Source of the DNA: Bacillota bacterium | Lineage (GTDB): Bacteria > Bacillota > Clostridia > Ch29 | Direction: 5' to 3' | Length of the DNA stretch: 64,000 bases | NCBI GenBank assembly: GCA_013540605.1 | Contig: JABVCK010000029.1 | Coordinates: forward strand, 62,001 to 126,000 | Shown here: in pieces, positions 1 through 64,000 of the stretch | How the letters are laid out: each line of letters starts with the position of its first letter | Numbering within the stretch: the stretch's first letter is position 1 | Translations under genes and position numbers: made by a program | Notes under the pieces: model-generated | Seen by the model: only the letters and a program-made list of their open reading frames with translations | What the model was told of the DNA's origin: nothing | The model's database searches: none

Positions 1-7
1 GATTTGA

Positions 8-259
8 ATCAAAGCAGGAATAAAGAAAGTAGCCATACCTGCAAAGGGAAAGAAATCCAAAGCCCGGGCGGAACTGGAAAAAAGCCGATGGTTTAAAAGA
101 CTGGTGCACTGGAGAGCAGGGTCAGAAGCAAAAATCAGTCTTCTCAAACGCAAATACGGGCTTGACCGTAGTCTTTTCCGTGGGTACAGTGGAACAAGCA
201 CATGGGTAGGTTGGGGTATTTTGACCCATAACCTGTTTAATGCAGTAAAATATGCGTAA
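8..259 (+). mobile_element. C-terminal remnant of a DDE-type IS transposase (IS5/ISNCY-like), no start in window
   Basis: Frame 2 after an in-frame TGA reads IKAGIKKVAIPAKGKKSKARAELEKSRWFKRLVHWRAGSEAKISLLKRKYGLDRSLFRGYSGTSTWVGWGILTHNLFNAVKYA*, the typical RAG-E-xISLLKRKYGL-R...WVGWGILTHNL transposase tail. Confidence 0.65.
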
Positions 260-371
260 TATCGGGGATAGTGGCCACGAATAACCGATATGAAATTGTC
301 AAGGAACTAAAATTCTATATTCAACCCCTGAGGGTTTTATCAAAAAATCATTTTTCAGGGGATACTACTTA

Positions 372-524
372 ATGCAGGATAGCAAAGCTGCGGCTGAATA
401 TGCAGATATAAAGGTTAAGCTTGAAAAAGAGTTTAGAACAAACAGAGATATGTATAGACTGTTTAAATCAGAATTTGGTGATAAAACTGTCAACGAATTA
501 AAAGAGAAAAGTCCAGAACAATAG
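372..524 (+). CDS. small hypothetical protein (50 aa), possibly a gene fragment
   Basis: ATG ORF MQDSKAAAEYADIKVKLEKEFRTNRDMYRLFKSEFGDKTVNELKEKSPEQ; codon usage plausible, no clear family. Confidence 0.25.
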   Translation: MQDSKAAAEYADIKVKLEKEFRTNRDMYRLFKSEFGDKTVNELKEKSPEQ

Positions 525-644
525 AGTCACCATAGTAGAGAAAAAGCGACCTATAAATATAGCCAATGACCAGACAAATATTTTGGTGACGATGCTGATT
601 GGATGGTATAATATAACTATAAACTGATAAATGGAGCTGTTTTT

Positions 645-929
645 ATGACTATGGAAAAAATAAAACTGAATGAAGACTTGACAGCATTTATGAACAAGCT
701 GGCTTTTCTAGGGGACAGTTTGGAAGAAAAAGTAAATGTTTCACTTTCAATTAGCCTCTTTGCCGGCAAACAGGTATCTCTGGCAAAAGCTGCTGAGTTG
801 GCGAATAAATCCTTGACTGATTTCATGGATATATTGAAAAAGATCAACATCCCTTGGTGCGAATATACTGAAGATATGAAGAATTCGGATGACCTTGCAG
901 TAAAGCTGATATTACATGAATTTGTATAA
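645..929 (+). CDS. UPF0175-like antitoxin-type protein
   Basis: 94 aa; SISLFAGKQVSLAKAAELANKSLTDFMDILKKINIPWCEYTEDM matches the UPF0175 pattern. Confidence 0.65.
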   Translation: MTMEKIKLNEDLTAFMNKLAFLGDSLEEKVNVSLSISLFAGKQVSLAKAAELANKSLTDFMDILKKINIPWCEYTEDMKNSDDLAVKLILHEFV

Positions 930-930
930 A

Positions 931-970
931 GGGGTTTCAAGGCCTTGGCCTCGAAATCCTTTATGTTTTT
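931..970 (+). terminator. putative rho-independent terminator
   Basis: GGGTTTC-A-AGGCC / GGCCT-C-GAAATCC hairpin followed by a T-rich tract. Confidence 0.5.
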
Positions 971-1184
971 ACTACTAATTTTGCGACTAACTACGGGGGC
1001 ATAAAATAAATATGATCCTCATGGAAACAGATTTTTTATCTTATGCAAAGTTTTGTACACTTTTGTACTATTTGATAATATATAATCAGTGATTACCCAA
1101 GGTCAAAATTTATGTGGATGTGTGACTTTGATGAATGGTAAAAGAGGTTTGTGAATAGATGAAAAGGGATTGGAGGAAAAAATA

Positions 1185-1736
1185 ATGCATCTGAATAAAG
1201 ATGATATAAGGAAATTCTATAGAATATGGTTTGGAATACTTGAATACACAAACCAGAAATATAATGTGGCTTCAAAGCTTAAATTGCTAGGAGCGACAAA
1301 ACCAATCAATCCGAATGATGTTGTGCCTGTAAGGAATGCACTATGGGAGCATGATAATATAATAGATGAATATATCAACACAAATCCAAATAATCTTGAT
1401 GAAGATGAAATTCGGATTTTATCCAGCTGGAAAACAAGAATTTCTGGAACATTTTTGATTCTTAAACACTTAAAAAACGATTCGGTGTTCATGCATGCTG
1501 AAAAGGGCGGGAAAGCATATGGAGTAATCGGTATTTCGGAGCCTATTGCTGAAATGTTCCATCCTTCACATTTGCCATTGCTTGTAGAAACTGCGTTGAT
1601 TCCGTTCAAAGACAAAATTATTTACGACAGTCTGCTGATGCCATACAACATGCATATAGGAAGCAATATGAGAAGAGATTTAAATGGAGAATATAAGGCG
1701 TTGAAAGAGAGATATGGTATTATCAGAACGTTGTGA
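1185..1736 (+). CDS. hypothetical protein
   Basis: Long ORF; RBS ggagg before ATG at 1185; no recognised domain. Confidence 0.6.
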   Translation: MHLNKDDIRKFYRIWFGILEYTNQKYNVASKLKLLGATKPINPNDVVPVRNALWEHDNIIDEYINTNPNNLDEDEIRILSSWKTRISGTFLILKHLKNDSVFMHAEKGGKAYGVIGISEPIAEMFHPSHLPLLVETALIPFKDKIIYDSLLMPYNMHIGSNMRRDLNGEYKALKERYGIIRTL

Positions 1737-1784
1737 TAAACGCTGCAAGGAGTAATAGCGCGAAAAATATAGGGGAATAGAAAA

Positions 1785-2669
1785 ATGGTTCAGGAAATCC
1801 AGGCCAAAACATTGCTTTCCAGGGTAAAAAAACCGGAAGACTGGTTTGGCGTCACTTATAATATGAATATCTACCGTGGCTGCCAGCACGGGTGCATTTA
1901 CTGCGATTCCCGCAGCTTATGCTATGGGATTGAGGATTTCAGCCGGGTTCAGGTGAAGATAAATGCTCCGGACCTGCTGCGCAAAGAGCTTTCGGGAAAA
2001 CGCCGGAAAGCGGTTGTCGGCACCGGAGCCATGAGCGATCCTTATATACCGGCAGAAAAGGATTACAGGTTTACCCGCCAGGCCCTGGAGATCCTGGCCC
2101 GGATGGGATTTCCCGTTCACATCAACACGAAGAGCGACCTAATCTTACGTGATCTGGATATGCTCAAGGAGATCAACAAAACCTTTGTCTCCGTGGCCTT
2201 TACTATAACCACCTGTGACGATGCCCTGGCTGCACGCTTGGAACCTGGAGCCCCGCCTCCCTCTGCCCGCCTGGAGGCCATGGGTATCCTGACGGAAGCG
2301 GGAATCTACACGGGGGTGCTGATGATGCCGGTGCTGCCTTTTATAGAAGATAACCGTAATAATATCTCTGACATTGTCAACAAAGCCGTTAAGAGCGGAG
2401 CCTCCTTCATTATCCCCTGGCTGGGCATGTCTTTAAGGGATAGGCAGCGGGAGTATTATTATGCAAAGCTGGATGTCCTCTTCCCTGGCTTAAAGCAAAA
2501 GTATGAACAATACTACGGCGAAAAGTATAACTGCATGTCAAGGGAAGCAGGGGACTTGTACAGGCATTTTCAAGTTTTATGCCGAGATAACGGCATAGTG
2601 TCAGACATGAAGAACGTTAAGAAATATGAGCCTTTAAAGGAATCCGTACAGTTGAGTTTGTTTGATTAA
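1785..2669 (+). CDS. SPL-family radical SAM protein
   Basis: GCQHGCIYCDSRS (CxxxCxxC), TGAMSDPYIPAEK and GVLMMPVLPFIED motifs of spore-photolyase-like radical SAM proteins. Confidence 0.85.
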   Translation: MVQEIQAKTLLSRVKKPEDWFGVTYNMNIYRGCQHGCIYCDSRSLCYGIEDFSRVQVKINAPDLLRKELSGKRRKAVVGTGAMSDPYIPAEKDYRFTRQALEILARMGFPVHINTKSDLILRDLDMLKEINKTFVSVAFTITTCDDALAARLEPGAPPPSARLEAMGILTEAGIYTGVLMMPVLPFIEDNRNNISDIVNKAVKSGASFIIPWLGMSLRDRQREYYYAKLDVLFPGLKQKYEQYYGEKYNCMSREAGDLYRHFQVLCRDNGIVSDMKNVKKYEPLKESVQLSLFD

Positions 2670-2766
2670 TACTACTGCTTGATGCCAGGATGGAGTATAT
2701 AGCAGCCGGTTTAAACGACAGGCTCCTGGATGGTTATGAATGAAATCCGGAAGGACAGGTGAAGTA

Positions 2767-3462
2767 ATGCTAACAGTTAATGATTTGACCAAACAGTATG
2801 ACAAGACCTTGGCAGTCAACGGGATAAGTTTTGAGGTCAGCGACAGTGAAATCGCGGTGCTGTTAGGGCCCAATGGAGCGGGGAAAAGCACTACCATCAA
2901 GTGTATTGCGGGGATGCTTCGGTATAAAGGCAGTGTCGAAATCTGCGGGTATCCCAATAAAAGTATAAAAGCCAAGCAGGTTTTCGGTTACGTGCCTGAA
3001 ACCCCTGCACTGTATGAGATGCTGACGGTGTATGAACATTTGGTATTTATAGCCCATGCTTATGACATAAAAGATTATCAGGAGAAAGCAAGGCAGCTAT
3101 TGGAAAGGTTTGACCTGTTGGACAAGCAGGATAAGCTCGGCAAGGAACTGTCCAAGGGTATGCAGCAGAAGGTGAGTATCTGCTGTGCGCTGCTGATGGA
3201 CCCCAAAGTGGTTTTATTTGATGAGCCCATGATTGGTCTGGATCCTAAAGCCATCAAGGAACTGAAAGAAATATTTCTGGAGCTTAAGAGCAAGGGATGC
3301 AGTATTATCATCAGCACCCATCTAATCGATAGTGTTAATGATGTCTGGGACAAGGTACTGATAATGAAAGAGGGCAATATTGTAATGTCCCGGCTGCGGC
3401 AAGAAATTGAGCAGAGCGGCGAGTCACTGGAGGAGATCTTCTTCCGGGTGACAGAGCATTAA
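2767..3462 (+). CDS. ABC transporter ATP-binding protein
   Basis: Walker A GPNGAGKSTT, Walker B VVLFDEPMIGLD, H-loop STH. Confidence 0.92.
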   Translation: MLTVNDLTKQYDKTLAVNGISFEVSDSEIAVLLGPNGAGKSTTIKCIAGMLRYKGSVEICGYPNKSIKAKQVFGYVPETPALYEMLTVYEHLVFIAHAYDIKDYQEKARQLLERFDLLDKQDKLGKELSKGMQQKVSICCALLMDPKVVLFDEPMIGLDPKAIKELKEIFLELKSKGCSIIISTHLIDSVNDVWDKVLIMKEGNIVMSRLRQEIEQSGESLEEIFFRVTEH

Positions 3463-3474
3463 GGGGTGGCAGTA

Positions 3475-5040
3475 ATGAAACCGCTAGCATATATTATAGG
3501 AATGAAGTTCAAAAACACGGTAAAAGAACTCACGGGAAAGCCTTTGGCTTTGATTTTGTACCTTTTAGTATTGCTGGGCTTCATCAGCACGATAGTCCTG
3601 TCTTTCAATATGCCTGTAAAGAGCATTAACCAGGGTTCGGTCGATACTTTTAATGCTATCGTGACAGCCGTGCTGCTCGCTACATTGTATCTGGGAGTGG
3701 ATAGAGGAATTGAGCACAGCCGCAGCTTTTTCCGGATGTCGGACGCAAACCTGGTATTTACTGCGCCTATTTCACCTAAGAAGGTGTTGATTTACGGGTT
3801 TGTCAACCATCTGTTCTCCGCTTTGGTGTTTATCTTTTTTATATCCTTTCAGATTCCCAATCTGAAAAGGAATTTTGCATTAGAGCCGTATGGATTATTA
3901 ATTATATACATAATGCTCATCATATATTTTGCTACCATCCAGCTGGGGGTAATCATATTATACTCATTTGCCTTACAATCACCCGTTGTCAGAGGCTGGG
4001 TAAAAAAGACGCTGAATGCGGCGGCAGTTCTTTTTCTGATCGGCTTTCTCAGCAAATTGTTAGAACTGAAAGATGTTTTGAAGGCTGCTGTTACCTATCT
4101 GGGCAGCGATGTTTTCAATTGTATACCTCTTGTCGGATGGTTTAGGACGGCGCTTCTGGCGGCAGTTGCGGGCATTGGCCTGTCTTTTTGGCTTAATATA
4201 TCCTATATCTTTCTTTCCTGGGCTGCAATGACGTTTGTGCTTTATAAGGCTAATACTGACTACTATGAGGATGTGCTGACCGCCACCGAAAATAAGGAGG
4301 AGCTGCTGAGGGCAAGGAAAAGGGGCAAGGGTCAAACGGGATATGAAAATAGCAAACTGCGCAAAGTCAGTCAAAGCTATCGCGGCAGTGGAGCCAGCGC
4401 CATCTTCTACCGGCAAGTTCTTGAACACCGCAAAACCGGCCTTCTATTTATAAATAAAAATACCCTTTTCATTGCCGTGATTGGTATTGCCTCCAGATAC
4501 TTCTTCCCTGGAGCCTCGATGAAAACTGTGCTGTATTTTTCTGTATACATCCTGTTTTTTTTCGCTATCCAGGGCAAATGGACTCAGGAACTGGGAAAAC
4601 CCTACATATATATAATTCCGGCAAGTTCCTTTTCAAAAGTGTTTTGTGCAACGGTATCCGATAACCTAAAAAATGCAGTGGACGGCCTCATCCTTTTTTC
4701 CATTGCCGGCTTTATGTTCAAGTCAGATCCCCTGACAGTAGTATTGAGCGCCGCGGCCTATACTACCTTTGGCGCTATCTATGTCTATGGAGATCTGCTT
4801 GCTCAGCGATTTTTGGGTTCGGCACACAGCAGGAATCTGAAAGTTTTTCTGAAGATATTGCTCATCCTTTGTGTGATATTGCCCGGCATTGCCATCTCCG
4901 TTATTATTAGTATGGTTTTCAACAGCATACCTTTCATTGATTACTACTCAATGCTTATTCTGATAGTTTATAATATGCTGGTTTCGGGGCTGATCATTTT
5001 CCTGAACCGGAGGATCTTTGATATTATTGAGATGAGTTAA
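3475..5040 (+). CDS. ABC exporter permease-like multi-TM protein
   Basis: Directly downstream of the ABC ATPase; many hydrophobic segments. Confidence 0.75.
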   Translation: MKPLAYIIGMKFKNTVKELTGKPLALILYLLVLLGFISTIVLSFNMPVKSINQGSVDTFNAIVTAVLLATLYLGVDRGIEHSRSFFRMSDANLVFTAPISPKKVLIYGFVNHLFSALVFIFFISFQIPNLKRNFALEPYGLLIIYIMLIIYFATIQLGVIILYSFALQSPVVRGWVKKTLNAAAVLFLIGFLSKLLELKDVLKAAVTYLGSDVFNCIPLVGWFRTALLAAVAGIGLSFWLNISYIFLSWAAMTFVLYKANTDYYEDVLTATENKEELLRARKRGKGQTGYENSKLRKVSQSYRGSGASAIFYRQVLEHRKTGLLFINKNTLFIAVIGIASRYFFPGASMKTVLYFSVYILFFFAIQGKWTQELGKPYIYIIPASSFSKVFCATVSDNLKNAVDGLILFSIAGFMFKSDPLTVVLSAAAYTTFGAIYVYGDLLAQRFLGSAHSRNLKVFLKILLILCVILPGIAISVIISMVFNSIPFIDYYSMLILIVYNMLVSGLIIFLNRRIFDIIEMS

Positions 5041-5139
5041 TCTTTGTTGTATCTCACTGTTTCAGGAAATATAGGTTATAAATATTTATGCATAGAAAAG
5101 ACTAAAGACAAGCTGATAAAAACGGAGTCCGGAGGGCCT

Positions 5140-5343
5140 ATGAGCGCCACATTTTGGACTAACAAAATATGGTATGTTCTCTTAGGTATCTTAACCATAA
5201 TTGAGCTGACTTATATAATGGTTAAGACGGAAAGACGCAGTCTGACGTTTGCCTTCTTCCTATCTATATTGGGCATAGTACTGAGATTATATTCCTCCTT
5301 TATGCGGTTTATTATATTGGTCATAGACTGGGTCTGGTCTTGA
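5140..5343 (+). CDS. small membrane protein, possibly 3'-frameshifted
   Basis: MSATFWTNKIWYVLLGILTIIELTYIMVKTERRSLTFAFFLSILGIVLRLY...; RBS ggaggg; coding-like sequence continues in another frame to about 5446. Confidence 0.5.
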   Translation: MSATFWTNKIWYVLLGILTIIELTYIMVKTERRSLTFAFFLSILGIVLRLYSSFMRFIILVIDWVWS

Positions 5344-5577
5344 TTAAGGAAGGCTGGTTTCTGCCGGTACCTACCATAACCATTCTTTGGATGCATCTAT
5401 CTGTATTAATCCTGGATAGGTTGTACGGCGGCCCCAAAAGAAATTAAAGTTACTAGAGAATTTTTTGTCCGGTTGCGAAAAAACAATAAAACTGGAGGAT
5501 TTTCCAGAATTAAGGCGAATATTTAATATCACAGGCAAATACCGTACTGAAAAGCAGGTATAAAGGGGGAGAAAAAT

Positions 5578-7206
5578 GTGAAGATCCGCTTGTTTATTCT
5601 TGCGTTTCTAGTGTTCTTGCTGGGGGTTTTTACCCCTGCATTGGTATTGAAAGAAAGCTATTATCCGGTGATAGAGCCGAGCAGTATGGCAATAGTGCTC
5701 GCATTGGCTTTAGGGGTTTCGTTTGTTTGGGCGCATATGATTGCACGATATCAACGGAAGCATGCAGAAAAAGCGCAGCTGCTGATAGAAAATATCAACC
5801 GGTCAAGCATGACCCAGTCGGTAAAGAAGTCCAGCGACCGGGATATGGACGAAATCGTTGAAGCCCTTAATGTGATGACAAAGAATATAAGGAGACTGGT
5901 AGGGAAGGTCCTTACCGCTTCCGACAGGCTGTTTTCATACTCTGAAAACATAGCCCAGGACTGCCGCATCGTAAACAGCTCGGTGGAGGAAATATCCATG
6001 ACCATAAATGAAGTCTCCCAGGGCGCCGAAACTCAGGCGGAAAGGGCTATGGGCGCAAAGAACAGCACAGGTCGGATAGTGGAAGACTCCAGGGCTATTG
6101 CGGAAATAGCAGAGAGTACCTTTTCCGTTACCAGGGATATGAAAGACAGGGTGAAGCAGTCGGAGGAAAAGCTCCAGGAACTGCTTGCGAAACTGGACAG
6201 GTCCAATCACGATAATAAGGAACTGGCGGTGGAAATAAGCCGGTTGCAGCAGGATGCAAACGAGATAAAGAACATAATCGGAATAGTGAGGGGAATAAGC
6301 GAGCAGACCAATCTTTTAGCTTTAAATGCTGCCATAGAAGCGGCAAGAGCCGGGGAAAGCGGAAAGGGTTTTGCGGTGGTTGCCGAAGAAGTGAAAAAAC
6401 TAGCGGAAGAATCCGACAGGTCTGCATCCCGTATCAAGGAAATAATAGAGAATATATCACAGAAGATAAACCACATAACCCAGTGCATCGAAGGACAGGT
6501 CAAGGATATGGATATGAGCGTGCAGTATGCCGGTGAGTTCAGGGAACTATTCGACAGCGTAGACCGTACCTCCGGGGATACGTTAAAGTCCGCAGAGGAG
6601 ATAGTCAAGCTTTCCAGCCAGGGTATTTCCAACGCCAGCAAGGTGGATGAACTGATGGAGGAGATATCGGCGGTTACCCAGCAGACTGCTGCGGGGATGG
6701 AGGAGATAAACGCTTCGGTCCAGAAAGAGGTGGACATGGTAAGGGGTATTTATGAATCCGTTGGGAGCTTAACTGCTATGGCCAGGGAACTAAACGAGAC
6801 AATGAAGTCGGTGGAGGGGAACTACAGCTTGGACAACGCGGACGAGGAAAGGGTCAGGCTGGGACAGGAGATACTTACGAAAGCCATTAAGGAGCTGGGG
6901 TCCTTTAATCCGGAGGACAGGCAGAGGGCCGGGAGTTTTGCAGCGCAGCTGGGCAGCAAGTACAAGGACGTGTTTGAAGCGATTATTGTCCTGGATTCAG
7001 AAGGCAATGTGACGGGAGGCAGTGTGTCAACCGAAACGGACAATTTCTCTCACAGACAGTATTTCAAAGAAGCGATCCGGGGCAAAAATTATGTTACCGC
7101 ACCGTATATATCCGTTATTACCGACGAATACTGCATTACGGTGGCAGTTCCCATACAGGCCGGTGGGAAGACCATCGGTGTGGTTTTTGGGGATGTTATA
7201 CTGTAG
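5578..7206 (+). CDS. methyl-accepting chemotaxis-type protein with Cache-like C-terminal domain
   Basis: Two N-terminal TM segments; signalling hairpin [41 protein letters not shown]-terminal [25 protein letters not shown]...[18 protein letters not shown] resembles a Cache/PDC domain. Confidence 0.88.
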
Positions 7207-7236
7207 AACAGTATGCAGCACTGACACAAGCAGTCC

Positions 7237-7270
7237 AGGTTCCCGTTTTCAGGGAACCTGTTCTTTTGCC
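7237..7270 (+). terminator. rho-independent terminator
   Basis: caggttccc-gttttca-gggaacctg then ttctttt. Confidence 0.65.
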
Positions 7271-7342
7271 TGCCTTTTCGGCGTAAATTGAAGGCCGTTT
7301 AAAGGGCACAGCCCTTTTGTTATGCTGCACAATAGTGTTGTT

Positions 7343-7729
7343 CTAATGCTTTGCCTCGAACTCGATCTCATGTCTTAAAATTTCGTTAATCCGCCTTTCT
7401 ATTTTATCAAGATCAAGGTTTGCCTCTTTTTTTATGCTCTTTCTCAGCATAGGTCCTATATGGCCCAAATCGTCAATAATATCCTGCAGGAGTTCCAATG
7501 CGGCAGTAGCCTCCAGAATTTCCCTAGGAACCTCTACCATACTGGCAAGGATAGAGTTCTCGGTGCGGGAGGCTACGACCGGATTTCCCAATTCCTCAAC
7601 ATATACCATAGTCCTTCTTCCGGGTCCTCTATCATCCTCTATGGGCTGCAGACCAATTATCTTATCCGACCGTACGTACTTCCCGTAACCTAGGGCTACC
7701 ATAACGTTTTGCCGTACTTCCATATTCAA
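7343..7729 (-). CDS. RemA/DUF370-like protein with helical C-terminal extension
   Basis: VALGYGKYVRSDKIIGLQPI...GRRTMVYVEELGNPVVASRTENSILASM resembles the RemA pattern GFGN-V-ANRIIAIV...GRRTRAVIITDS; extra ~60 aa helical tail. Confidence 0.55.
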   Translation of the reverse strand: MNMEVRQNVMVALGYGKYVRSDKIIGLQPIEDDRGPGRRTMVYVEELGNPVVASRTENSILASMVEVPREILEATAALELLQDIIDDLGHIGPMLRKSIKKEANLDLDKIERRINEILRHEIEFEAKH

Positions 7730-7932
7730 TCACCCTGTCCCATTTTTTTATCCATGTATTAGGATTTCCTTCATGCCTTCAAATATTCGCTTGATCGGCT
7801 GAAACGGAAGCAGCCTCTGTGGAATTGCCTGATATAATCCAGGGAGTAGGATATAAACAATAGCAATATGGGATGCCGTATAATATTATGAACAAGGAAG
7901 AAAGATATTCTGGATTAAAGGAGACAATAGCA

Positions 7933-8832
7933 ATGGCGGCAACCCTTTATTACGTTAGACCGGGTGATACCCTGAGTGGAATAGCCAGGAGGTTTGGGGT
8001 CTCCGCTGAGGCCATAGCCGTGCAGAATATTATCTGCAACCCCAATCTCATATTTATAGGCGAAGTCCTGTTAATTCCCGACCCTGGCCTAGCGCTCCCG
8101 AGGGTGGGAGCCTCGCCGTACTATGTGGTGAGACCCGGCGATACCCTGTGGTGCTTGGCTAATGCATTTGGTACCACGGTCAGCATATTGGCAGCCAACA
8201 ATAATATTGCTGACCCCAATCTAATACTTGCGGGACAGGAAATCCTGATCCTTGGGGAAAGACCGGACCCTCAGGAACTGAACAGGATCTGGCAGACCCT
8301 TGGCGGGTGGCCGTCCTGTGATGAAATTCCACCCATAAGCATATACGGTATATACTACAGCGGTTCCTTTGCCTGGGAAGCCTTGGGAGCTGCAGCCGTG
8401 CCATATCTTTTGGGGCTCTTGAACCATTCATGCAATATTGTAAGGATATACACGGTAATCTCTTTTGCGCGTCTTGCCAGAAACGGCAGAGTCAGGGCTG
8501 CCCTCGCTCTTCTGGCCGATGACCCCGACGCCACGGTAAGGCAGTTGGTACCTCTTGCACTGCGCAGGATTGCCCTTGGGGAAGAGGGGAGGAGAAACGT
8601 ACATCTTGCCATGAGTGATATCACTCTCCTTGCCGGACCTGACCTTGGCTCAGCGTCAATAATACTGCCTATAGGTACCGAAGTAGCGGTCTTGAGATGG
8701 CATATCCCCAGCCCTACGGGGGAAGAAGGACCAAGGGGCGGCATCCAGATATACGATAGGGTTAGGGTGCTGGGTACGGGCAGAGTAGGATTTGTACCCA
8801 GAGTGGGATTTAACGAGATACCCTTTGTATAA
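7933..8832 (+). CDS. protein with two LysM repeats, HEAT-like repeats and an SH3-like tail
   Basis: YYVRPGDTLSGIARRFGVSAEAIAVQN and YYVVRPGDTLWCLANAFGTTVSILAANN LysM motifs; HEAT-like AAVPYLLGLLNHSCNIVRIYTVISFARLAR; ORF opens at 7873. Confidence 0.8.
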   Translation: MAATLYYVRPGDTLSGIARRFGVSAEAIAVQNIICNPNLIFIGEVLLIPDPGLALPRVGASPYYVVRPGDTLWCLANAFGTTVSILAANNNIADPNLILAGQEILILGERPDPQELNRIWQTLGGWPSCDEIPPISIYGIYYSGSFAWEALGAAAVPYLLGLLNHSCNIVRIYTVISFARLARNGRVRAALALLADDPDATVRQLVPLALRRIALGEEGRRNVHLAMSDITLLAGPDLGSASIILPIGTEVAVLRWHIPSPTGEEGPRGGIQIYDRVRVLGTGRVGFVPRVGFNEIPFV

Positions 8833-8867
8833 GAGGTATCCCTAAGGAAACAGTATCTGCAAATATT

Positions 8868-8908
8868 AAGTCTGTATTCTCCAAAATCAGATACAGGCCT
8901 TTTTTTTC
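8868..8908 (+). terminator. rho-independent terminator
   Basis: gtctgtat...atacaggc followed by tttttttt. Confidence 0.65.
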
Positions 8909-9002
8909 GTTCATACACATAACGGTAAATCTATTATTTATCACGACGGGAGGATTTTCCCCTCAGCCATAGAATATTAAATCATTAAAATATTTTACGG
9001 AG

Positions 9003-9476
9003 GTGGTAAGGGTGCAGCTTACCTATCTGCTGGCGCTTCTTTTTGCGGTAGTTGTCGCTATGTTTGCCATAGTCAATGCTCAACCGGTTACAGTTGATTT
9101 TATGTTTAACGAGTTTCAGGTATCCCTGGCCCTGGTAATTCTTGTATCGGCCTTTGCGGGGGCAATCATCCTCGGATTTCTTGGTCTTTTCAGGCAGGTA
9201 AAATCCGGTTTCAAGCTAAGAGAACTGCAGGGTAGGAACAAAAAACTGGAAAACCAGGTTACGGAAACGGAAGAGAAACTGTCCCAGACAGAACAAAAAC
9301 TCAGCGAAGCCGAGGACAGGCTGGTTGAGAAGGAAAATGCGCTTAAAGAGCTTGAAAGCAGGTTGCTGGAAAAAGAGGAGTTGCTCAAGAAGCTGCAAGC
9401 AGAAGCTCTGTCCGGTAAAAGCGGTAGCGATGCGGAACATAACGGTAAAACATGTGATAAGGGACAGCAAGAGTGA
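9003..9476 (+). CDS. LapA-domain (DUF1049-like) protein with C-terminal coiled coil
   Basis: Two TM segments and QPVTVDFMFNEFQVSLALVILVSAFAGAIIL, then a long coiled coil; GTG start. Confidence 0.75.
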   Translation: MVRVQLTYLLALLFAVVVAMFAIVNAQPVTVDFMFNEFQVSLALVILVSAFAGAIILGFLGLFRQVKSGFKLRELQGRNKKLENQVTETEEKLSQTEQKLSEAEDRLVEKENALKELESRLLEKEELLKKLQAEALSGKSGSDAEHNGKTCDKGQQE

Positions 9477-9660
9477 TGCGAACGGCCGATCCAGGCTGTT
9501 ATTGACATATAAGGAAGCAGGTATCAGACCACTTCCTTTTTTGTTTGCAGGTTTAAGCTCTGCCGCTCAGGCACAGGACAGCCCTGACGGCAAACGGTGC
9601 ATTGCAACAACGGAACCAATAATTTATAATGTATATAGCAAAAAACGAGGGAGTTTTACA

Positions 9661-12120
9661 ATGTTCCACAACAAAAGATGGATATGCAGCTATACTGACA
9701 GGAATGCCGTTGACAGCCTGGCGGCAGAGATGGGTATCTCTCCTCTGATTGCAGCGGTTCTTGTCAACAGGGGAATCAAGGATGCGGGGCAGGGAATGAA
9801 GTATGTGAACCCAGATGCTCAGGACCTTATTGACCCGTTTTTGCTGCCGGATATGGAAGCTTCGGTTGATAGGATAATGATGGCCCTGGATAAGGGTGAA
9901 AGGGTATGTGTCTACGGTGACTACGACGTTGATGGGATTACATCCGTAGCTGTTGTAGTGGATACGCTCAGGCGACTTGGAATCGATGCCGACTATTATA
10001 TCCCAAACCGGCTGGATGAGGGGTACGGGGTAAACAGGCAGGCGCTGGAAGAAATTAAAGCTGCCGGAGCCCGTCTGGTAATAACCGTGGACTGCGGGAT
10101 AGTATCCTTTGAAGAGGCTGACTATGCCGGGAGTATAGGCCTGGACATGATTATCACCGACCATCACCAGTGCCACGACAAACTGCCGGAGGCTATTGGG
10201 GTTGTCAATCCCAAAAGGGCGGACAGCCGGTACCCATACCAGGACCTGGCCGGGGTAGGAGTAGCGTATAAACTATGCAAGGCTGTCGAAAAGAGGGCCG
10301 GAATACCCCTGGAAATTGACAAAAAACTGGATATCGTTGCTCTGGGCACCGTTGCCGATATCGTGCCGCTTACCGGTGAAAACAGGATACTGGTGGACCA
10401 GGGGTTGAAAAGGTTTAAGGAGGAATTGATTCCAGGCATAGAGGCGCTGGTCAAGGTGTCGGGGCTGGAAGGGCAGGATATAAGCACAGGGCATATTTCC
10501 TTCGCCCTTGCCCCAAGGATCAATGCGGCGGGAAGGCTTGCCGAAGCCCACAGGGCTGTTGAACTGTTGACTGCCAACGACCGGGAAAGGGCCCTGGAGC
10601 TTGCCGAGGAACTGGATAGGGAGAACCGGAAGCGCCAGGATATCGAGGCTGACATCTACAAACAGGCTGTGGAGATGGCCAGGGATAAGATGGATGACAG
10701 TGTCCTGGTGATGGCGTCCGGAGACTGGCACCCCGGAGTCATAGGCATCGTTGCTTCGAAGATTACTGAGACGCTCAACAAACCTTCCATACTGTTCTGT
10801 ATTGAAGGCGGAGAAGCCCGGGGGTCAGGGAGGAGCATACCGGGATTGGACCTGTATGCGCTTTTGGCAGACTGCAAGCACCTGTATACCAGGTTTGGCG
10901 GGCATAAACAGGCCGCGGGGCTTTCCATGGCGGAAGAAAACCTGGAGGAGTTTACCCGGGAAATAAACAGAGTTGGTAGAACACTGTTGAAAGAAATCGA
11001 TTCAAGACCCCTCATTCAAGCAGATGGGGATATTACCGGATACAGGTTGGATATTGAGGAAGTAAGGCAGCTGAAAATGCTGGAACCCTTTGGATACGGC
11101 AATCCAACGCCGGTCTTTATTAAGAGGGATATGACCGTTAAAAATACCAGACGGGTCGGGAATACCGGGGACCATTTAAAGCTTGTCTTTGCGGATGAAG
11201 GCCAGGCTATTGAGGCAATAGCTTTCAGATGGGGGGAGGAGGACTGCCCGCATACCGGTGAGAGGGTGGAAGTGGCCTTCACACCTCAGATAAACATCTG
11301 GAGGGAGAAAGAGGATATACAATTTGTAGTAAAGGATATAAGAAGGACGGTTCAGAATATTGAGTTTCTCAACAGATGCAACAACGGGATGGACATGGTG
11401 GCGGAGAATGAGAATACCGGTGAAAAGCTAGACCCAAAGTATTTTGAAGGGGCCAAGGCAATAGGGGTTAAGAACAGGAACGAGTTTTTTGTTGATGTAT
11501 TCAGCCGGTCCAAGGGTAATATACTGGCAACCAACAGCTTTTGGGCAGCCAGGGAGCTTACAACTGTATTATCCATGGTGGATGGCACCCGGGTGCACTT
11601 TTGCGCGCTGGAGGAATATGATAAGGATAAGAACCATCTGGTGCTTTTCCCCACCTCCTTTACCGGTGCCGATGCTTTTGCATCAGGATTGTACCTGTGC
11701 GGTCCGTATGTTTTCCCCGGACAGCTAAGGAGTATAAGTGCCTTGAATGCCCAGGGAAAATTTATAGTTATGGAGGATAACGGCAATTCTGTTGAAGACG
11801 AGTTGAGCGAGTTATTCCCCGGCAGGGAAGTTATCAGGCTGGTCTATAGCCTGGTGGGGAAGGGGACTGGAATTAGCAAAGACAGGCTGTTGAAGGGTGT
11901 ATTGGGAAGCGGGGTCAGTGCAATCGCTGCCCTGAGGGCTGTAGAAGTGTTGAATTCGCTGGAGCTGCTGGACATTGAGGGGGATACTATAAAGAAGGCC
12001 GGGCATAACGGACTGAAAGCGGATTTGAATACTTCAACGCCGTATTTAAGGATAAAGAAATTCATCACCCTGGCAAGGGAGAGCTTCAATACTATAAAAA
12101 ACCATCCGTTTAAGATATAA
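9661..12120 (+). CDS. recJ: single-stranded-DNA-specific exonuclease RecJ
   Basis: VYGDYDVDGITS, ITDHHQ, GRLAEAHRAVELL and SGRSIPGLDLYALL motifs; the track start at 9325 overlaps lapA, true start ATG 9661. Confidence 0.93.
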   Translation: MFHNKRWICSYTDRNAVDSLAAEMGISPLIAAVLVNRGIKDAGQGMKYVNPDAQDLIDPFLLPDMEASVDRIMMALDKGERVCVYGDYDVDGITSVAVVVDTLRRLGIDADYYIPNRLDEGYGVNRQALEEIKAAGARLVITVDCGIVSFEEADYAGSIGLDMIITDHHQCHDKLPEAIGVVNPKRADSRYPYQDLAGVGVAYKLCKAVEKRAGIPLEIDKKLDIVALGTVADIVPLTGENRILVDQGLKRFKEELIPGIEALVKVSGLEGQDISTGHISFALAPRINAAGRLAEAHRAVELLTANDRERALELAEELDRENRKRQDIEADIYKQAVEMARDKMDDSVLVMASGDWHPGVIGIVASKITETLNKPSILFCIEGGEARGSGRSIPGLDLYALLADCKHLYTRFGGHKQAAGLSMAEENLEEFTREINRVGRTLLKEIDSRPLIQADGDITGYRLDIEEVRQLKMLEPFGYGNPTPVFIKRDMTVKNTRRVGNTGDHLKLVFADEGQAIEAIAFRWGEEDCPHTGERVEVAFTPQINIWREKEDIQFVVKDIRRTVQNIEFLNRCNNGMDMVAENENTGEKLDPKYFEGAKAIGVKNRNEFFVDVFSRSKGNILATNSFWAARELTTVLSMVDGTRVHFCALEEYDKDKNHLVLFPTSFTGADAFASGLYLCGPYVFPGQLRSISALNAQGKFIVMEDNGNSVEDELSELFPGREVIRLVYSLVGKGTGISKDRLLKGVLGSGVSAIAALRAVEVLNSLELLDIEGDTIKKAGHNGLKADLNTSTPYLRIKKFITLARESFNTIKNHPFKI

Positions 12121-12145
12121 TATTCTTAACATTCTGAAATCGCAG

Positions 12146-14329
12146 GTGAAGCCGGTGCTGGAAAAACTGATCAACAAGATAGAACAATATAGCCCTGACA
12201 TGGACCTTGATCTGGTAATCAAGGCATACAACTATGCTCAACAGGCCCATGAGGGGCAGAAGCGGATTTCGGGAGACCCCTATATAAATCATCCGGCTCA
12301 TGTTGCCATGATCTTGGCGGAACTGGAGCTTGACCTGACCACTATCGTGGCCGGACTGCTCCATGATGTGATAGAAGATACCGCATTCACGATTCAGGAC
12401 ATTGAAAAAAGCTTCGGCAGTGATATTGCTCTGCTGGTGGATGGGGTTACAAAGCTGGGGAAGCTGACGTACCAGACCAAAGAGGAAGAACAGGCGGAAA
12501 ACCTGCGCAAGATGTTCGTTGCCATGGCAAGGGACATAAGGGTGATACTGATAAAACTAGCCGACAGGGTTCACAACATGAGAACCCTTGGATACATGGC
12601 GGAGGCGAAGAGGAAGGAGAAGGCAAAGGAGACTCTGGAGATATACGCGCCGATAGCCCACCGGCTGGGTATGTCCAAAATCAAATGGGAACTGGAAGAT
12701 CTGGCTCTGAGGTACATGGACCCAAAGGGCTACTACGAGCTGGTCGAAAGGGTGGCAAAAAAAAGGCTGGAGAGGGAAGAGTACATCAAGGAAGTTGTGA
12801 CAGAGCTGAGAGAAAAGCTTGATGAAATGTCAATATCGGGTAAGATCGAGGGCAGACCGAAGCATTTTTACAGCATATACAAGAAAATGGTGTATCAGAA
12901 CAAGACCTTCGAACAGATATTTGATTTAACCGCAATAAGGATTATAGTGGATACCATTAAGGACTGCTACGGTGTGCTGGGTACGGTTCACACCATGTGG
13001 AAGCCCATACCCGGCAGGTTTAAGGATTATATTGCAATGCCCAAGCCCAACATGTACCAATCCCTCCATACGACGGTTATCGGGCCGAAGGGCGAGCCCT
13101 TAGAGATACAGATCAGGACATGGGATATGCACAGGATAGCAGAGTTCGGTATCGCCGCCCACTGGATGTACAAGGAAAGCAGGAAGGATCAGGACGAGTT
13201 CGACAAGAAGCTGACCTGGCTCAGGCAGCTTATGGAATGGCAGAGGGATCTGAAGGATGCTAAGGAATTTATGGAAGCCCTTAAGATAGACCTGTTCACC
13301 GACGAAGTGTTTGTATTTACTCCCAAGGGAGAGGTGATCGACCTCCCAAACGGGTCCACGCCTGTTGACTTTGCCTATAAGATTCACAGCGGTGTGGGTA
13401 ATTCCTGTGTTGGGGCCAAGATCAACGGTAAAATAGTGCCTTTGGAATACAAGCTTAAGAATGGAGATATTGTTGAAATCCTAACATCGGCAAATTCACC
13501 GGGTCCCAGCAGGGATTGGCTGAAGATTGTCAAGAGTTCTTCCGCCAGAAACAGAATACGCCAGTGGTTTAAGAAAGAAAAAAGGGAAGAAAATATTGAA
13601 AAGGGTAAGGATATACTAGAAAAGGAGATGAGACGGCAGGGTCTCAACATCAGCGAGCTGATGCGCACCGATACGGTGGACAAAGTGCTGAAAAGATTTG
13701 GTTTCCAGGCCATTGATGACCTGTATGCCACCGTAGGGTACGGCGGGTTAACAACCCATCAGGTGCTCAACCGGTTTAAGGACGAACTGAAAAAGCAGAA
13801 AGCAAGTGAAGAGAAAAGAGCAGAGGTTATACAACAGACACAGGAACCGCAGGTGAGGAAAGGAGAGGTTGACCAGCAGACGGGTATTCTGGTAAAGGGC
13901 ATACCCAACATAATGGTGAGGTTTGCCAAATGCTGCAATCCCGTACCCGGCGATGAGATAGTAGGGTATATAACCAAAGGCCGGGGGGTGTCCGTTCACC
14001 GCGTTGACTGCCCGAATGCTAAAGACCAGTTGAACGACCATAACCGATTGATTGAGGTTGAGTGGCATAACCAGGAAACAAAGAATGTATCCTATATGGC
14101 CGACCTGCAGATAAAAGCGTACGACAGGTCCGGACTGCTGTCCGATGTCACCACCATACTTACAGAACTGAAAATTCCGGTTAAGGCGGTAAACGCAAGG
14201 GCTAACAGGGATAACACCGCGGTAATAAACATCACCCTGTCAATTAATGATACAAGGCAGCTAACCCAGGTGATAAAGAAGATTAAAGCGGTGGACAGCG
14301 TCAGCGAAGTTTACAGGATGAAAGGATAA
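12146..14329 (+). CDS. relA: bifunctional (p)ppGpp synthetase/hydrolase
   Basis: HD domain ([15 protein letters not shown]), RelA synthetase, TGS ([29 protein letters not shown]) and ACT domains; GTG start. Confidence 0.95.
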
Positions 14330-14342
14330 GAGGAGGCGGAAG

Positions 14343-14792
14343 ATGAGAGCTGTTGTGCAGAGGGTTACCACGGGAAGAGTCGTGGTTGACGGAAAAATAG
14401 TGGGTCAAATAGGGAAGGGCTTTGTGGTACTGCTGGGAGTTGGAAACAATGACGGTAAAGAAGACGTTGAATATATGGCGGAAAAAATTTGCAACCTGCG
14501 AGTGTTTGAAGACGGGGAAGGCAAAATGAACCTTTCTATAAAGGAAGTGGGGGGGGAACTGCTGGTGGTCTCTCAGTTTACGCTTTACGGCGACTGCAGG
14601 AAGGGCAGAAGACCGGGCTTCACCGACGCGGCACCCCCGCAAAAAGCCGATGCGCTGTACCGGGATTTTGTTGATTATTGTATTTCAAAGGGAATAAAGA
14701 CGGAAACCGGGGTGTTTCAGGCCCATATGGAGGTTGAATTGACCAACGACGGACCTGTTACCCTGCTGCTGGACAGCAGCAAGAATTTTTAG
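14343..14792 (+). CDS. dtd: D-aminoacyl-tRNA deacylase
   Basis: [18 protein letters not shown]...[17 protein letters not shown]...[23 protein letters not shown]. Confidence 0.96.
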
Positions 14793-14794
14793 AG

Positions 14795-15424
14795 GTGATG
14801 AAAATGATCTTAGAAAGAATTTCCACAGGAATATATGCTACCAACTGCTATATCATAGGCTGTGAAGAGACATCCAGGGGAGCGGTGGTCGACCCGGGAG
14901 ACGGGGCGCAAAAAATACTGGACATGGTGAAAAAGCTGGGACTTAAGATAGAATATATAATTATAACCCATGGACACTTTGACCATATCGGGGCGCTGAA
15001 GGAGGTCAAGGCGGCCACCGGAGCCCTGGTTGCAATTCACAGGGATGACAGCGAAATGCTGACGAACCCCCAGAAAAGCCTTGCTTCCATAGTCAGCGGA
15101 AACAGGGGAACCGTGGAGCCGGATGTGCTGCTTGAAGACGGGAGCGTCCTGGACGCCGGCGGGCTGAAAATGGAGATAATACATACCCCCGGTCACTCCC
15201 CGGGCGGTATATGCATAAAAATCGGCGATGATGTACTGTTGAGCGGAGATACCCTTTTTGCGGGGTCGATCGGGAGAACGGACCTGCCGGGTGGGGACTA
15301 TGTCACCCTGATAAATTCGATTAAGTCTAAACTCATGGATCTTAATGATGATACAAATGTGTACCCCGGACATGGCCCTATGACAACCATAGGCAGGGAA
15401 AGGGCGGCAAACCCGTTCCTGTAG
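14795..15424 (+). CDS. MBL-fold metallo-hydrolase (glyoxalase II-like)
   Basis: THGHFDHIG, HTPGHSPGG, SGDTLFAGSIGRTDLPGG, VYPGHGPMTTIG. Confidence 0.93.
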   Translation: MMKMILERISTGIYATNCYIIGCEETSRGAVVDPGDGAQKILDMVKKLGLKIEYIIITHGHFDHIGALKEVKAATGALVAIHRDDSEMLTNPQKSLASIVSGNRGTVEPDVLLEDGSVLDAGGLKMEIIHTPGHSPGGICIKIGDDVLLSGDTLFAGSIGRTDLPGGDYVTLINSIKSKLMDLNDDTNVYPGHGPMTTIGRERAANPFL

Positions 15425-15511
15425 AGCAGGTTTTAAGGGAGTTCCTTGAATAGAGAATATCTGGAGGCGTTGTGGTTAAAATAAATATAAACGTCTCCGG
15501 GAGGGTTGGAT

Positions 15512-15691
15512 ATGAAGGGACTCGACAGGTACATAAGAGCTAATGCACAAAGGGCGATGAACGATATTGATTTCCATAGCTTCATCGGAATGATGGAAGA
15601 AGGTATGTCCCAGCCTGAGATAGCCAGGGAACTGGGGGTAAGTGAAAAGGTGGTTGAATGGCTGGCAAAAGAAATGGAAAAGGATGTTTAG
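15512..15691 (+). CDS. small HTH protein
   Basis: MKGLDRYIRANAQRAMNDIDFHSFIGMMEEGMSQPEIARELGVSEKVVEWLAKEMEKDV; RBS ggagggt; abuts hemZ. Confidence 0.7.
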   Translation: MKGLDRYIRANAQRAMNDIDFHSFIGMMEEGMSQPEIARELGVSEKVVEWLAKEMEKDV

Positions 15692-15692
15692 G

Positions 15693-17183
15693 ATGATTGA
15701 GGTTTTTTTAGAGGGGCATGACTACAGCTACGAGGTCTTGGATATATTGAGCAGTTATTTTGACAGGGAAACCATACAGTTTGTTCATGAAAAAGATCCG
15801 GCGGACAGCCGGAGTCTTTTTATACACAGCAGCATGGCCTTTGACGCCGGTGACGTGGTGTTTAAATGCGTGGTTAGGCACGGGGACGCGAATGTAACCG
15901 AGGAGAAAAGGTTCTCCCGGGCCGGCGGCGGGGAGCAGGAGATGCGAAAACAGTACAAGAGAATGCTTAAGAATAACCTGCTGACAGCCCTTGAGGCCTT
16001 CACCGGCAAAAAAATGCCCTGGGGTATCCTGACGGGAATCAGGCCTGTTAAGGTTGTTCATAAGCTGCTTGACCAGGGTTTTTCAGAGGAAGATATACAG
16101 GACCGCCTTACAGGCTTTTACAGGCTGTCCGTGGATAAAGCGAAACTATGCCTGGAGATTGCGGCGGTTGAAAGAAAGTATATTCTCCCTTATGATGACA
16201 GGAAAGTAAGTGTATATATCAGTATCCCCTTTTGTCCGACCCGGTGCTCCTATTGTTCCTTTCCTTCGCATGAAGTGGGGAAATGGGGCCACCTGGCTGA
16301 CGAATATCTCAACTGCCTATATGAGGAAATGGACAGTGTATACAATAAGCTTGCCGGCGCCGGGTATTCTATTCAGACGGTTTACATAGGCGGAGGCACG
16401 CCTACGGTTCTGAACCATGCGCAGCTAAAAGATCTGCTCGAACAGGTTAACCGCTGCTTTGTTTCAGGAGAAACCAAGGAGTTCACTGTTGAAGCGGGAA
16501 GGCCGGATACCCTTGACAGGGAAAAGCTCAGTATGCTCAAGGCAGCGGGAGTGACGAGGATAAGCATAAATCCGCAATCGATGAACAGCGCCACCCTGGA
16601 AAGAATCGGGCGGAGGCATACCCCGGAAGAAGTGGTTCGCGCGTATGACCTTGCAAGAAGCACGGGTCACAGCAATATTAATATGGATATTATTATAGGC
16701 CTTCCCGGTGAGGATATTGATATGGTGGTCAAGACCCTGGACGCTGCCCTGGCCCTGAAACCCGAGGGATTGACGGTGCACACCCTTGCGATAAAGCGGG
16801 CATCCCGGTTGAACGAGCAGGGTGGTGATATGGGTTGGGTTGAGGAAGACGAAATTTCCGGGATGGTAGAAGCTGCGGCTTATTATGCGGGCAAGATGGG
16901 AATGAAACCGTATTATCTGTATAAGCAGAGGTATATGGTGGGAAATCATGAGAACATAGGCTACAGCATCCCTGGATATGAGTGCCTGTATAATATGCAG
17001 ATTATGGAGGAGAAACAATCCATTATCGGGCTGGGGGCCGGCGCAGTCTCAAAGCTGGTGTTTTTGAAGGAGGACCGGTTGGAACGGCTGGAAAATATCA
17101 AAAACGTGGAGTATTACATTTCCAGGTTTGGCCATGTGATGGAAAAAAAGCTTTTGGGGCTTGCCGCGCTTATAGATGGTTGA
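15693..17183 (+). CDS. hemZ: coproporphyrinogen dehydrogenase HemZ (radical SAM)
   Basis: YISIPFCPTRCSYCSFPS, YIGGGTPT, NMDIIIGLPGE; HemZ-like N-terminus. Confidence 0.9.
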   Translation: MIEVFLEGHDYSYEVLDILSSYFDRETIQFVHEKDPADSRSLFIHSSMAFDAGDVVFKCVVRHGDANVTEEKRFSRAGGGEQEMRKQYKRMLKNNLLTALEAFTGKKMPWGILTGIRPVKVVHKLLDQGFSEEDIQDRLTGFYRLSVDKAKLCLEIAAVERKYILPYDDRKVSVYISIPFCPTRCSYCSFPSHEVGKWGHLADEYLNCLYEEMDSVYNKLAGAGYSIQTVYIGGGTPTVLNHAQLKDLLEQVNRCFVSGETKEFTVEAGRPDTLDREKLSMLKAAGVTRISINPQSMNSATLERIGRRHTPEEVVRAYDLARSTGHSNINMDIIIGLPGEDIDMVVKTLDAALALKPEGLTVHTLAIKRASRLNEQGGDMGWVEEDEISGMVEAAAYYAGKMGMKPYYLYKQRYMVGNHENIGYSIPGYECLYNMQIMEEKQSIIGLGAGAVSKLVFLKEDRLERLENIKNVEYYISRFGHVMEKKLLGLAALIDG

Positions 17184-17224
17184 CACAGTGATGGTTGTAG
17201 ACTATAATAGTTTTAAAATGCATA

Positions 17225-17475
17225 TCAAGGTGATGATGGGAAGAGTAGTTGGCCTGTGGTGTACAGGAAAGGGAGGTCGTGACTGAGAACCTTCCGACAC
17301 TTTTGAGCCTGCGAAGGACGACCCGGAGCCTACCGGTTGAAGTCGCAGTAAGCCGGTACGCGGGAAGCGTTAAATTCCACAGAGTGGGGTAGCTTAAGCT
17401 ATTCAAGCAGGGTGGCAACGCGGGAAAAATCTCGTCCCTGATGACATACTATTAATGTCATTGGGGTTTTTTAAT
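17225..17475 (+). promoter_or_regulatory. T-box riboswitch of hisS-aspS
   Basis: T-box core AGGGTGGCAACGCGG (17409-17423), terminator gatgacat-actatta-atgtcatt-ggggtttttt, then hisS; candidate specifier GACAC at 17296-17300. Confidence 0.88.
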
Positions 17476-17501
17476 TTTTTGTAATGAAGGAGGAAGGTTT
17501 T

Positions 17502-18776
17502 ATGTTAACTAAGGCTCCCAGGGGTACACGGGACGTGCTTCCGGAAGAGGTTTATAAATGGCATTTTGTCGAGGATATGTTCAGGCAGATTTGTCACCGC
17601 TTCGGATACGGAGAAATGCGTACACCGGCATTTGAGCATACAGAGCTTTTTCAAAGGGGGGTCGGCGAAACAACGGATATAGTGCAAAAAGAGATGTATA
17701 CCTTTGAGGACAGGGGTGGAAGGAGTATCACCCTGAAACCCGAGGGTACCGCCCCTGTGGTCAGGGCTTTTGTCGAGCACAAGCTCTATGCTGAGGCGCA
17801 GCCGAGCAAGTACTATTATATCACCCCCTGTTTCAGGTATGAACGTCCCCAGTCCGGAAGGCTGAGGGCATTCCACCAGTTTGGGGTTGAGGTGTTCGGG
17901 TCGTACGGCGCTTCCACCGATGCCGAGGTCATTGCGATTGCAGTGCACTTTTTCAACAGGCTGGGGCTAAAGGGTTTGGAGGTGAGGGTGAACAGCGTGG
18001 GCTGTCCCAAATGCCGAAGCGAATACAATAGGAAGCTTAAGGAATTTCTTTCGGATAAGCTCCCGGATTTGTGCAAGACCTGCAATACAAGGTATGAAAC
18101 AAACCCGCTGAGGATTATAGACTGTAAGGAGGAGAAATGCCGGAATGTAATAAACGACGTTCCGTTCATGCTGGATAACCTCTGCGGGGAGTGCAAGACG
18201 CACTTTGAAGAATTGAAGGCGTACCTGGAGATTATGGGAATTGAATATACGGTTGACCCCAGGATCGTGAGGGGGCTTGATTACTATACAAAAACAGCCT
18301 TTGAAATAGTTTCAAGGGATATAGGCTCCCAGGGTACCGTATGCGGAGGAGGCCGGTATGAGGGCCTTGTGGAGGAGTGTGGCGGACCCGCGATGCCGGG
18401 CATCGGGTTTGGCCTTGGAATCGAAAGGCTGATTCTTACACTGGAGAACCAGGGTATCGGCGTTGAAAAGCCCGTTGGTACCGACATATATGTGGCCAAT
18501 GTTGGGGAAAGAGCCGGGAAAACCGCTTTCGGCCTGGTATATGACCTGAGAAAAGCAGGCTTGGGCGCTGAATGCGACCACATGAACAGGAGTCTGAAGG
18601 CCCAGATGAAGTATTCAGACAAGCTTGGCGCAAGATTCACTATGGTGCTCGGGGAAGAGGAAATTCAGGAAGGAACGGCCAGACTTAAGAATATGCAAAG
18701 CGGGGTAGAGACCCCGGTAAAGCTGGAAGTCGAAGCAATTAAAGCAATAATAATGCAGATAAAGGGGAGCAAATAA
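17502..18776 (+). CDS. hisS: histidyl-tRNA synthetase
   Basis: [48 protein letters not shown] aaggagg before ATG 17502. Confidence 0.96.
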
Positions 18777-18777
18777 G

Positions 18778-20553
18778 ATGCACGAGTTAAAAAGAACGCA
18801 CATGTGTGGAGAATTGGATGTGGAGCATATAGGCCAAAGGGTGGCTTTGAACGGCTGGGTGCAGAAGAGAAGGGACCTTGGCGGTCTTGTATTTCTTGAC
18901 ATCAGGGACAGAACAGGTATAGTACAGGTGGTAGTTGACGGAGATGTCTCCGAGGATGCCTTTGAAAAGGCGCAATCCATCAGGAGCGAGTATGTGGTCT
19001 CTGTATACGGAACGGTTGTTGCGCGGAAGGAAGATGCTGTAAACAACAAGATAAAGACGGGAAGGATTGAAGTGACTGCTGAGGCAATCCATATTTTCAG
19101 CAGGTCCGAAACCCCTCCTATATATATTGAAGACAATACGGCGGTAACGGAGGCGCTTCGCCTTAAGTACAGGTATCTTGACCTAAGGAGGCCGGAGATG
19201 CAGAACAACCTGTTCCTTCGCCATAGGGTTACCATGGCGGTCAGGGAATTCCTGGATGCCAACGGGTTTGTGGAAGTAGAAACGCCAATGCTGACTAAGC
19301 CCACGCCAGAAGGGGCAAGGGATTATCTGGTGCCGAGCAGGGTTAATCCTGGAAAGTTTTATGCCCTACCCCAGTCACCGCAGCTTTTCAAACAGCTTCT
19401 TATGGTTTCGGGTATGGACAAATATTTCCAGATCGCAAGGTGCTTCAGGGATGAAGATCTTAGGGCGGACAGGCAGCCGGAATTTACGCAGATAGATATT
19501 GAGATGTCTTTCGTAGATATGGACGATGTGATTTCCCTGAACGAAAAGCTGATAGCCGATGTATTCGAAAAAGCCCTGGGGGTGGAGCTGAAGCTTCCCT
19601 TTGAACGGTTAACATACAAAGAGGCTATGGAAAGGTACGGATCGGATAAACCTGACACAAGGTTCGGGTTGGAACTCGTGGATATTACCGATTTAGTCAG
19701 GACTTCCGGATTTAAAGTATTCAGCCAGACCGCTGAAGAAGGAGGCGAAATACGGGGGCTGAACGCTAAAGGGTGCGGGGAAAGATTCAGCAGGCGGGAG
19801 ATAGATGCCCTGGCTGAGTACGTAAAACCCTTTGGCGCAAAAGGCCTGGCATGGATGGTCATAACGGGGGATGAAGTCAAATCTCCCATTGCAAAGTTCC
19901 TGAAGGAGGAAGAGATAAACTCCATAGTGGAAAGGATGAAGGGTGAGCGGGGAGACCTTCTCCTGCTGGTGGCCGACAAACCTGCGGTGGTTTTTGATTC
20001 ATTGGGCCAGCTGAGGCTGGAGCTGGGCAGGAAACTCGGATTGATAGAAAAAAATTCGTATAATTTGTTGTGGGTGACGCACTTTCCGCTGCTGGAATAC
20101 GATGAGGAAGAAGGCAGGTATGTGGCGGTTCACCATCCGTTTACTTCGCCGGTGGAAGAGGATATTCCCCTGCTGGAAACGGATCCCGGGTCAGTGCGCG
20201 CCCAGGCGTACGACCTTGTGCTAAACGGTATAGAGCTGGGCGGGGGAAGCATAAGAATACACAGCAGCGAACTCCAGCAGAAGATGTTTAAAGCCCTCGG
20301 TTTCACTGAAGACCACGCCTATGAGAAATTCGGGTTTCTTCTGGATGCGTTCAGATACGGGACGCCGCCCCATGGAGGCATAGCCTTCGGCCTTGACAGG
20401 CTTGTAATGCTGCTGGCCGGCAGGGAAAGCATCAGGGATGTAATAGCTTTTCCCAAGACGCAGAATGCGGCTTGTCTTATGTCCGGGGCCCCATCACCCG
20501 CTGAAGATAAGCAGCTCAAAGAGATCCACATAAAAGTAGAGGGTCAGGCTTGA
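18778..20553 (+). CDS. aspS: aspartyl-tRNA synthetase
   Basis: [28 protein letters not shown]-like [43 protein letters not shown]. Confidence 0.97.
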
Positions 20554-20576
20554 AATATTCCCTTATTAGTTGGTAG

Positions 20577-20782
20577 GATATAGATCGCAGTCGGCAGATC
20601 GCAGATGTAGATTGCAGGTGCTAGGTACTAGGTGCTAGATTACAAATAACAGATGATAGATCACAGACGTCAGGGAAATGCTTATGGGGAAATCTGTAAG
20701 CCTTGCTCTGGTAACTGTGATCTGTGATCTGTGAACTGTGATCCAGGACCTTGCAACTGCCAACTGCTGACTGATACGATGG
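20577..20782. repeat. intergenic word-repeat/inverted-repeat element, copy A
   Basis: Left arm atatagatcgcagtcggcagatcgcag...gattgcaggtgctaggtactaggtgctag...gatcacag; right arm ctgtgatctgtgatctgtgaactgtgatccaggaccttgcaactgccaactgctgactg is its imperfect reverse complement. Confidence 0.75.
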
Positions 20783-21292
20783 TCACTGGCCGCCGATAGT
20801 GTCCGGTTCTTTATCTGTGTATACCCTTTTATCGTGTTTGACTGCCTTGAGAATTATCTCTTTAATTCTCTCAACCTCATCCTTTATTTCTACCAATTCC
20901 TCCCTGGATACGTTATAATATAGAAATAGGTCCTCCACGTTTCTTACAGAAGCGCTGAGACTTTTGGTGATATCCAAAAACAGGCTGAAATTTTTGCTTT
21001 TTGTCGCGTTTTCAAACTGCTCCACGTCGATTTTTATTATATCAACTACTTCTTCTTCGGTATGAAAGGTTCCGCCTGGTGTTAGGTAAGGCTTTATTCT
21101 TTCCAGGTAGTAATCGTTGCGCTTGTCAATTCGGTACAGATATACAAGTTTGAGGTCATCCAGCTGAAACTTGACAAAGAACATTACACCCTGGACTTCA
21201 ATGACTTCGGCCCCCATCTCCCGCAGCTGCTTAAGGCACAGCTCATGGCGTATTTGCCGTGTTGAAATAAAAGGCATTTGAACACCCCGCAT
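20783..21292 (-). CDS. hypothetical protein
   Basis: 169 aa ORF with coding character; start may be 21277. Confidence 0.6.
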
Positions 21293-21417
21293 TATGCATA
21301 CTACTATAAATTATATTATTTTTAACCATCCATTATTTATTCTTAACCATGTTATATTTAAATGAATGTGGGTATTCTAAAACATAGGTGGAATAATCAA
21401 TAATCAGGAGGGATATC

Positions 21418-21648
21418 ATGAACAGAGTTGTAGTGTATACCACCAGCACATGACCCCATTGTGTTACTGCGAAAGAGTATCTTTCGAGGAAAGGCGTCGA
21501 CTATGAAGAGAAAAATGTGCAGAAGGATGCGGATGCGAGAAAAGAGCTTATGCAAAGAGGCATAATGGCGGTGCCTGTAATCGCCATAGACGATGAATTC
21601 ATCGTTGGATTTGATAAGTCGAGGCTGGAGGAGAAACTAGAATCATAA
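21418..21648 (+). CDS. selenocysteine-containing glutaredoxin-like protein (UGA-encoded Sec in a UxxC motif)
   Basis: Absent from ORF track. RBS aggaggg, ATG 21418; [12 protein letters not shown](TGA 21451-21453)[64 protein letters not shown]. cis-Pro VPVI and GF motif; TGA sits at the first redox Cys. Confidence 0.88.
21470..21486 (+). promoter_or_regulatory. candidate bacterial SECIS hairpin
   Basis: CGAAAGA-GTA-TCTTTCG: 7-bp perfect stem, 3-nt loop starting with G; loop G is 24 nt after the UGA. Confidence 0.8.
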
Positions 21649-21774
21649 GTTTTTATTAGTCACGTATATATCTGAATTTATGTGATTATGATTGAGTATA
21701 ATAGAATAAGACCAATAATGGTAAATTGTAAAAGTTGAAAACCTTTGCTCTGTATGGTATTATAAAACTGAACA

Positions 21775-21958
21775 CGAGGAGCAACCCTGCTGTGTACGTG
21801 ACTACGGTTAGTTTTGAGCCAACACCATGACATAGGGATCTGAACTCTGGACGTGGCGCATAAGCCTTCACTGAGAGGACATGTAAAGCTTCCAGGAGGA
21901 GCCCACCTGCGATAGCGCAGGTTCAAAACAACCGACCACGGCATAGTGGGGGTTTTTT
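21775..21958 (+). ncRNA. ssrS: 6S RNA
   Basis: ggttagttttgagcc pairs with ggttcaaaacaacc; outer stem ccctgctgtg/catagtgggg; T-run; lies between aspS and tcdA as B. subtilis bsrA does. Confidence 0.82.
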
Positions 21959-22004
21959 GTTTTATGGAGAATTATTACTTTTTGCGATGATGGAGGAGTA
22001 TGAG

Positions 22005-22763
22005 GTGTTGCACAGTTTTTCTAGAACCGAGCTATTGATAGGGAAAGAGGGCATGGAAAGGCTGAAAAGCTGCAAGGTAGCCGTTTTTGGAATAGGGGGA
22101 GTGGGAAGCTATGCGGTGGAAGCCCTTGCCCGTTCCGGTGTAGGTCATATTGTGCTGGTTGATTACGATGATATCTGCCTTACCAATATAAACAGGCAGA
22201 TACACGCCACAATAAGAACGGTTGGGCGGCCCAAGGTGGATATTATGAAGGAAAGGGTTCTGGAGATAAATCCGAAGGCAGAGGTGGAGAATCACAGGCT
22301 GTTGTTCAACAGGGATACTTCCAGTCAGGTCTTGCATAGAGACCTGGATTATGTAATAGATGCCATCGATATGGTATCTTCAAAGCTGGAACTCATAGTC
22401 CGGTGTAAAGAATTGGGGATCAGGATAATTAGCAGTATGGGCGCGGGGAACAAACTGGATCCAACAAAGTTCAGGGTCGGGGATATTTACGAGACAAGCA
22501 TATGTCCCCTTGCAAAGGTTATGAGGCGTGAACTCCGCAGAAGGGGTATAGAGTCCCTCAGGGTGGTTTATTCTACTGAAAAACCCATTGAGCCCATCCA
22601 GGAAGGTGTTTCAGGCTGCAAAGAAGACTGTATCTGTCCGAATAAGGGGATTACCTGCGCTTCCAGGAGGCAGATTCCGGGAAGCATAGCCTTTGTACCC
22701 TCTGTGGCAGGTCTAATTCTTGCCGGCGAGGTGATAAAAGATATAACGGGGTATTCTTCTTAG
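22005..22763 (+). CDS. tcdA: tRNA threonylcarbamoyladenosine dehydratase (TcdA/YrvM-like)
   Basis: FSRTELLIGKEGMERLKSCKVAVFGIGGVGSYAVEALARSGVG, NINRQIHA; GTG start with ggaggag RBS. Confidence 0.9.
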   Translation: MLHSFSRTELLIGKEGMERLKSCKVAVFGIGGVGSYAVEALARSGVGHIVLVDYDDICLTNINRQIHATIRTVGRPKVDIMKERVLEINPKAEVENHRLLFNRDTSSQVLHRDLDYVIDAIDMVSSKLELIVRCKELGIRIISSMGAGNKLDPTKFRVGDIYETSICPLAKVMRRELRRRGIESLRVVYSTEKPIEPIQEGVSGCKEDCICPNKGITCASRRQIPGSIAFVPSVAGLILAGEVIKDITGYSS

Positions 22764-22850
22764 AAGAGACATGCTTGTATTATTCTGTTCGTAACAATAT
22801 AATATAGAATATGGCATTATTAAGTAAATAATGTATTGGAGGGGAAGCGA

Positions 22851-24092
22851 TTGGAATTCCTGAAGATTAGTAGGACTGACCCCGAGGTATATTCAGCGAT
22901 AATGAAGGAGCTTGGCAGGCAGAGGAACAAGATTGAACTAATTGCTTCGGAAAACTTTGTTAGCCCTGCAGTAATGGAAGCTATGGGGAACCATCTTACC
23001 AACAAATATGCGGAGGGTTATCCGGGGAAGAGATACTACGGCGGCTGTGAATACGTAGACATAGTGGAAGACCTTGCAAGGGAGAGGCTGAAAGAGCTCT
23101 TTGGAGCCGAGCATGCCAATGTGCAGCCGCACTCAGGAGCTAATGCAAACATTGCGGTGTATTTTGCGGTTTTGAAACCCGGGGATACGGTAATGGGTAT
23201 GGACCTTTCCCATGGAGGCCACCTGACCCATGGAAGCCCTGTTAACTTATCCGGAAAGTATTTTAGCTTTGTACCCTATGGCGTAGACAAAGAAACTGAA
23301 ACAATCGACTACAACCATGTCAGAAAGATTGCAGAGGAAAGCCGTCCAAGACTGATCGTTGCAGGGGCCAGTGCATATCCCAGGATGATTGATTTTAAGG
23401 CTCTCAGGGAAATAGCCGACGAATGCGGGGCGCTGCTCATGGTTGACATGGCACATATTGCAGGATTGGTTGCTGCAGGACTTCATCAGAATCCGGTTGA
23501 ATATGCCCATTTTGTGACGACTACCACCCACAAAACCCTGAGAGGGCCGAGGGGCGGCGCGATACTTTGCAAGGCGGAATTTGCCAAAGATATAGATAAG
23601 GCGATTTTCCCCGGAACCCAGGGAGGTCCGCTCATGCATGTAATAGCAGCTAAAGCTGTGAGCTTTAAAGAGGCTATGACAGATGGGTTTATTGAGTACC
23701 AAAAACAGATAGTGAAAAACGCAAAGAGATTGGCTGAAGAATTGGGAGAGAGAGGCTTCCGGCTGGTATCCGGAGGTACGGACAACCATCTGATGCTTGT
23801 GGACCTCAGAAGCAAAGGGGTTACCGGAAAAGAAGCAGAAAGATTGCTTGATGATGTAGGTGTGACGGTCAACAAGAATACCATACCCTATGACCCTGAA
23901 AGTCCATTTGTCACAAGCGGTATAAGGATAGGCACACCGGCTGTAACTACCAGGGGTATGAAGGAGGATGCGATGGTGGATATTGCGGACATAATATCGT
24001 TGGTTATACATAATCCGGAATCAAGGGACGAGGCAAAGGAAAAGGTGGAGGACCTTTGCAGGCAATACCCGCTTTACGAAGATATAGGATAG
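22851..24092 (+). CDS. glyA: serine hydroxymethyltransferase
   Basis: [49 protein letters not shown] start. Confidence 0.97.
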
Positions 24093-24140
24093 AGTAATAA
24101 CAAACGGGAACCGGTGGCCGGTTCCCGTTTGTTATTACTC
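24092..24140. repeat. 23-bp perfect palindrome with 3-nt loop
   Basis: GAGTAATAACAAACGGGAACCGG-TGG-CCGGTTCCCGTTTGTTATTACTC; no T-tract on either side. Confidence 0.9.
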
Positions 24141-24330
24141 GACTACAACGGCTGTGCCGCTGGCTGTAACCATGAGCATGCTTCCTGCCTGGCCCAGCAC
24201 CTCATAGTCAATATCGATTCCTACTACGGCGTTGGCGCCAAGATTGGCAGCCCGCTTCTCCATTTCCCTTAGGGCTTCTTCACGGGCGCCTATTAATTCC
24301 TGTTCATAGGAGCCGGCGCGTCCATATAAT
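24135..24330 (-). pseudogene. truncated YbjQ/UPF0145-like gene
   Basis: Minus-strand [64 protein letters not shown]-terminal part absent, stop codon just upstream. Confidence 0.75.
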
Positions 24331-24428
24331 TATATCCTACATTTGGCAAAAAGATAATAAATATTTGAGAAATTGTACATTATCGAATATTATTATTATA
24401 TACAGTTCAAGGAAATGGAGGAGGTAGT

Positions 24429-25496
24429 TTGAGCAGCTTTCCGAGGGTTGAAGTAAGTTTAAGCAAGCTTGAGCACAATGCAAAAAGGGTTGTGGAAGTG
24501 TGTAAGCCGCTTGGTATAGAGGTTGCGGCGGTTACAAAGGGGTTTTGCGCATACCCTGAACTTGCGGAAGCGCTGTTGAGGGGTGGGGTGCAAATGCTGG
24601 CAGACTCAAGGATCGACAATCTGAAAAAACTGCAGCATTTCAGCGTCCCCAAAATATTGCTGAGGATACCCATGATCAGCGAGCTGGACGATGTACTGGA
24701 GTACTCTGATTACGTACTCATTTCAGAGATTGAAACCGCAAAGATACTGGGGCAAAAGGCGGCGCAGAGGGGGAAGAAGCACAAGGTAATAATAATGGTT
24801 GACCTCGGGGACCTGAGGGAAGGCTTCTGGCTTGACGACGTTGTTGAAGCGGCAGGCAAAATCAATGGTATGGATGGGATTGAACTGGCAGGGATCGGAA
24901 CCAATCTATCATGTTACGGCGGAGTCATACCGAGCGAGGCCAACCTGGGTAATCTGGCCGGGTTTGCCCGGAGAATAGAAGAGGAACTGGGCATAAACCT
25001 CAGTATAGTTTCCGGGGGAAACTCAAGCAGCATGCCCCTGGTGTTTGACGGGAAGATACCCAGTAAAATAAATAATCTGAGAATCGGCGAAGCAATGCTT
25101 CTTGGCAGGGAAACTATAACCGGCATAGAAAGGGAGAATTTTTACAATGACACCTTTGTCCTGGAGGCCGAGATTGTGGAGATAAAGGAGAAACCGTCCG
25201 TACCCATTGGTGAAATAGGAGTGGATGCCTTTGGCAAAATACCGGTGTTTGAGGATAGGGGGATAAGGAAAAGAGCAATAATTGCAGTTGGAAAGCAGGA
25301 CCTCCAGCCTGATACCCTAATCCCCGCCGATAAAAGTATAATTATCCTTGGGGGCAGCAGCGACCATACTTTACTGGATATACATGACTGCAGGATTGAT
25401 TATAAAGTAGGCGACGTACTGAGGTTTGAATTGACATACGGAGGCATGCTGTGGAGTATGACCTCACCCTATGTGAAAAAGGTGTTTATTCCATGA
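24429..25496 (+). CDS. alanine/ornithine racemase family PLP enzyme
   Basis: AAVTKGFCAYPELAEALLRGGVQMLADSRIDNLKKL, GIGTNLSCYGGVIPSEANLG, VSGGNSSSMPLV. Confidence 0.87.
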   Translation: MSSFPRVEVSLSKLEHNAKRVVEVCKPLGIEVAAVTKGFCAYPELAEALLRGGVQMLADSRIDNLKKLQHFSVPKILLRIPMISELDDVLEYSDYVLISEIETAKILGQKAAQRGKKHKVIIMVDLGDLREGFWLDDVVEAAGKINGMDGIELAGIGTNLSCYGGVIPSEANLGNLAGFARRIEEELGINLSIVSGGNSSSMPLVFDGKIPSKINNLRIGEAMLLGRETITGIERENFYNDTFVLEAEIVEIKEKPSVPIGEIGVDAFGKIPVFEDRGIRKRAIIAVGKQDLQPDTLIPADKSIIILGGSSDHTLLDIHDCRIDYKVGDVLRFELTYGGMLWSMTSPYVKKVFIP

Positions 25497-26785
25497 ACAC
25501 GCCCCTTGCCCATAGAATCCGGCCCGAAAGCCTTGAAGATTTCATCGGACAAAAACACCTGATCGGTGAAGGCAAACTCCTATACAGGCTGATTAAAGCC
25601 GATATGCTGTCCACAGCAATTTTCTACGGTCCTCCCGGCACGGGGAAAACAACCCTTGCCAGGATAATTGCGAGAGAGAGCAGTTATCCGTTCAAACAGT
25701 TAAGCGCTGTTTCTGCGGGGGTCAAGGAGATAAGGGCGGTAGCCGATGAAGCGCGGAACCAAATCTTAACCCCTGCGGGCAGAATACTGCTATTCTTCGA
25801 TGAGATACACCGCTTGAATAAAGGGCAGCAGGATGTACTCCTGCCCTATGTGGAGGAAGGTTCATTGGTGCTCATCGGGGCTACCACAGAAAATCCATAC
25901 TTTGAAATAAATAAGGCGCTGATCTCCCGTTCCACCATATTCAGATTTTACCCTCTGGAGCGGGAAGACATCAAATATCTCCTGAAGAGAGCCCTGGAAA
26001 AACTGGACAACAGGTGGAACGGCAGCCCAATCCGTATTTCGGAAGAAGCGATGGACCATATCGCAGTGGGCAGCAGCGGGGATGCCAGGCGCGCAATCAA
26101 TGCCCTTGAGCTTGCGCTGAAGACTACTGCCGCCGATGATGAAGGGGTGATAAGCATCACCCTGGAAGTGGCGGAGAATTCAATCCAGGAGAAGGCTTTG
26201 AGGTATGACAGATCGGGGGATGAACACTATGATGTAATCTCTGCCTTTATAAAAAGCATGAGGGGGAGTGACCCGCAGGCGGCGCTGCATTATCTTGCAA
26301 GGATGTTGCATGCCGGAGAGGACATTAACTTCATTGCCCGGAGGATTATCATTGCGGCTGCTGAAGATGTGGGACTTGCAAATCCCAGGGCCCTTGAGGT
26401 GGCGGTTTCCGCCGCTGAAGCAGTGAGGATGATCGGGATGCCGGAGGCACGGATAATTCTTTCGGAAGCAGTTTTGACGGTTGCCCTGTCGCCGAAGTCA
26501 AACTCAGCGTACCTGGCTATTGATAAAGCCCTTGGAGACGTGCAGAATAAAGAAATAGGCGAGGTGCCGGTACATCTCAGGGACGCCAGCTATCCTGGTG
26601 CGTCACGGTTTGGGCATGGCAAGGGATACAAGTATCCCCACGACTACCCGGGGCATTTTGTGAACCAGGCATACCTGCCCCATGAACTGGAGGGTACGAA
26701 ATACTATGTACCCACAGAGCAGGGCGCGGAAAAGAATATGAAGAGCTACTACGAACATATAAAAAATATAAGAGAACAACCCTGA
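25493..26785 (+). CDS. rarA: replication-associated recombination protein RarA
   Basis: ATG at 25493 overlaps previous stop; FYGPPGTGKTTLA, LLFFDEIHRLNKGQQDVLLPYVEEG. Confidence 0.95.
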   Translation: MNTPLAHRIRPESLEDFIGQKHLIGEGKLLYRLIKADMLSTAIFYGPPGTGKTTLARIIARESSYPFKQLSAVSAGVKEIRAVADEARNQILTPAGRILLFFDEIHRLNKGQQDVLLPYVEEGSLVLIGATTENPYFEINKALISRSTIFRFYPLEREDIKYLLKRALEKLDNRWNGSPIRISEEAMDHIAVGSSGDARRAINALELALKTTAADDEGVISITLEVAENSIQEKALRYDRSGDEHYDVISAFIKSMRGSDPQAALHYLARMLHAGEDINFIARRIIIAAAEDVGLANPRALEVAVSAAEAVRMIGMPEARIILSEAVLTVALSPKSNSAYLAIDKALGDVQNKEIGEVPVHLRDASYPGASRFGHGKGYKYPHDYPGHFVNQAYLPHELEGTKYYVPTEQGAEKNMKSYYEHIKNIREQP

Positions 26786-26805
26786 CGGGGTTATTCTCTT
26801 ATATT
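26765..26805. terminator. shared bidirectional hairpin of convergent genes
   Basis: AATATAAGAGAA-c-AACCC-TGACG-GGGTT-a-TTCTCTTATATT; contains both stop codons. Confidence 0.75.
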
Positions 26806-28512
26806 CAATGCTTCTATCCGGTTCCGGCTTTTATCCTTTGCACGGTATAGGGCCGCGTCAGCGGCCTTTACGAATTCTTCAAGGGGGATCTCGTCATCGG
26901 GAACTGTACAAGCTACTCCTAAGGTTACGGTAACACAGCCGGAATAATGATCTATCTTCATTCTCTCAATTCTTTCCCGCATTCTTTCGGCCAGTTTCTT
27001 CGCTCCTCTTAAAGCGGTGTTGGGGAGAACTGCGACGAATTCATCACCGCCATAACGGGCTACGAAGTCCGAAGTTCTCATGGCTGTGGTGCTCAATAGC
27101 TTTGCAACCCTTTTAATGCACTCATCGCCTGCCAAATGCCCGAAGGTGTCATTATACTGTTTGAAATAATCGATGTCAATGAAAATGAGGGATATGGGGG
27201 TCCGGTCCCTCTTAGCCCTGTACCATTCCGCCCTCAAGACCTCTTCAAACTTACGCCTGTTGGCTATTCCCGTAAGTTCATCAATCCGGGAGAGGTTGCT
27301 CAGCTTCTCGTTTGCCTGCTCCAGCTCTCTTTGTACCCTTTTTCTTTCTTCGATCTCCTTTGCAAGCAGCTCTGATTTTTTCTCAAGCTCTTCTGTCTTC
27401 TGTTTCAGTTCAACGTTTTTAAGCTGATAAATCTCTTTCTCCTTTTGAACCTGTTCCATTTTGAACATTGTCTTGATACTTTTCAAATTTTGCTCAAGCT
27501 TATTGGCTGCTTCCATCCTTTCTGCCTTATACAGTTCTTTATAGTAGTAAATCGCCATGTCCAACTGTTCCATTTTTTCATATATTGCAGCAAGGCAGGA
27601 GCAGGTTTTGGATATCAGAGCGTTTATCTTCAGTTCACGGGATACTTTATAGGCTTTATGTAAACATTTTACCGCTTCATCATAATTATTCAGGTTTTCG
27701 TACAGGCTGCCGATGCAGGTCAACATATGCACAAGATTGACTCTGTCTCCCGTTTCCTCAGTTATTTGCAGGCTTTTGTAGTAGTATTGCTTAGCCAATT
27801 CATATTCCATAAGGCTTTGATGTGTCTGCGCGAGCTGATAGTAGCTGTAGCCTTCGGTAAGTCTGTCACCGGTTTCTTTAGCCGCCTTAAGGCTTAACAG
27901 GCTGAATTCCTTTGCTTTTTCAAAGTCATTTAATTCGAAGTAGGTAATTCCTATATTAAGTATGGGCACGGCACGCTCCAAAGCTGTACCTATGTCCTCG
28001 TGTATCTGTTTGCTGTTCAGGTAATGGTTTAGGGCATCATCATAAGCACCCAGGTTTCTGTAAATCTCTCCTATATTGTTAAGAATATTAGCCTTTTTTT
28101 GTCTATACCCGTTTTCCTCTGCGATCCTCAGGCTCTCCATATAGTACTCCAGGGCCTTATCAAAATCGCTGGAATCATAACAAATATTGCCAAGGGCTAT
28201 CAGCGCATCGGTTTCAACCTGCCTGGCGCCTATTTTTTTTGAAATCTCTAAAGATTCCATCAGATAGGAAATAGCTTCTTCAAACTCACCCAATACCCAG
28301 GAAGACCTGCCCATCATGCAAAGGCTGGAGGCTATTCCATGCTCGTAGTCCAGCTTTTTGGCGATGGTGTGCGCACTATAGGCTGTTCTGAAGGAGTGCT
28401 TAGGCTTAGTACGTTCGTATTTCTGAGATATTTTTACCAGGGTGTCCGCTTTCCCGCACAGGTCTTTGGGCTCAGTTGGGTGGCTCTGCGAAAAACTGGA
28501 TTTGTGCATCAC
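26791..28512 (-). CDS. TPR-repeat diguanylate cyclase (GGDEF)
   Basis: Multiple TPRs, coiled coil, then IDELTGIANRRKFEE...FVARYGGDEFVAVLPNT. Confidence 0.92.
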   Translation of the reverse strand: MMHKSSFSQSHPTEPKDLCGKADTLVKISQKYERTKPKHSFRTAYSAHTIAKKLDYEHGIASSLCMMGRSSWVLGEFEEAISYLMESLEISKKIGARQVETDALIALGNICYDSSDFDKALEYYMESLRIAEENGYRQKKANILNNIGEIYRNLGAYDDALNHYLNSKQIHEDIGTALERAVPILNIGITYFELNDFEKAKEFSLLSLKAAKETGDRLTEGYSYYQLAQTHQSLMEYELAKQYYYKSLQITEETGDRVNLVHMLTCIGSLYENLNNYDEAVKCLHKAYKVSRELKINALISKTCSCLAAIYEKMEQLDMAIYYYKELYKAERMEAANKLEQNLKSIKTMFKMEQVQKEKEIYQLKNVELKQKTEELEKKSELLAKEIEERKRVQRELEQANEKLSNLSRIDELTGIANRRKFEEVLRAEWYRAKRDRTPISLIFIDIDYFKQYNDTFGHLAGDECIKRVAKLLSTTAMRTSDFVARYGGDEFVAVLPNTALRGAKKLAERMRERIERMKIDHYSGCVTVTLGVACTVPDDEIPLEEFVKAADAALYRAKDKSRNRIEALNIRE

Positions 28513-28667
28513 CTTAATACCTCCAGTTTAATACCAGCCGCCTGGTAATCAAATGGGCAATCCATTTTCTGTAAAACTATTAATCTATATTTTATCAGAT
28601 TTTGTTAATTTACTAAACAGGTTTTTTTTGTCTTTATTTGTTGTTTAGAGAAAATGTTTTTGCAGTG

Positions 28668-28681
28668 GTAACATATGTTAC
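28668..28681. promoter_or_regulatory. candidate HcpR (Crp/Fnr-type) operator
   Basis: GTAACATATGTTAC, perfect 14-bp palindrome 82 nt before the hcp ATG. Confidence 0.55.
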
Positions 28682-28763
28682 GGATATGGCTGCGGAAAGA
28701 AAATATAATTAAGACATAAAAGTAAATACGATAGAAAATACATTAATACGGATGGAGGTCTGA

Positions 28764-30413
28764 ATGATGGGAATGTTCTGTTTTCAATGTCAGGAAACAG
28801 CAAAAGGTAAAGGATGTACACTGAGAGGGGTATGCGGAAAGACCGAGGATGTGGCCAACCTGCAGGATTTATTAATCTATGTATTGAAGGGTATATCCCT
28901 GTACAGCGTGGAAGTGAGGAAACTAGGCATAGAGGATGATGAAGTCAACAAATTCATAATGGAAAGCCTGTTTTCTACCATCACTAATGTGAATTTCAGC
29001 AGGAAGGATTTTGTTGAGCGGATAAGAAAGGGACTCGAGTTAAGACAAATAATCAGGGATAAACTTGTCAACGGTGGAGGCAGCATTGAGGGTATTACCC
29101 ATGATGCGGCGGTATGGGAGGCATCCGGTGAAGAGGATATGATAGCAAAGGCAGGGACAATAGGCATCCTCTCGACAGAAAATGAGGATATAAGGTCCTT
29201 AAGGGAACTGCTGGTCTACGGTGTCAAGGGTATGGCAGCCTATGCAGAGCATGCTTACACCCTGGGTTACCAGGATGAGAATATATTTGCCTTCATGCAA
29301 AAGGCCCTGGCCGCAACACTGGACGACACTCTTTCGGCCGATGACCTTGTGGCGCTGGTTATGGAATGCGGTAAATACGGCGTAGACGTTATGGCTCTGT
29401 TGGATAGGGCAAATACAACAACATACGGGAACCCGGAGATAACCAAGGTAAATATTGGAGTAGGAAGCAATCCGGGTATACTGGTAAGCGGACATGATTT
29501 GAAGGATTTTGAAGAGCTGTTGAAGCAGACTGAAGGAACGGGAGTGGACGTATATACCCATGGCGAGATGCTGCCCGCCCATTATTATCCGGCGTTCAAG
29601 AAATACAGCCACTTTGTAAGCAACTATGGAAACGCCTGGTGGCAGCAGGACAAGGAATTTGCATCCTTTAACGGGCCGATACTGATGACAACCAACTGTC
29701 TGGTACCGCCGAAGGACGAATATAAGGACAGGGTATATACAACCGGGGTTGTAGGCTTTGATGGGGTTAAGCACATACCCGACAGGAAGAACGGGGAAGC
29801 AAAGGATTTTACAGCAATAATTGAACACGCCAGGAATTGCAAACCCCCCGTGGAAATCGAAAGGGGCGAGATAGTCGGAGGGTTTGCCCACAATACTGTT
29901 ATCAGCCTTGCGGATAAGGTTATAGACGCAGTTAAATCAAGAGCAGTTAAAAGGTTTTTCGTAATGGCCGGATGCGACGGAAGGATGAAGGGAAGGGATT
30001 ACTATACAGAGTTCGCCGAGAAACTTCCAAAGGACACAATAATCCTTACGGCCGGCTGCGCCAAATACAGGTACAACAAGCTCGGCCTGGGGGATATAGG
30101 CGGAATACCGAGGGTCCTGGACGCAGGGCAGTGCAACGACTCCTACTCCCTTGCGGTAATTGCCTTGAAACTGAAAGAAGCCTTTGGACTGGAGGATGTA
30201 AATGAACTCCCGATATCGTACAACATTGCGTGGTACGAGCAGAAGGCAGTTATAGTTTTGCTGGCGCTCCTATACCTTGGAGTAAAAAACATACACCTTG
30301 GTCCGACACTGCCGGCGTTTCTCTCGCCAAATGTGGTCAACGTGCTTGTGGAGAAGTTTGGCATCGGCGGAATATCGAGTGTGGACGAAGACATCAAAAT
30401 GTTCATGGAATAG
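28764..30413 (+). CDS. hcp: hydroxylamine reductase / hybrid cluster protein
   Basis: [55 protein letters not shown]. Confidence 0.97.
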
Positions 30414-30420
30414 ATTAAAC

Positions 30421-30459
30421 AAGGCAGCCGGAGGGAATAAAGGCACCTCCGGCTGCCTT
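30421..30459. terminator. bidirectional terminator between convergent hcp and phzF-like genes
   Basis: AAGGCAGCCGGAGG ... CCTCCGGCTGCCTT, 14-bp stem. Confidence 0.75.
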
Positions 30460-30463
30460 GTTG

Positions 30464-31354
30464 TTAGAATACCATATTTCCGTCCAAAATGGTTACTGCT
30501 GTACCTCCAATTTTTACTTCTTCTATGCTGCCGCTATTTTTCTTGATATTTACATATACGCAGCCCGGTCTGTCCACTTCGTTCCCCTGCTCGCCAATCA
30601 GGTTAACTGCCTTACCGCATTCTATCAAACCGTTTTTAACAATATATGACGACACACAGCCGTTTCCCGTTCCGCACACAGGATCTTCACTAACCCCTGC
30701 AAGGGGGGCAAAAGCTCTTATATGGTAGTCATAGCTCTTGTTCAAAGAATCGATACAGAACGGCGTTACCCCTACCGCATTAAACTCCCTGCTGACGGCT
30801 TCAATAACTTTCAAATCCGGCTTAAGGCTCACCAGTTTTTCCAGCTTTTTTACCCCTATGACTATCCACCATATACCGGTAGATACTTTCACAATAGGCA
30901 GTTCCAATATATCTTCTTCATCCAGCCCCAGAAATCCGGCGGCTTCGCTCCTGTCAATCTTAACCTCTTTAAATTTGGGTGATGCCTGTGTCATCATGAA
31001 CACTTCCTTATCGTTAATCTTTTTTCGTTCCACAGGCAGAATCCCCGCTTTGGTCTCCTGATAGTATATACTTTTATCGGTATCTAGCTTTCCTTCTTCA
31101 TCCAGCACTGAAAAAACGGCTATTGTTGGATGTCCGGCTAAGTCCAGTTCGAATCTCGGGGTAAAGAATTGGATTTTAAAATCCGCTGCGTCGGATTTTG
31201 ATACAAAGGCCGTTTCGGACAGGTTCATTTCTCGGGCTATCTTCTGCTTTATTTCATCGTCCAACCCGTCCGCCTCGGTAACCACCCCCGCGGGATTTCC
31301 TCCGAAGGGTATATTGGTAAAGGCATCGACCTGTTTAATATTGACCAGCATCAT
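30464..31354 (-). CDS. PhzF family isomerase/epimerase
   Basis: VDAFTNIPFGGNPAGVV, MNLSETAFV, RFELDLAGHPTIA, FAPLAGVSEDPVCGTGNGC. Confidence 0.93.
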   Translation of the reverse strand: MMLVNIKQVDAFTNIPFGGNPAGVVTEADGLDDEIKQKIAREMNLSETAFVSKSDAADFKIQFFTPRFELDLAGHPTIAVFSVLDEEGKLDTDKSIYYQETKAGILPVERKKINDKEVFMMTQASPKFKEVKIDRSEAAGFLGLDEEDILELPIVKVSTGIWWIVIGVKKLEKLVSLKPDLKVIEAVSREFNAVGVTPFCIDSLNKSYDYHIRAFAPLAGVSEDPVCGTGNGCVSSYIVKNGLIECGKAVNLIGEQGNEVDRPGCVYVNIKKNSGSIEEVKIGGTAVTILDGNMVF

Positions 31355-32538
31355 AATTCCTCCTTCAATATCTTCGCAATTCTCCTGATGCCTTCCACTA
31401 TTTTGTCTTCATCAGCGTTGGAATAATTCAGCCTTAAAGTGTTTTCTTTGCCGCCGTTTGGGAAGAAGGAGCCTCCCGGTACAAACGCCACATTGTTGTC
31501 TATGCACTTGATCAATATATCCCTGGCATTTATATGGGAGGGAAGCTCCACCCACAGGAACAGTCCGCCTTCTGGACGGGTATACTTTATGCCTTCGGGA
31601 AACTCCCGAGCGATGGTTTGGACCATCAAATCCCGGCGCACCCTATAGGTTTCCCTTATTTTGCTGATGTGGGTCTCAATATCAAACATTTCAAAGAACC
31701 GGGATATTATGAACTGAGACATTACATTTGTGTGCAGGTCGGTACCTTGTTTGAATAACACATATTTACGCAGTATTTCCGGCGCAGCGCATATCCAACC
31801 AACCCTTAATCCCGGACAGAGGATCTTTGAAAACGTGCTTGAATATACCACTCTGCCTTCGGTATCAAAGCGCTTTACCGGGGGAAGGCTTTCGCCCTTA
31901 AACCTAAGCTCACCGTAAGGATTGTCCTCTACTACGATTACATCATACTTGTTTGCCAGCTCAACCAATCTCTTTCTCCTGTCCAGGCTCATTGTCCTCC
32001 CGGTCGGGTTTTGGAAATCCGGCACCGTATATATGAACTTTTTACCTGGGTTTTCTGCGAGAGCCATCTCCAGGTCTTCCATTATCATGCCCTCATCATC
32101 CATTGCTACCTCGGCATACCGGGGCAAGAAGGTCCTGAACGCGCTTATCGCGGCAAGATAGGTGGGACTTTCACATACCACCGTGGAGCCTTCGTCGATA
32201 AAAACCTTGCCGGTCAGGTCAAGCCCCTGTTGGGAGCCGGCGGTAATCAGTATATCTTCTGCCGGTACATCTATACCCAATCGGCACATTCTACCGGCAA
32301 TAAGCTCTCTCAGAGGAGTGTATCCTTCGGTAGTGCCATACTGTAATGCCTGCATACCGTTTTCCGTCAATACCGAATTGCAGACTTGTTTGATTTCATC
32401 TATCGGAAATAACTCAGGCGCGGGAAGCCCTCCCGCAAAGGAAATCACTTCCGGCCTTTCGGTAACCTTAAGGAGTTCACGTATTTCAGAAGCCTTGACA
32501 TGATTTGCCCTTTCAGCATAATTAATGGACATTTCCAT
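31351..32538 (-). CDS. class I/II PLP aminotransferase (2-aminoadipate/LysN-like)
   Basis: ISFAGGLPAPELFP, LQYGTTEGYTPLRE, YTVPDFQNPTGRTMSLDRRK, YSSTFSKILCPGLRVGW. Confidence 0.92.
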   Translation of the reverse strand: MEMSINYAERANHVKASEIRELLKVTERPEVISFAGGLPAPELFPIDEIKQVCNSVLTENGMQALQYGTTEGYTPLRELIAGRMCRLGIDVPAEDILITAGSQQGLDLTGKVFIDEGSTVVCESPTYLAAISAFRTFLPRYAEVAMDDEGMIMEDLEMALAENPGKKFIYTVPDFQNPTGRTMSLDRRKRLVELANKYDVIVVEDNPYGELRFKGESLPPVKRFDTEGRVVYSSTFSKILCPGLRVGWICAAPEILRKYVLFKQGTDLHTNVMSQFIISRFFEMFDIETHISKIRETYRVRRDLMVQTIAREFPEGIKYTRPEGGLFLWVELPSHINARDILIKCIDNNVAFVPGGSFFPNGGKENTLRLNYSNADEDKIVEGIRRIAKILKEEL

Positions 32539-32590
32539 CCCCTCCGTAAACAATCATTAATAAATTCCGTTTCCGGATACTATCCAGATA

Positions 32591-33641
32591 CTATACTATA
32601 GGGTTTATATCGGGTTCATAATTGTTTGTGGGATACCTGGCATCTTTCATTGTATCCTGTACAGCTTCTATTAAACGTCTTATACCTTCTCTGATGTTGT
32701 CGGGACTGCAGAAGGTAAAATTCAGCCTTGCATAGCTTTCTCCCTGGGTGCCATTCGGGTAACACCCATCACCGGGTACATATGAGACACCTTTTTCCGC
32801 AGCCTTAACGATCATTTTGGTCTGAACGACTTTTCCGGGCAGCCGGCACCAGATATAGTAGCCACCTTCAGGTCTGTTCCAGTTGAGATCAGGTAAAGCG
32901 TACTTGTCAAGCGCCTCCAGCATTATGTCTCTCTTGCGTGAATAGTCTTTTCGAATGCCTTTAAGATGTTCATCATAGTAACCGTAACGCAGGAATCTGT
33001 CCATGACCGCCTGCCCCGGAGTATTCACATGAAGGTCGGTTAGCTGCTTCAGGTGAGCAAATTTATTCAGCACCTGTTCGGGAGCAGCGACCCACCCTAT
33101 TCTGAAGCCAGAGAAGAGAACCTTTGAGAAAGTACTCAGATAGATCACATATCCGTGTTTATCCAACGACTTCAAAGCCGGTATTGGAGCGCCGTCGTAC
33201 CTAAGTTCAGAGTAGGGATCATCTTCAACTATTGGCACCTGGTATTTATATGACAGCTTCAGCAATTGGTATCGCCTCTCCAGGCTCATGGTAGCGCCCG
33301 ACGGGTTTTGAAAAGTGGGCAGTGTATATATGAACTTTGGCTTATGCCTGACAAGAAGAGGTTCAAGTAAGTCTGTACGTATTCCATCCTTGTCGATGGG
33401 CACTCCCATAATTCTAGCCCCCGACGACCTGAATATCTGGATTGCCCCGAAAAAAGTAGGTTCCTCAACTATTACCGTATCCCCAGGGTTGATGAATATT
33501 CTTGAGGTATAGTCCAGTCCTTCGCTCCGGCGGGAGAATAAAGCTCTCGGGAAGCTCCTTGGAGAGTATCTTGTCGCGTATCTGGTTTTTTATCTGCAAA
33601 TAGATAGGTGTCTTTACATTCCGGTTTATTGTGATGCGCAT
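32591..33641 (-). pseudogene. MocR-type (GntR-aminotransferase) gene with internal deletion/frameshift
   Basis: N-terminal wHTH MRITINRNVKTPIYLQIKNQIRDKILSKELPESFILPPER joins, out of frame, ...EGLDYTSRIFINPGDTVIVEEPTFFGAIQIFRSSGARIMGVPIDKDG and the rest of an aminotransferase domain. Confidence 0.85.
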
Positions 33642-33666
33642 CAAATCACTCTTTTTTATATTGTTT

Positions 33667-33752
33667 GTTGGAATTGGTACCATCCAACTTTAATTATATC
33701 AGCTTATTTTTGTAATCATACTGCCAATTGGAATAATCTTCTACCATCCAAT
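33667..33752. promoter_or_regulatory. pair of inverted repeats upstream of the MocR remnant
   Basis: GTTGGAATTGGTACCATCCAAC (33667-33688) and ATTGGAATAATCTTCTACCATCCAAT (33727-33752). Confidence 0.5.
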
Positions 33753-33758
33753 TTATAT

Positions 33759-34943
33759 CTATACTAACCCATTCAGCACTTTTTTGAGGCTGCTGCACAT
33801 TTTTACGATATCATCCTCAGCTATAGTCAGGGCGGGATAGAACCTTAAAACGTTCCATGCCGGAGTAGTGCCTATCAGGTAACCATGCTGGAGCATCTTT
33901 TCGAAAACGATTTCGGTTGCATCCCTTATATTCAGTTCCACAGCGAGCATCAGGCCTCTTCCCCTGACTCCCTTTACAATTGGGCAACTGTCCCGGATTT
34001 CCTTTAACCTATCCATAAAAAACAATCCAACGGATTCGGAGCGCTCTATAAGATTTTCATCCCTTAATATGTTGATGACCTCATTTGCTATCGAGCACCC
34101 CAGCGGGTCGTTCTGATGGGACTGAACATAGCGAAGGTTTTTCTCTTCCAACCGGTTTGCGATATCTCCGCTGACAGCTACGGCGCTGACAGGATATCCA
34201 TTGCCAAGAGCTTTGCCCAAGGCTGCGATATCGGGCTTCAAGTCATAGTGGTTATGGCCGAACCATTTTCCGGTTCTGCCAAAGCCGGTAGTAACCTCAT
34301 TAATAACGACCGAACCACCGTTTTTCCTGACTTCACCGGCAAGAAAGCTTACCAGCTTATATGGAGGGAAAAGGACCCGGCCTGAGGTGCTCCCCGGTTC
34401 CAGGACAAAAGCCGATATTTCACCAAAATCAATGCCTTCCAGCGCATTGCATTTACCAAAGCATTCCTTGTTTTTGCAGCTGCTGCACTTCTCAAAGTCT
34501 ATTTCCATCCAAAGCCTTTTATCGCGGGGAGAGGAAAAGGAAGAGTATGCAGACAGATAGGAGTTAGAAAAGGATAATACATATCTTTTGTCGGAGATCA
34601 TTCTGGCGATTCTCAGGCTCAGTTCTACGGCTTCACTTCCGGAACTCAAAAAAACTGCCTTCCCGTTATTTAAGTCAAGTACCTGCAATAAATTAGCAGC
34701 GCACGTCTCCGCGATATTGCCCGTAAATCTGAAGCTGGTATGCATGATTCGGCTTATCTGTCCTTCGATAACAGCATTTATCCGGGCATTGGTATGACCC
34801 AAAGCGGTACACCATATGCCAGCTTCGAAATCAACCATTTTTCTGCCGTCCGCAGTGAACAGAGCGGTGTTTTCAGCCCTTGTAATCTCGGTATGCACAA
34901 CGGGATGGAGATTCAGGATATGTTTCAGCTTTGCATCGTTCAT
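33759..34943 (-). CDS. class III PLP-dependent aminotransferase with Cys-rich insertion
   Basis: FEAGIWCTALGHTNARI, FLSSGSEAVELSLRIAR, VINEVTTGFGRTGKWFG, ALGKALGNGYPVSAVAVSG; insertion CSSCKNKECFGKC. Confidence 0.9.
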   Translation of the reverse strand: MNDAKLKHILNLHPVVHTEITRAENTALFTADGRKMVDFEAGIWCTALGHTNARINAVIEGQISRIMHTSFRFTGNIAETCAANLLQVLDLNNGKAVFLSSGSEAVELSLRIARMISDKRYVLSFSNSYLSAYSSFSSPRDKRLWMEIDFEKCSSCKNKECFGKCNALEGIDFGEISAFVLEPGSTSGRVLFPPYKLVSFLAGEVRKNGGSVVINEVTTGFGRTGKWFGHNHYDLKPDIAALGKALGNGYPVSAVAVSGDIANRLEEKNLRYVQSHQNDPLGCSIANEVINILRDENLIERSESVGLFFMDRLKEIRDSCPIVKGVRGRGLMLAVELNIRDATEIVFEKMLQHGYLIGTTPAWNVLRFYPALTIAEDDIVKMCSSLKKVLNGLV

Positions 34944-35029
34944 GGCATTATCTCCTTTGCATTAATTTGGTATTTGTTATAATCTAAATATATATAGTGC
35001 AGGGCTGCGGTACAATGCAAAAAACAAGC

Positions 35030-35047
35030 ATCTGTACCGGTACAGAT
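35030..35047. promoter_or_regulatory. 18-bp perfect palindrome, candidate operator in divergent promoter
   Basis: ATCTGTACCGGTACAGAT between divergent aminotransferase and MocR-type regulator. Confidence 0.55.
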
Positions 35048-35162
35048 AATATAGAGTCAAGAATACGTTTGAAACGTAAAGCAGTTTGTATTCCAGGAAA
35101 AACACAACAATGTGCCGCATGCATAAGAATTGTACGGCTTACAGCATATGGGGAGTGATATT

Positions 35163-36497
35163 ATGAAGTATCTGAACATAATAGAATACATCGAGAAACT
35201 GGCTGCATCCGACCGGCTAAGACAGGGGGACAGGCTGCCCTCCATCAGAGCTGTGGCAGACCGTTTCGGATGCAACAAATCAACAGTGGTACGGGCATAC
35301 AGAGAGCTGGAGTTAAACCATAGGGTTTACACTATACCCAAGAGCGGGTTTTATCTTGTAGGAAATAACAACCCTGAAAGCAAGGACAAATTCGGTGCGA
35401 TCGATTTTTCCACGGCGATGCCGGACCCGAAACTGCTGCCCTACAGGGAATTCAATCACAGCATCAATAAAGCCATAGAGATGTATAAGCAGGAATTGTT
35501 TTCCTATAATGACGCCCAGGGCTTGAAATCCTTAAGAGAAGTAATGGTAAGGTTCTTCAGCGATTATCAGATATTCACCACTGCGGAAAAGATATTTATC
35601 ACTTCCGGCTCGCAGCAAGGGCTGAGCATATTATCGGGAATGTCATTTCCGAATGGCAGGAAAAATATCCTGGTTGAGCAGCCGACATATGGTGAGATGC
35701 TGAGATGGCTGGAGCTGAACAAATACCCGGTAGTCGGTATAGACAGGGATGAGAACGGGATAGATTTTAATGAATTGGAGAAGCTGTTCAAACATGGAGA
35801 CATTAAATTTTTCTACACCATACCGAGGCTTCATAATCCATTGGGTACCGGCTATTCGGAAAAGGAGAAGATGAAAATTGTGGAATTAGCAGAAAAGTAT
35901 GATGTTTATATAGTTGAAGACGATTATCTTGGGGATTTGGACACAAACAAAAAAGCGCTGCCCCTGCATTACTATGATATAGATGAGCGGGTAATACATG
36001 TGAGAAGCTTTTCAAAATCCTTTATGCCGGGTATAAGAATAGGAGCCGTTATACTCAAAGAGCAGCTGAAAACGGAATTTTTAAAGTTTAAAAGGTGCAA
36101 TGACCTGAACACCTCGGTATTGGCCCAGGGGTCTTTGGAAATATTCATAAACAGCGGAATGTATAATAGCCATGTTAAGAAGGCTCAGTTGGAATACAGA
36201 AAAAAGATGAACTGCCTGAGGGAAAATATCCGGAGGATTGACACAAAGGCCATGGTGCCATTTATTCCTGAAACAGGCTTCTTTGTCTGGATAAAGCTGC
36301 CTGAAACGATGAATATGGATAAATATGTGAACAGATTAAAGGAGAGAAAGATTTATGTCTCACCTTCGGAATCCTTCTATATTGAACAGAAAGCCAAACA
36401 AAAGGCAATCAGGATATGCATATCAAGACTAACAAAGGAGGATATCGGGTCGGGGATACAAATACTCTTTGAAGAGATGAACAGGCTGATTGATTAG
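35163..36497 (+). CDS. MocR-family GntR/aminotransferase regulator
   Basis: N-terminal wHTH RLRQGDRLPSIRAVADRFGCNKSTVVRAYRELELNHRVYTIPKSGFYLV, then fold-I aminotransferase with FSKSFMPGIRIG. Confidence 0.92.
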   Translation: MKYLNIIEYIEKLAASDRLRQGDRLPSIRAVADRFGCNKSTVVRAYRELELNHRVYTIPKSGFYLVGNNNPESKDKFGAIDFSTAMPDPKLLPYREFNHSINKAIEMYKQELFSYNDAQGLKSLREVMVRFFSDYQIFTTAEKIFITSGSQQGLSILSGMSFPNGRKNILVEQPTYGEMLRWLELNKYPVVGIDRDENGIDFNELEKLFKHGDIKFFYTIPRLHNPLGTGYSEKEKMKIVELAEKYDVYIVEDDYLGDLDTNKKALPLHYYDIDERVIHVRSFSKSFMPGIRIGAVILKEQLKTEFLKFKRCNDLNTSVLAQGSLEIFINSGMYNSHVKKAQLEYRKKMNCLRENIRRIDTKAMVPFIPETGFFVWIKLPETMNMDKYVNRLKERKIYVSPSESFYIEQKAKQKAIRICISRLTKEDIGSGIQILFEEMNRLID

Positions 36498-36609
36498 AAG
36501 CGCGCCTCTCATAATCTTACATAAAAATCCTATAATTTATCCATGCGACACTATCGTGGACAGGCGGATTTAAATCATAGCTTAAGTTCATACTAATATT
36601 TGAAAGAGT

Positions 36610-37125
36610 ATGAGTATAAAGGGGAGCGGTTCGGATATGACTCTGACAGAACAAATCATTATCATATCATCAGTGGTGATTGCTTTATTGCTTTTGATTT
36701 TCGCGGTAGACTGGAGGTATTTCCGGGATTGGGTCGTCATTTTTTTATTTAAAAGTGTTCTTGATTTTGTGTGGGGTAGCTTGGTCGTCGAACAGAAATT
36801 AATAGAATACCCTATCCGTTTGTTGCCGGATCATTTTGATACGAGTATCCTATTTGAAATATGGGTATTTCCTGTCCTATGCATTTTATATAATCAACTT
36901 ACCAGGGAACGAGGCCTCTGGCCGAGCCTTTATTATGCCGTATTGTTTAGCGCAGGTATGACTGCTATAGAATACCCCATTGAGTTGTATACCAATCTCA
37001 TTCGATATATAGACTGGAGTTGGCTTACTACCTTTAGCACATTATCAGTTACTTTTTTAATGTCCAGGATTTTTATTGCCTTTTTCCGGTGGGGCTGCAA
37101 TTATTTTGGGAGGGATACAGTTTAG
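36610..37125 (+). CDS. multi-TM protein, CBO0543-like
   Basis: VDWRYFRDWVVIFLFKSVLDFVWGSLVVEQKLIEYPIRLLPDHFDTSILFEIWVFP; several TM segments. Confidence 0.65.
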   Translation: MSIKGSGSDMTLTEQIIIISSVVIALLLLIFAVDWRYFRDWVVIFLFKSVLDFVWGSLVVEQKLIEYPIRLLPDHFDTSILFEIWVFPVLCILYNQLTRERGLWPSLYYAVLFSAGMTAIEYPIELYTNLIRYIDWSWLTTFSTLSVTFLMSRIFIAFFRWGCNYFGRDTV

Positions 37126-37799
37126 AACAGGGTATCCTCAAGGGCACTCAAATCCTTAATCGTTATTGTATCCTTTGTGAAGTCGATAAGGCCGTCTCTT
37201 TTCATGTTGACCAGTTCTCTGGAAAGGGACGGTCTTGTTGTTCCGAAGTGCTCGGCCATTTCCTTTCTCGTAAAGGGGACTATTATCGTACTGCTTTTCT
37301 GCTTCTTGTATTCCTGCATTATAAAGTCTGCTATCTGTTGCCTTATAGTCTGATAGGACAGGTTCTTTAGTTTTTCGTTCAGCATCAGTATACGGTTTGA
37401 CAGTACTCCCATGAAGTTAAACAGGAAGGTTTTATTGGTACTGCAAATTTTTATGATATCGTGCATCGATAGGAACAGCACCTTTGATTTGTTAACCGAT
37501 ATAACCGTGGCAGGGTAGCTGTTTTGCTTAGTGAAAACAAGGGATTCACCAAAGATATCTCCCTGTTTCATCCTTTTTATCGTAACGTTTCTTCCTGAAG
37601 GATAGCTTTTCTGCACCTCTATATTACCCTCAAGCACTATTCCGATGCTGGAGGCAGGATCGCCTTCTATAGCTATGACCTGGTCCCTGGAATACGCATT
37701 AATCCTGTACCGGGTGTTGACCAGCATATCGGATATTTCAATCTCTGTAAATTTATTGAACAACTGACATTCAGAAAGCGCCTTTTTTAAGTCAAACAT
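37122..37799 (-). CDS. Crp/Fnr family transcriptional regulator (HcpR-like candidate)
   Basis: cNMP-binding fold and HTH FTRKEMAEHFGTTRPSLSRELVNMKRDGLI. Confidence 0.88.
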   Translation of the reverse strand: MFDLKKALSECQLFNKFTEIEISDMLVNTRYRINAYSRDQVIAIEGDPASSIGIVLEGNIEVQKSYPSGRNVTIKRMKQGDIFGESLVFTKQNSYPATVISVNKSKVLFLSMHDIIKICSTNKTFLFNFMGVLSNRILMLNEKLKNLSYQTIRQQIADFIMQEYKKQKSSTIIVPFTRKEMAEHFGTTRPSLSRELVNMKRDGLIDFTKDTITIKDLSALEDTLF

Positions 37800-37872
37800 G
37801 TTTACATCTCTCCATTGAATAATTGGGATAACGCAAATTAATTATAATGACTGAACGGGTTTTAGTCAACTG

Positions 37873-37903
37873 GTTTTCATAGTTACGTGTTTTCATAGTT
37901 ACG
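37873..37903. promoter_or_regulatory. tandem 15-bp direct repeat in divergent promoter
   Basis: GTTTTCATAGTTACG at 37873-37887 and 37889-37903, period 16; TATAAT at 37913-37918. Confidence 0.55.
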
Positions 37904-37952
37904 CTTATCAGTTATAATAAACATAACACATGATCGGTAATGGGGTAATTCT

Positions 37953-39065
37953 ATGCATGGTATAAATGAGGTCAAACCTGCTGTTGAGTTGACGGCCCTG
38001 GGAGAGTTTGCAGACAGGGAACTGGAAAAAGAATACCGGGCTCACGACATTGCCGGTTTAACTGAAGCGATCAAGCTGATTTCTCTTGGACTGGGCGTAT
38101 TATATTTTCTTTTTATTATACCGGACTTCTTTTTAATAAGGGATGCCGTCACGTTTAGAATAATACTGGCCAACAGGTCGGTATTCCTGTTGCTGGTTGT
38201 GTATTTCGCGACACGTGTAGGCTCTATTGGCCCTGACAGGTATTTTTATTGGGTGACGGCATACGAGGTCCTATGTGGAGTATTTTTCTTGCAAGTATAC
38301 TATCTTTATGAAACTCCTGACTTTTTAATACAGTCCTTTGGTGTAATAACCATTATTCTGGCAATATACCTGGTACCCAACAGGTGGGTATTAAAGCTTG
38401 GGGCTTCGACTGCTGTTGCCCTTGGGTTCTTTACAGTGTCTGCCCTGGTTACCCGAATGGTTAAGGTTAATCAGTTTTCAGCAGCCGTGGTATATATAAC
38501 GCTTACCATAGTCTTTACCGGCGTATCATCATACCAGATTAACAGGTATAAGAGAAAACACTATGCCTACGAGAAGGAATTGCTCTACTTGTCAACAATC
38601 GATCAGCTTACAGGGATACACAACAGGTTGAGGCTTGAAGAGGAACTGAAGAAAAACGTTGATTATGCTAAACGGTACAAAGCAGACTTGTCAATAATCA
38701 TCTTTGATGTGGACGATTTCAAACAGATTAACGACAGCTACGGGCACCAGGTTGGTGATAGCGTTCTCGCGGCCATAGCTTCCATAGTAAAGAATTCAGT
38801 TAGGGCTACCGACTTTTTTGCACGGTGGGGAGGAGAAGAGTTTATCATACTTTTGCCAAACACCGGCAAGCAGGATGCGGTTGAACTGGCCCATAGACTG
38901 AAAAAGAGTATATCGGAGTATGGCTTCGGGTGGGGGGGTAATGTTACCTGCAGCTTTGGGGTAGATACCGTAAGGGAAGATGATGATGTTCACTCGATTG
39001 TGCGCCGGGTGGACCGGTTGATGTATAATGCAAAGTCAAAGGGTAAAAACGAGGTCATGGCTTAG
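37953..39065 (+). CDS. membrane diguanylate cyclase (GGDEF/GGEEF)
   Basis: Several N-terminal TM segments; IDQLTGIHNRLRLEEEL, FARWGGEEFIILLPNT. Confidence 0.93.
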   Translation: MHGINEVKPAVELTALGEFADRELEKEYRAHDIAGLTEAIKLISLGLGVLYFLFIIPDFFLIRDAVTFRIILANRSVFLLLVVYFATRVGSIGPDRYFYWVTAYEVLCGVFFLQVYYLYETPDFLIQSFGVITIILAIYLVPNRWVLKLGASTAVALGFFTVSALVTRMVKVNQFSAAVVYITLTIVFTGVSSYQINRYKRKHYAYEKELLYLSTIDQLTGIHNRLRLEEELKKNVDYAKRYKADLSIIIFDVDDFKQINDSYGHQVGDSVLAAIASIVKNSVRATDFFARWGGEEFIILLPNTGKQDAVELAHRLKKSISEYGFGWGGNVTCSFGVDTVREDDDVHSIVRRVDRLMYNAKSKGKNEVMA

Positions 39066-39103
39066 ATTAGTTCTATACTTAAGGAAGAACGGAGGAATTA
39101 TTG

Positions 39104-39781
39104 ATGAATACTATTCTAATACTTGCATTTGCCCCGGGGGTTTTCTGGCTGTGGTACTTCTACAAGAGGGACAGCCTGCAGCCTGAGCCAAAGGGATTGA
39201 TTATAAAAATGTTCATATACGGAATGGTTGTTGTCTTCCCTGCTGCGCTGGTTGAGACCGTATTTTCCGGGCAGGGCGTACTGGTGGTTATACTGTTTGC
39301 CCCGGTTGTTGAAGAACTGTCCAAATACCTTGTAGTGAAAAAGATAGTATTTCATCATGCTGAGTTCGACGAGCCGATGGACGGCATTGTCTATTCGGCT
39401 GCGGTTGCTCTCGGCTTTGCATCGATGGAGAATGTGGGATACCTTGTCAATGCGAGATCCGGGGGCATTCTTGCGGGCGTATTTGTAGGTAGGGCTTTCC
39501 TTTCTGTTCCCGGGCATGTCCTATTTTCGAGCATGTGGGGGTACGCCCTCGGGCTTGCAAAATTCAGCAGATACGAGTATAGGAACAACTTGATTAGGAC
39601 AGGGCTGGTACTGGCGATACTGCTTCATGGTGTATTCAATTTCCTTGCTCTGTACTCGTCGACGTTTGCTGTTGGGATGGTGTTTTTTGTACTGATGATG
39701 TGGAGCATGGTGAATAGGAGGATCAGGACAGCTATGAAAATATCCGAGAGGATGGCAGAACTATCCGAGGATGAGGACTAA
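39104..39781 (+). CDS. PrsW-family intramembrane metalloprotease
   Basis: APVVEELSKYLVVK, HAEFDEPMDGIVYSAAVALGFASMENVGY, VPGHVLFSSMWGYALG. Confidence 0.9.
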   Translation: MNTILILAFAPGVFWLWYFYKRDSLQPEPKGLIIKMFIYGMVVVFPAALVETVFSGQGVLVVILFAPVVEELSKYLVVKKIVFHHAEFDEPMDGIVYSAAVALGFASMENVGYLVNARSGGILAGVFVGRAFLSVPGHVLFSSMWGYALGLAKFSRYEYRNNLIRTGLVLAILLHGVFNFLALYSSTFAVGMVFFVLMMWSMVNRRIRTAMKISERMAELSEDED

Positions 39782-39800
39782 GGTGTGTCCCCTGATATTA

Positions 39801-39823
39801 AAAACCCGCCTGAGGCGGGTTTT
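39801..39823. terminator. bidirectional terminator
   Basis: AAAACCCGCC-TGA-GGCGGGTTTT. Confidence 0.8.
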
Positions 39824-39833
39824 ATATTTCCAC

Positions 39834-40112
39834 TTATCTTTTGCTGTAACAATCTTTACAGTAAACCGGTCTGTCACCGCTTGGCTTGAAGGGTACCTGT
39901 GTAGCAGCCCCACAAGCGCTGCAGGTAACATTATACATTTGCCTATCCTGCCTGCCTCCACGCCTGCTGGTAGCTTTTTTTGCAGCCCGGCATTCTGGGC
40001 ACCTTGCGGGTTCGTTTTGAAAACCCTTTTCTGCATAGAATTTCTGTTCAGCCGCACTGAAAACAAAATCCCTATTGCAGTCCTTGCAGTTTAACGTCTT
40101 ATCGTTGTACAT
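39834..40112 (-). CDS. zinc-ribbon domain protein
   Basis: CKDCNRDF...CPEC, then CSACG...CKDC motifs. Confidence 0.85.
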   Translation of the reverse strand: MYNDKTLNCKDCNRDFVFSAAEQKFYAEKGFQNEPARCPECRAAKKATSRRGGRQDRQMYNVTCSACGAATQVPFKPSGDRPVYCKDCYSKR

Positions 40113-40386
40113 GAGAAAACCTCCTCGCTTCTATTGCCCACGAAATTAGAAGGTGCCCGATTACTTTCATGGGCTAATAACAAGAGAGAAATTCAATAAT
40201 CTGGACTTCTTAATTATGGGCTTTAGTATAGTATAACCCAATAATTAGAAAATGTACATACCCAAATGAACAAGACGCTTGCTGAGGAGGTGTTCAATAG
40301 TTCAGATGATTGTTTAAAAATCCTTCCTGATGGCAAAAATAACTTCTGTATACTAAACAACGATTTCAGAGAAAGAGGTTTTTGCT

Positions 40387-41352
40387 ATGAAGCCGCGGGT
40401 GGGTATTCCGAGGGCGCTCCTATATTATAACTATTATCCTATGTGGAAAGAGTTTTTTGAGAGACTGGGTGCAGAAATCGTGTTATCAGAGTTAACCAAT
40501 AAGAAGATTTTGGACGATGGGGTTAACTGCAGCGTTGATGACGCCTGCCTGCCGATAAAGCTGTTTCATGGACATGTCATTGACCTGAAAGACAGGGTTG
40601 ATTTTCTTTTTATTCCGCGACTGATAAGCGTACAGCGCAGTGAATATATTTGCCCAAAGTTCTGCGGGCTGCCCGATATGGTGGTAAGCCTTGTAAATGA
40701 CCTTCCGACAGTAATCGATGTAACAGTTAATATGAGAAACAACAACTCTTCCCTGAGAAAAGCAGTTCTTGATGCGGGGCGGTATATAACCGGGGACGTT
40801 GTCAGAATATACAGCGCTTACAAATCGTCACTGCAAAAGCTGCATGAATTTCAGAGGAAGATGGAAGAAGGGTTAACCCCCCTGGAGGCCATGCATGGGG
40901 GAAAACCCAGCAGTTTTAAAGAAGGCATTAAAATAGGCCTGATAGGGCATCCCTATAACATCTATGACAACTATGCAAGCATGGATATTATTAGAAAAAT
41001 AAGGGGAAGAGGGATTGGCATAATTACCCAGGATATGATACGGGAGAGCGAGATAGATAGAATAGCCAAGACATTCCCCAAGGCCATGTTCTGGAGCTTC
41101 GGGAAAAAGATCATGGCTGCTTCGGAGTACCTGATAGATGAGAAAAAAGTCGAAGGCATTATTTACATGGTTGCCTTCGGGTGCGGGCTTGATGCCCTGG
41201 TAGGCGACCTGGTGGAAAGAAGGGTAAGGAAAAAAGGTGTGCCCTTTTGCCTGATCACAATAGACGAGCATACAGGGGAAGCCGGAATTGATACCAGGGT
41301 AGAGGCCTTCCTGGATATGCTGGAATGGAGGAATGCATCAAAATGCTGGTAA
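40387..41352 (+). CDS. acyl-CoA dehydratase activase-related protein (DUF2229-like)
   Basis: VGIPRALLYYNYYPMWKEFFERLGAEIVLSELTNKKILDDG, DDACLPIKLFHGHV. Confidence 0.82.
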   Translation: MKPRVGIPRALLYYNYYPMWKEFFERLGAEIVLSELTNKKILDDGVNCSVDDACLPIKLFHGHVIDLKDRVDFLFIPRLISVQRSEYICPKFCGLPDMVVSLVNDLPTVIDVTVNMRNNNSSLRKAVLDAGRYITGDVVRIYSAYKSSLQKLHEFQRKMEEGLTPLEAMHGGKPSSFKEGIKIGLIGHPYNIYDNYASMDIIRKIRGRGIGIITQDMIRESEIDRIAKTFPKAMFWSFGKKIMAASEYLIDEKKVEGIIYMVAFGCGLDALVGDLVERRVRKKGVPFCLITIDEHTGEAGIDTRVEAFLDMLEWRNASKCW

Positions 41353-42455
41353 CCTTTCCCCATATGGGCAGCGCTTATGTGACGTTAAAGGCACTTCTGG
41401 AGGACCTGGGAGTAGATGTACTGGTGCCTCCCCCGTGCACAAAACGTACCCTTGAGCTGGGCACCAAATATGCGCCGGAGCTTGCATGCCTGCCCCTTAA
41501 GATAAATATCGGCAACTATATTGAAAGCCTGGAAAAGGGCGCAGATACAATAGTGATGGCAGGGGGCTGCGGTCCTTGCCGCTTCGGTTATTACGCCGAG
41601 GTGCAGAGGGAAATACTAAAGGATTTAGGATATAGATTTGAGATGGTAGTGCTGGAAAGGCCCCAGGGAAACGTCAGGGATTTCATTGACAGGATTTCTT
41701 TGTTAACGGGAGGTAAAAGTATCTTTCGGGTGATTTCTGCCATCAAAAGAGCAACCGGGGTATCAATAGAAATGGACAACCTGGAGAGGTTGGGCTGGGA
41801 GGTTAGGCCGAGGGAAATAAAAAAGGGCAGTGCAAGCTCATTGATGAAATCATTCCATTCTGAAGTGCATGGGGTGAAGGGAACCAGGGAGATTAATTCT
41901 CTGATCCGGGATTATAGGAGAAGAATGGAACAGGTAGAAACGGCGGATGAGGATATCCTGAAGATAGGGATTGTGGGAGAGATTTATACTGTTATTGAGC
42001 CCTTTGTAAGTATTGGGATTGCCGAGAAACTAGGTGATCTTGGCGTTGAGGTGGATAAATCGATAACCCTCAGTTATTGGATAGTCAACCATCTAATTAA
42101 AGAAGCACTGCATATGCACGACAAAAGGGAAATAGAGGAGGCGGCAAAGCCCTATCTTAAGAATTTTGTGGGAGGACATGGACAGGAGAGTATTGCAAAT
42201 ACAGTTATATATAAGAAAAAATGCTATGACGGTGTCATTCAGCTGCTGCCCTTTACCTGCATGCCGGAGATTGTAGCCCAGAGCATTTTGCCCAGGGTCA
42301 GCCATGACCACGACATTCCGGCTATGACCCTTGTCCTGGATGAGATGACGGGTGAGGCCGGCTATCTCACCAGGCTTGAAGCCTTTGTGGATTTAATTAA
42401 AAGGAAGAAGGAGATGGCGCGAGACCATGAAAAAAAGTTACTATCTAGGGGTTGA
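41343..42455 (+). CDS. acyl-CoA dehydratase activase-related protein, second component
   Basis: TFPHMGSAYVTLKALLEDLGVDVLVPP, ELACLPLKINIGNYIESLEKGADTIVMAGGCGPCRFGYYAE; overlaps upstream gene. Confidence 0.82.
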   Translation: MLVTFPHMGSAYVTLKALLEDLGVDVLVPPPCTKRTLELGTKYAPELACLPLKINIGNYIESLEKGADTIVMAGGCGPCRFGYYAEVQREILKDLGYRFEMVVLERPQGNVRDFIDRISLLTGGKSIFRVISAIKRATGVSIEMDNLERLGWEVRPREIKKGSASSLMKSFHSEVHGVKGTREINSLIRDYRRRMEQVETADEDILKIGIVGEIYTVIEPFVSIGIAEKLGDLGVEVDKSITLSYWIVNHLIKEALHMHDKREIEEAAKPYLKNFVGGHGQESIANTVIYKKKCYDGVIQLLPFTCMPEIVAQSILPRVSHDHDIPAMTLVLDEMTGEAGYLTRLEAFVDLIKRKKEMARDHEKKLLSRG

Positions 42456-43398
42456 TGTAGGCTCGGTAAGCACAAATATAGTATTGGTAGACGATAACAG
42501 GGAACTGGTGTACAGGGACTACCTCAGGACCATGGGTCAGCCCATCCGTGTTATACAGGAGGGTATCAGGGCTTTAAGAAGCAGGATGGGAGATATAGAC
42601 ATCAAGGGTGCGGGAGCCACGGGGAGCGGTAGAAACCTTGCCGGAATTATCATCGGCGCGGATATAGTGAAGAATGAGATTACAGCCCATGCGGTTGCGG
42701 CGCTTCATATTAATCCCGAGGTAAAAACCATACTGGAGATTGGCGGACAGGATTCGAAGATTATAATTCTCAGGGATGGGATTGTTTCGGATTTTGCAAT
42801 GAATACCGTTTGTGCTGCTGGGACCGGTTCTTTCCTGGATAGGCAGGCTTCAAGACTTGGTATACCCATAGAGGAATTCGGGGCCCTTGCACTGAAGTCA
42901 ACGGCTGAGGTCAGAATTGCAGGAAGGTGTGCAGTATTTGCGGAATCGGACATGATACATAAGCAGCAGCTGGGACATAAGACAGAGGATATAATTCTCG
43001 GTTTGTGCAGTGCGCTGGTGAGAAACTACCTAAATAACCTGGGTAAGGGCAAGGAGATACTGGAACCAGTGATTTTCCAGGGAGGCGTAGCGGCAAACTG
43101 TGGAATAGTGAAAGCGTTTGAAAAAGAACTTGGGCTGGAGGTAAATGTGCCGCCTCATCATGATGTTATGGGAGCTATAGGCGCTGCCCTGCTTTCCGCC
43201 GATGCAGCCGAAAGAAAGGGATATACAAGCTTTACCGGTTTAGACATTGTAGAATGTGAGTTTTCGGTTAGACCGTTGGATTGTAAAGGGTGTGCCAATC
43301 TGTGCGAAGTAATCGAAATAATGAAGAATGGTGAAGCAGTAGCCTGCTGGGGAGACAGATGCGGCAGGTGGAGCAACCGGATGACGAAACTTGCCTGA
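42427..43398 (+). CDS. BadF/BadG/BcrA/BcrD ATPase-family acyl-CoA dehydratase activase
   Basis: YYLGVDVGSVSTNIVLVD, GGQDSKIIIL, NTVCAAGTGSFLDRQA, GGVAANCG. Confidence 0.92.
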   Translation: MKKSYYLGVDVGSVSTNIVLVDDNRELVYRDYLRTMGQPIRVIQEGIRALRSRMGDIDIKGAGATGSGRNLAGIIIGADIVKNEITAHAVAALHINPEVKTILEIGGQDSKIIILRDGIVSDFAMNTVCAAGTGSFLDRQASRLGIPIEEFGALALKSTAEVRIAGRCAVFAESDMIHKQQLGHKTEDIILGLCSALVRNYLNNLGKGKEILEPVIFQGGVAANCGIVKAFEKELGLEVNVPPHHDVMGAIGAALLSADAAERKGYTSFTGLDIVECEFSVRPLDCKGCANLCEVIEIMKNGEAVACWGDRCGRWSNRMTKLA

Positions 43399-43428
43399 AC
43401 CTTTCCTATTGGAAGGGTTTTTCTTTTT
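43398..43428 (+). terminator. rho-independent terminator
   Basis: aacctttcc-tatt-ggaagggtt then tttctttttt. Confidence 0.75.
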
Positions 43429-43486
43429 TCCCTAGAAATTATATAATATATATTGCCGAATAAAGGAGCAAAAGGGGGTAGAACGA

Positions 43487-44527
43487 ATGAGTTTTATAGA
43501 TATGAGAAGCGATACCGTAACCAAACCTACCCAGGAGATGAGAGAAGCAATGTACAGGGCTGAGGTGGGAGATGACGTGTACCGCGACGATCCAACAGTC
43601 AACAGGCTTGAAGAGCTCGTAGCCCGGGAAATGGGAAAAGAGGCGGCTCTGTTTACCGCAAGCGGGACTATGGCAAATCAGGTTGCGGTTATGACGCATA
43701 CACACCGTGGTGATGAAATCATTATCGGTGAAAAGTGTCATATATATACCTATGAGGTTGGTGGAATCGCATACCTGGCAGGTGTCCAAACCGCCCTGGT
43801 TTCTGAAGTGGACGGTGTCATGGAGCCGGATGATGTGGAGGGCAAAATAAGGGGAGACAACATACACTTTCCAAAAACTTCCCTGATATGCATGGAGAAT
43901 ACCCACAACAGGGCGGGGGGGATGGTGGTACCCCTCGACAAGATGAAAGGAGTATATGAAGTCGGACAAAAGCACGGGATAGCGGTACACCTGGATGGGG
44001 CAAGGATTTATAATGCAGCTGCTTACCTCAATGTGGAAGCAAAGCAGATTGCAAATTGCTGTGATACGGTCAATGTGTGTCTTTCCAAAGGGCTGTGCGC
44101 TCCTATGGGTTCGGTGCTCGCCGGGAGTAAGGAATTTGTTGAAAGGGCGCGAAAGTATAGGAAAATGCTGGGTGGAGGCATGAGGCAGGTCGGTGTGGTA
44201 GCGGCTGCAGGAATAATCGCCATAGAAAAAATGAGCAAGAGGCTTCAGGAAGACCATGATAATGCACGGCTGCTGGCTGAAGGATTGAACTCAATAGACG
44301 GTGTTGCGGTAGACCTTGATAAGGTACAGACCAACCTGATAATGGTGGATTTTTCCGGTGCAGGTATAACAGGCGATTACCTGTCCTCAGAACTAAAGGA
44401 GCTTGGGATCCTGGTCAACGGTTCACCAACTCCGGTAGTGCGGTTTGCGACTCACTACTATATTAGCAAAGAAGACATCAAGAGTGTTGTTGATGCGGTG
44501 CATAAAGTAATAAAAAACAATAAGTGA
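43487..44527 (+). CDS. ltaE: low-specificity L-threonine aldolase family enzyme
   Basis: [76 protein letters not shown]. Confidence 0.92.
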
Positions 44528-44569
44528 AAGACATAATAGGCAAAGGGACGGCAGACTGTAATAAGCACA

Positions 44570-44614
44570 GGGACGGTTCTCCTGATATATGATATATATC
44601 AGGAGAACCGTCCC
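44570..44614. repeat. 21-bp perfect palindromic hairpin (gggacggttct type)
   Basis: GGGACGGTTCTCCTGATATAT-GAT-ATATATCAGGAGAACCGTCCC; no T-tract. Confidence 0.9.
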
Positions 44615-44648
44615 CTTGATATACCCTTGATATACGTGATATAAAACC

Positions 44649-45926
44649 TTATTCAGTTTTTTCCATAATATTGAGCATCAATATAAGGGCTTCCCCGTTG
44701 GTGAGCGCCTGCTTGGGACGGAACGTGCGGTCAGGATAGCCTTTGATTAGTCCCTCACTGTAAGCAATAGCCAGCTTGCTGATGTCAAACGCATCGTTGT
44801 AGTCGGTAAATGCAGCGGCAGCTTCCAGCAGTTCCTGTTCGGACGCGTCCCTTCCCTTTACCGCACCTGTGCAGTGGAGCAGCTTGACCATGCCGGCAGC
44901 TGCGATATCCCGGGGCACAGTATTGCCTTCAACCAAACCGATGGTATAATAGTCCAGTATGTCGTCATCATCTATTTCCAGCGTATACCTTAATGCTTCC
45001 CTCCACTTTTCTACGGTTACAGCTGTGCTGAGCAAGCTGTCATCATTTCCGATCCTTCCATCCAGGAGAATGCTTTCCGCCGTTTTAAGCTTCACCAGAT
45101 TCTTCTGCAGCTTGTCCCGGTACTGCTGTATCCGGGCATCCACCCAATTGACCTGTATATCTTTATCTACAGGGATATCAGGCTTCTGAACTTCTACCTT
45201 TCCGGTATCGTTATAAGTGATGCCGTACTTTGTAACAACCCTGTAAAGCATGGATATCGCTTCCGCAGCGGTCAGCCTTTCCCTGGGCCTGAAATAATCA
45301 GTTGTCTTTGTGTCAAGCAGGCCTGCGCAGTAAGCTATACGTACAAGCGTGTCCTGGCGGTCGCTTGCAGTATCTAAATCCTTAAGGTCCTTTGCAGCCT
45401 CCAGTTCCTCATACGAGTAGTCTCCCTTGAGGTACTGCATGGTCAGCAATTTCACCATTCCACCCACTGCGTCTTCCCGGGTAATTTCATCTTCTGTGGC
45501 CAGGTTGTAGACATACATACGCAGCAGTTTTTCTCTGTCTTCATCAGGGATCCCCAAAACGGCATCTAATAAAACAGCCCAATGCTCAACTTTTATCGGC
45601 TGGTTCAGATAGTCTTCATTGAACACAATCTCGCGTATACTGTTTTTATCTTCCTCGCTTATGCCATCATATTTACTCTCCGGGCCAAACACAGGGTATA
45701 TCTTTTGTTTGAAATCAGCCAGTTCCTCATATACCCAGTGTTTCTCCTTTTCCAGCGCTTTGGCATCCAAAGCCGGTTCCAGAGCTTTGGTCTCTGAAGA
45801 AGTCGAACTGTAATCCGGCGTCTCGCCGGCAAACGCCGAAAAACTACTGAAGAAAACACTTATAAGCAACACTATGCCGATGACGATGTTTAATAATTTC
45901 AACAGACACACCCCCGAATATTTCAA
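44649..45926 (-). CDS. S-layer homology (SLH) domain protein
   Basis: Signal peptide; SLH-like repeats ending AYSEGLIKGYPDRTFRPKQALTNGEALILMLNIME. Confidence 0.8.
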   Translation of the reverse strand: MKYSGVCLLKLLNIVIGIVLLISVFFSSFSAFAGETPDYSSTSSETKALEPALDAKALEKEKHWVYEELADFKQKIYPVFGPESKYDGISEEDKNSIREIVFNEDYLNQPIKVEHWAVLLDAVLGIPDEDREKLLRMYVYNLATEDEITREDAVGGMVKLLTMQYLKGDYSYEELEAAKDLKDLDTASDRQDTLVRIAYCAGLLDTKTTDYFRPRERLTAAEAISMLYRVVTKYGITYNDTGKVEVQKPDIPVDKDIQVNWVDARIQQYRDKLQKNLVKLKTAESILLDGRIGNDDSLLSTAVTVEKWREALRYTLEIDDDDILDYYTIGLVEGNTVPRDIAAAGMVKLLHCTGAVKGRDASEQELLEAAAAFTDYNDAFDISKLAIAYSEGLIKGYPDRTFRPKQALTNGEALILMLNIMEKTE

Positions 45927-46099
45927 ACGATTTGCTATTTAGACGGAAATTTTCCTCAAAAGTTCATGTAACACTTGTCAGCAGCCTCCCGCTGATATTA
46001 TAGCATTTCCGGGTGTGAAATGTATATCCCCGTAATATACGTTCTCGCAGAATAATTTGTCTGCATTGGGAAGAAAATAATAAAAAAGCACAAGGAGAG

Positions 46100-46402
46100 A
46101 TGGCATTGGCAATACTGGATATTAGCGTAACACCGGTCGGTACGGGGGAGGCAAGCATAAGCAGTTTTGTAGCCGAAACCTGCAAGGTTGTAAAGGATAT
46201 GGGACTGAAATATCAGGTCACGCCCACAGGGACGGTTATCGAAGGGGATCTGGATAGCCTAATGAAAGCTGCAAGCACTATGCACCACATGCCCTTTAAC
46301 AGGGGAGCAAACAGGGTGATAACGAACATCACGATTGACGACAGGCATGACAAAAGGGAGACTATGGAAAGCAGCGTCCAGGCAGTGGTGAAGAATATTT
46401 AA
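46100..46402 (+). CDS. MTH1187/DUF77-family thiamine-binding-like protein
   Basis: LDISVTPVGTGEASISSFVAETCKVVKDMGLKYQVTPTGTVIEGDLDSLM. Confidence 0.87.
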   Translation: MALAILDISVTPVGTGEASISSFVAETCKVVKDMGLKYQVTPTGTVIEGDLDSLMKAASTMHHMPFNRGANRVITNITIDDRHDKRETMESSVQAVVKNI

Positions 46403-46423
46403 AGATGATGTGCCCGCAAAATA

Positions 46424-46448
46424 AAAAAAGCGCCGGAGGCGCTTTTTT
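46424..46448. terminator. bidirectional terminator
   Basis: AAAAAAGCGCC-GGA-GGCGCTTTTTT. Confidence 0.85.
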
Positions 46449-46505
46449 CCCTCTATCACCAATACACTCCACTAAAAATAGTATATAGTAAAAATTGATT
46501 TTGGA

Positions 46506-46781
46506 GTGTTGCAGGTGCCAAGCCAATATTATTTTGTATTCGCGTCTAAAAGCCAGGCAATATATATGGAAAGTCAGTTCAGAAAAAACGGTCTCAACCT
46601 GGAGTTGAAGCCCACTCCGAGCAAGCTGGGCAAAAGCTGCAGCTATTCCCTCGTAAGTCACGGAGAAGTAGCTGACATCAAAAGGATCAGAGATCAAATA
46701 CTGTCCAGCAAAATGAGCCTAAAGGGTGTATTTCAGGCTGTAAAAACCGGACAGCATACCAATTTCAAAAAGGTGTTTTAG
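46506..46781 (+). CDS. DUF3343-like small protein
   Basis: YYFVFASKSQAIYMESQFRKNGLNLELKPTPSKLGKSCSYSLVS. Confidence 0.75.
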   Translation: MLQVPSQYYFVFASKSQAIYMESQFRKNGLNLELKPTPSKLGKSCSYSLVSHGEVADIKRIRDQILSSKMSLKGVFQAVKTGQHTNFKKVF

Positions 46782-46782
46782 T

Positions 46783-48240
46783 CTAGCTGAAATAGTCCAG
46801 AATACGCTGTATCAGACCTTTGCCGGATAGTGCCTTTGCATTTGCGGCAAGCTCTTCAAACTTTTGGGTCATCTCCTCGATTGTCTTTGAATGTTCTTCA
46901 TATTTTGCAGCCCATTTTTTTATATCCGCCGCTATTCCATTGTTCTCTTCTTTTAGATAGTCGAGCTTCTCTTTAAAAGCTGCGAGGTCCTTTTTTATCG
47001 TTTCAAGGCCGCTGTAGGTTTTTACGATTTCATTGGCCGGCTTTGATACCTTTGCTTCAATCTCTTTCTTTTTGTTTTCTATCTTATCAATCTCCTCCGT
47101 GGGCGTTTCCGTGCGGTTCTTGACTTTCAAAGCGTAGTTTTCGGGTTTTTTGCCTTCTATGTTTGATACCTCTTTCTGCGCGGCAATTCTTTCTTTGCTT
47201 TGCTTGCTCAGCACCTCATCAATTATAGGGAAAAAGATTTTATTATCTTTTTCATGGCCGAAGACCAGATTTACTCTAATATTGTTTTTGTTAATAATGC
47301 TGGGGGATATCCTATAAAGCTTTATCTCTGCGTCAAAGGGGATATCGACCTGTATGGGACTGCTCCAATTGTACCCGTTATCACGGCTGAAGCTCCCATA
47401 AAGTACGCCATTCCGGTTCCATACAATCCACAGGGAATCACCAAGCAGGTATAACAGAGGCTGGGTACTGCTGGCACACCCGTCTGATATAATTGTTTCA
47501 TTACGCCATAAAGACCTTGGAAAGCTTAATCTTGTTCTCTGCTGGTACTTCAGTTGGGAATCGGTCTTTGACGGGTTTGCCCATGCAAGATGCAGCGTGT
47601 CGTTGCTATCGATCAATATATGGGGGAAGGTGTTATCAGTACCTACTGTTGTTATTCTTTCGGGATTGCCCCATATGAGGTAATCCGGGCGGAAACGGCA
47701 GTAGTGCAGTTGGTATAATCCGAGCATGGGGGCTTTATAGACCAGATGAATTGAGCCGGTATGGTCATAGCCTGAATGAAAGGGACAGAACTGGGTATCC
47801 CCTGTGACCTGAACCACTTTAAAGCTTCCCCATTTTGAGCCGTTCCAGAAATTATGATGAATATTCCACATCAACGGATTGTTAAGCGGGCTGATTGCAT
47901 AGAATACGTTAATGTACTTATTCCAGCATGAAATCGTAAGGTGCATTATCCTATACTTGTCTACCGGAAACGTGGCAAGTTGTTTATTGTACCAGTTCTC
48001 TCCGTTATTCATAAGATAGAGGAGGTCTCCCTTTCTATTTATACAGACAAGGTGTATGTTGTCGGAGGAGTCGATATCTGCTGAAAACTCACCGGCAACG
48101 TTTTCCAGAAGCTGCTTGCCACCTGCATCTGAGCTGTCACCAAGGACCCTGTAAAATATGCAGCTATCCTTTAATGAAAAACACCATTGCACCCCCGAAG
48201 CCCTTGTAATTATGTGCTCAAGACTGGTAAACCTGTTCAT
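46783..48240 (-). CDS. beta-propeller-like protein with C-terminal coiled coil
   Basis: Repeated IHLVY/LHLAW/SLWIVWNRNG blades; C-terminal ~150 aa heptad-rich; no signal peptide. Confidence 0.65.
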   Translation of the reverse strand: MNRFTSLEHIITRASGVQWCFSLKDSCIFYRVLGDSSDAGGKQLLENVAGEFSADIDSSDNIHLVCINRKGDLLYLMNNGENWYNKQLATFPVDKYRIMHLTISCWNKYINVFYAISPLNNPLMWNIHHNFWNGSKWGSFKVVQVTGDTQFCPFHSGYDHTGSIHLVYKAPMLGLYQLHYCRFRPDYLIWGNPERITTVGTDNTFPHILIDSNDTLHLAWANPSKTDSQLKYQQRTRLSFPRSLWRNETIISDGCASSTQPLLYLLGDSLWIVWNRNGVLYGSFSRDNGYNWSSPIQVDIPFDAEIKLYRISPSIINKNNIRVNLVFGHEKDNKIFFPIIDEVLSKQSKERIAAQKEVSNIEGKKPENYALKVKNRTETPTEEIDKIENKKKEIEAKVSKPANEIVKTYSGLETIKKDLAAFKEKLDYLKEENNGIAADIKKWAAKYEEHSKTIEEMTQKFEELAANAKALSGKGLIQRILDYFS

Positions 48241-48468
48241 AAACCAAACCACCGCCCTATAGCTCGTTACTAAATTATATGCTGGATAACCTGATATATG
48301 AGTAGCATGGGGTGCTTGAAAAGCATATATTGGTGTTAAACGATAGTTCTCAGTTGTTCCAACTTTTATGATTTAATCCTTCACCAATTCATTCACAGGT
48401 TCATAGTATGGAAGTGACAGTAAATTTACATTAATAAAAAACACATACAAGTAAAAGGGGGATAGTAT

Positions 48469-49098
48469 ATGGTAAGTAGAGACAGTAGGTTTCTGCAGCT
48501 ACAACAGGAACCCTACGAGCCAATCCCGGAATGCATAATCTCTGACAAGGTATTTTTCCAGTGTTTCCAGAGGGAGTGTATACCGGAAGCCACAGTTGAA
48601 CTGCCGGAAGGTGGAGGGCCATTCACTTTTGTAGATGTTACTTTTCAACCGGGGTTTATAGTTGAGGGGACTTTAACCATAACTCCAATAGATAACATGG
48701 ATCCTACCCTTAACAGGATAACCTTTATCTTGAGAATCCCGTTTACTGCACGGGTCAGAAATGCCGAAGGTAATATAATCTCTGTGGATAGCTTCGTGGA
48801 TTTCTTCAAAGACGATGCAGTCAGGATTCCGGAAAATCCATTTGATGAGTTTTCCTTCAATATCGTGGTAGAAACCAGGTCTGAAGTGCTGAGAGCAGTG
48901 ATTAGAAATAATACCCTGGTCCTCACCATCGGAACTCTAGTCGTAATAAAGGTAGTCGGACGGGTAGAACTGATAGTACTTTCACTTGGATACTGCGTAC
49001 CCGACAGGTGTGAAGAGTTTATCCCAAGGGATATTTGCGAAGAATTTCTGGATTTGCCCTTCACACAAATATTCCCAGAACAATTGAATACCTTATAG
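48469..49098 (+). CDS. beta-rich hypothetical protein, possibly spore-associated
   Basis: CIISDKVFFQCFQRECIP N-terminus; repeated hydrophobic beta pattern; Cys near the C-terminus. Confidence 0.55.
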   Translation: MVSRDSRFLQLQQEPYEPIPECIISDKVFFQCFQRECIPEATVELPEGGGPFTFVDVTFQPGFIVEGTLTITPIDNMDPTLNRITFILRIPFTARVRNAEGNIISVDSFVDFFKDDAVRIPENPFDEFSFNIVVETRSEVLRAVIRNNTLVLTIGTLVVIKVVGRVELIVLSLGYCVPDRCEEFIPRDICEEFLDLPFTQIFPEQLNTL

Positions 49099-49138
49099 AT
49101 TATTATGGCCTTCCAAATAATGAATTCCGGCTGGATGA

Positions 49139-49171
49139 GAAAAGCTGCTATCGGGGGATAGCAGCTTTTTA
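49139..49171. terminator. bidirectional terminator
   Basis: aaaagctgctatc-ggg-gatagcagctttt. Confidence 0.8.
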
Positions 49172-49173
49172 CC

Positions 49174-50142
49174 TTAGGCTAAATAGCTTTGTATATATTT
49201 TACGAACTGCCGGGCTCTAATACTGTTGGTGTGCCTTTTGTGTATAAATTCAAAACCATTTTCGGTAATCCTATTTCTGATGTTATCATTCTCCAAATAG
49301 AAGACGGCCTTTTCATAGAAGTTTGCTTCATTGCATGCTACGAAATTTACCCTGTCCTGGAATCCAAGTTCCAGTATATCCCTGTTAGGCTTTGCCAGAA
49401 GCAGCGTTTTACAGGCAGGGGCTTCGAAGAATTTTGCTACCGGATACTTGAATTCGCCTCCACACGTAAAGAACATCTTTGAACGGTTTAATTGCTGTGC
49501 ATATGTCTCTTCCACAACCAGATTATCCCTGGGCGCTGCTTTATGCCCCGGGTGAGGATAGAAAACAAACCCCTGTCTTCCTCTTAGAGTATTGTAGACC
49601 GCCTCTCTAAAACTATACCTGCCCTTCGGAGACAGCCTCTTGGGCGGATTGTTCCCGTCAGCATAATAGAACTGGCCCATTAGCAGGAAGTCTATGGTTT
49701 TGGTTAAGCCCCAGTCTTTATAGATGTCGGGGTTGACCGAAAAAGGGAACCACCTGAATTTGCTCCTGTAATGGGGGAAAGTTGATAAAAATGGGTGTTT
49801 TGTGTACGAGAAGATTAAATCAATCTTGTTGCATGCGATATATCTGATTCTCTCCAGGGGGGAGAAATGAACGTCTCCCACAAGGCACCCCTTGGGAATG
49901 CTAATATCCCCAAGTCCGGTAATCCTGGGTGAATAACTGTAACCCCAGGCGATATCATAATGAAATATGAAATCAGGATTGAACTTTATTTCTTTTATTA
50001 TCTGCCTTATATCTCCATCGGAATGCCAGTAACTCACTTCAGCAAACTCTTCAATTGCTGTTAACATATCAAATTTCAACCTGTGTTTAGGATATAAATC
50101 TGCAAATCTCTTGACAAGGATTAGGATTTTTAGTTTTTTCAT
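49174..50142 (-). CDS. CgeB-like glycosyltransferase
   Basis: FNPDFIFHYDIAWGYSYSPRITGLGDISIPKGCLVGDVHF...RSKMFFTCGGEFKYPVAKFFEAPACKTLLLA...FEFIHKRHTNSIRARQF. Confidence 0.8.
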   Translation of the reverse strand: MKKLKILILVKRFADLYPKHRLKFDMLTAIEEFAEVSYWHSDGDIRQIIKEIKFNPDFIFHYDIAWGYSYSPRITGLGDISIPKGCLVGDVHFSPLERIRYIACNKIDLIFSYTKHPFLSTFPHYRSKFRWFPFSVNPDIYKDWGLTKTIDFLLMGQFYYADGNNPPKRLSPKGRYSFREAVYNTLRGRQGFVFYPHPGHKAAPRDNLVVEETYAQQLNRSKMFFTCGGEFKYPVAKFFEAPACKTLLLAKPNRDILELGFQDRVNFVACNEANFYEKAVFYLENDNIRNRITENGFEFIHKRHTNSIRARQFVKYIQSYLA

Positions 50143-50362
50143 AAACGTTCACCCGTCTTATTGGTTTTAGACAATTGTTTTCATCAGACTCCGGACATTT
50201 CTCTCTAAAACCACAATACTCAAAAGCTTTAATTTGTGTTACAACCTGCCTGAAGTGACAAAAACTATGCGGCGGCATATAGTGAAGTAGAAATTGGGAC
50301 TGCAGCGGTATACATAGTGCTTAAATCCAAACTTAATCCAAGCACGGGACAGGAGGTCCATG

Positions 50363-51403
50363 ATGTTTGACGGTAAAACGCTGTTGATAACCGGAGGAAC
50401 GGGCTCATTTGGAAATGCAATGCTGAACAGGTTTGTGAACTCGCAGATTAAAGAGATAAGAATATTCAGCAGGGATGAAAAGAAACAGAACGATATGAGA
50501 CATGCATTTAGAGATCCCAGGATAACGTTCTATATAGGGGATGTGCGGGATTACAGCAGTGTTAACCATGCAATGAAGGGTGTTGATTATGTCTTTCATG
50601 CCGCTGCACTTAAACAGGTACCATCCTGCGAGTTTTACCCCATGGAAGCGGTGAAAACAAATATCCTTGGAGCCGAGAATGTTATAAACGCTGCCGTTGA
50701 TAATGGAGTAAGAAAACTTATTGCATTGAGTACGGATAAGGCAGTATACCCCATAAATGCAATGGGCATCTCCAAGGCAATGATGGAGAAACTGATCGTA
50801 GCAAAATCAAGGACACTATCAAGCAGCGAGACAGTATTATGCTGTACACGGTATGGCAACGTTATGGCGTCAAGGGGTTCGGTAATTCCACTTTTTATTG
50901 ATCAGATAAAGGGTGGAGGTCCCATAACGATGACAGACCCAAATATGACCAGGTTTCTAATGTCGCTTGACGAGGCTGTGGATCTTGTACTGCACGCGTT
51001 TAAGTACGGAAAGCAGGGAGATATATGGGTCCATAAAGCGCCCGCCTCTACAATTCAAGACCTGTCAGCGGCGTTAATGGATATATTTGATACGAAAGTG
51101 GATGTCAGGGTCATCGGAACGCGGCATGGGGAAAAATTGTATGAAACACTGGTAACCAGGGAGGAAATGCTGAAAGCCGAGGACCTGAAAAAATATTTCA
51201 GGATCAGGGCGGATAACAGGGATTTGAACTACAGCAAGTATTTCTCCTCAGGGGAGACAAAGATATCCAGTTTATCGGATTTCAATTCACATAATACCGA
51301 AAGGCTTTCGGTAGAAGGGGTAAAGGAGAAGCTCATGACGATTGAATACATTAAAAGTGAGCTGGCTTCAACCTCAGGCTCTGGAAAGAGCTATAGAGAA
51401 TAA
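50363..51403 (+). CDS. UDP-GlcNAc 4,6-dehydratase-type polysaccharide biosynthesis protein
   Basis: LLITGGTGSFGNAMLNRF, HAAALKQVPSCEFYPMEAVKTNILGAENVI, LSTDKAVYPINAMGISKAMMEKL. Confidence 0.92.
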   Translation: MFDGKTLLITGGTGSFGNAMLNRFVNSQIKEIRIFSRDEKKQNDMRHAFRDPRITFYIGDVRDYSSVNHAMKGVDYVFHAAALKQVPSCEFYPMEAVKTNILGAENVINAAVDNGVRKLIALSTDKAVYPINAMGISKAMMEKLIVAKSRTLSSSETVLCCTRYGNVMASRGSVIPLFIDQIKGGGPITMTDPNMTRFLMSLDEAVDLVLHAFKYGKQGDIWVHKAPASTIQDLSAALMDIFDTKVDVRVIGTRHGEKLYETLVTREEMLKAEDLKKYFRIRADNRDLNYSKYFSSGETKISSLSDFNSHNTERLSVEGVKEKLMTIEYIKSELASTSGSGKSYRE

Positions 51404-51429
51404 TTATGCTGTAGTGAAGGGTGGAAGGG

Positions 51430-52305
51430 ATGAAAAAGATCTTAGTCTTAGGGTCAACCGGTATGGCCGGACACGTTATAACTATGCAGCTCTGCAAAAA
51501 CCCAGGCTGCAAGGTGTTCAACGTTTCGCGGAAGAACAGGCTGAACGGGCATACTGTTGTCATCGATGCCATGGAGATCGACAGGCTGGATGATTATCTG
51601 CAGGAAATATCGCCGGACGTAATTGTAAACTGTATAGGCGTTTTAAACCAATTTGCGGAGGCTGAAAAGGATAAGGCCGTGTTTTTAAACTCCTATTTGC
51701 CCCATTATCTGGAAAGCAAGTACAAAAGGTCATGCACCCGAATTATACATTTGAGTACCGACTGCGTGTTCTCAGGAAGGGACGGGAACTATCCTGAAAA
51801 CGCTTTTAGGGATGGCGACAAATTTTACGACAGGACAAAGGCGGTTGGGGAAATCATCAATGATAAGGATTTAACCATTCGAACATCTATTATAGGTCCT
51901 GATATGCGACCGGAAGGTATAGGTTTGTTTAATTGGTTCATGAAAAGCAGGGGGACCATCTACGGGTATACTCAAGTGTTCTGGAACGGTGTTACGACAA
52001 TAGAGCTGGCGAAGCTGGTGGAAATGTTGCTAAACAGCGATATTTCCGGTTTGGTTCATTTCGTTCATAAAAGCAAGATATCAAAACACGAACTGCTTAC
52101 CATCCTGAAACGGAAATTTCACCGCGAAGACATTGAAATTGAAGAATTCGGGAATATAAGTTTGGATAAAAGCCTTCTAAATACCCGTGAAGATTTCTTC
52201 TATCAGGTCCCTTCTTACGCTGAAATGATAGATGAAATGAAAGAATGGGTGGACAATAATAAGCATCTATACCCCCATTACTTTAATAAGAGGTGTTATA
52301 TATGA
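51430..52305 (+). CDS. RmlD-like sugar nucleotide reductase/epimerase (SDR)
   Basis: KKILVLGSTGMAGHVI, VNCIGVLNQFAEAEKDKAVFLNSYLPHYLE, HLSTDCVFSGRDGNYPE, DRTKAVGE. Confidence 0.88.
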   Translation: MKKILVLGSTGMAGHVITMQLCKNPGCKVFNVSRKNRLNGHTVVIDAMEIDRLDDYLQEISPDVIVNCIGVLNQFAEAEKDKAVFLNSYLPHYLESKYKRSCTRIIHLSTDCVFSGRDGNYPENAFRDGDKFYDRTKAVGEIINDKDLTIRTSIIGPDMRPEGIGLFNWFMKSRGTIYGYTQVFWNGVTTIELAKLVEMLLNSDISGLVHFVHKSKISKHELLTILKRKFHREDIEIEEFGNISLDKSLLNTREDFFYQVPSYAEMIDEMKEWVDNNKHLYPHYFNKRCYI

Positions 52306-53000
52306 AAAAAACAAAGAGGGTTATTGTCGATATTCTGTTCAATGCCTGGAAGAAGAGTGACCAGATTTATGATATCGGCTGGATAGATAAGAGGATGGCA
52401 ATATTTATGAATTATACACTAAAGAGTCTGCTGGGCCAGAGTAATCAGGAGTATTTGGCATTGGTGCGCTATAGCGGGGACACCGTCAAATTAATAAAGC
52501 AAACGCTTTCGAAGTATCCACCTTTACCACCTAATATTAAGTTCATTGATGCCAATAGTTATACCAGCGAAATAATAAAAAGTGTGAAGGGCTATGACTA
52601 CCTCTATTTGGCAAGACTGGACAGTGATGATATGTACAGCAAATCATTCATACAAAAGCTGCATAATTATAATCCTAAGCCGGAAACCGAAGTGCTTATC
52701 TCACGCAATGGGTATATATATGATTCTGTTAATCACCGGATAGCAAAATATTTCCACAAGTCTCCGCCCTATCATGCACTTGTTTACAGGGTGGAAGACT
52801 TCATAAAGGGAAAAAGGCATAAGCTCCCTAAGGGACATTGGAGCGCGTTAGAGCTCAATTATGAACTGTTGGACGGTGCAAATTTTATTAGCCATGTACA
52901 TTCGCTCAATACACTGTTCACGTTTAACAAGAATTATACCGTTGGACCTATTATAACCGACAGGGAAAAAATACGGGGTATCCTTAGGGACTTCATATAG
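52302..53000 (+). CDS. putative glycosyltransferase
   Basis: YLYLARLDSDDMYSKSFIQKL (LDSDD, GT-A-like); cluster context. Confidence 0.7.
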   Translation: MKKTKRVIVDILFNAWKKSDQIYDIGWIDKRMAIFMNYTLKSLLGQSNQEYLALVRYSGDTVKLIKQTLSKYPPLPPNIKFIDANSYTSEIIKSVKGYDYLYLARLDSDDMYSKSFIQKLHNYNPKPETEVLISRNGYIYDSVNHRIAKYFHKSPPYHALVYRVEDFIKGKRHKLPKGHWSALELNYELLDGANFISHVHSLNTLFTFNKNYTVGPIITDREKIRGILRDFI

Positions 53001-53036
53001 TTATTATTACAATCTACTTGAAGAGGTGTTCAGGAC

Positions 53037-53648
53037 TTGGATGGTTGGGAGAAAATTGTCGACGAACTGTCTATTATAAAGCCGAAGGAGATTACCGATG
53101 AGAGATGGAAACAGCTGAATTCAAAGAATAATAAGGGCCGGATAGCGAATATGCTGGAATATGAATTTGGAGAGAAGGTGCTTGAGATTGGCCCCTGTGA
53201 AGGCTTTTTAAGCATATACCTATGCAAATTAAAGCCCGGGATCAAACAGTATATGGGTCTGGAGATAGACGGAAAGATGGTTGCCATATGCAAAAGGCTT
53301 GCATCTCAAAATGGTATAAATAAGGCCAGGTACATCCAGGGAGATGGGTGTGTAATGGAGGGACTCGAGGGTCGGCTGTTTGACACAATTATTATGGCGG
53401 AAGTTCTGGAACACTTGAGAAACCCTCTCAGTATGCTGAAAAGGGCCTATACCGCGTTGTCTCCCGGAGGAAGCACAATAATTACGGTTCCAGGGAAAGG
53501 GGTCATGCCTCCAGGCAGAACACCGGGTCACGTTCAGGATTTTTTAGTGGATGATATGAAATCGATGCTGGATGAAGCAGGCTTCAGGCTGCTGCATCAT
53601 AGAAGGAACCATCTATGGGAGTTTTATTTGGCGATTAAACCAGTCTGA
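53037..53648 (+). CDS. class I SAM-dependent methyltransferase
   Basis: EKVLEIGPCEGFLSIYL, IIMAEVLEHLRNPLSMLKRAYTALSPGGSTIITVPG; TTG start. Confidence 0.9.
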   Translation: MDGWEKIVDELSIIKPKEITDERWKQLNSKNNKGRIANMLEYEFGEKVLEIGPCEGFLSIYLCKLKPGIKQYMGLEIDGKMVAICKRLASQNGINKARYIQGDGCVMEGLEGRLFDTIIMAEVLEHLRNPLSMLKRAYTALSPGGSTIITVPGKGVMPPGRTPGHVQDFLVDDMKSMLDEAGFRLLHHRRNHLWEFYLAIKPV

Positions 53649-53664
53649 ATAAATGTAAAAAACT

Positions 53665-53701
53665 CACCTGCTGTTATCTCTACTTACAATAACAGCAGGT
53701 G
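53665..53701. terminator. bidirectional terminator
   Basis: CACCTGCTGTTAT ... ATAACAGCAGGTG then ttttcttattttt. Confidence 0.8.
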
Positions 53702-53706
53702 TTTTC

Positions 53707-54528
53707 TTATTTTTTGATGAACATTTCTGTGTAGTAACTGCCGGAAATCCCCACTCCGATATGAGTATAGCTGGGGTTAAGGATATTAGCCCTATGTCCT
53801 TCTGAATTCATGAAACCTGAATGGGCGCTTTCCACGCTATAAGTCTTGCCTATGTTTTCAGCAGCGCTTTTATATGTAATGCCGAAGTTCTTCATCATGG
53901 CAAAAGGTGAACCGTATGTCGGGGAATCATGTGAGAAATATTTGTTTGTGTTCATATCCTCCGACTTGATCCTGGCAACCCTTGATAGTTGATAGTCAAT
54001 GGTCAGGGGTTTCAGCCCCGCCTTTGTTCTATCCCTGTTAATCAGCTCAATCAGCTTCAGCTCGTTTGACGTGAGCTGATAAGCTCCGCTTTGGCCTGGC
54101 GTCTGTTGAGCAGGGTTTGTGTCAGGAGGGTTCTGTGTTTGTCCGGCACCCTGGGGCAGACCTGTGCTTCCTGAACTGCTGGGTATCGGATAATAGTTGC
54201 TTGTCCCACTTGCTGGCTTCTGATAGTAGATTTTTTGGTTTCCAACGGTTACATATGTTGTGGACGGTGTGTTTCCTGTTTGGGTTGCGGGTTTTGCCGG
54301 AGCATTATTTGTATTGCCGGGAGCTGCCTGTACAGGGTTTGAAGCTGACGGCGGTTGAATTTTTGCTCCACTTAGTGAATAGTAATTATTATATGTATTT
54401 GAGTCTGTGTTATAGATGATTTTCTTGCCATCGGCTGTATAGTAATATGCTCCGTAGGCAGTCTGTGATAACCCGATGCTTATCATAAACAATGCTGTGA
54501 CGAGAATAACTGTGGTTCTTTTTTTCAA
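53707..54528 (-). CDS. secreted CAP/SCP-domain protein
   Basis: Signal peptide; LIELINRDRTKAGLKPLTIDYQLSRVARIKSEDM, FSHDSP, AAENIG, GHRANILNPSYTHIGVGI. Confidence 0.92.
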   Translation of the reverse strand: MKKRTTVILVTALFMISIGLSQTAYGAYYYTADGKKIIYNTDSNTYNNYYSLSGAKIQPPSASNPVQAAPGNTNNAPAKPATQTGNTPSTTYVTVGNQKIYYQKPASGTSNYYPIPSSSGSTGLPQGAGQTQNPPDTNPAQQTPGQSGAYQLTSNELKLIELINRDRTKAGLKPLTIDYQLSRVARIKSEDMNTNKYFSHDSPTYGSPFAMMKNFGITYKSAAENIGKTYSVESAHSGFMNSEGHRANILNPSYTHIGVGISGSYYTEMFIKK

Positions 54529-54690
54529 TCTATCACCCCTTAATACTTTATTGGATGCGCTGCTAAATCATGGAAACCACGTGGTTATCCGCCCACCTTT
54601 ATCATACTTTAATTGGTATACATAATGCAATTGATTTGGAAAATGGTGTATAGGTAATTTTTTGTAGTTCTTTAAAAAGGAGGTTTTGCT

Positions 54691-55695
54691 TTGAAGGTAT
54701 TGTTTCAAATCAGGCCTGATTTTGCTTCAAACCCTGCGGGAGACAGTGTACAGATGATCAATACAAAGAAATACCTGGAAAGGCTGGGAGTACGGGTGGA
54801 TGTATCAACGGTTCTCAGCCAGGATTACAGGGGATACGACATCGTGCATCTGTTCAACCTGACCAGGGTAGTGGAAACCTATGCTTTTGCCTATAAGGCT
54901 TCCCAGTATGGTATACCCATAGCGCTGTCGACGATTTACTGGGATAATATGAAGTACTATAAGGACAATGATGGGCTTCCGGGCTGGAAGGCTAAGGCCT
55001 GGAACCAGCAGAACTTGTTGAGAAAACTGGTTCTTTCCAAAGCTTCTGTGCTTCTTCCCAATTCGGAGGCTGAAGCGGAAATGGTTGTCCAGGGGTTCAA
55101 TGTCGATAAGCCTTGGGTGACAGTCCCGAACTGCGTGGATAAGAGCTTTTCGCAGGGCAATGCGTTAAGGTTTGAACAGGAATACGGGATAAAGGATTTT
55201 ATACTTTGTGTCGGGAGGATATCTCCGAGAAAGAACCAGCTGGGACTGATAAAAGCCATAAAGGAAATTAAAAGGCCGATTGTTTTTATTGGACCGGTGA
55301 ACGATGTTAATTATGTGGAAGAATGTAAAAATGAAGGGGGAAAAGATGTTATGTTCATATCCCGGCAGAGTTCAGATCAGCTGCGAGACAGCTATGCGGC
55401 CGCACGGATTCATGTTCTGCCAAGCTGGTTTGAAACACCTGGGCTTGCCAACCTGGAAGCTGCGGCCGCAGGGTGCCAGATTGTGACCACCGAATATGGA
55501 AGCACCCGTGAATACTTTGGAGACCTGGCTTATTACTGCCGGCCTGAAGACTTAAATACGATCAAAAGGGCAGTTATGGACGCTTTGATGGAGAATAAGG
55601 GTGAGCAGCTAAGGGATTTGGTATTATCAAAATATACCTGGGAGAATGCTGCGGAAAAGACCTTACAGGCATACAGGATGGTGTTGGGGGAATGA
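54691..55695 (+). CDS. glycosyltransferase family 4
   Basis: FILCVGRISPRKNQLGLIKAIKEI, HVLPSWFETPGLANLEAAAAGCQIVTTEYGSTREYFGD. Confidence 0.92.
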   Translation: MKVLFQIRPDFASNPAGDSVQMINTKKYLERLGVRVDVSTVLSQDYRGYDIVHLFNLTRVVETYAFAYKASQYGIPIALSTIYWDNMKYYKDNDGLPGWKAKAWNQQNLLRKLVLSKASVLLPNSEAEAEMVVQGFNVDKPWVTVPNCVDKSFSQGNALRFEQEYGIKDFILCVGRISPRKNQLGLIKAIKEIKRPIVFIGPVNDVNYVEECKNEGGKDVMFISRQSSDQLRDSYAAARIHVLPSWFETPGLANLEAAAAGCQIVTTEYGSTREYFGDLAYYCRPEDLNTIKRAVMDALMENKGEQLRDLVLSKYTWENAAEKTLQAYRMVLGE

Positions 55696-56381
55696 TGGAA
55701 CGGATATATAATAGCAAGAATAAGGAAAGGAAAAGATATCCGGTGGGTCCCGGCTCAAGTATTGGGCATATCAGAACATACGGGGGTACCTTAAGCGCTC
55801 TGGTCAGAGAAAAAAGGACCAGGGAACTGCTCATACTGTCCAACAATCACGTGATTGCCAACTGCACAAACGGCTGCGACGGCAGGGCCAGAAGGGGTGA
55901 CCCGGTATTCCATCCGTCTATCGGCGATGGGGGCAGATATAGGGATATTATCGCAAGGCTCTACAAATGGGTTCCGCTTATAGAAGGAGCGGAAAACCTT
56001 GTTGACGCTGCCCTTGCAAAACCGATAAACAGGAACTATGTTTTCAGCCGGATAATCGGCTTAGGAGATATAGAGGGAGAAGCAGAGGGGAAGAGGGGAA
56101 TGAGGGTCAAAAAGGTGGGCAGATCCTCCGGGCTTACCTGCGGCGAGATAATCGAAGAAGGTTTCAAGACAACAATTACCCTCGAGGGCAGGAGCTTTAC
56201 CTTTGCCGACCAGCTTGTTATAGACATACCCTGCAGGGAAGGGGACAGCGGTTCAATTGTGGTGGATAATAACAACAGGGCGGTCGGCCTGCTTTTTGCG
56301 GCACAGGGGAATTTGGGGATAGCTAACAGGATACAGCATGTAACAGGATTGCTGGGTATAGATTTTACCAAACGCTTCTAA
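55692..56381 (+). CDS. trypsin-like (S1-fold, Nal1-like) serine protease without signal peptide
   Basis: Putative triad in ILSNNHVIAN (His), LVDAALAKP (Asp), REGDSGSIVV (Ser); overlaps upstream GT stop. Confidence 0.82.
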   Translation: MMERIYNSKNKERKRYPVGPGSSIGHIRTYGGTLSALVREKRTRELLILSNNHVIANCTNGCDGRARRGDPVFHPSIGDGGRYRDIIARLYKWVPLIEGAENLVDAALAKPINRNYVFSRIIGLGDIEGEAEGKRGMRVKKVGRSSGLTCGEIIEEGFKTTITLEGRSFTFADQLVIDIPCREGDSGSIVVDNNNRAVGLLFAAQGNLGIANRIQHVTGLLGIDFTKRF

Positions 56382-56467
56382 TGTAACCAATAACTGAATC
56401 GCGTCATAGAATGCTAGTGAAAACCGGGTTATGAACCTAAAAAGACGATGAACCAAGGAGGATCACC

Positions 56468-57403
56468 ATGGGAAAGCTCAATATACTTGTATTTGCAAAG
56501 CCCAACAGCAGAACCTTCAAGTTTGTACTTGCAGATTTCTTTATGGAGTTGGGCAGACAGGCCCGTGTCCAGGTATGGGATAAGGATAACTGGGACACGT
56601 ATTATATTCTTAAGGTAATGCGGAATAGGGGGTTCAATCCGGATTTTATACTGCACTATGATTTCGTCTATAATTATTCGTTTGCCCCTAGGGTATTGGG
56701 GCTGAATCGTGTCAACATCCCTAAGGGAGTATATTATTTTGACCTGCAGGTTCAGAAGGATGAGCGCAGACGGTTTATTCAGCATAATGGTATAGACCTG
56801 GTATTTTGCACATCCAGGGACCTATTCCGCAGAGAATACCGGGGGCTGCAAAGAATGTTCAGGTGGCTTCCCTTCAGTATAGATCCCAGTATATTCAAGG
56901 ATTGGAAGCTTGACAAAACCATTGATTTTCTTTTAATGGGGAATATGTGGAAAGGATGGTATCCATTCCGCGAAAGGGTATTGGAGGTAATGAGAGGTAA
57001 AAGGGGGTTCGTTTATCACGGCCATCCATGGAAGTCCGGTGCCGGTAAGAACAGTAATTATATCGGTGAGAGCTATGCCCAGGAGATAAACAGAGCAAAA
57101 ATTTTCTTCACCTGCGGGACCAAGTATGGGTATCCGGTTAAAAAGTTCTTTGAAGTACTTGCGTGCAATACCCTTCTAATTGCACAGGGCAACAACGACC
57201 TGGAAGGCCTGGGTTTTATCGATGGGGAAAACTACGTTAAAAGTACAGAAGAAGATTTTTATGACCTTGCCATGTATTTTCTTCACAATAGACAGGAAAG
57301 GGAGAGGATAGCCCTCAACGGATACAATTTAGTACATTCAAGACATACCAACCAGGTGAGGGTAAAGGAATTTCTGGATATGGTAAAACAGTATACAAAA
57401 TAA
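56468..57403 (+). CDS. CgeB-like glycosyltransferase
   Basis: 311 aa; INRAKIFFTCGTKYGYPVKKFFEVLACNTLLIAQGNNDL; paralogue of next gene. Confidence 0.82.
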   Translation: MGKLNILVFAKPNSRTFKFVLADFFMELGRQARVQVWDKDNWDTYYILKVMRNRGFNPDFILHYDFVYNYSFAPRVLGLNRVNIPKGVYYFDLQVQKDERRRFIQHNGIDLVFCTSRDLFRREYRGLQRMFRWLPFSIDPSIFKDWKLDKTIDFLLMGNMWKGWYPFRERVLEVMRGKRGFVYHGHPWKSGAGKNSNYIGESYAQEINRAKIFFTCGTKYGYPVKKFFEVLACNTLLIAQGNNDLEGLGFIDGENYVKSTEEDFYDLAMYFLHNRQERERIALNGYNLVHSRHTNQVRVKEFLDMVKQYTK

Positions 57404-57422
57404 ACTGGAGTAAGGTGGTCTA

Positions 57423-58358
57423 ATGGCAAAACTTAATATTCTGGTTTTTATCAAATTCCACCATCCTATACGAAAGCACTTCAGGGATTTCCTGCAGGAG
57501 CTGAACCGCCAGGCAAATGTGCAGATATGGGGCAGCGGCAGCTGGGATATGTATTATGTAAACAAACTTATGAATAAAAGGGGCTTTAAACCGGATTTTA
57601 TTTTTCATTATGATTTCGCATACGGCAACGCAATGGCTCCGCAGATACACGGGCTGAAGTATTCAGCTATCCCAAAGGGTGTCTATTATTTTGATATACA
57701 TGTGCAGACCAGAGAACGCATTCAGTTTGTAAAGGACAATAACATAGATCTTGTGTTCTGTCCTGTTAAAGAGTTCTTTTATAAGACTCTTCCGGAACTG
57801 AAAGACAAGTTCAGATGGCTGCCATTCAGTAACAACCCCAACATTTATAAGGACTGGCACAGACCTAAGGATGTAGATTTCATGCTGATGGGGAGGACCT
57901 GGAAAGAGTGGTATCCTTTCCGGAAAAAGGTCGTTGACAGGATGTCCGGCCTTAAGAATTTCGTGTATCACAAGCACCCCTTTGAGGCTGAATCAAAGAG
58001 TGATGTCTATATAGGGGAGAAATATGCAAAGGAAATCAACAGGGCAAAGATATTCTTTACCTGCGGGACCAGGTTCAACTATCCGGTAAGAAAGTATTTT
58101 GAAGTACCTGCATGCAACACTCTGTTAATGGCCAAGGGGAATAATGATTTGCCGGAACTAGGATATATTAACGGGGAAAACTTCATTGAATGCAATGAGG
58201 AGAACTTTTATGACCTTGCCATGTACTATCTCAAGCACGATGATGAAAGGGAGAGGATTGCCAAAAACGGTTATATCATGACCCATAAAAAACATACTGA
58301 CAGGGTAAGAGTTTCCCAATTCCTGAGCATGATCGAAAAGACACTTAATAAGAGGTAA
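57423..58358 (+). CDS. CgeB-like glycosyltransferase
   Basis: 311 aa; INRAKIFFTCGTRFNYPVRKYFEVPACNTLLMAKGNNDL; paralogue of previous gene. Confidence 0.82.
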   Translation: MAKLNILVFIKFHHPIRKHFRDFLQELNRQANVQIWGSGSWDMYYVNKLMNKRGFKPDFIFHYDFAYGNAMAPQIHGLKYSAIPKGVYYFDIHVQTRERIQFVKDNNIDLVFCPVKEFFYKTLPELKDKFRWLPFSNNPNIYKDWHRPKDVDFMLMGRTWKEWYPFRKKVVDRMSGLKNFVYHKHPFEAESKSDVYIGEKYAKEINRAKIFFTCGTRFNYPVRKYFEVPACNTLLMAKGNNDLPELGYINGENFIECNEENFYDLAMYYLKHDDERERIAKNGYIMTHKKHTDRVRVSQFLSMIEKTLNKR

Positions 58359-58365
58359 CGGATAA

Positions 58366-59553
58366 TTGAAATGGTATAAAGAAAGGATGACGTCTATGGG
58401 TATACCCCTTGTGGATTTGAATGCCCAGTATCAAAGTATAAAGGAAGAGGTAAATGCTGCTGTATCCGGGGTAATTAACTCAGGCAAATTTATAATGGGC
58501 AAGCATGTAAGAGAATTTGAGGAAAACTTTGCCCAATACAGCGGCAGCAAGTTTGCTATAAGTGTGGCCAACGGTACGGATGCTCTGGTAATTGCATTAA
58601 AGGCACTGGGTATAGGACCCGGCGATGAAATTGTAACAACTCCCTTTACTTTTTTTGCCACCTGTGAAGCAATCGTTCAATGCGGGGCCAAACCGGTATT
58701 TGCCGACATTGACGCTTATACCTATAATATTGATCCTGATGCTATAAAAAAGTGTGTAACCGGTGCTACAAAGGCAATTATTCCTGTTCACATATTTGGA
58801 AACCCGGCAAATATGGACAGTATTCTTGAAGTAGCACAGGAATATAGACTGATTGTAGTTGAAGACGCCTGCCAGGCAGTTGGAGCAAATTATAAGGGAA
58901 AAAAAGTAGGAACCATAGGGGATGCCGGCTGTTTTTCATTTTTCCCGTCCAAAAATTTAGGCTGCTGTGGAGACGGGGGCATGATAATAACCGATAGCGA
59001 GAAGGTTGCAGTAATGGCACGGGCCCTGAGGAGCCACGGCGGAGGGGAAGACGGAGCTAAAGCATATAGATTATTATACGGGTGCGAAACCGGAGAAATA
59101 CCTGATAAATATAATAATTACCTGGTGGGTTATAATAGCAGGCTGGATGAGATGCAGGCCGCTATTCTGAACGTTAAGCTAAGATATATTGACAGGTGGA
59201 ATCAACTCAGAAGGCAAAAGGCTTATTATTATAATGCTAGGTTAAAAGACTATCCCTTCATAACCCCAAAGGAGGAGGAACCCGCAGAGGCGGTCTACCA
59301 TATATATACATTGAGGACAAATCAAAGGGATAAAATCATCAGAAGCTTGAAGGAGAAGGGTATAGAAGCAAGGGTGTATTACCACATACCGCTTCATTTA
59401 CAGAAGGCATTAGGTTTCCTGGGATACAGGAAGGGTGACTTCATAAATACTGAAACCGTTATCGAGGAAATGTTTTCTATTCCAATGTATCCTGAGCTAA
59501 CCGTAAAGGAACAGGATTATATTATAGATGCAATGATAGACAGTCTTGAGTAA
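58366..59553 (+). CDS. DegT/DnrJ/EryC1/StrS sugar aminotransferase
   Basis: IPLVDLNAQYQSIKEEVNAAVSGVINSGKFIMG, GTDALVIALKALGIGPGDEIVTTPFTFFAT, FSFFPSKNLGCCGDGGMI; start may be 58387 or 58396. Confidence 0.95.
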   Translation: MKWYKERMTSMGIPLVDLNAQYQSIKEEVNAAVSGVINSGKFIMGKHVREFEENFAQYSGSKFAISVANGTDALVIALKALGIGPGDEIVTTPFTFFATCEAIVQCGAKPVFADIDAYTYNIDPDAIKKCVTGATKAIIPVHIFGNPANMDSILEVAQEYRLIVVEDACQAVGANYKGKKVGTIGDAGCFSFFPSKNLGCCGDGGMIITDSEKVAVMARALRSHGGGEDGAKAYRLLYGCETGEIPDKYNNYLVGYNSRLDEMQAAILNVKLRYIDRWNQLRRQKAYYYNARLKDYPFITPKEEEPAEAVYHIYTLRTNQRDKIIRSLKEKGIEARVYYHIPLHLQKALGFLGYRKGDFINTETVIEEMFSIPMYPELTVKEQDYIIDAMIDSLE

Positions 59554-59572
59554 TGCTATGGGGGAGGTCGAT

Positions 59573-60640
59573 TTGAAGAAGATTAGCGTTGGCCTTATTG
59601 GCTGTGGGAGCATTGCACTAAAGCATATAAGAGCTATTGCCAACAACAGGGAGGATTTAGTGATAACTTCGTTATGTGACCCGTGCAAAGAGAGGGCGCA
59701 GCGAATAAAAGAGGAATGTGCCGGGTTGACTGGTTACGGTGACGAAATTTCCATATACCAGGATTATAGGGTTATGGTGGATAGCAGCAAACCGGATTTT
59801 GTAAGTATACTGACTGAGAGCGGCATGCATTATGCCATAGCGGCAGATTGCATGAGGGCCGGAGTGAACGTGCTGGTGGAGAAACCGCTTGCTCTATCTA
59901 TAGCAGAGGTAGACGACTTGATTTCATTATCCGAATTGAATGGCGCAAAACTCGGGGTAGTCCATCAATACAGGTTTAATCCTTTGATCAGAGCATTAAG
60001 GGACAGGGTTGTAAAGGGAGATTTTGGAACGCTTTATTACGGAACAACTTCTGTAAGGTGGAGGCGCAATGCTAATTATTACAAGCAGGCAGAATGGCGT
60101 GGGACGGAGGCCAAAGACGGGGGAGTGTTGATGAATCAATGCATTCATAATATTGACTTGCTGCAGTGGCTTTTAGGGGAAAGGGCGATTGAAGTGTTTT
60201 CATATAAGCAAAACTACTCCCACCCATATATTGAGACCGAAGATACCGTACTTGGATTGATTAGATTTAGAAACGGTGTTATGGGAGCTTTCGAAGGGAC
60301 GATAAGCATTTTCCCCAGAAACCTCGAGAACAGGATAGCATTGTTTGGTGCAACCGGAAGTGCCATAATAGGCGGTGTGGCACTTGACAGGGTGGAGGCC
60401 TGGACTTTTGAAGAAGGTAGGGATTACGGCATCGAGGATTTCGGTAAACGGACAGAACATCAACCCTTTCCCGAAGCGCATATGCACAGCGAAGTATACA
60501 GGGATTATATAAACGCCCTGGTAAAGGGCATTGAACCGGAGACAAATGGTGAAGAGGCAAGAAAAAGTATAGAAATAATAACCGCAATGAGGTGGTCGGC
60601 GGAAAAAGGGCAGCCGCAAAGATTGCCAATGGAAGGGTGA
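59573..60640 (+). CDS. Gfo/Idh/MocA family oxidoreductase
   Basis: SVGLIGCGSIALKHIRAI, VLVEKPLALSIAEVDDLI, GGVLMNQCIHNIDLLQWLLG; TTG start after gggggagg. Confidence 0.93.
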   Translation: MKKISVGLIGCGSIALKHIRAIANNREDLVITSLCDPCKERAQRIKEECAGLTGYGDEISIYQDYRVMVDSSKPDFVSILTESGMHYAIAADCMRAGVNVLVEKPLALSIAEVDDLISLSELNGAKLGVVHQYRFNPLIRALRDRVVKGDFGTLYYGTTSVRWRRNANYYKQAEWRGTEAKDGGVLMNQCIHNIDLLQWLLGERAIEVFSYKQNYSHPYIETEDTVLGLIRFRNGVMGAFEGTISIFPRNLENRIALFGATGSAIIGGVALDRVEAWTFEEGRDYGIEDFGKRTEHQPFPEAHMHSEVYRDYINALVKGIEPETNGEEARKSIEIITAMRWSAEKGQPQRLPMEG

Positions 60641-60649
60641 TTATAAAAA

Positions 60650-61414
60650 GTGAATAGTTGTACAGTGGCACAGTCTGCAAGAATAAGAGAAAACTGTGCA
60701 ATGGGCAGTTACTGTGTTATCGGGGAAGATGTATCGATAGGTGAAAATGTCGTTATAGGAAATGGAGTTATAATCCATAATGATTCTGTAATTGGCGATA
60801 ACGTGATAATTCAGGATAATGCCGTTATTGGGAAATTTCCCGTAAAAGCAAAAAACAGCGTGAAGAATTTGATGAAGGGAGAAGACCTTTACCTAGAACC
60901 TTCCATCATAGGAGATAGCTGTATTATCGGGACATCGGCAATAGTATACAGGGGCAGCACGCTGGATAGGGACTGCTATTTGGCAGATCAGACAGCAGTA
61001 AGAGAAAAGGTTTCTATCGGAGAAAGAACGATAATAGGACGGGGGGTACTGGTGGAGAACGACTGCATAATAGGGAAGATGTGTAAAATTGAAGCAGATG
61101 CTTATATTACAGCCCATTCGCAGATTGGGGATTATGCTTTCATTGCGCCGGGAGTCGTCACGACAAATGACAACTTTGTTGGCAGAACCAAAGATAGAGT
61201 TAAACATATGAAGGGGGTAACAGTGAAGACCGGGGGAAGGGTCGGCGCCAATGCTACTATTCTTCCGGGTAAAATAATTGAAGAGGATGCCCTTGTGGCT
61301 GCGGGGAGCGTAGTGACAAAGAATGCAAACAAGGGAATTATTGTGAAAGGAAACCCGGCGAAATTTTATAGAAAAGTTCCGGAAGAGCAGCTGCTGAAGA
61401 ATAATCTTGAATGA
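60650..61414 (+). CDS. left-handed beta-helix acyl/acetyltransferase
   Basis: Hexapeptide repeats (IGENVVIGNGVIIHNDSVIGDNVIIQDNAVIG); APGVVTTNDNF; IVKGNPAKFYRKV. Confidence 0.9.
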   Translation: MNSCTVAQSARIRENCAMGSYCVIGEDVSIGENVVIGNGVIIHNDSVIGDNVIIQDNAVIGKFPVKAKNSVKNLMKGEDLYLEPSIIGDSCIIGTSAIVYRGSTLDRDCYLADQTAVREKVSIGERTIIGRGVLVENDCIIGKMCKIEADAYITAHSQIGDYAFIAPGVVTTNDNFVGRTKDRVKHMKGVTVKTGGRVGANATILPGKIIEEDALVAAGSVVTKNANKGIIVKGNPAKFYRKVPEEQLLKNNLE

Positions 61415-61435
61415 ATATACCGGAGTTATTACGAC

Positions 61436-61560
61436 AGGGGACACACCGGCAAGGAAAGGGGACACACCGTATGAGAGGTGAGAGTTTAGATTCCAACATC
61501 TAACATCCCACTTCACACTTTTCAGACAGGAATGTCCCCTTTTGACTTAGGTGTGTCCCC
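61436..61560. repeat. inverted ggggacacacc/ggtgtgtcccc element
   Basis: aggggacacaccg and aaaggggacacaccg at left; tgtcccctttt and aggtgtgtcccctt at right; internal tagat..atcta. Confidence 0.75.
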
Positions 61561-61570
61561 TTATCGGTTC

Positions 61571-61650
61571 CTATCACCTGCGATCCGCGATATGCCGACT
61601 GCAATCTATATTCTACGAACTACGAACTATGAACTACGAACTAGTACCGG
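61571..61650. repeat. intergenic word-repeat element, copy B (inverted relative to 20.58 kb)
   Basis: GCGATATGCCGACTGCAATCTATAT (61587-61611) is the reverse complement, 23/25, of 20578-20602; then gaactacgaactatgaactacgaactag. Confidence 0.75.
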
Positions 61651-61715
61651 CGGTAACCATATGTAAGTTCCTCTCATAGATTATACTGAAAACTACTACA
61701 AGGGAGGTTAACAGC

Positions 61716-62777
61716 TTGAAAGGCTTAATTCTGTGTGCCGGTAAAGGAACGCGAATGAGACCGTTTACCTATTCAGGAGCAAAGCACCTGCTGCCGGCAG
61801 CTAACAAACCTGTGGTTCATTATATAATAGAAGCCCTTATGGATGCAGGCATTAGGGATATCGCTATAATAGTAGGGGATGGGGAGGAAGAATTTAAAGA
61901 TAAAGTCGGAGACGGCGGAAAATGGGGAGTATCCATAACGTATATCAGGCAGGACCGGCCTCTTGGGTTGGCAGACGCCATTGCCAGAGCCCGGGACTAT
62001 GTATGTAATTGCCCCTTTATTGCAGTATTGGGGGATAACCTAATCATGCAGCCGTTCAAGAATATAATAGATTATTTTTTAAAGACCGGAGCCGACTGCA
62101 CAATACTCCTTTCAAAGGTGGATAGACCGGAAAGATATGGTATAGCAAGCGTTCGTGACGGTAGGGTGGCAGGGGTTATTGAAAAACCCAAGGACAGCAT
62201 TGGGAATCTGGGGGTAGTTGGTTTATATGTATTTACCCCAAAAATATTTGATGCGATTGGTCAGATTGAACCATCGGGTAGAGGTGAGTTAGAGATAAGC
62301 GATGCAATCACTGACCTGATTAGAAGGGGCCACCTGGTAAACTATGTATATAGTTCCGGTTGGTGGAAGGATATAGGCCGGCCGGAAGACCTCCTTGAAG
62401 CAAACAGAAAGGTATTGGAACATCTGGACGCAAGCATCAAAGGGCAGTGCGACAGCAAAAGCAATATTTCCGGACAAATATATTTAGGCAGCGGATCGAG
62501 AATCATCAACTGTACCGTTAGCGGTCCGGTGGTTATCGGTGATGATGTGATGGTAAGTGACACCATCATAGGACCGTATACGTCCATAGGTGACAGGAGC
62601 AGTATTACCGGCTGCAGAATAGAGAACAGCATCATTCTTGAAAAATGCCTGCTGCAGAATATAATAAATAAAATCGATGCAAGCATAATCGGCAGTGGGA
62701 GTGTCATTAGAGAAAGGGAGATTTCAGGAAGCCTGGCAATATGGGTGGATAAGGACAGCAGGATAGAAATATCATAG
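61716..62777 (+). CDS. glucose-1-phosphate thymidylyltransferase-like nucleotidyltransferase with beta-helix tail
   Basis: KGLILCAGKGTRMRPFTYSGAKHLLPAANKPVVHYIIEAL; C-terminal hexapeptide repeats; TTG start. Confidence 0.92.
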   Translation: MKGLILCAGKGTRMRPFTYSGAKHLLPAANKPVVHYIIEALMDAGIRDIAIIVGDGEEEFKDKVGDGGKWGVSITYIRQDRPLGLADAIARARDYVCNCPFIAVLGDNLIMQPFKNIIDYFLKTGADCTILLSKVDRPERYGIASVRDGRVAGVIEKPKDSIGNLGVVGLYVFTPKIFDAIGQIEPSGRGELEISDAITDLIRRGHLVNYVYSSGWWKDIGRPEDLLEANRKVLEHLDASIKGQCDSKSNISGQIYLGSGSRIINCTVSGPVVIGDDVMVSDTIIGPYTSIGDRSSITGCRIENSIILEKCLLQNIINKIDASIIGSGSVIREREISGSLAIWVDKDSRIEIS

Positions 62778-62806
62778 CCCGATTTTTATTTTATGGAGGC
62801 ATCTTG

Positions 62807-63523
62807 ATGGGTAAAACCGATGACGTCATTATAAATAAGATTATTAAAGGCGAAGTAATACTGGATACCAACCAGGTGTATGAATATGTAAAGAACTCTT
62901 TGAAAAACAAGGAGAAGGCTTCAGTTGTAAGAATAGGGGATGGCGAAGCGCTTACCCTGGCACAGCAAGTCGTTCTGCCGTGGAAGCAGGTAGCAAGCCA
63001 CGGTTTTTTGAGATATGCCGGTGTTAAAGTGCCGGATTTTAAAGGAAGAGACGCCCTGGCACTGTCAATTAAGCAGGCAGACATAGTAGGTGTGCCGATT
63101 AATATGATGCCTAATTTTCTTCCATTAACGGTCAAAGCTTTTAAAGCGCACAATATTGATTTGAATAAAATGAAACTGACCAACGCCTGTATAAACTATT
63201 TCCTGTACAATACCGGCAAGCTGAAGTCAATAGTTATCGATGAAAAACCGCGCGTTTTGATAATAGGCAATAAGGGGAAAGAGCTGTCCCGGGTGTTGAA
63301 GAGAGCGGGGGCAAACGTAGTTGGTGTTATCTCTCCGGTATCAGGGTTGAATGATATAGACAGAGTGGTAAGGTCAGCGTTAAAACAAAATTTTGATCTG
63401 GCTCTGGTGGCGGCTGGAGTACCGGCAGTTATCATATGTGAAAGAATTGCGAACGGCAAAGGCAAAGTAGCTTTGGATATAGGGCATGTGGCCAATAATA
63501 TAGTCAAAAGCGGCAGATTTTGA
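62807..63523 (+). CDS. GT-D-fold-type glycosyltransferase domain protein
   Basis: KASVVRIGDGEALTLAQQ motif near the N-terminus, C-terminal FDLALVAAGVPAVIICERIANGKGKVALDIGHV. Confidence 0.7.
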   Translation: MGKTDDVIINKIIKGEVILDTNQVYEYVKNSLKNKEKASVVRIGDGEALTLAQQVVLPWKQVASHGFLRYAGVKVPDFKGRDALALSIKQADIVGVPINMMPNFLPLTVKAFKAHNIDLNKMKLTNACINYFLYNTGKLKSIVIDEKPRVLIIGNKGKELSRVLKRAGANVVGVISPVSGLNDIDRVVRSALKQNFDLALVAAGVPAVIICERIANGKGKVALDIGHVANNIVKSGRF

Positions 63524-64000
63524 GGGAAAAAGGGGGGATTGAACTGGATATTGTCTGTTTTTCGTCTACAAAGTGGGATTTTCTGTGGCAAAGGCCGCAG
63601 CAGCTGATGAGTAGGATGTCCGGCATCAACAGAGTGCTGTATGTAGATCACTTTCAACCTGTAGGAAGCGGCGGGAACTTTGGATACGAAACAGAAAAAA
63701 GATTACGGATGATTAATGACAGCCTATTCATCTTTTCACCCGGATATACTACCAGGCAAAGGCTTATCCAAGCTTTGGACGTATTGTACACCAAAATAGG
63801 TTTTAAAAGGCCAATCCTATTTGCATACTATCCAAGTATTGTTCCGATTCTGGATAAGATAGAGTATTGTCTCCTATGTTACGATTGCGTGGACGATTTC
63901 TCCCAGTTCAGCTGGAATCCGTCCTGGCATCAGGGTATGGAGAGAAAGCTCATTGATCGGTGCGATGTCATGTTCGTTACTTCCAGGAAGCTTATGGAAC
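63520..64000 (+). CDS. glycosyltransferase, N-terminal part (runs off window)
   Basis: IELDIVCFSSTKWDFLWQRPQQLMSRMSGINRVLYVDHF...LLCYDCVDDFSQFSWNPSWHQGMERKLIDRCDVMFVTSRKLME; start uncertain. Confidence 0.75.
   Translation, partial: MREKGGIELDIVCFSSTKWDFLWQRPQQLMSRMSGINRVLYVDHFQPVGSGGNFGYETEKRLRMINDSLFIFSPGYTTRQRLIQALDVLYTKIGFKRPILFAYYPSIVPILDKIEYCLLCYDCVDDFSQFSWNPSWHQGMERKLIDRCDVMFVTSRKLME

What the first reader, a model, noticed from the sequence alone, without database searches (positions are those of the whole stretch)
21418..21648. Unannotated selenoprotein: glutaredoxin-like gene with in-frame UGA at the catalytic Cys (UxxC) and a SECIS-like hairpin
Seen directly: a strong RBS (aggaggg), ATG 21418, then TTST-TGA-PHC followed by an uninterrupted thioredoxin-fold reading frame to TAA 21648. 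The hairpin CGAAAGA-GTA-TCTTTCG starts 16 nt after the UGA, and the first loop base is G. Established: bacterial SECIS elements are short stem-loops just 3' of the UGA with a G early in a small loop, and Sec replaces the first Cys in several glutaredoxin-like proteins of clostridia. A normal ORF caller would split or drop this gene, as the supplied track did.
Basis: partly seen in the sequence, partly recalled or inferred. Interest (0 to 1): 0.88.

Follow-up and report, generated by a model that had tools for sequence, protein, structure and literature searches.

The report
Selenium-containing glutaredoxin gene in a clostridium-like bacterium
The stop codon inside this small gene is almost certainly read as selenocysteine, giving a selenium-containing glutaredoxin; it is a sound catch that gene callers tend to miss, but the kind of protein is already known from related clostridia.

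Summary
Observation confirmed, interpretation supported. Window 21418-21648 is a 76-residue glutaredoxin (PF00462, E 1.6e-20) whose first active-site residue is an in-frame UGA at 21451-21453 (UPHC). The genome encodes selA, selB, selD and tRNA-Sec, and has in-frame UGA in two further known selenoproteins, SelD and GrdA. Homologues in the same family, Anaerosolibacter and Alkaliphilus also carry UGA here, while others carry a Cys codon: the classic Sec/Cys pairing. As a single sequence the hairpin is not remarkable (z = -1.0), but comparison rescues it. Nine Sec genes, the window included, keep the same 7-8 bp stem with loop GUA, 23 nt after the UGA, with one compensatory change, although synonymous sites are otherwise saturated or nearly so. 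None of nine close Cys genes keeps it; two more distant Sec genes use other hairpins. The closest characterised protein is selenoprotein glutaredoxin 1 of Clostridium (Alkaliphilus) oremlandii. One difference: this genome lacks a detectable MsrA, the proposed partner there, and the glutathione-synthesis genes searched, so the physiological donor and client are open. A new member of a known kind. Sec insertion is inferred, not shown.

The parts
21406..21412 (+). Shine-Dalgarno sequence AGGAGGG, 5 nt before the ATG
   Evidence: Read directly; similar G-rich sequences precede the Sec homologues
21418..21648 (+). Gene for a 76-aa Sec-containing glutaredoxin (UPHC active site), ATG to TAA
   Evidence: Translation with TGA=U; PF00462 E 1.6e-20; TIGR02196 87 bits against cut-off 88.55; PDB 7c10 E 1.5e-28; purifying selection after the UGA
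21451..21453 (+). In-frame UGA, codon 12, read as selenocysteine (catalytic position)
   Evidence: UGA or Cys codon at the same column in homologues; UGA is also used as an ordinary stop by window genes
21460..21462 (+). Resolving Cys codon (TGT, C15 of UPHC)
   Evidence: Translation; invariant residue among the Sec homologues
21470..21486 (+). Bacterial SECIS hairpin: 7-bp upper stem CGAAAGA/UCUUUCG with loop GUA (21477-21479)
   Evidence: Folds; same stem in 9 Sec genes and in none of 9 close Cys genes, compensatory C-G to U-A change in L018
21781..21956 (+). 6S RNA gene immediately downstream (context; not part of the selenoprotein)
   Evidence: Rfam RF00013, 100.5 bits; same order in relatives L009, L041-L043, L045

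Best explanation
The gene encodes a selenoprotein glutaredoxin. SelB with Sec-tRNA(Sec) recognises the hairpin just 3' of codon 12 and inserts selenocysteine at UGA 21451, so that the ribosome reads on to TAA 21648. In the protein, Sec12 is the attacking nucleophile of a UPHC motif: it attacks a disulfide or oxidised thiol on a client protein, and Cys15 resolves the mixed intermediate by forming a selenenylsulfide with Sec12. The oxidised redoxin is then re-reduced by a low-molecular-weight thiol or a flavoprotein reductase. Shown here: gene anatomy, homology, Sec/Cys pairing, conserved hairpin, Sec machinery in the genome. Inferred: actual Sec insertion, the redox chemistry, and the electron donor and client (MsrA and the glutathione-synthesis genes searched were not found, so a thioredoxin-reductase-type donor, another thiol or imported glutathione is possible).
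For: Frame and UGA; glutaredoxin domain spanning the UGA, E 1.6e-20; selenoprotein-aware NCBIfam models also match (Uxx-star NF041212, E 4.2e-16, below its cut-off). UGA at the same codon in five genomes of the same family and in Anaerosolibacter, Alkaliphilus and Thermohalobacter; Cys codons in Anaerovirgula, Geosporobacter and others. The hairpin meets the bSECIS limits of PMC13188914: 3-nt loop, G first, 23 nt spacing, best hairpin -9.2 kcal/mol. Stem conservation and codon freezing specific to the close Sec homologues. selA 612.6 bits, selB 377.6, selD 390.6, tRNA-Sec 70.7, with selA, selB and tRNA-Sec adjacent on one contig. In-frame UGA in SelD (Sec18) and GrdA. Conserved neighbourhood.
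Against: The hairpin is not exceptional as one sequence, and two more distant Sec homologues (L011, L020) lack this exact stem and would need other hairpins. The protein scores slightly below the curated NCBIfam cut-offs. No biochemical evidence. The sel genes lie on a different contig of an assembly with 2.5% estimated contamination.
Confidence: 0.96

Rival explanations
1. A decaying pseudogene: a Cys codon (TGC/TGT) mutated to the stop TGA and the rest is residual sequence.
For: A single base change links TGT/TGC and TGA, and Cys homologues exist.
Against: UGA is shared by genomes whose synonymous sites are saturated or nearly so while dN stays at 0.11-0.29 downstream; five genomes of the same family all have it and remain open; the hairpin is kept.
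Confidence: 0.02
2. UGA is decoded as another residue (a reassigned code with UGA=Trp/Gly, or near-cognate readthrough) and not as selenocysteine.
For: The reading frame continues past UGA; readthrough alone would give some full-length product.
Against: UGA ends several ordinary genes in the window, so the code is not reassigned; homologues have Cys and not Trp or Gly at the position; complete Sec machinery and other selenoproteins in the genome.
Confidence: 0.02
3. Sec is inserted, but the hairpin at 21470-21486 is not the functional SECIS, or only part of it (a longer or alternative structure is used).
For: Distant Sec homologues L011 and L020 lack the same stem; in the window the isolated stem is only 7 bp and its energy is not exceptional.
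Against: Stem conserved in nine Sec genes with near-invariant codons E20-Y21-L22-S23 and a compensatory change in L018, and absent in Cys genes.
Confidence: 0.1

Closest known systems
Selenoprotein glutaredoxin 1 (cGrx1) of Clostridium (Alkaliphilus) oremlandii OhILAs (PMC7642778); PDB 7C10, 7C12 and 7C13 taken to be this protein from the match and its date, not from a listed organism name
   Same: Same length class, UPHC active site with Sec first and a resolving Cys, about 45 of 72 aligned residues identical by my count of the alignment, same cis-Pro (AVP) and VGFD motifs; cGrx1 is a native selenoprotein according to PMC7642778.
   Different: Its proposed client is selenoprotein MsrA (PMC7642778, PMC4479559), which was not found in the window's genome; same-family relatives have an MsrA with no in-frame stop, or none.
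Glutaredoxin (Grx) selenoprotein family, PF00462, UxxC (table in PMC13188914; PMC1794560 lists it in Alkaliphilus metalliredigenes and Moorella thermoacetica)
   Same: Domain, motif and Sec position agree.
   Different: A member from a further genome, in a conserved aspS-gene-6S RNA-tcdA-glyA neighbourhood.
NCBIfam TIGR02196 YruB-family glutaredoxin-like protein
   Same: Best NCBIfam match, E 9.1e-25 over nearly the full length.
   Different: 1.5 bits below the curated cut-off when U is written as C.
NCBIfam NF041212 Uxx-star glutaredoxin-like (seleno)proteins
   Same: Sec-first glutaredoxin-like fold, E 4.2e-16.
   Different: Below cut-off (58.9 against 66); this one keeps the resolving Cys (UxxC).

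Membership tests
Glutaredoxin (PF00462) | Match to the curated domain model above its gathering score | tested here: met
   73.5 bits against 22.9, residues 4-62, whole profile
Glutaredoxin (PF00462) | C/UxxC active site and cis-Pro motif | tested here: met
   UPHC at 12-15 and AVP at 51-53, aligned with 7C10
Glutaredoxin (PF00462) | Reduction by glutathione in vivo | not testable with these tools
   No biochemistry; glutamate-cysteine ligase families PF04262 and PF04107 not found, TIGR01435 matched only over its C-terminal part and below cut-off
Bacterial selenoprotein | In-frame UGA with Cys or UGA at the same column in homologues | tested here: met
Bacterial selenoprotein | selA, selB, selD and tRNA-Sec in the genome | tested here: met
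Bacterial selenoprotein | SECIS hairpin: loop 3-9 nt, G in first two loop positions, 16-37 nt from UGA to loop, stem 4-16 bp, MFE at most -7.5 (PMC13188914) | tested here: met
   Loop GUA, 23 nt, 7-bp upper stem, -9.2 kcal/mol with the flanking helix; -7.5 for the 40 nt from the UGA, so it meets the energy limit only just
Bacterial selenoprotein | Selenocysteine present in the protein | not testable with these tools
   Needs 75Se labelling or mass spectrometry
TIGR02196 YruB-family | Score above curated cut-off | tested here: not met
   87 against 88.55 bits, with U written as C
NF041212 Uxx-star | Score above curated cut-off | tested here: not met
   58.9 against 66 bits
C. oremlandii cGrx1 / MsrA redox pair | Selenoprotein MsrA client in the same genome | tested here: not met
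   No TIGR00401 match in the genome, while 12 of 14 control genomes ring

The most novel reading that the evidence does not exclude
A Sec-glutaredoxin lineage kept without MsrA and perhaps without glutathione synthesis, so that it serves a different client and electron donor (for example a thioredoxin-reductase-like flavoprotein) from those proposed for C. oremlandii.
Probability: 0.4. Interest if true: 0.35.

Novelty: new member of a known kind. Interest (0 to 1): 0.22.

Why it matters
It is a correct selenoprotein call at a gene that standard stop-codon rules break, with a clean Sec/Cys comparison set and a SECIS element whose conservation tracks the UGA in near relatives. It adds a member to a known family and a case where the proposed client, MsrA, is absent, so the in vivo partner can be sought.

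Tried and rejected
The hairpin by itself as evidence: rejected, since shuffles and other UGA triplets do as well. My first free-fold test against synonymous recoding gave mixed values and mis-took some reverse-strand loci; the corrected in-register test is (one search had a register error in its last part; its codon table is sound). The scan does not list the site itself among its final nine; I did not trace which of its limits the site missed (an isolated 7-bp stem weaker than -7.0 kcal/mol is the likely reason), so that scan serves only as a measure of background. Pseudogene and reassigned code: rejected on selection and on UGA stops in the window. The two papers that first describe the C. 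oremlandii Sec-glutaredoxin and selenoproteome were not held. The tree rests on 77 columns and cannot settle whether Sec or Cys is ancestral. No structure prediction was run, since the fold is not in doubt.

Full report
What is there. The window at 21418-21648 holds AGGAGGG, ATG, in all 11 codons, UGA (21451-21453), then 64 sense codons and TAA. Reading UGA as U gives [76 protein letters not shown]. With C for U it matches Pfam glutaredoxin over the whole profile (E 1.6e-20), NCBIfam TIGR02196 (E 9.1e-25, 1.5 bits below its cut-off) and, more weakly, the Uxx-star selenoprotein models. The ordinary list of ORFs of at least 60 aa has nothing on this strand here, so the gene is easily dropped.

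Recoding machinery. The genome (3.35 Mb in 36 contigs, 99.55% complete, 2.5% contamination) has tRNA-Sec (70.7 bits, over the cut-off; confirmed by ARAGORN), selA (612.6 bits), selB (377.6 bits) and selD (390.6 bits). selA, selB and tRNA-Sec follow each other on contig C11, with selD a few kb upstream. SelD itself has an in-frame UGA (SSGUAAKVGP), and GrdA has one (ECFVU). UGA also ends normal genes in the window (4 of the 9 gene ends tallied), so the code is not reassigned.

Homologues. All five genomes of the same family that were searched have the gene with one in-frame TGA, at 76-79% identity. In the GTDB set, Anaerosolibacter (two), Alkaliphilus, Thermohalobacter and an unnamed Bacillota also have TGA at codon 12, while Anoxynatronum, Geosporobacter, Anaerovirgula, Clostridium hydrogeniformans and others have TGC or TGT. 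L009 and G001 carry an identical match and count once. Downstream of the UGA, against the window, dN is 0.11-0.29 while dS is above 1.5 or saturated, so the part after the stop is under purifying selection. In the same-family genomes and L009 the order is aspS, (a small divergent gene in some), this gene, 6S RNA, tcdA-like, glyA.

The hairpin. CGAAAGA-GUA-UCUUUCG lies 16 nt after the UGA, with the loop at 23 nt. It satisfies the published bSECIS limits (PMC13188914). Taken alone it is not significant (z -1.0), and 135 of 2131 UGA triplets in the window have some such hairpin of -7.0 kcal/mol or better. The comparison is what counts. In nine Sec genes (window, L041, L042, L043, L045, L009, L013, L019, L018) the same stem of 7-8 pairs with loop GUA is kept; for each, synonymous recoding with local codon usage reaches it in 0.3-1.4% of trials (these genes are related, so the values are not independent). 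Nine close Cys genes have 0-4 pairs in that register. Codons GAG-TAT-CTT are invariant in the nine Sec genes, while none of 18 conserved residues outside the hairpin region is codon-invariant. In L018 the pair C-G becomes U-A through GCG to GTG (Ala to Val) and TCG to TCA. Two more distant Sec genes (L011, L020) do not have this stem; other hairpins with an early loop G are predicted there.

How it works. Inference from the family: Sec12 attacks a client disulfide or sulfenic acid, Cys15 resolves, and a reductant restores the pair. In C. oremlandii the glutaredoxin cGrx1 is a native selenoprotein with a U(or C)PXC motif, proposed to reduce selenoprotein MsrA with glutathione as donor (PMC7642778; PMC4479559); the best PDB match, 7C10 (E 1.5e-28), is taken to be that protein. 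In the window's genome no MsrA was found, although 12 of 14 control genomes ring; two of the five same-family genomes also lack it, and three have one without an in-frame stop. No glutamate-cysteine ligase of PF04262 or PF04107 was found, and the GshF-type model matches only over its C-terminal part below cut-off. A thioredoxin reductase is present about 2 kb from grdA on the same contig. The donor and client are therefore open.

Novelty. Sec-glutaredoxins are an established bacterial selenoprotein family (PMC13188914; PMC1794560). This is a new member, well supported. A tree of 48 rows puts the window in a well-supported group of nine Sec genes plus one long-branched Cys row; at least three changes of the Sec/Cys label are forced by well-supported branches, direction unresolved.

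Noticed in passing
window 21781-21956: 6S RNA (RF00013, 100.5 bits) between the selenoprotein gene and a tcdA/HesA-like E1 gene; the order is conserved in relatives.
   Followed up: partly
window 17224-17442: T-box leader (RF00230, 101.7 bits) upstream of hisS-aspS.
   Followed up: no
window 20580-20790: Imperfect inverted repeat (71-nt arms, 70% complementary) made of short GATCACAG/GATCTGTG-like units between aspS and the next gene; the core unit pattern occurs only here in the window, far above chance.
   Followed up: partly
window 20783-21292, minus strand: 169-aa divergent gene without a Pfam match, present next to the Sec-glutaredoxin also in L009/L044 (69% identity) but not seen in L041-L043 and L045.
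   Followed up: partly
L072 and L074 (own genome, contig C9): grdA with an in-frame UGA, and a thioredoxin reductase about 2 kb away, suggesting a glycine-reductase gene cluster.
   Followed up: partly
L054, L068: More distant glutaredoxin-like genes in the same class with TGA at the catalytic position (UPWC and UPHC), probably further selenoproteins.
   Followed up: no
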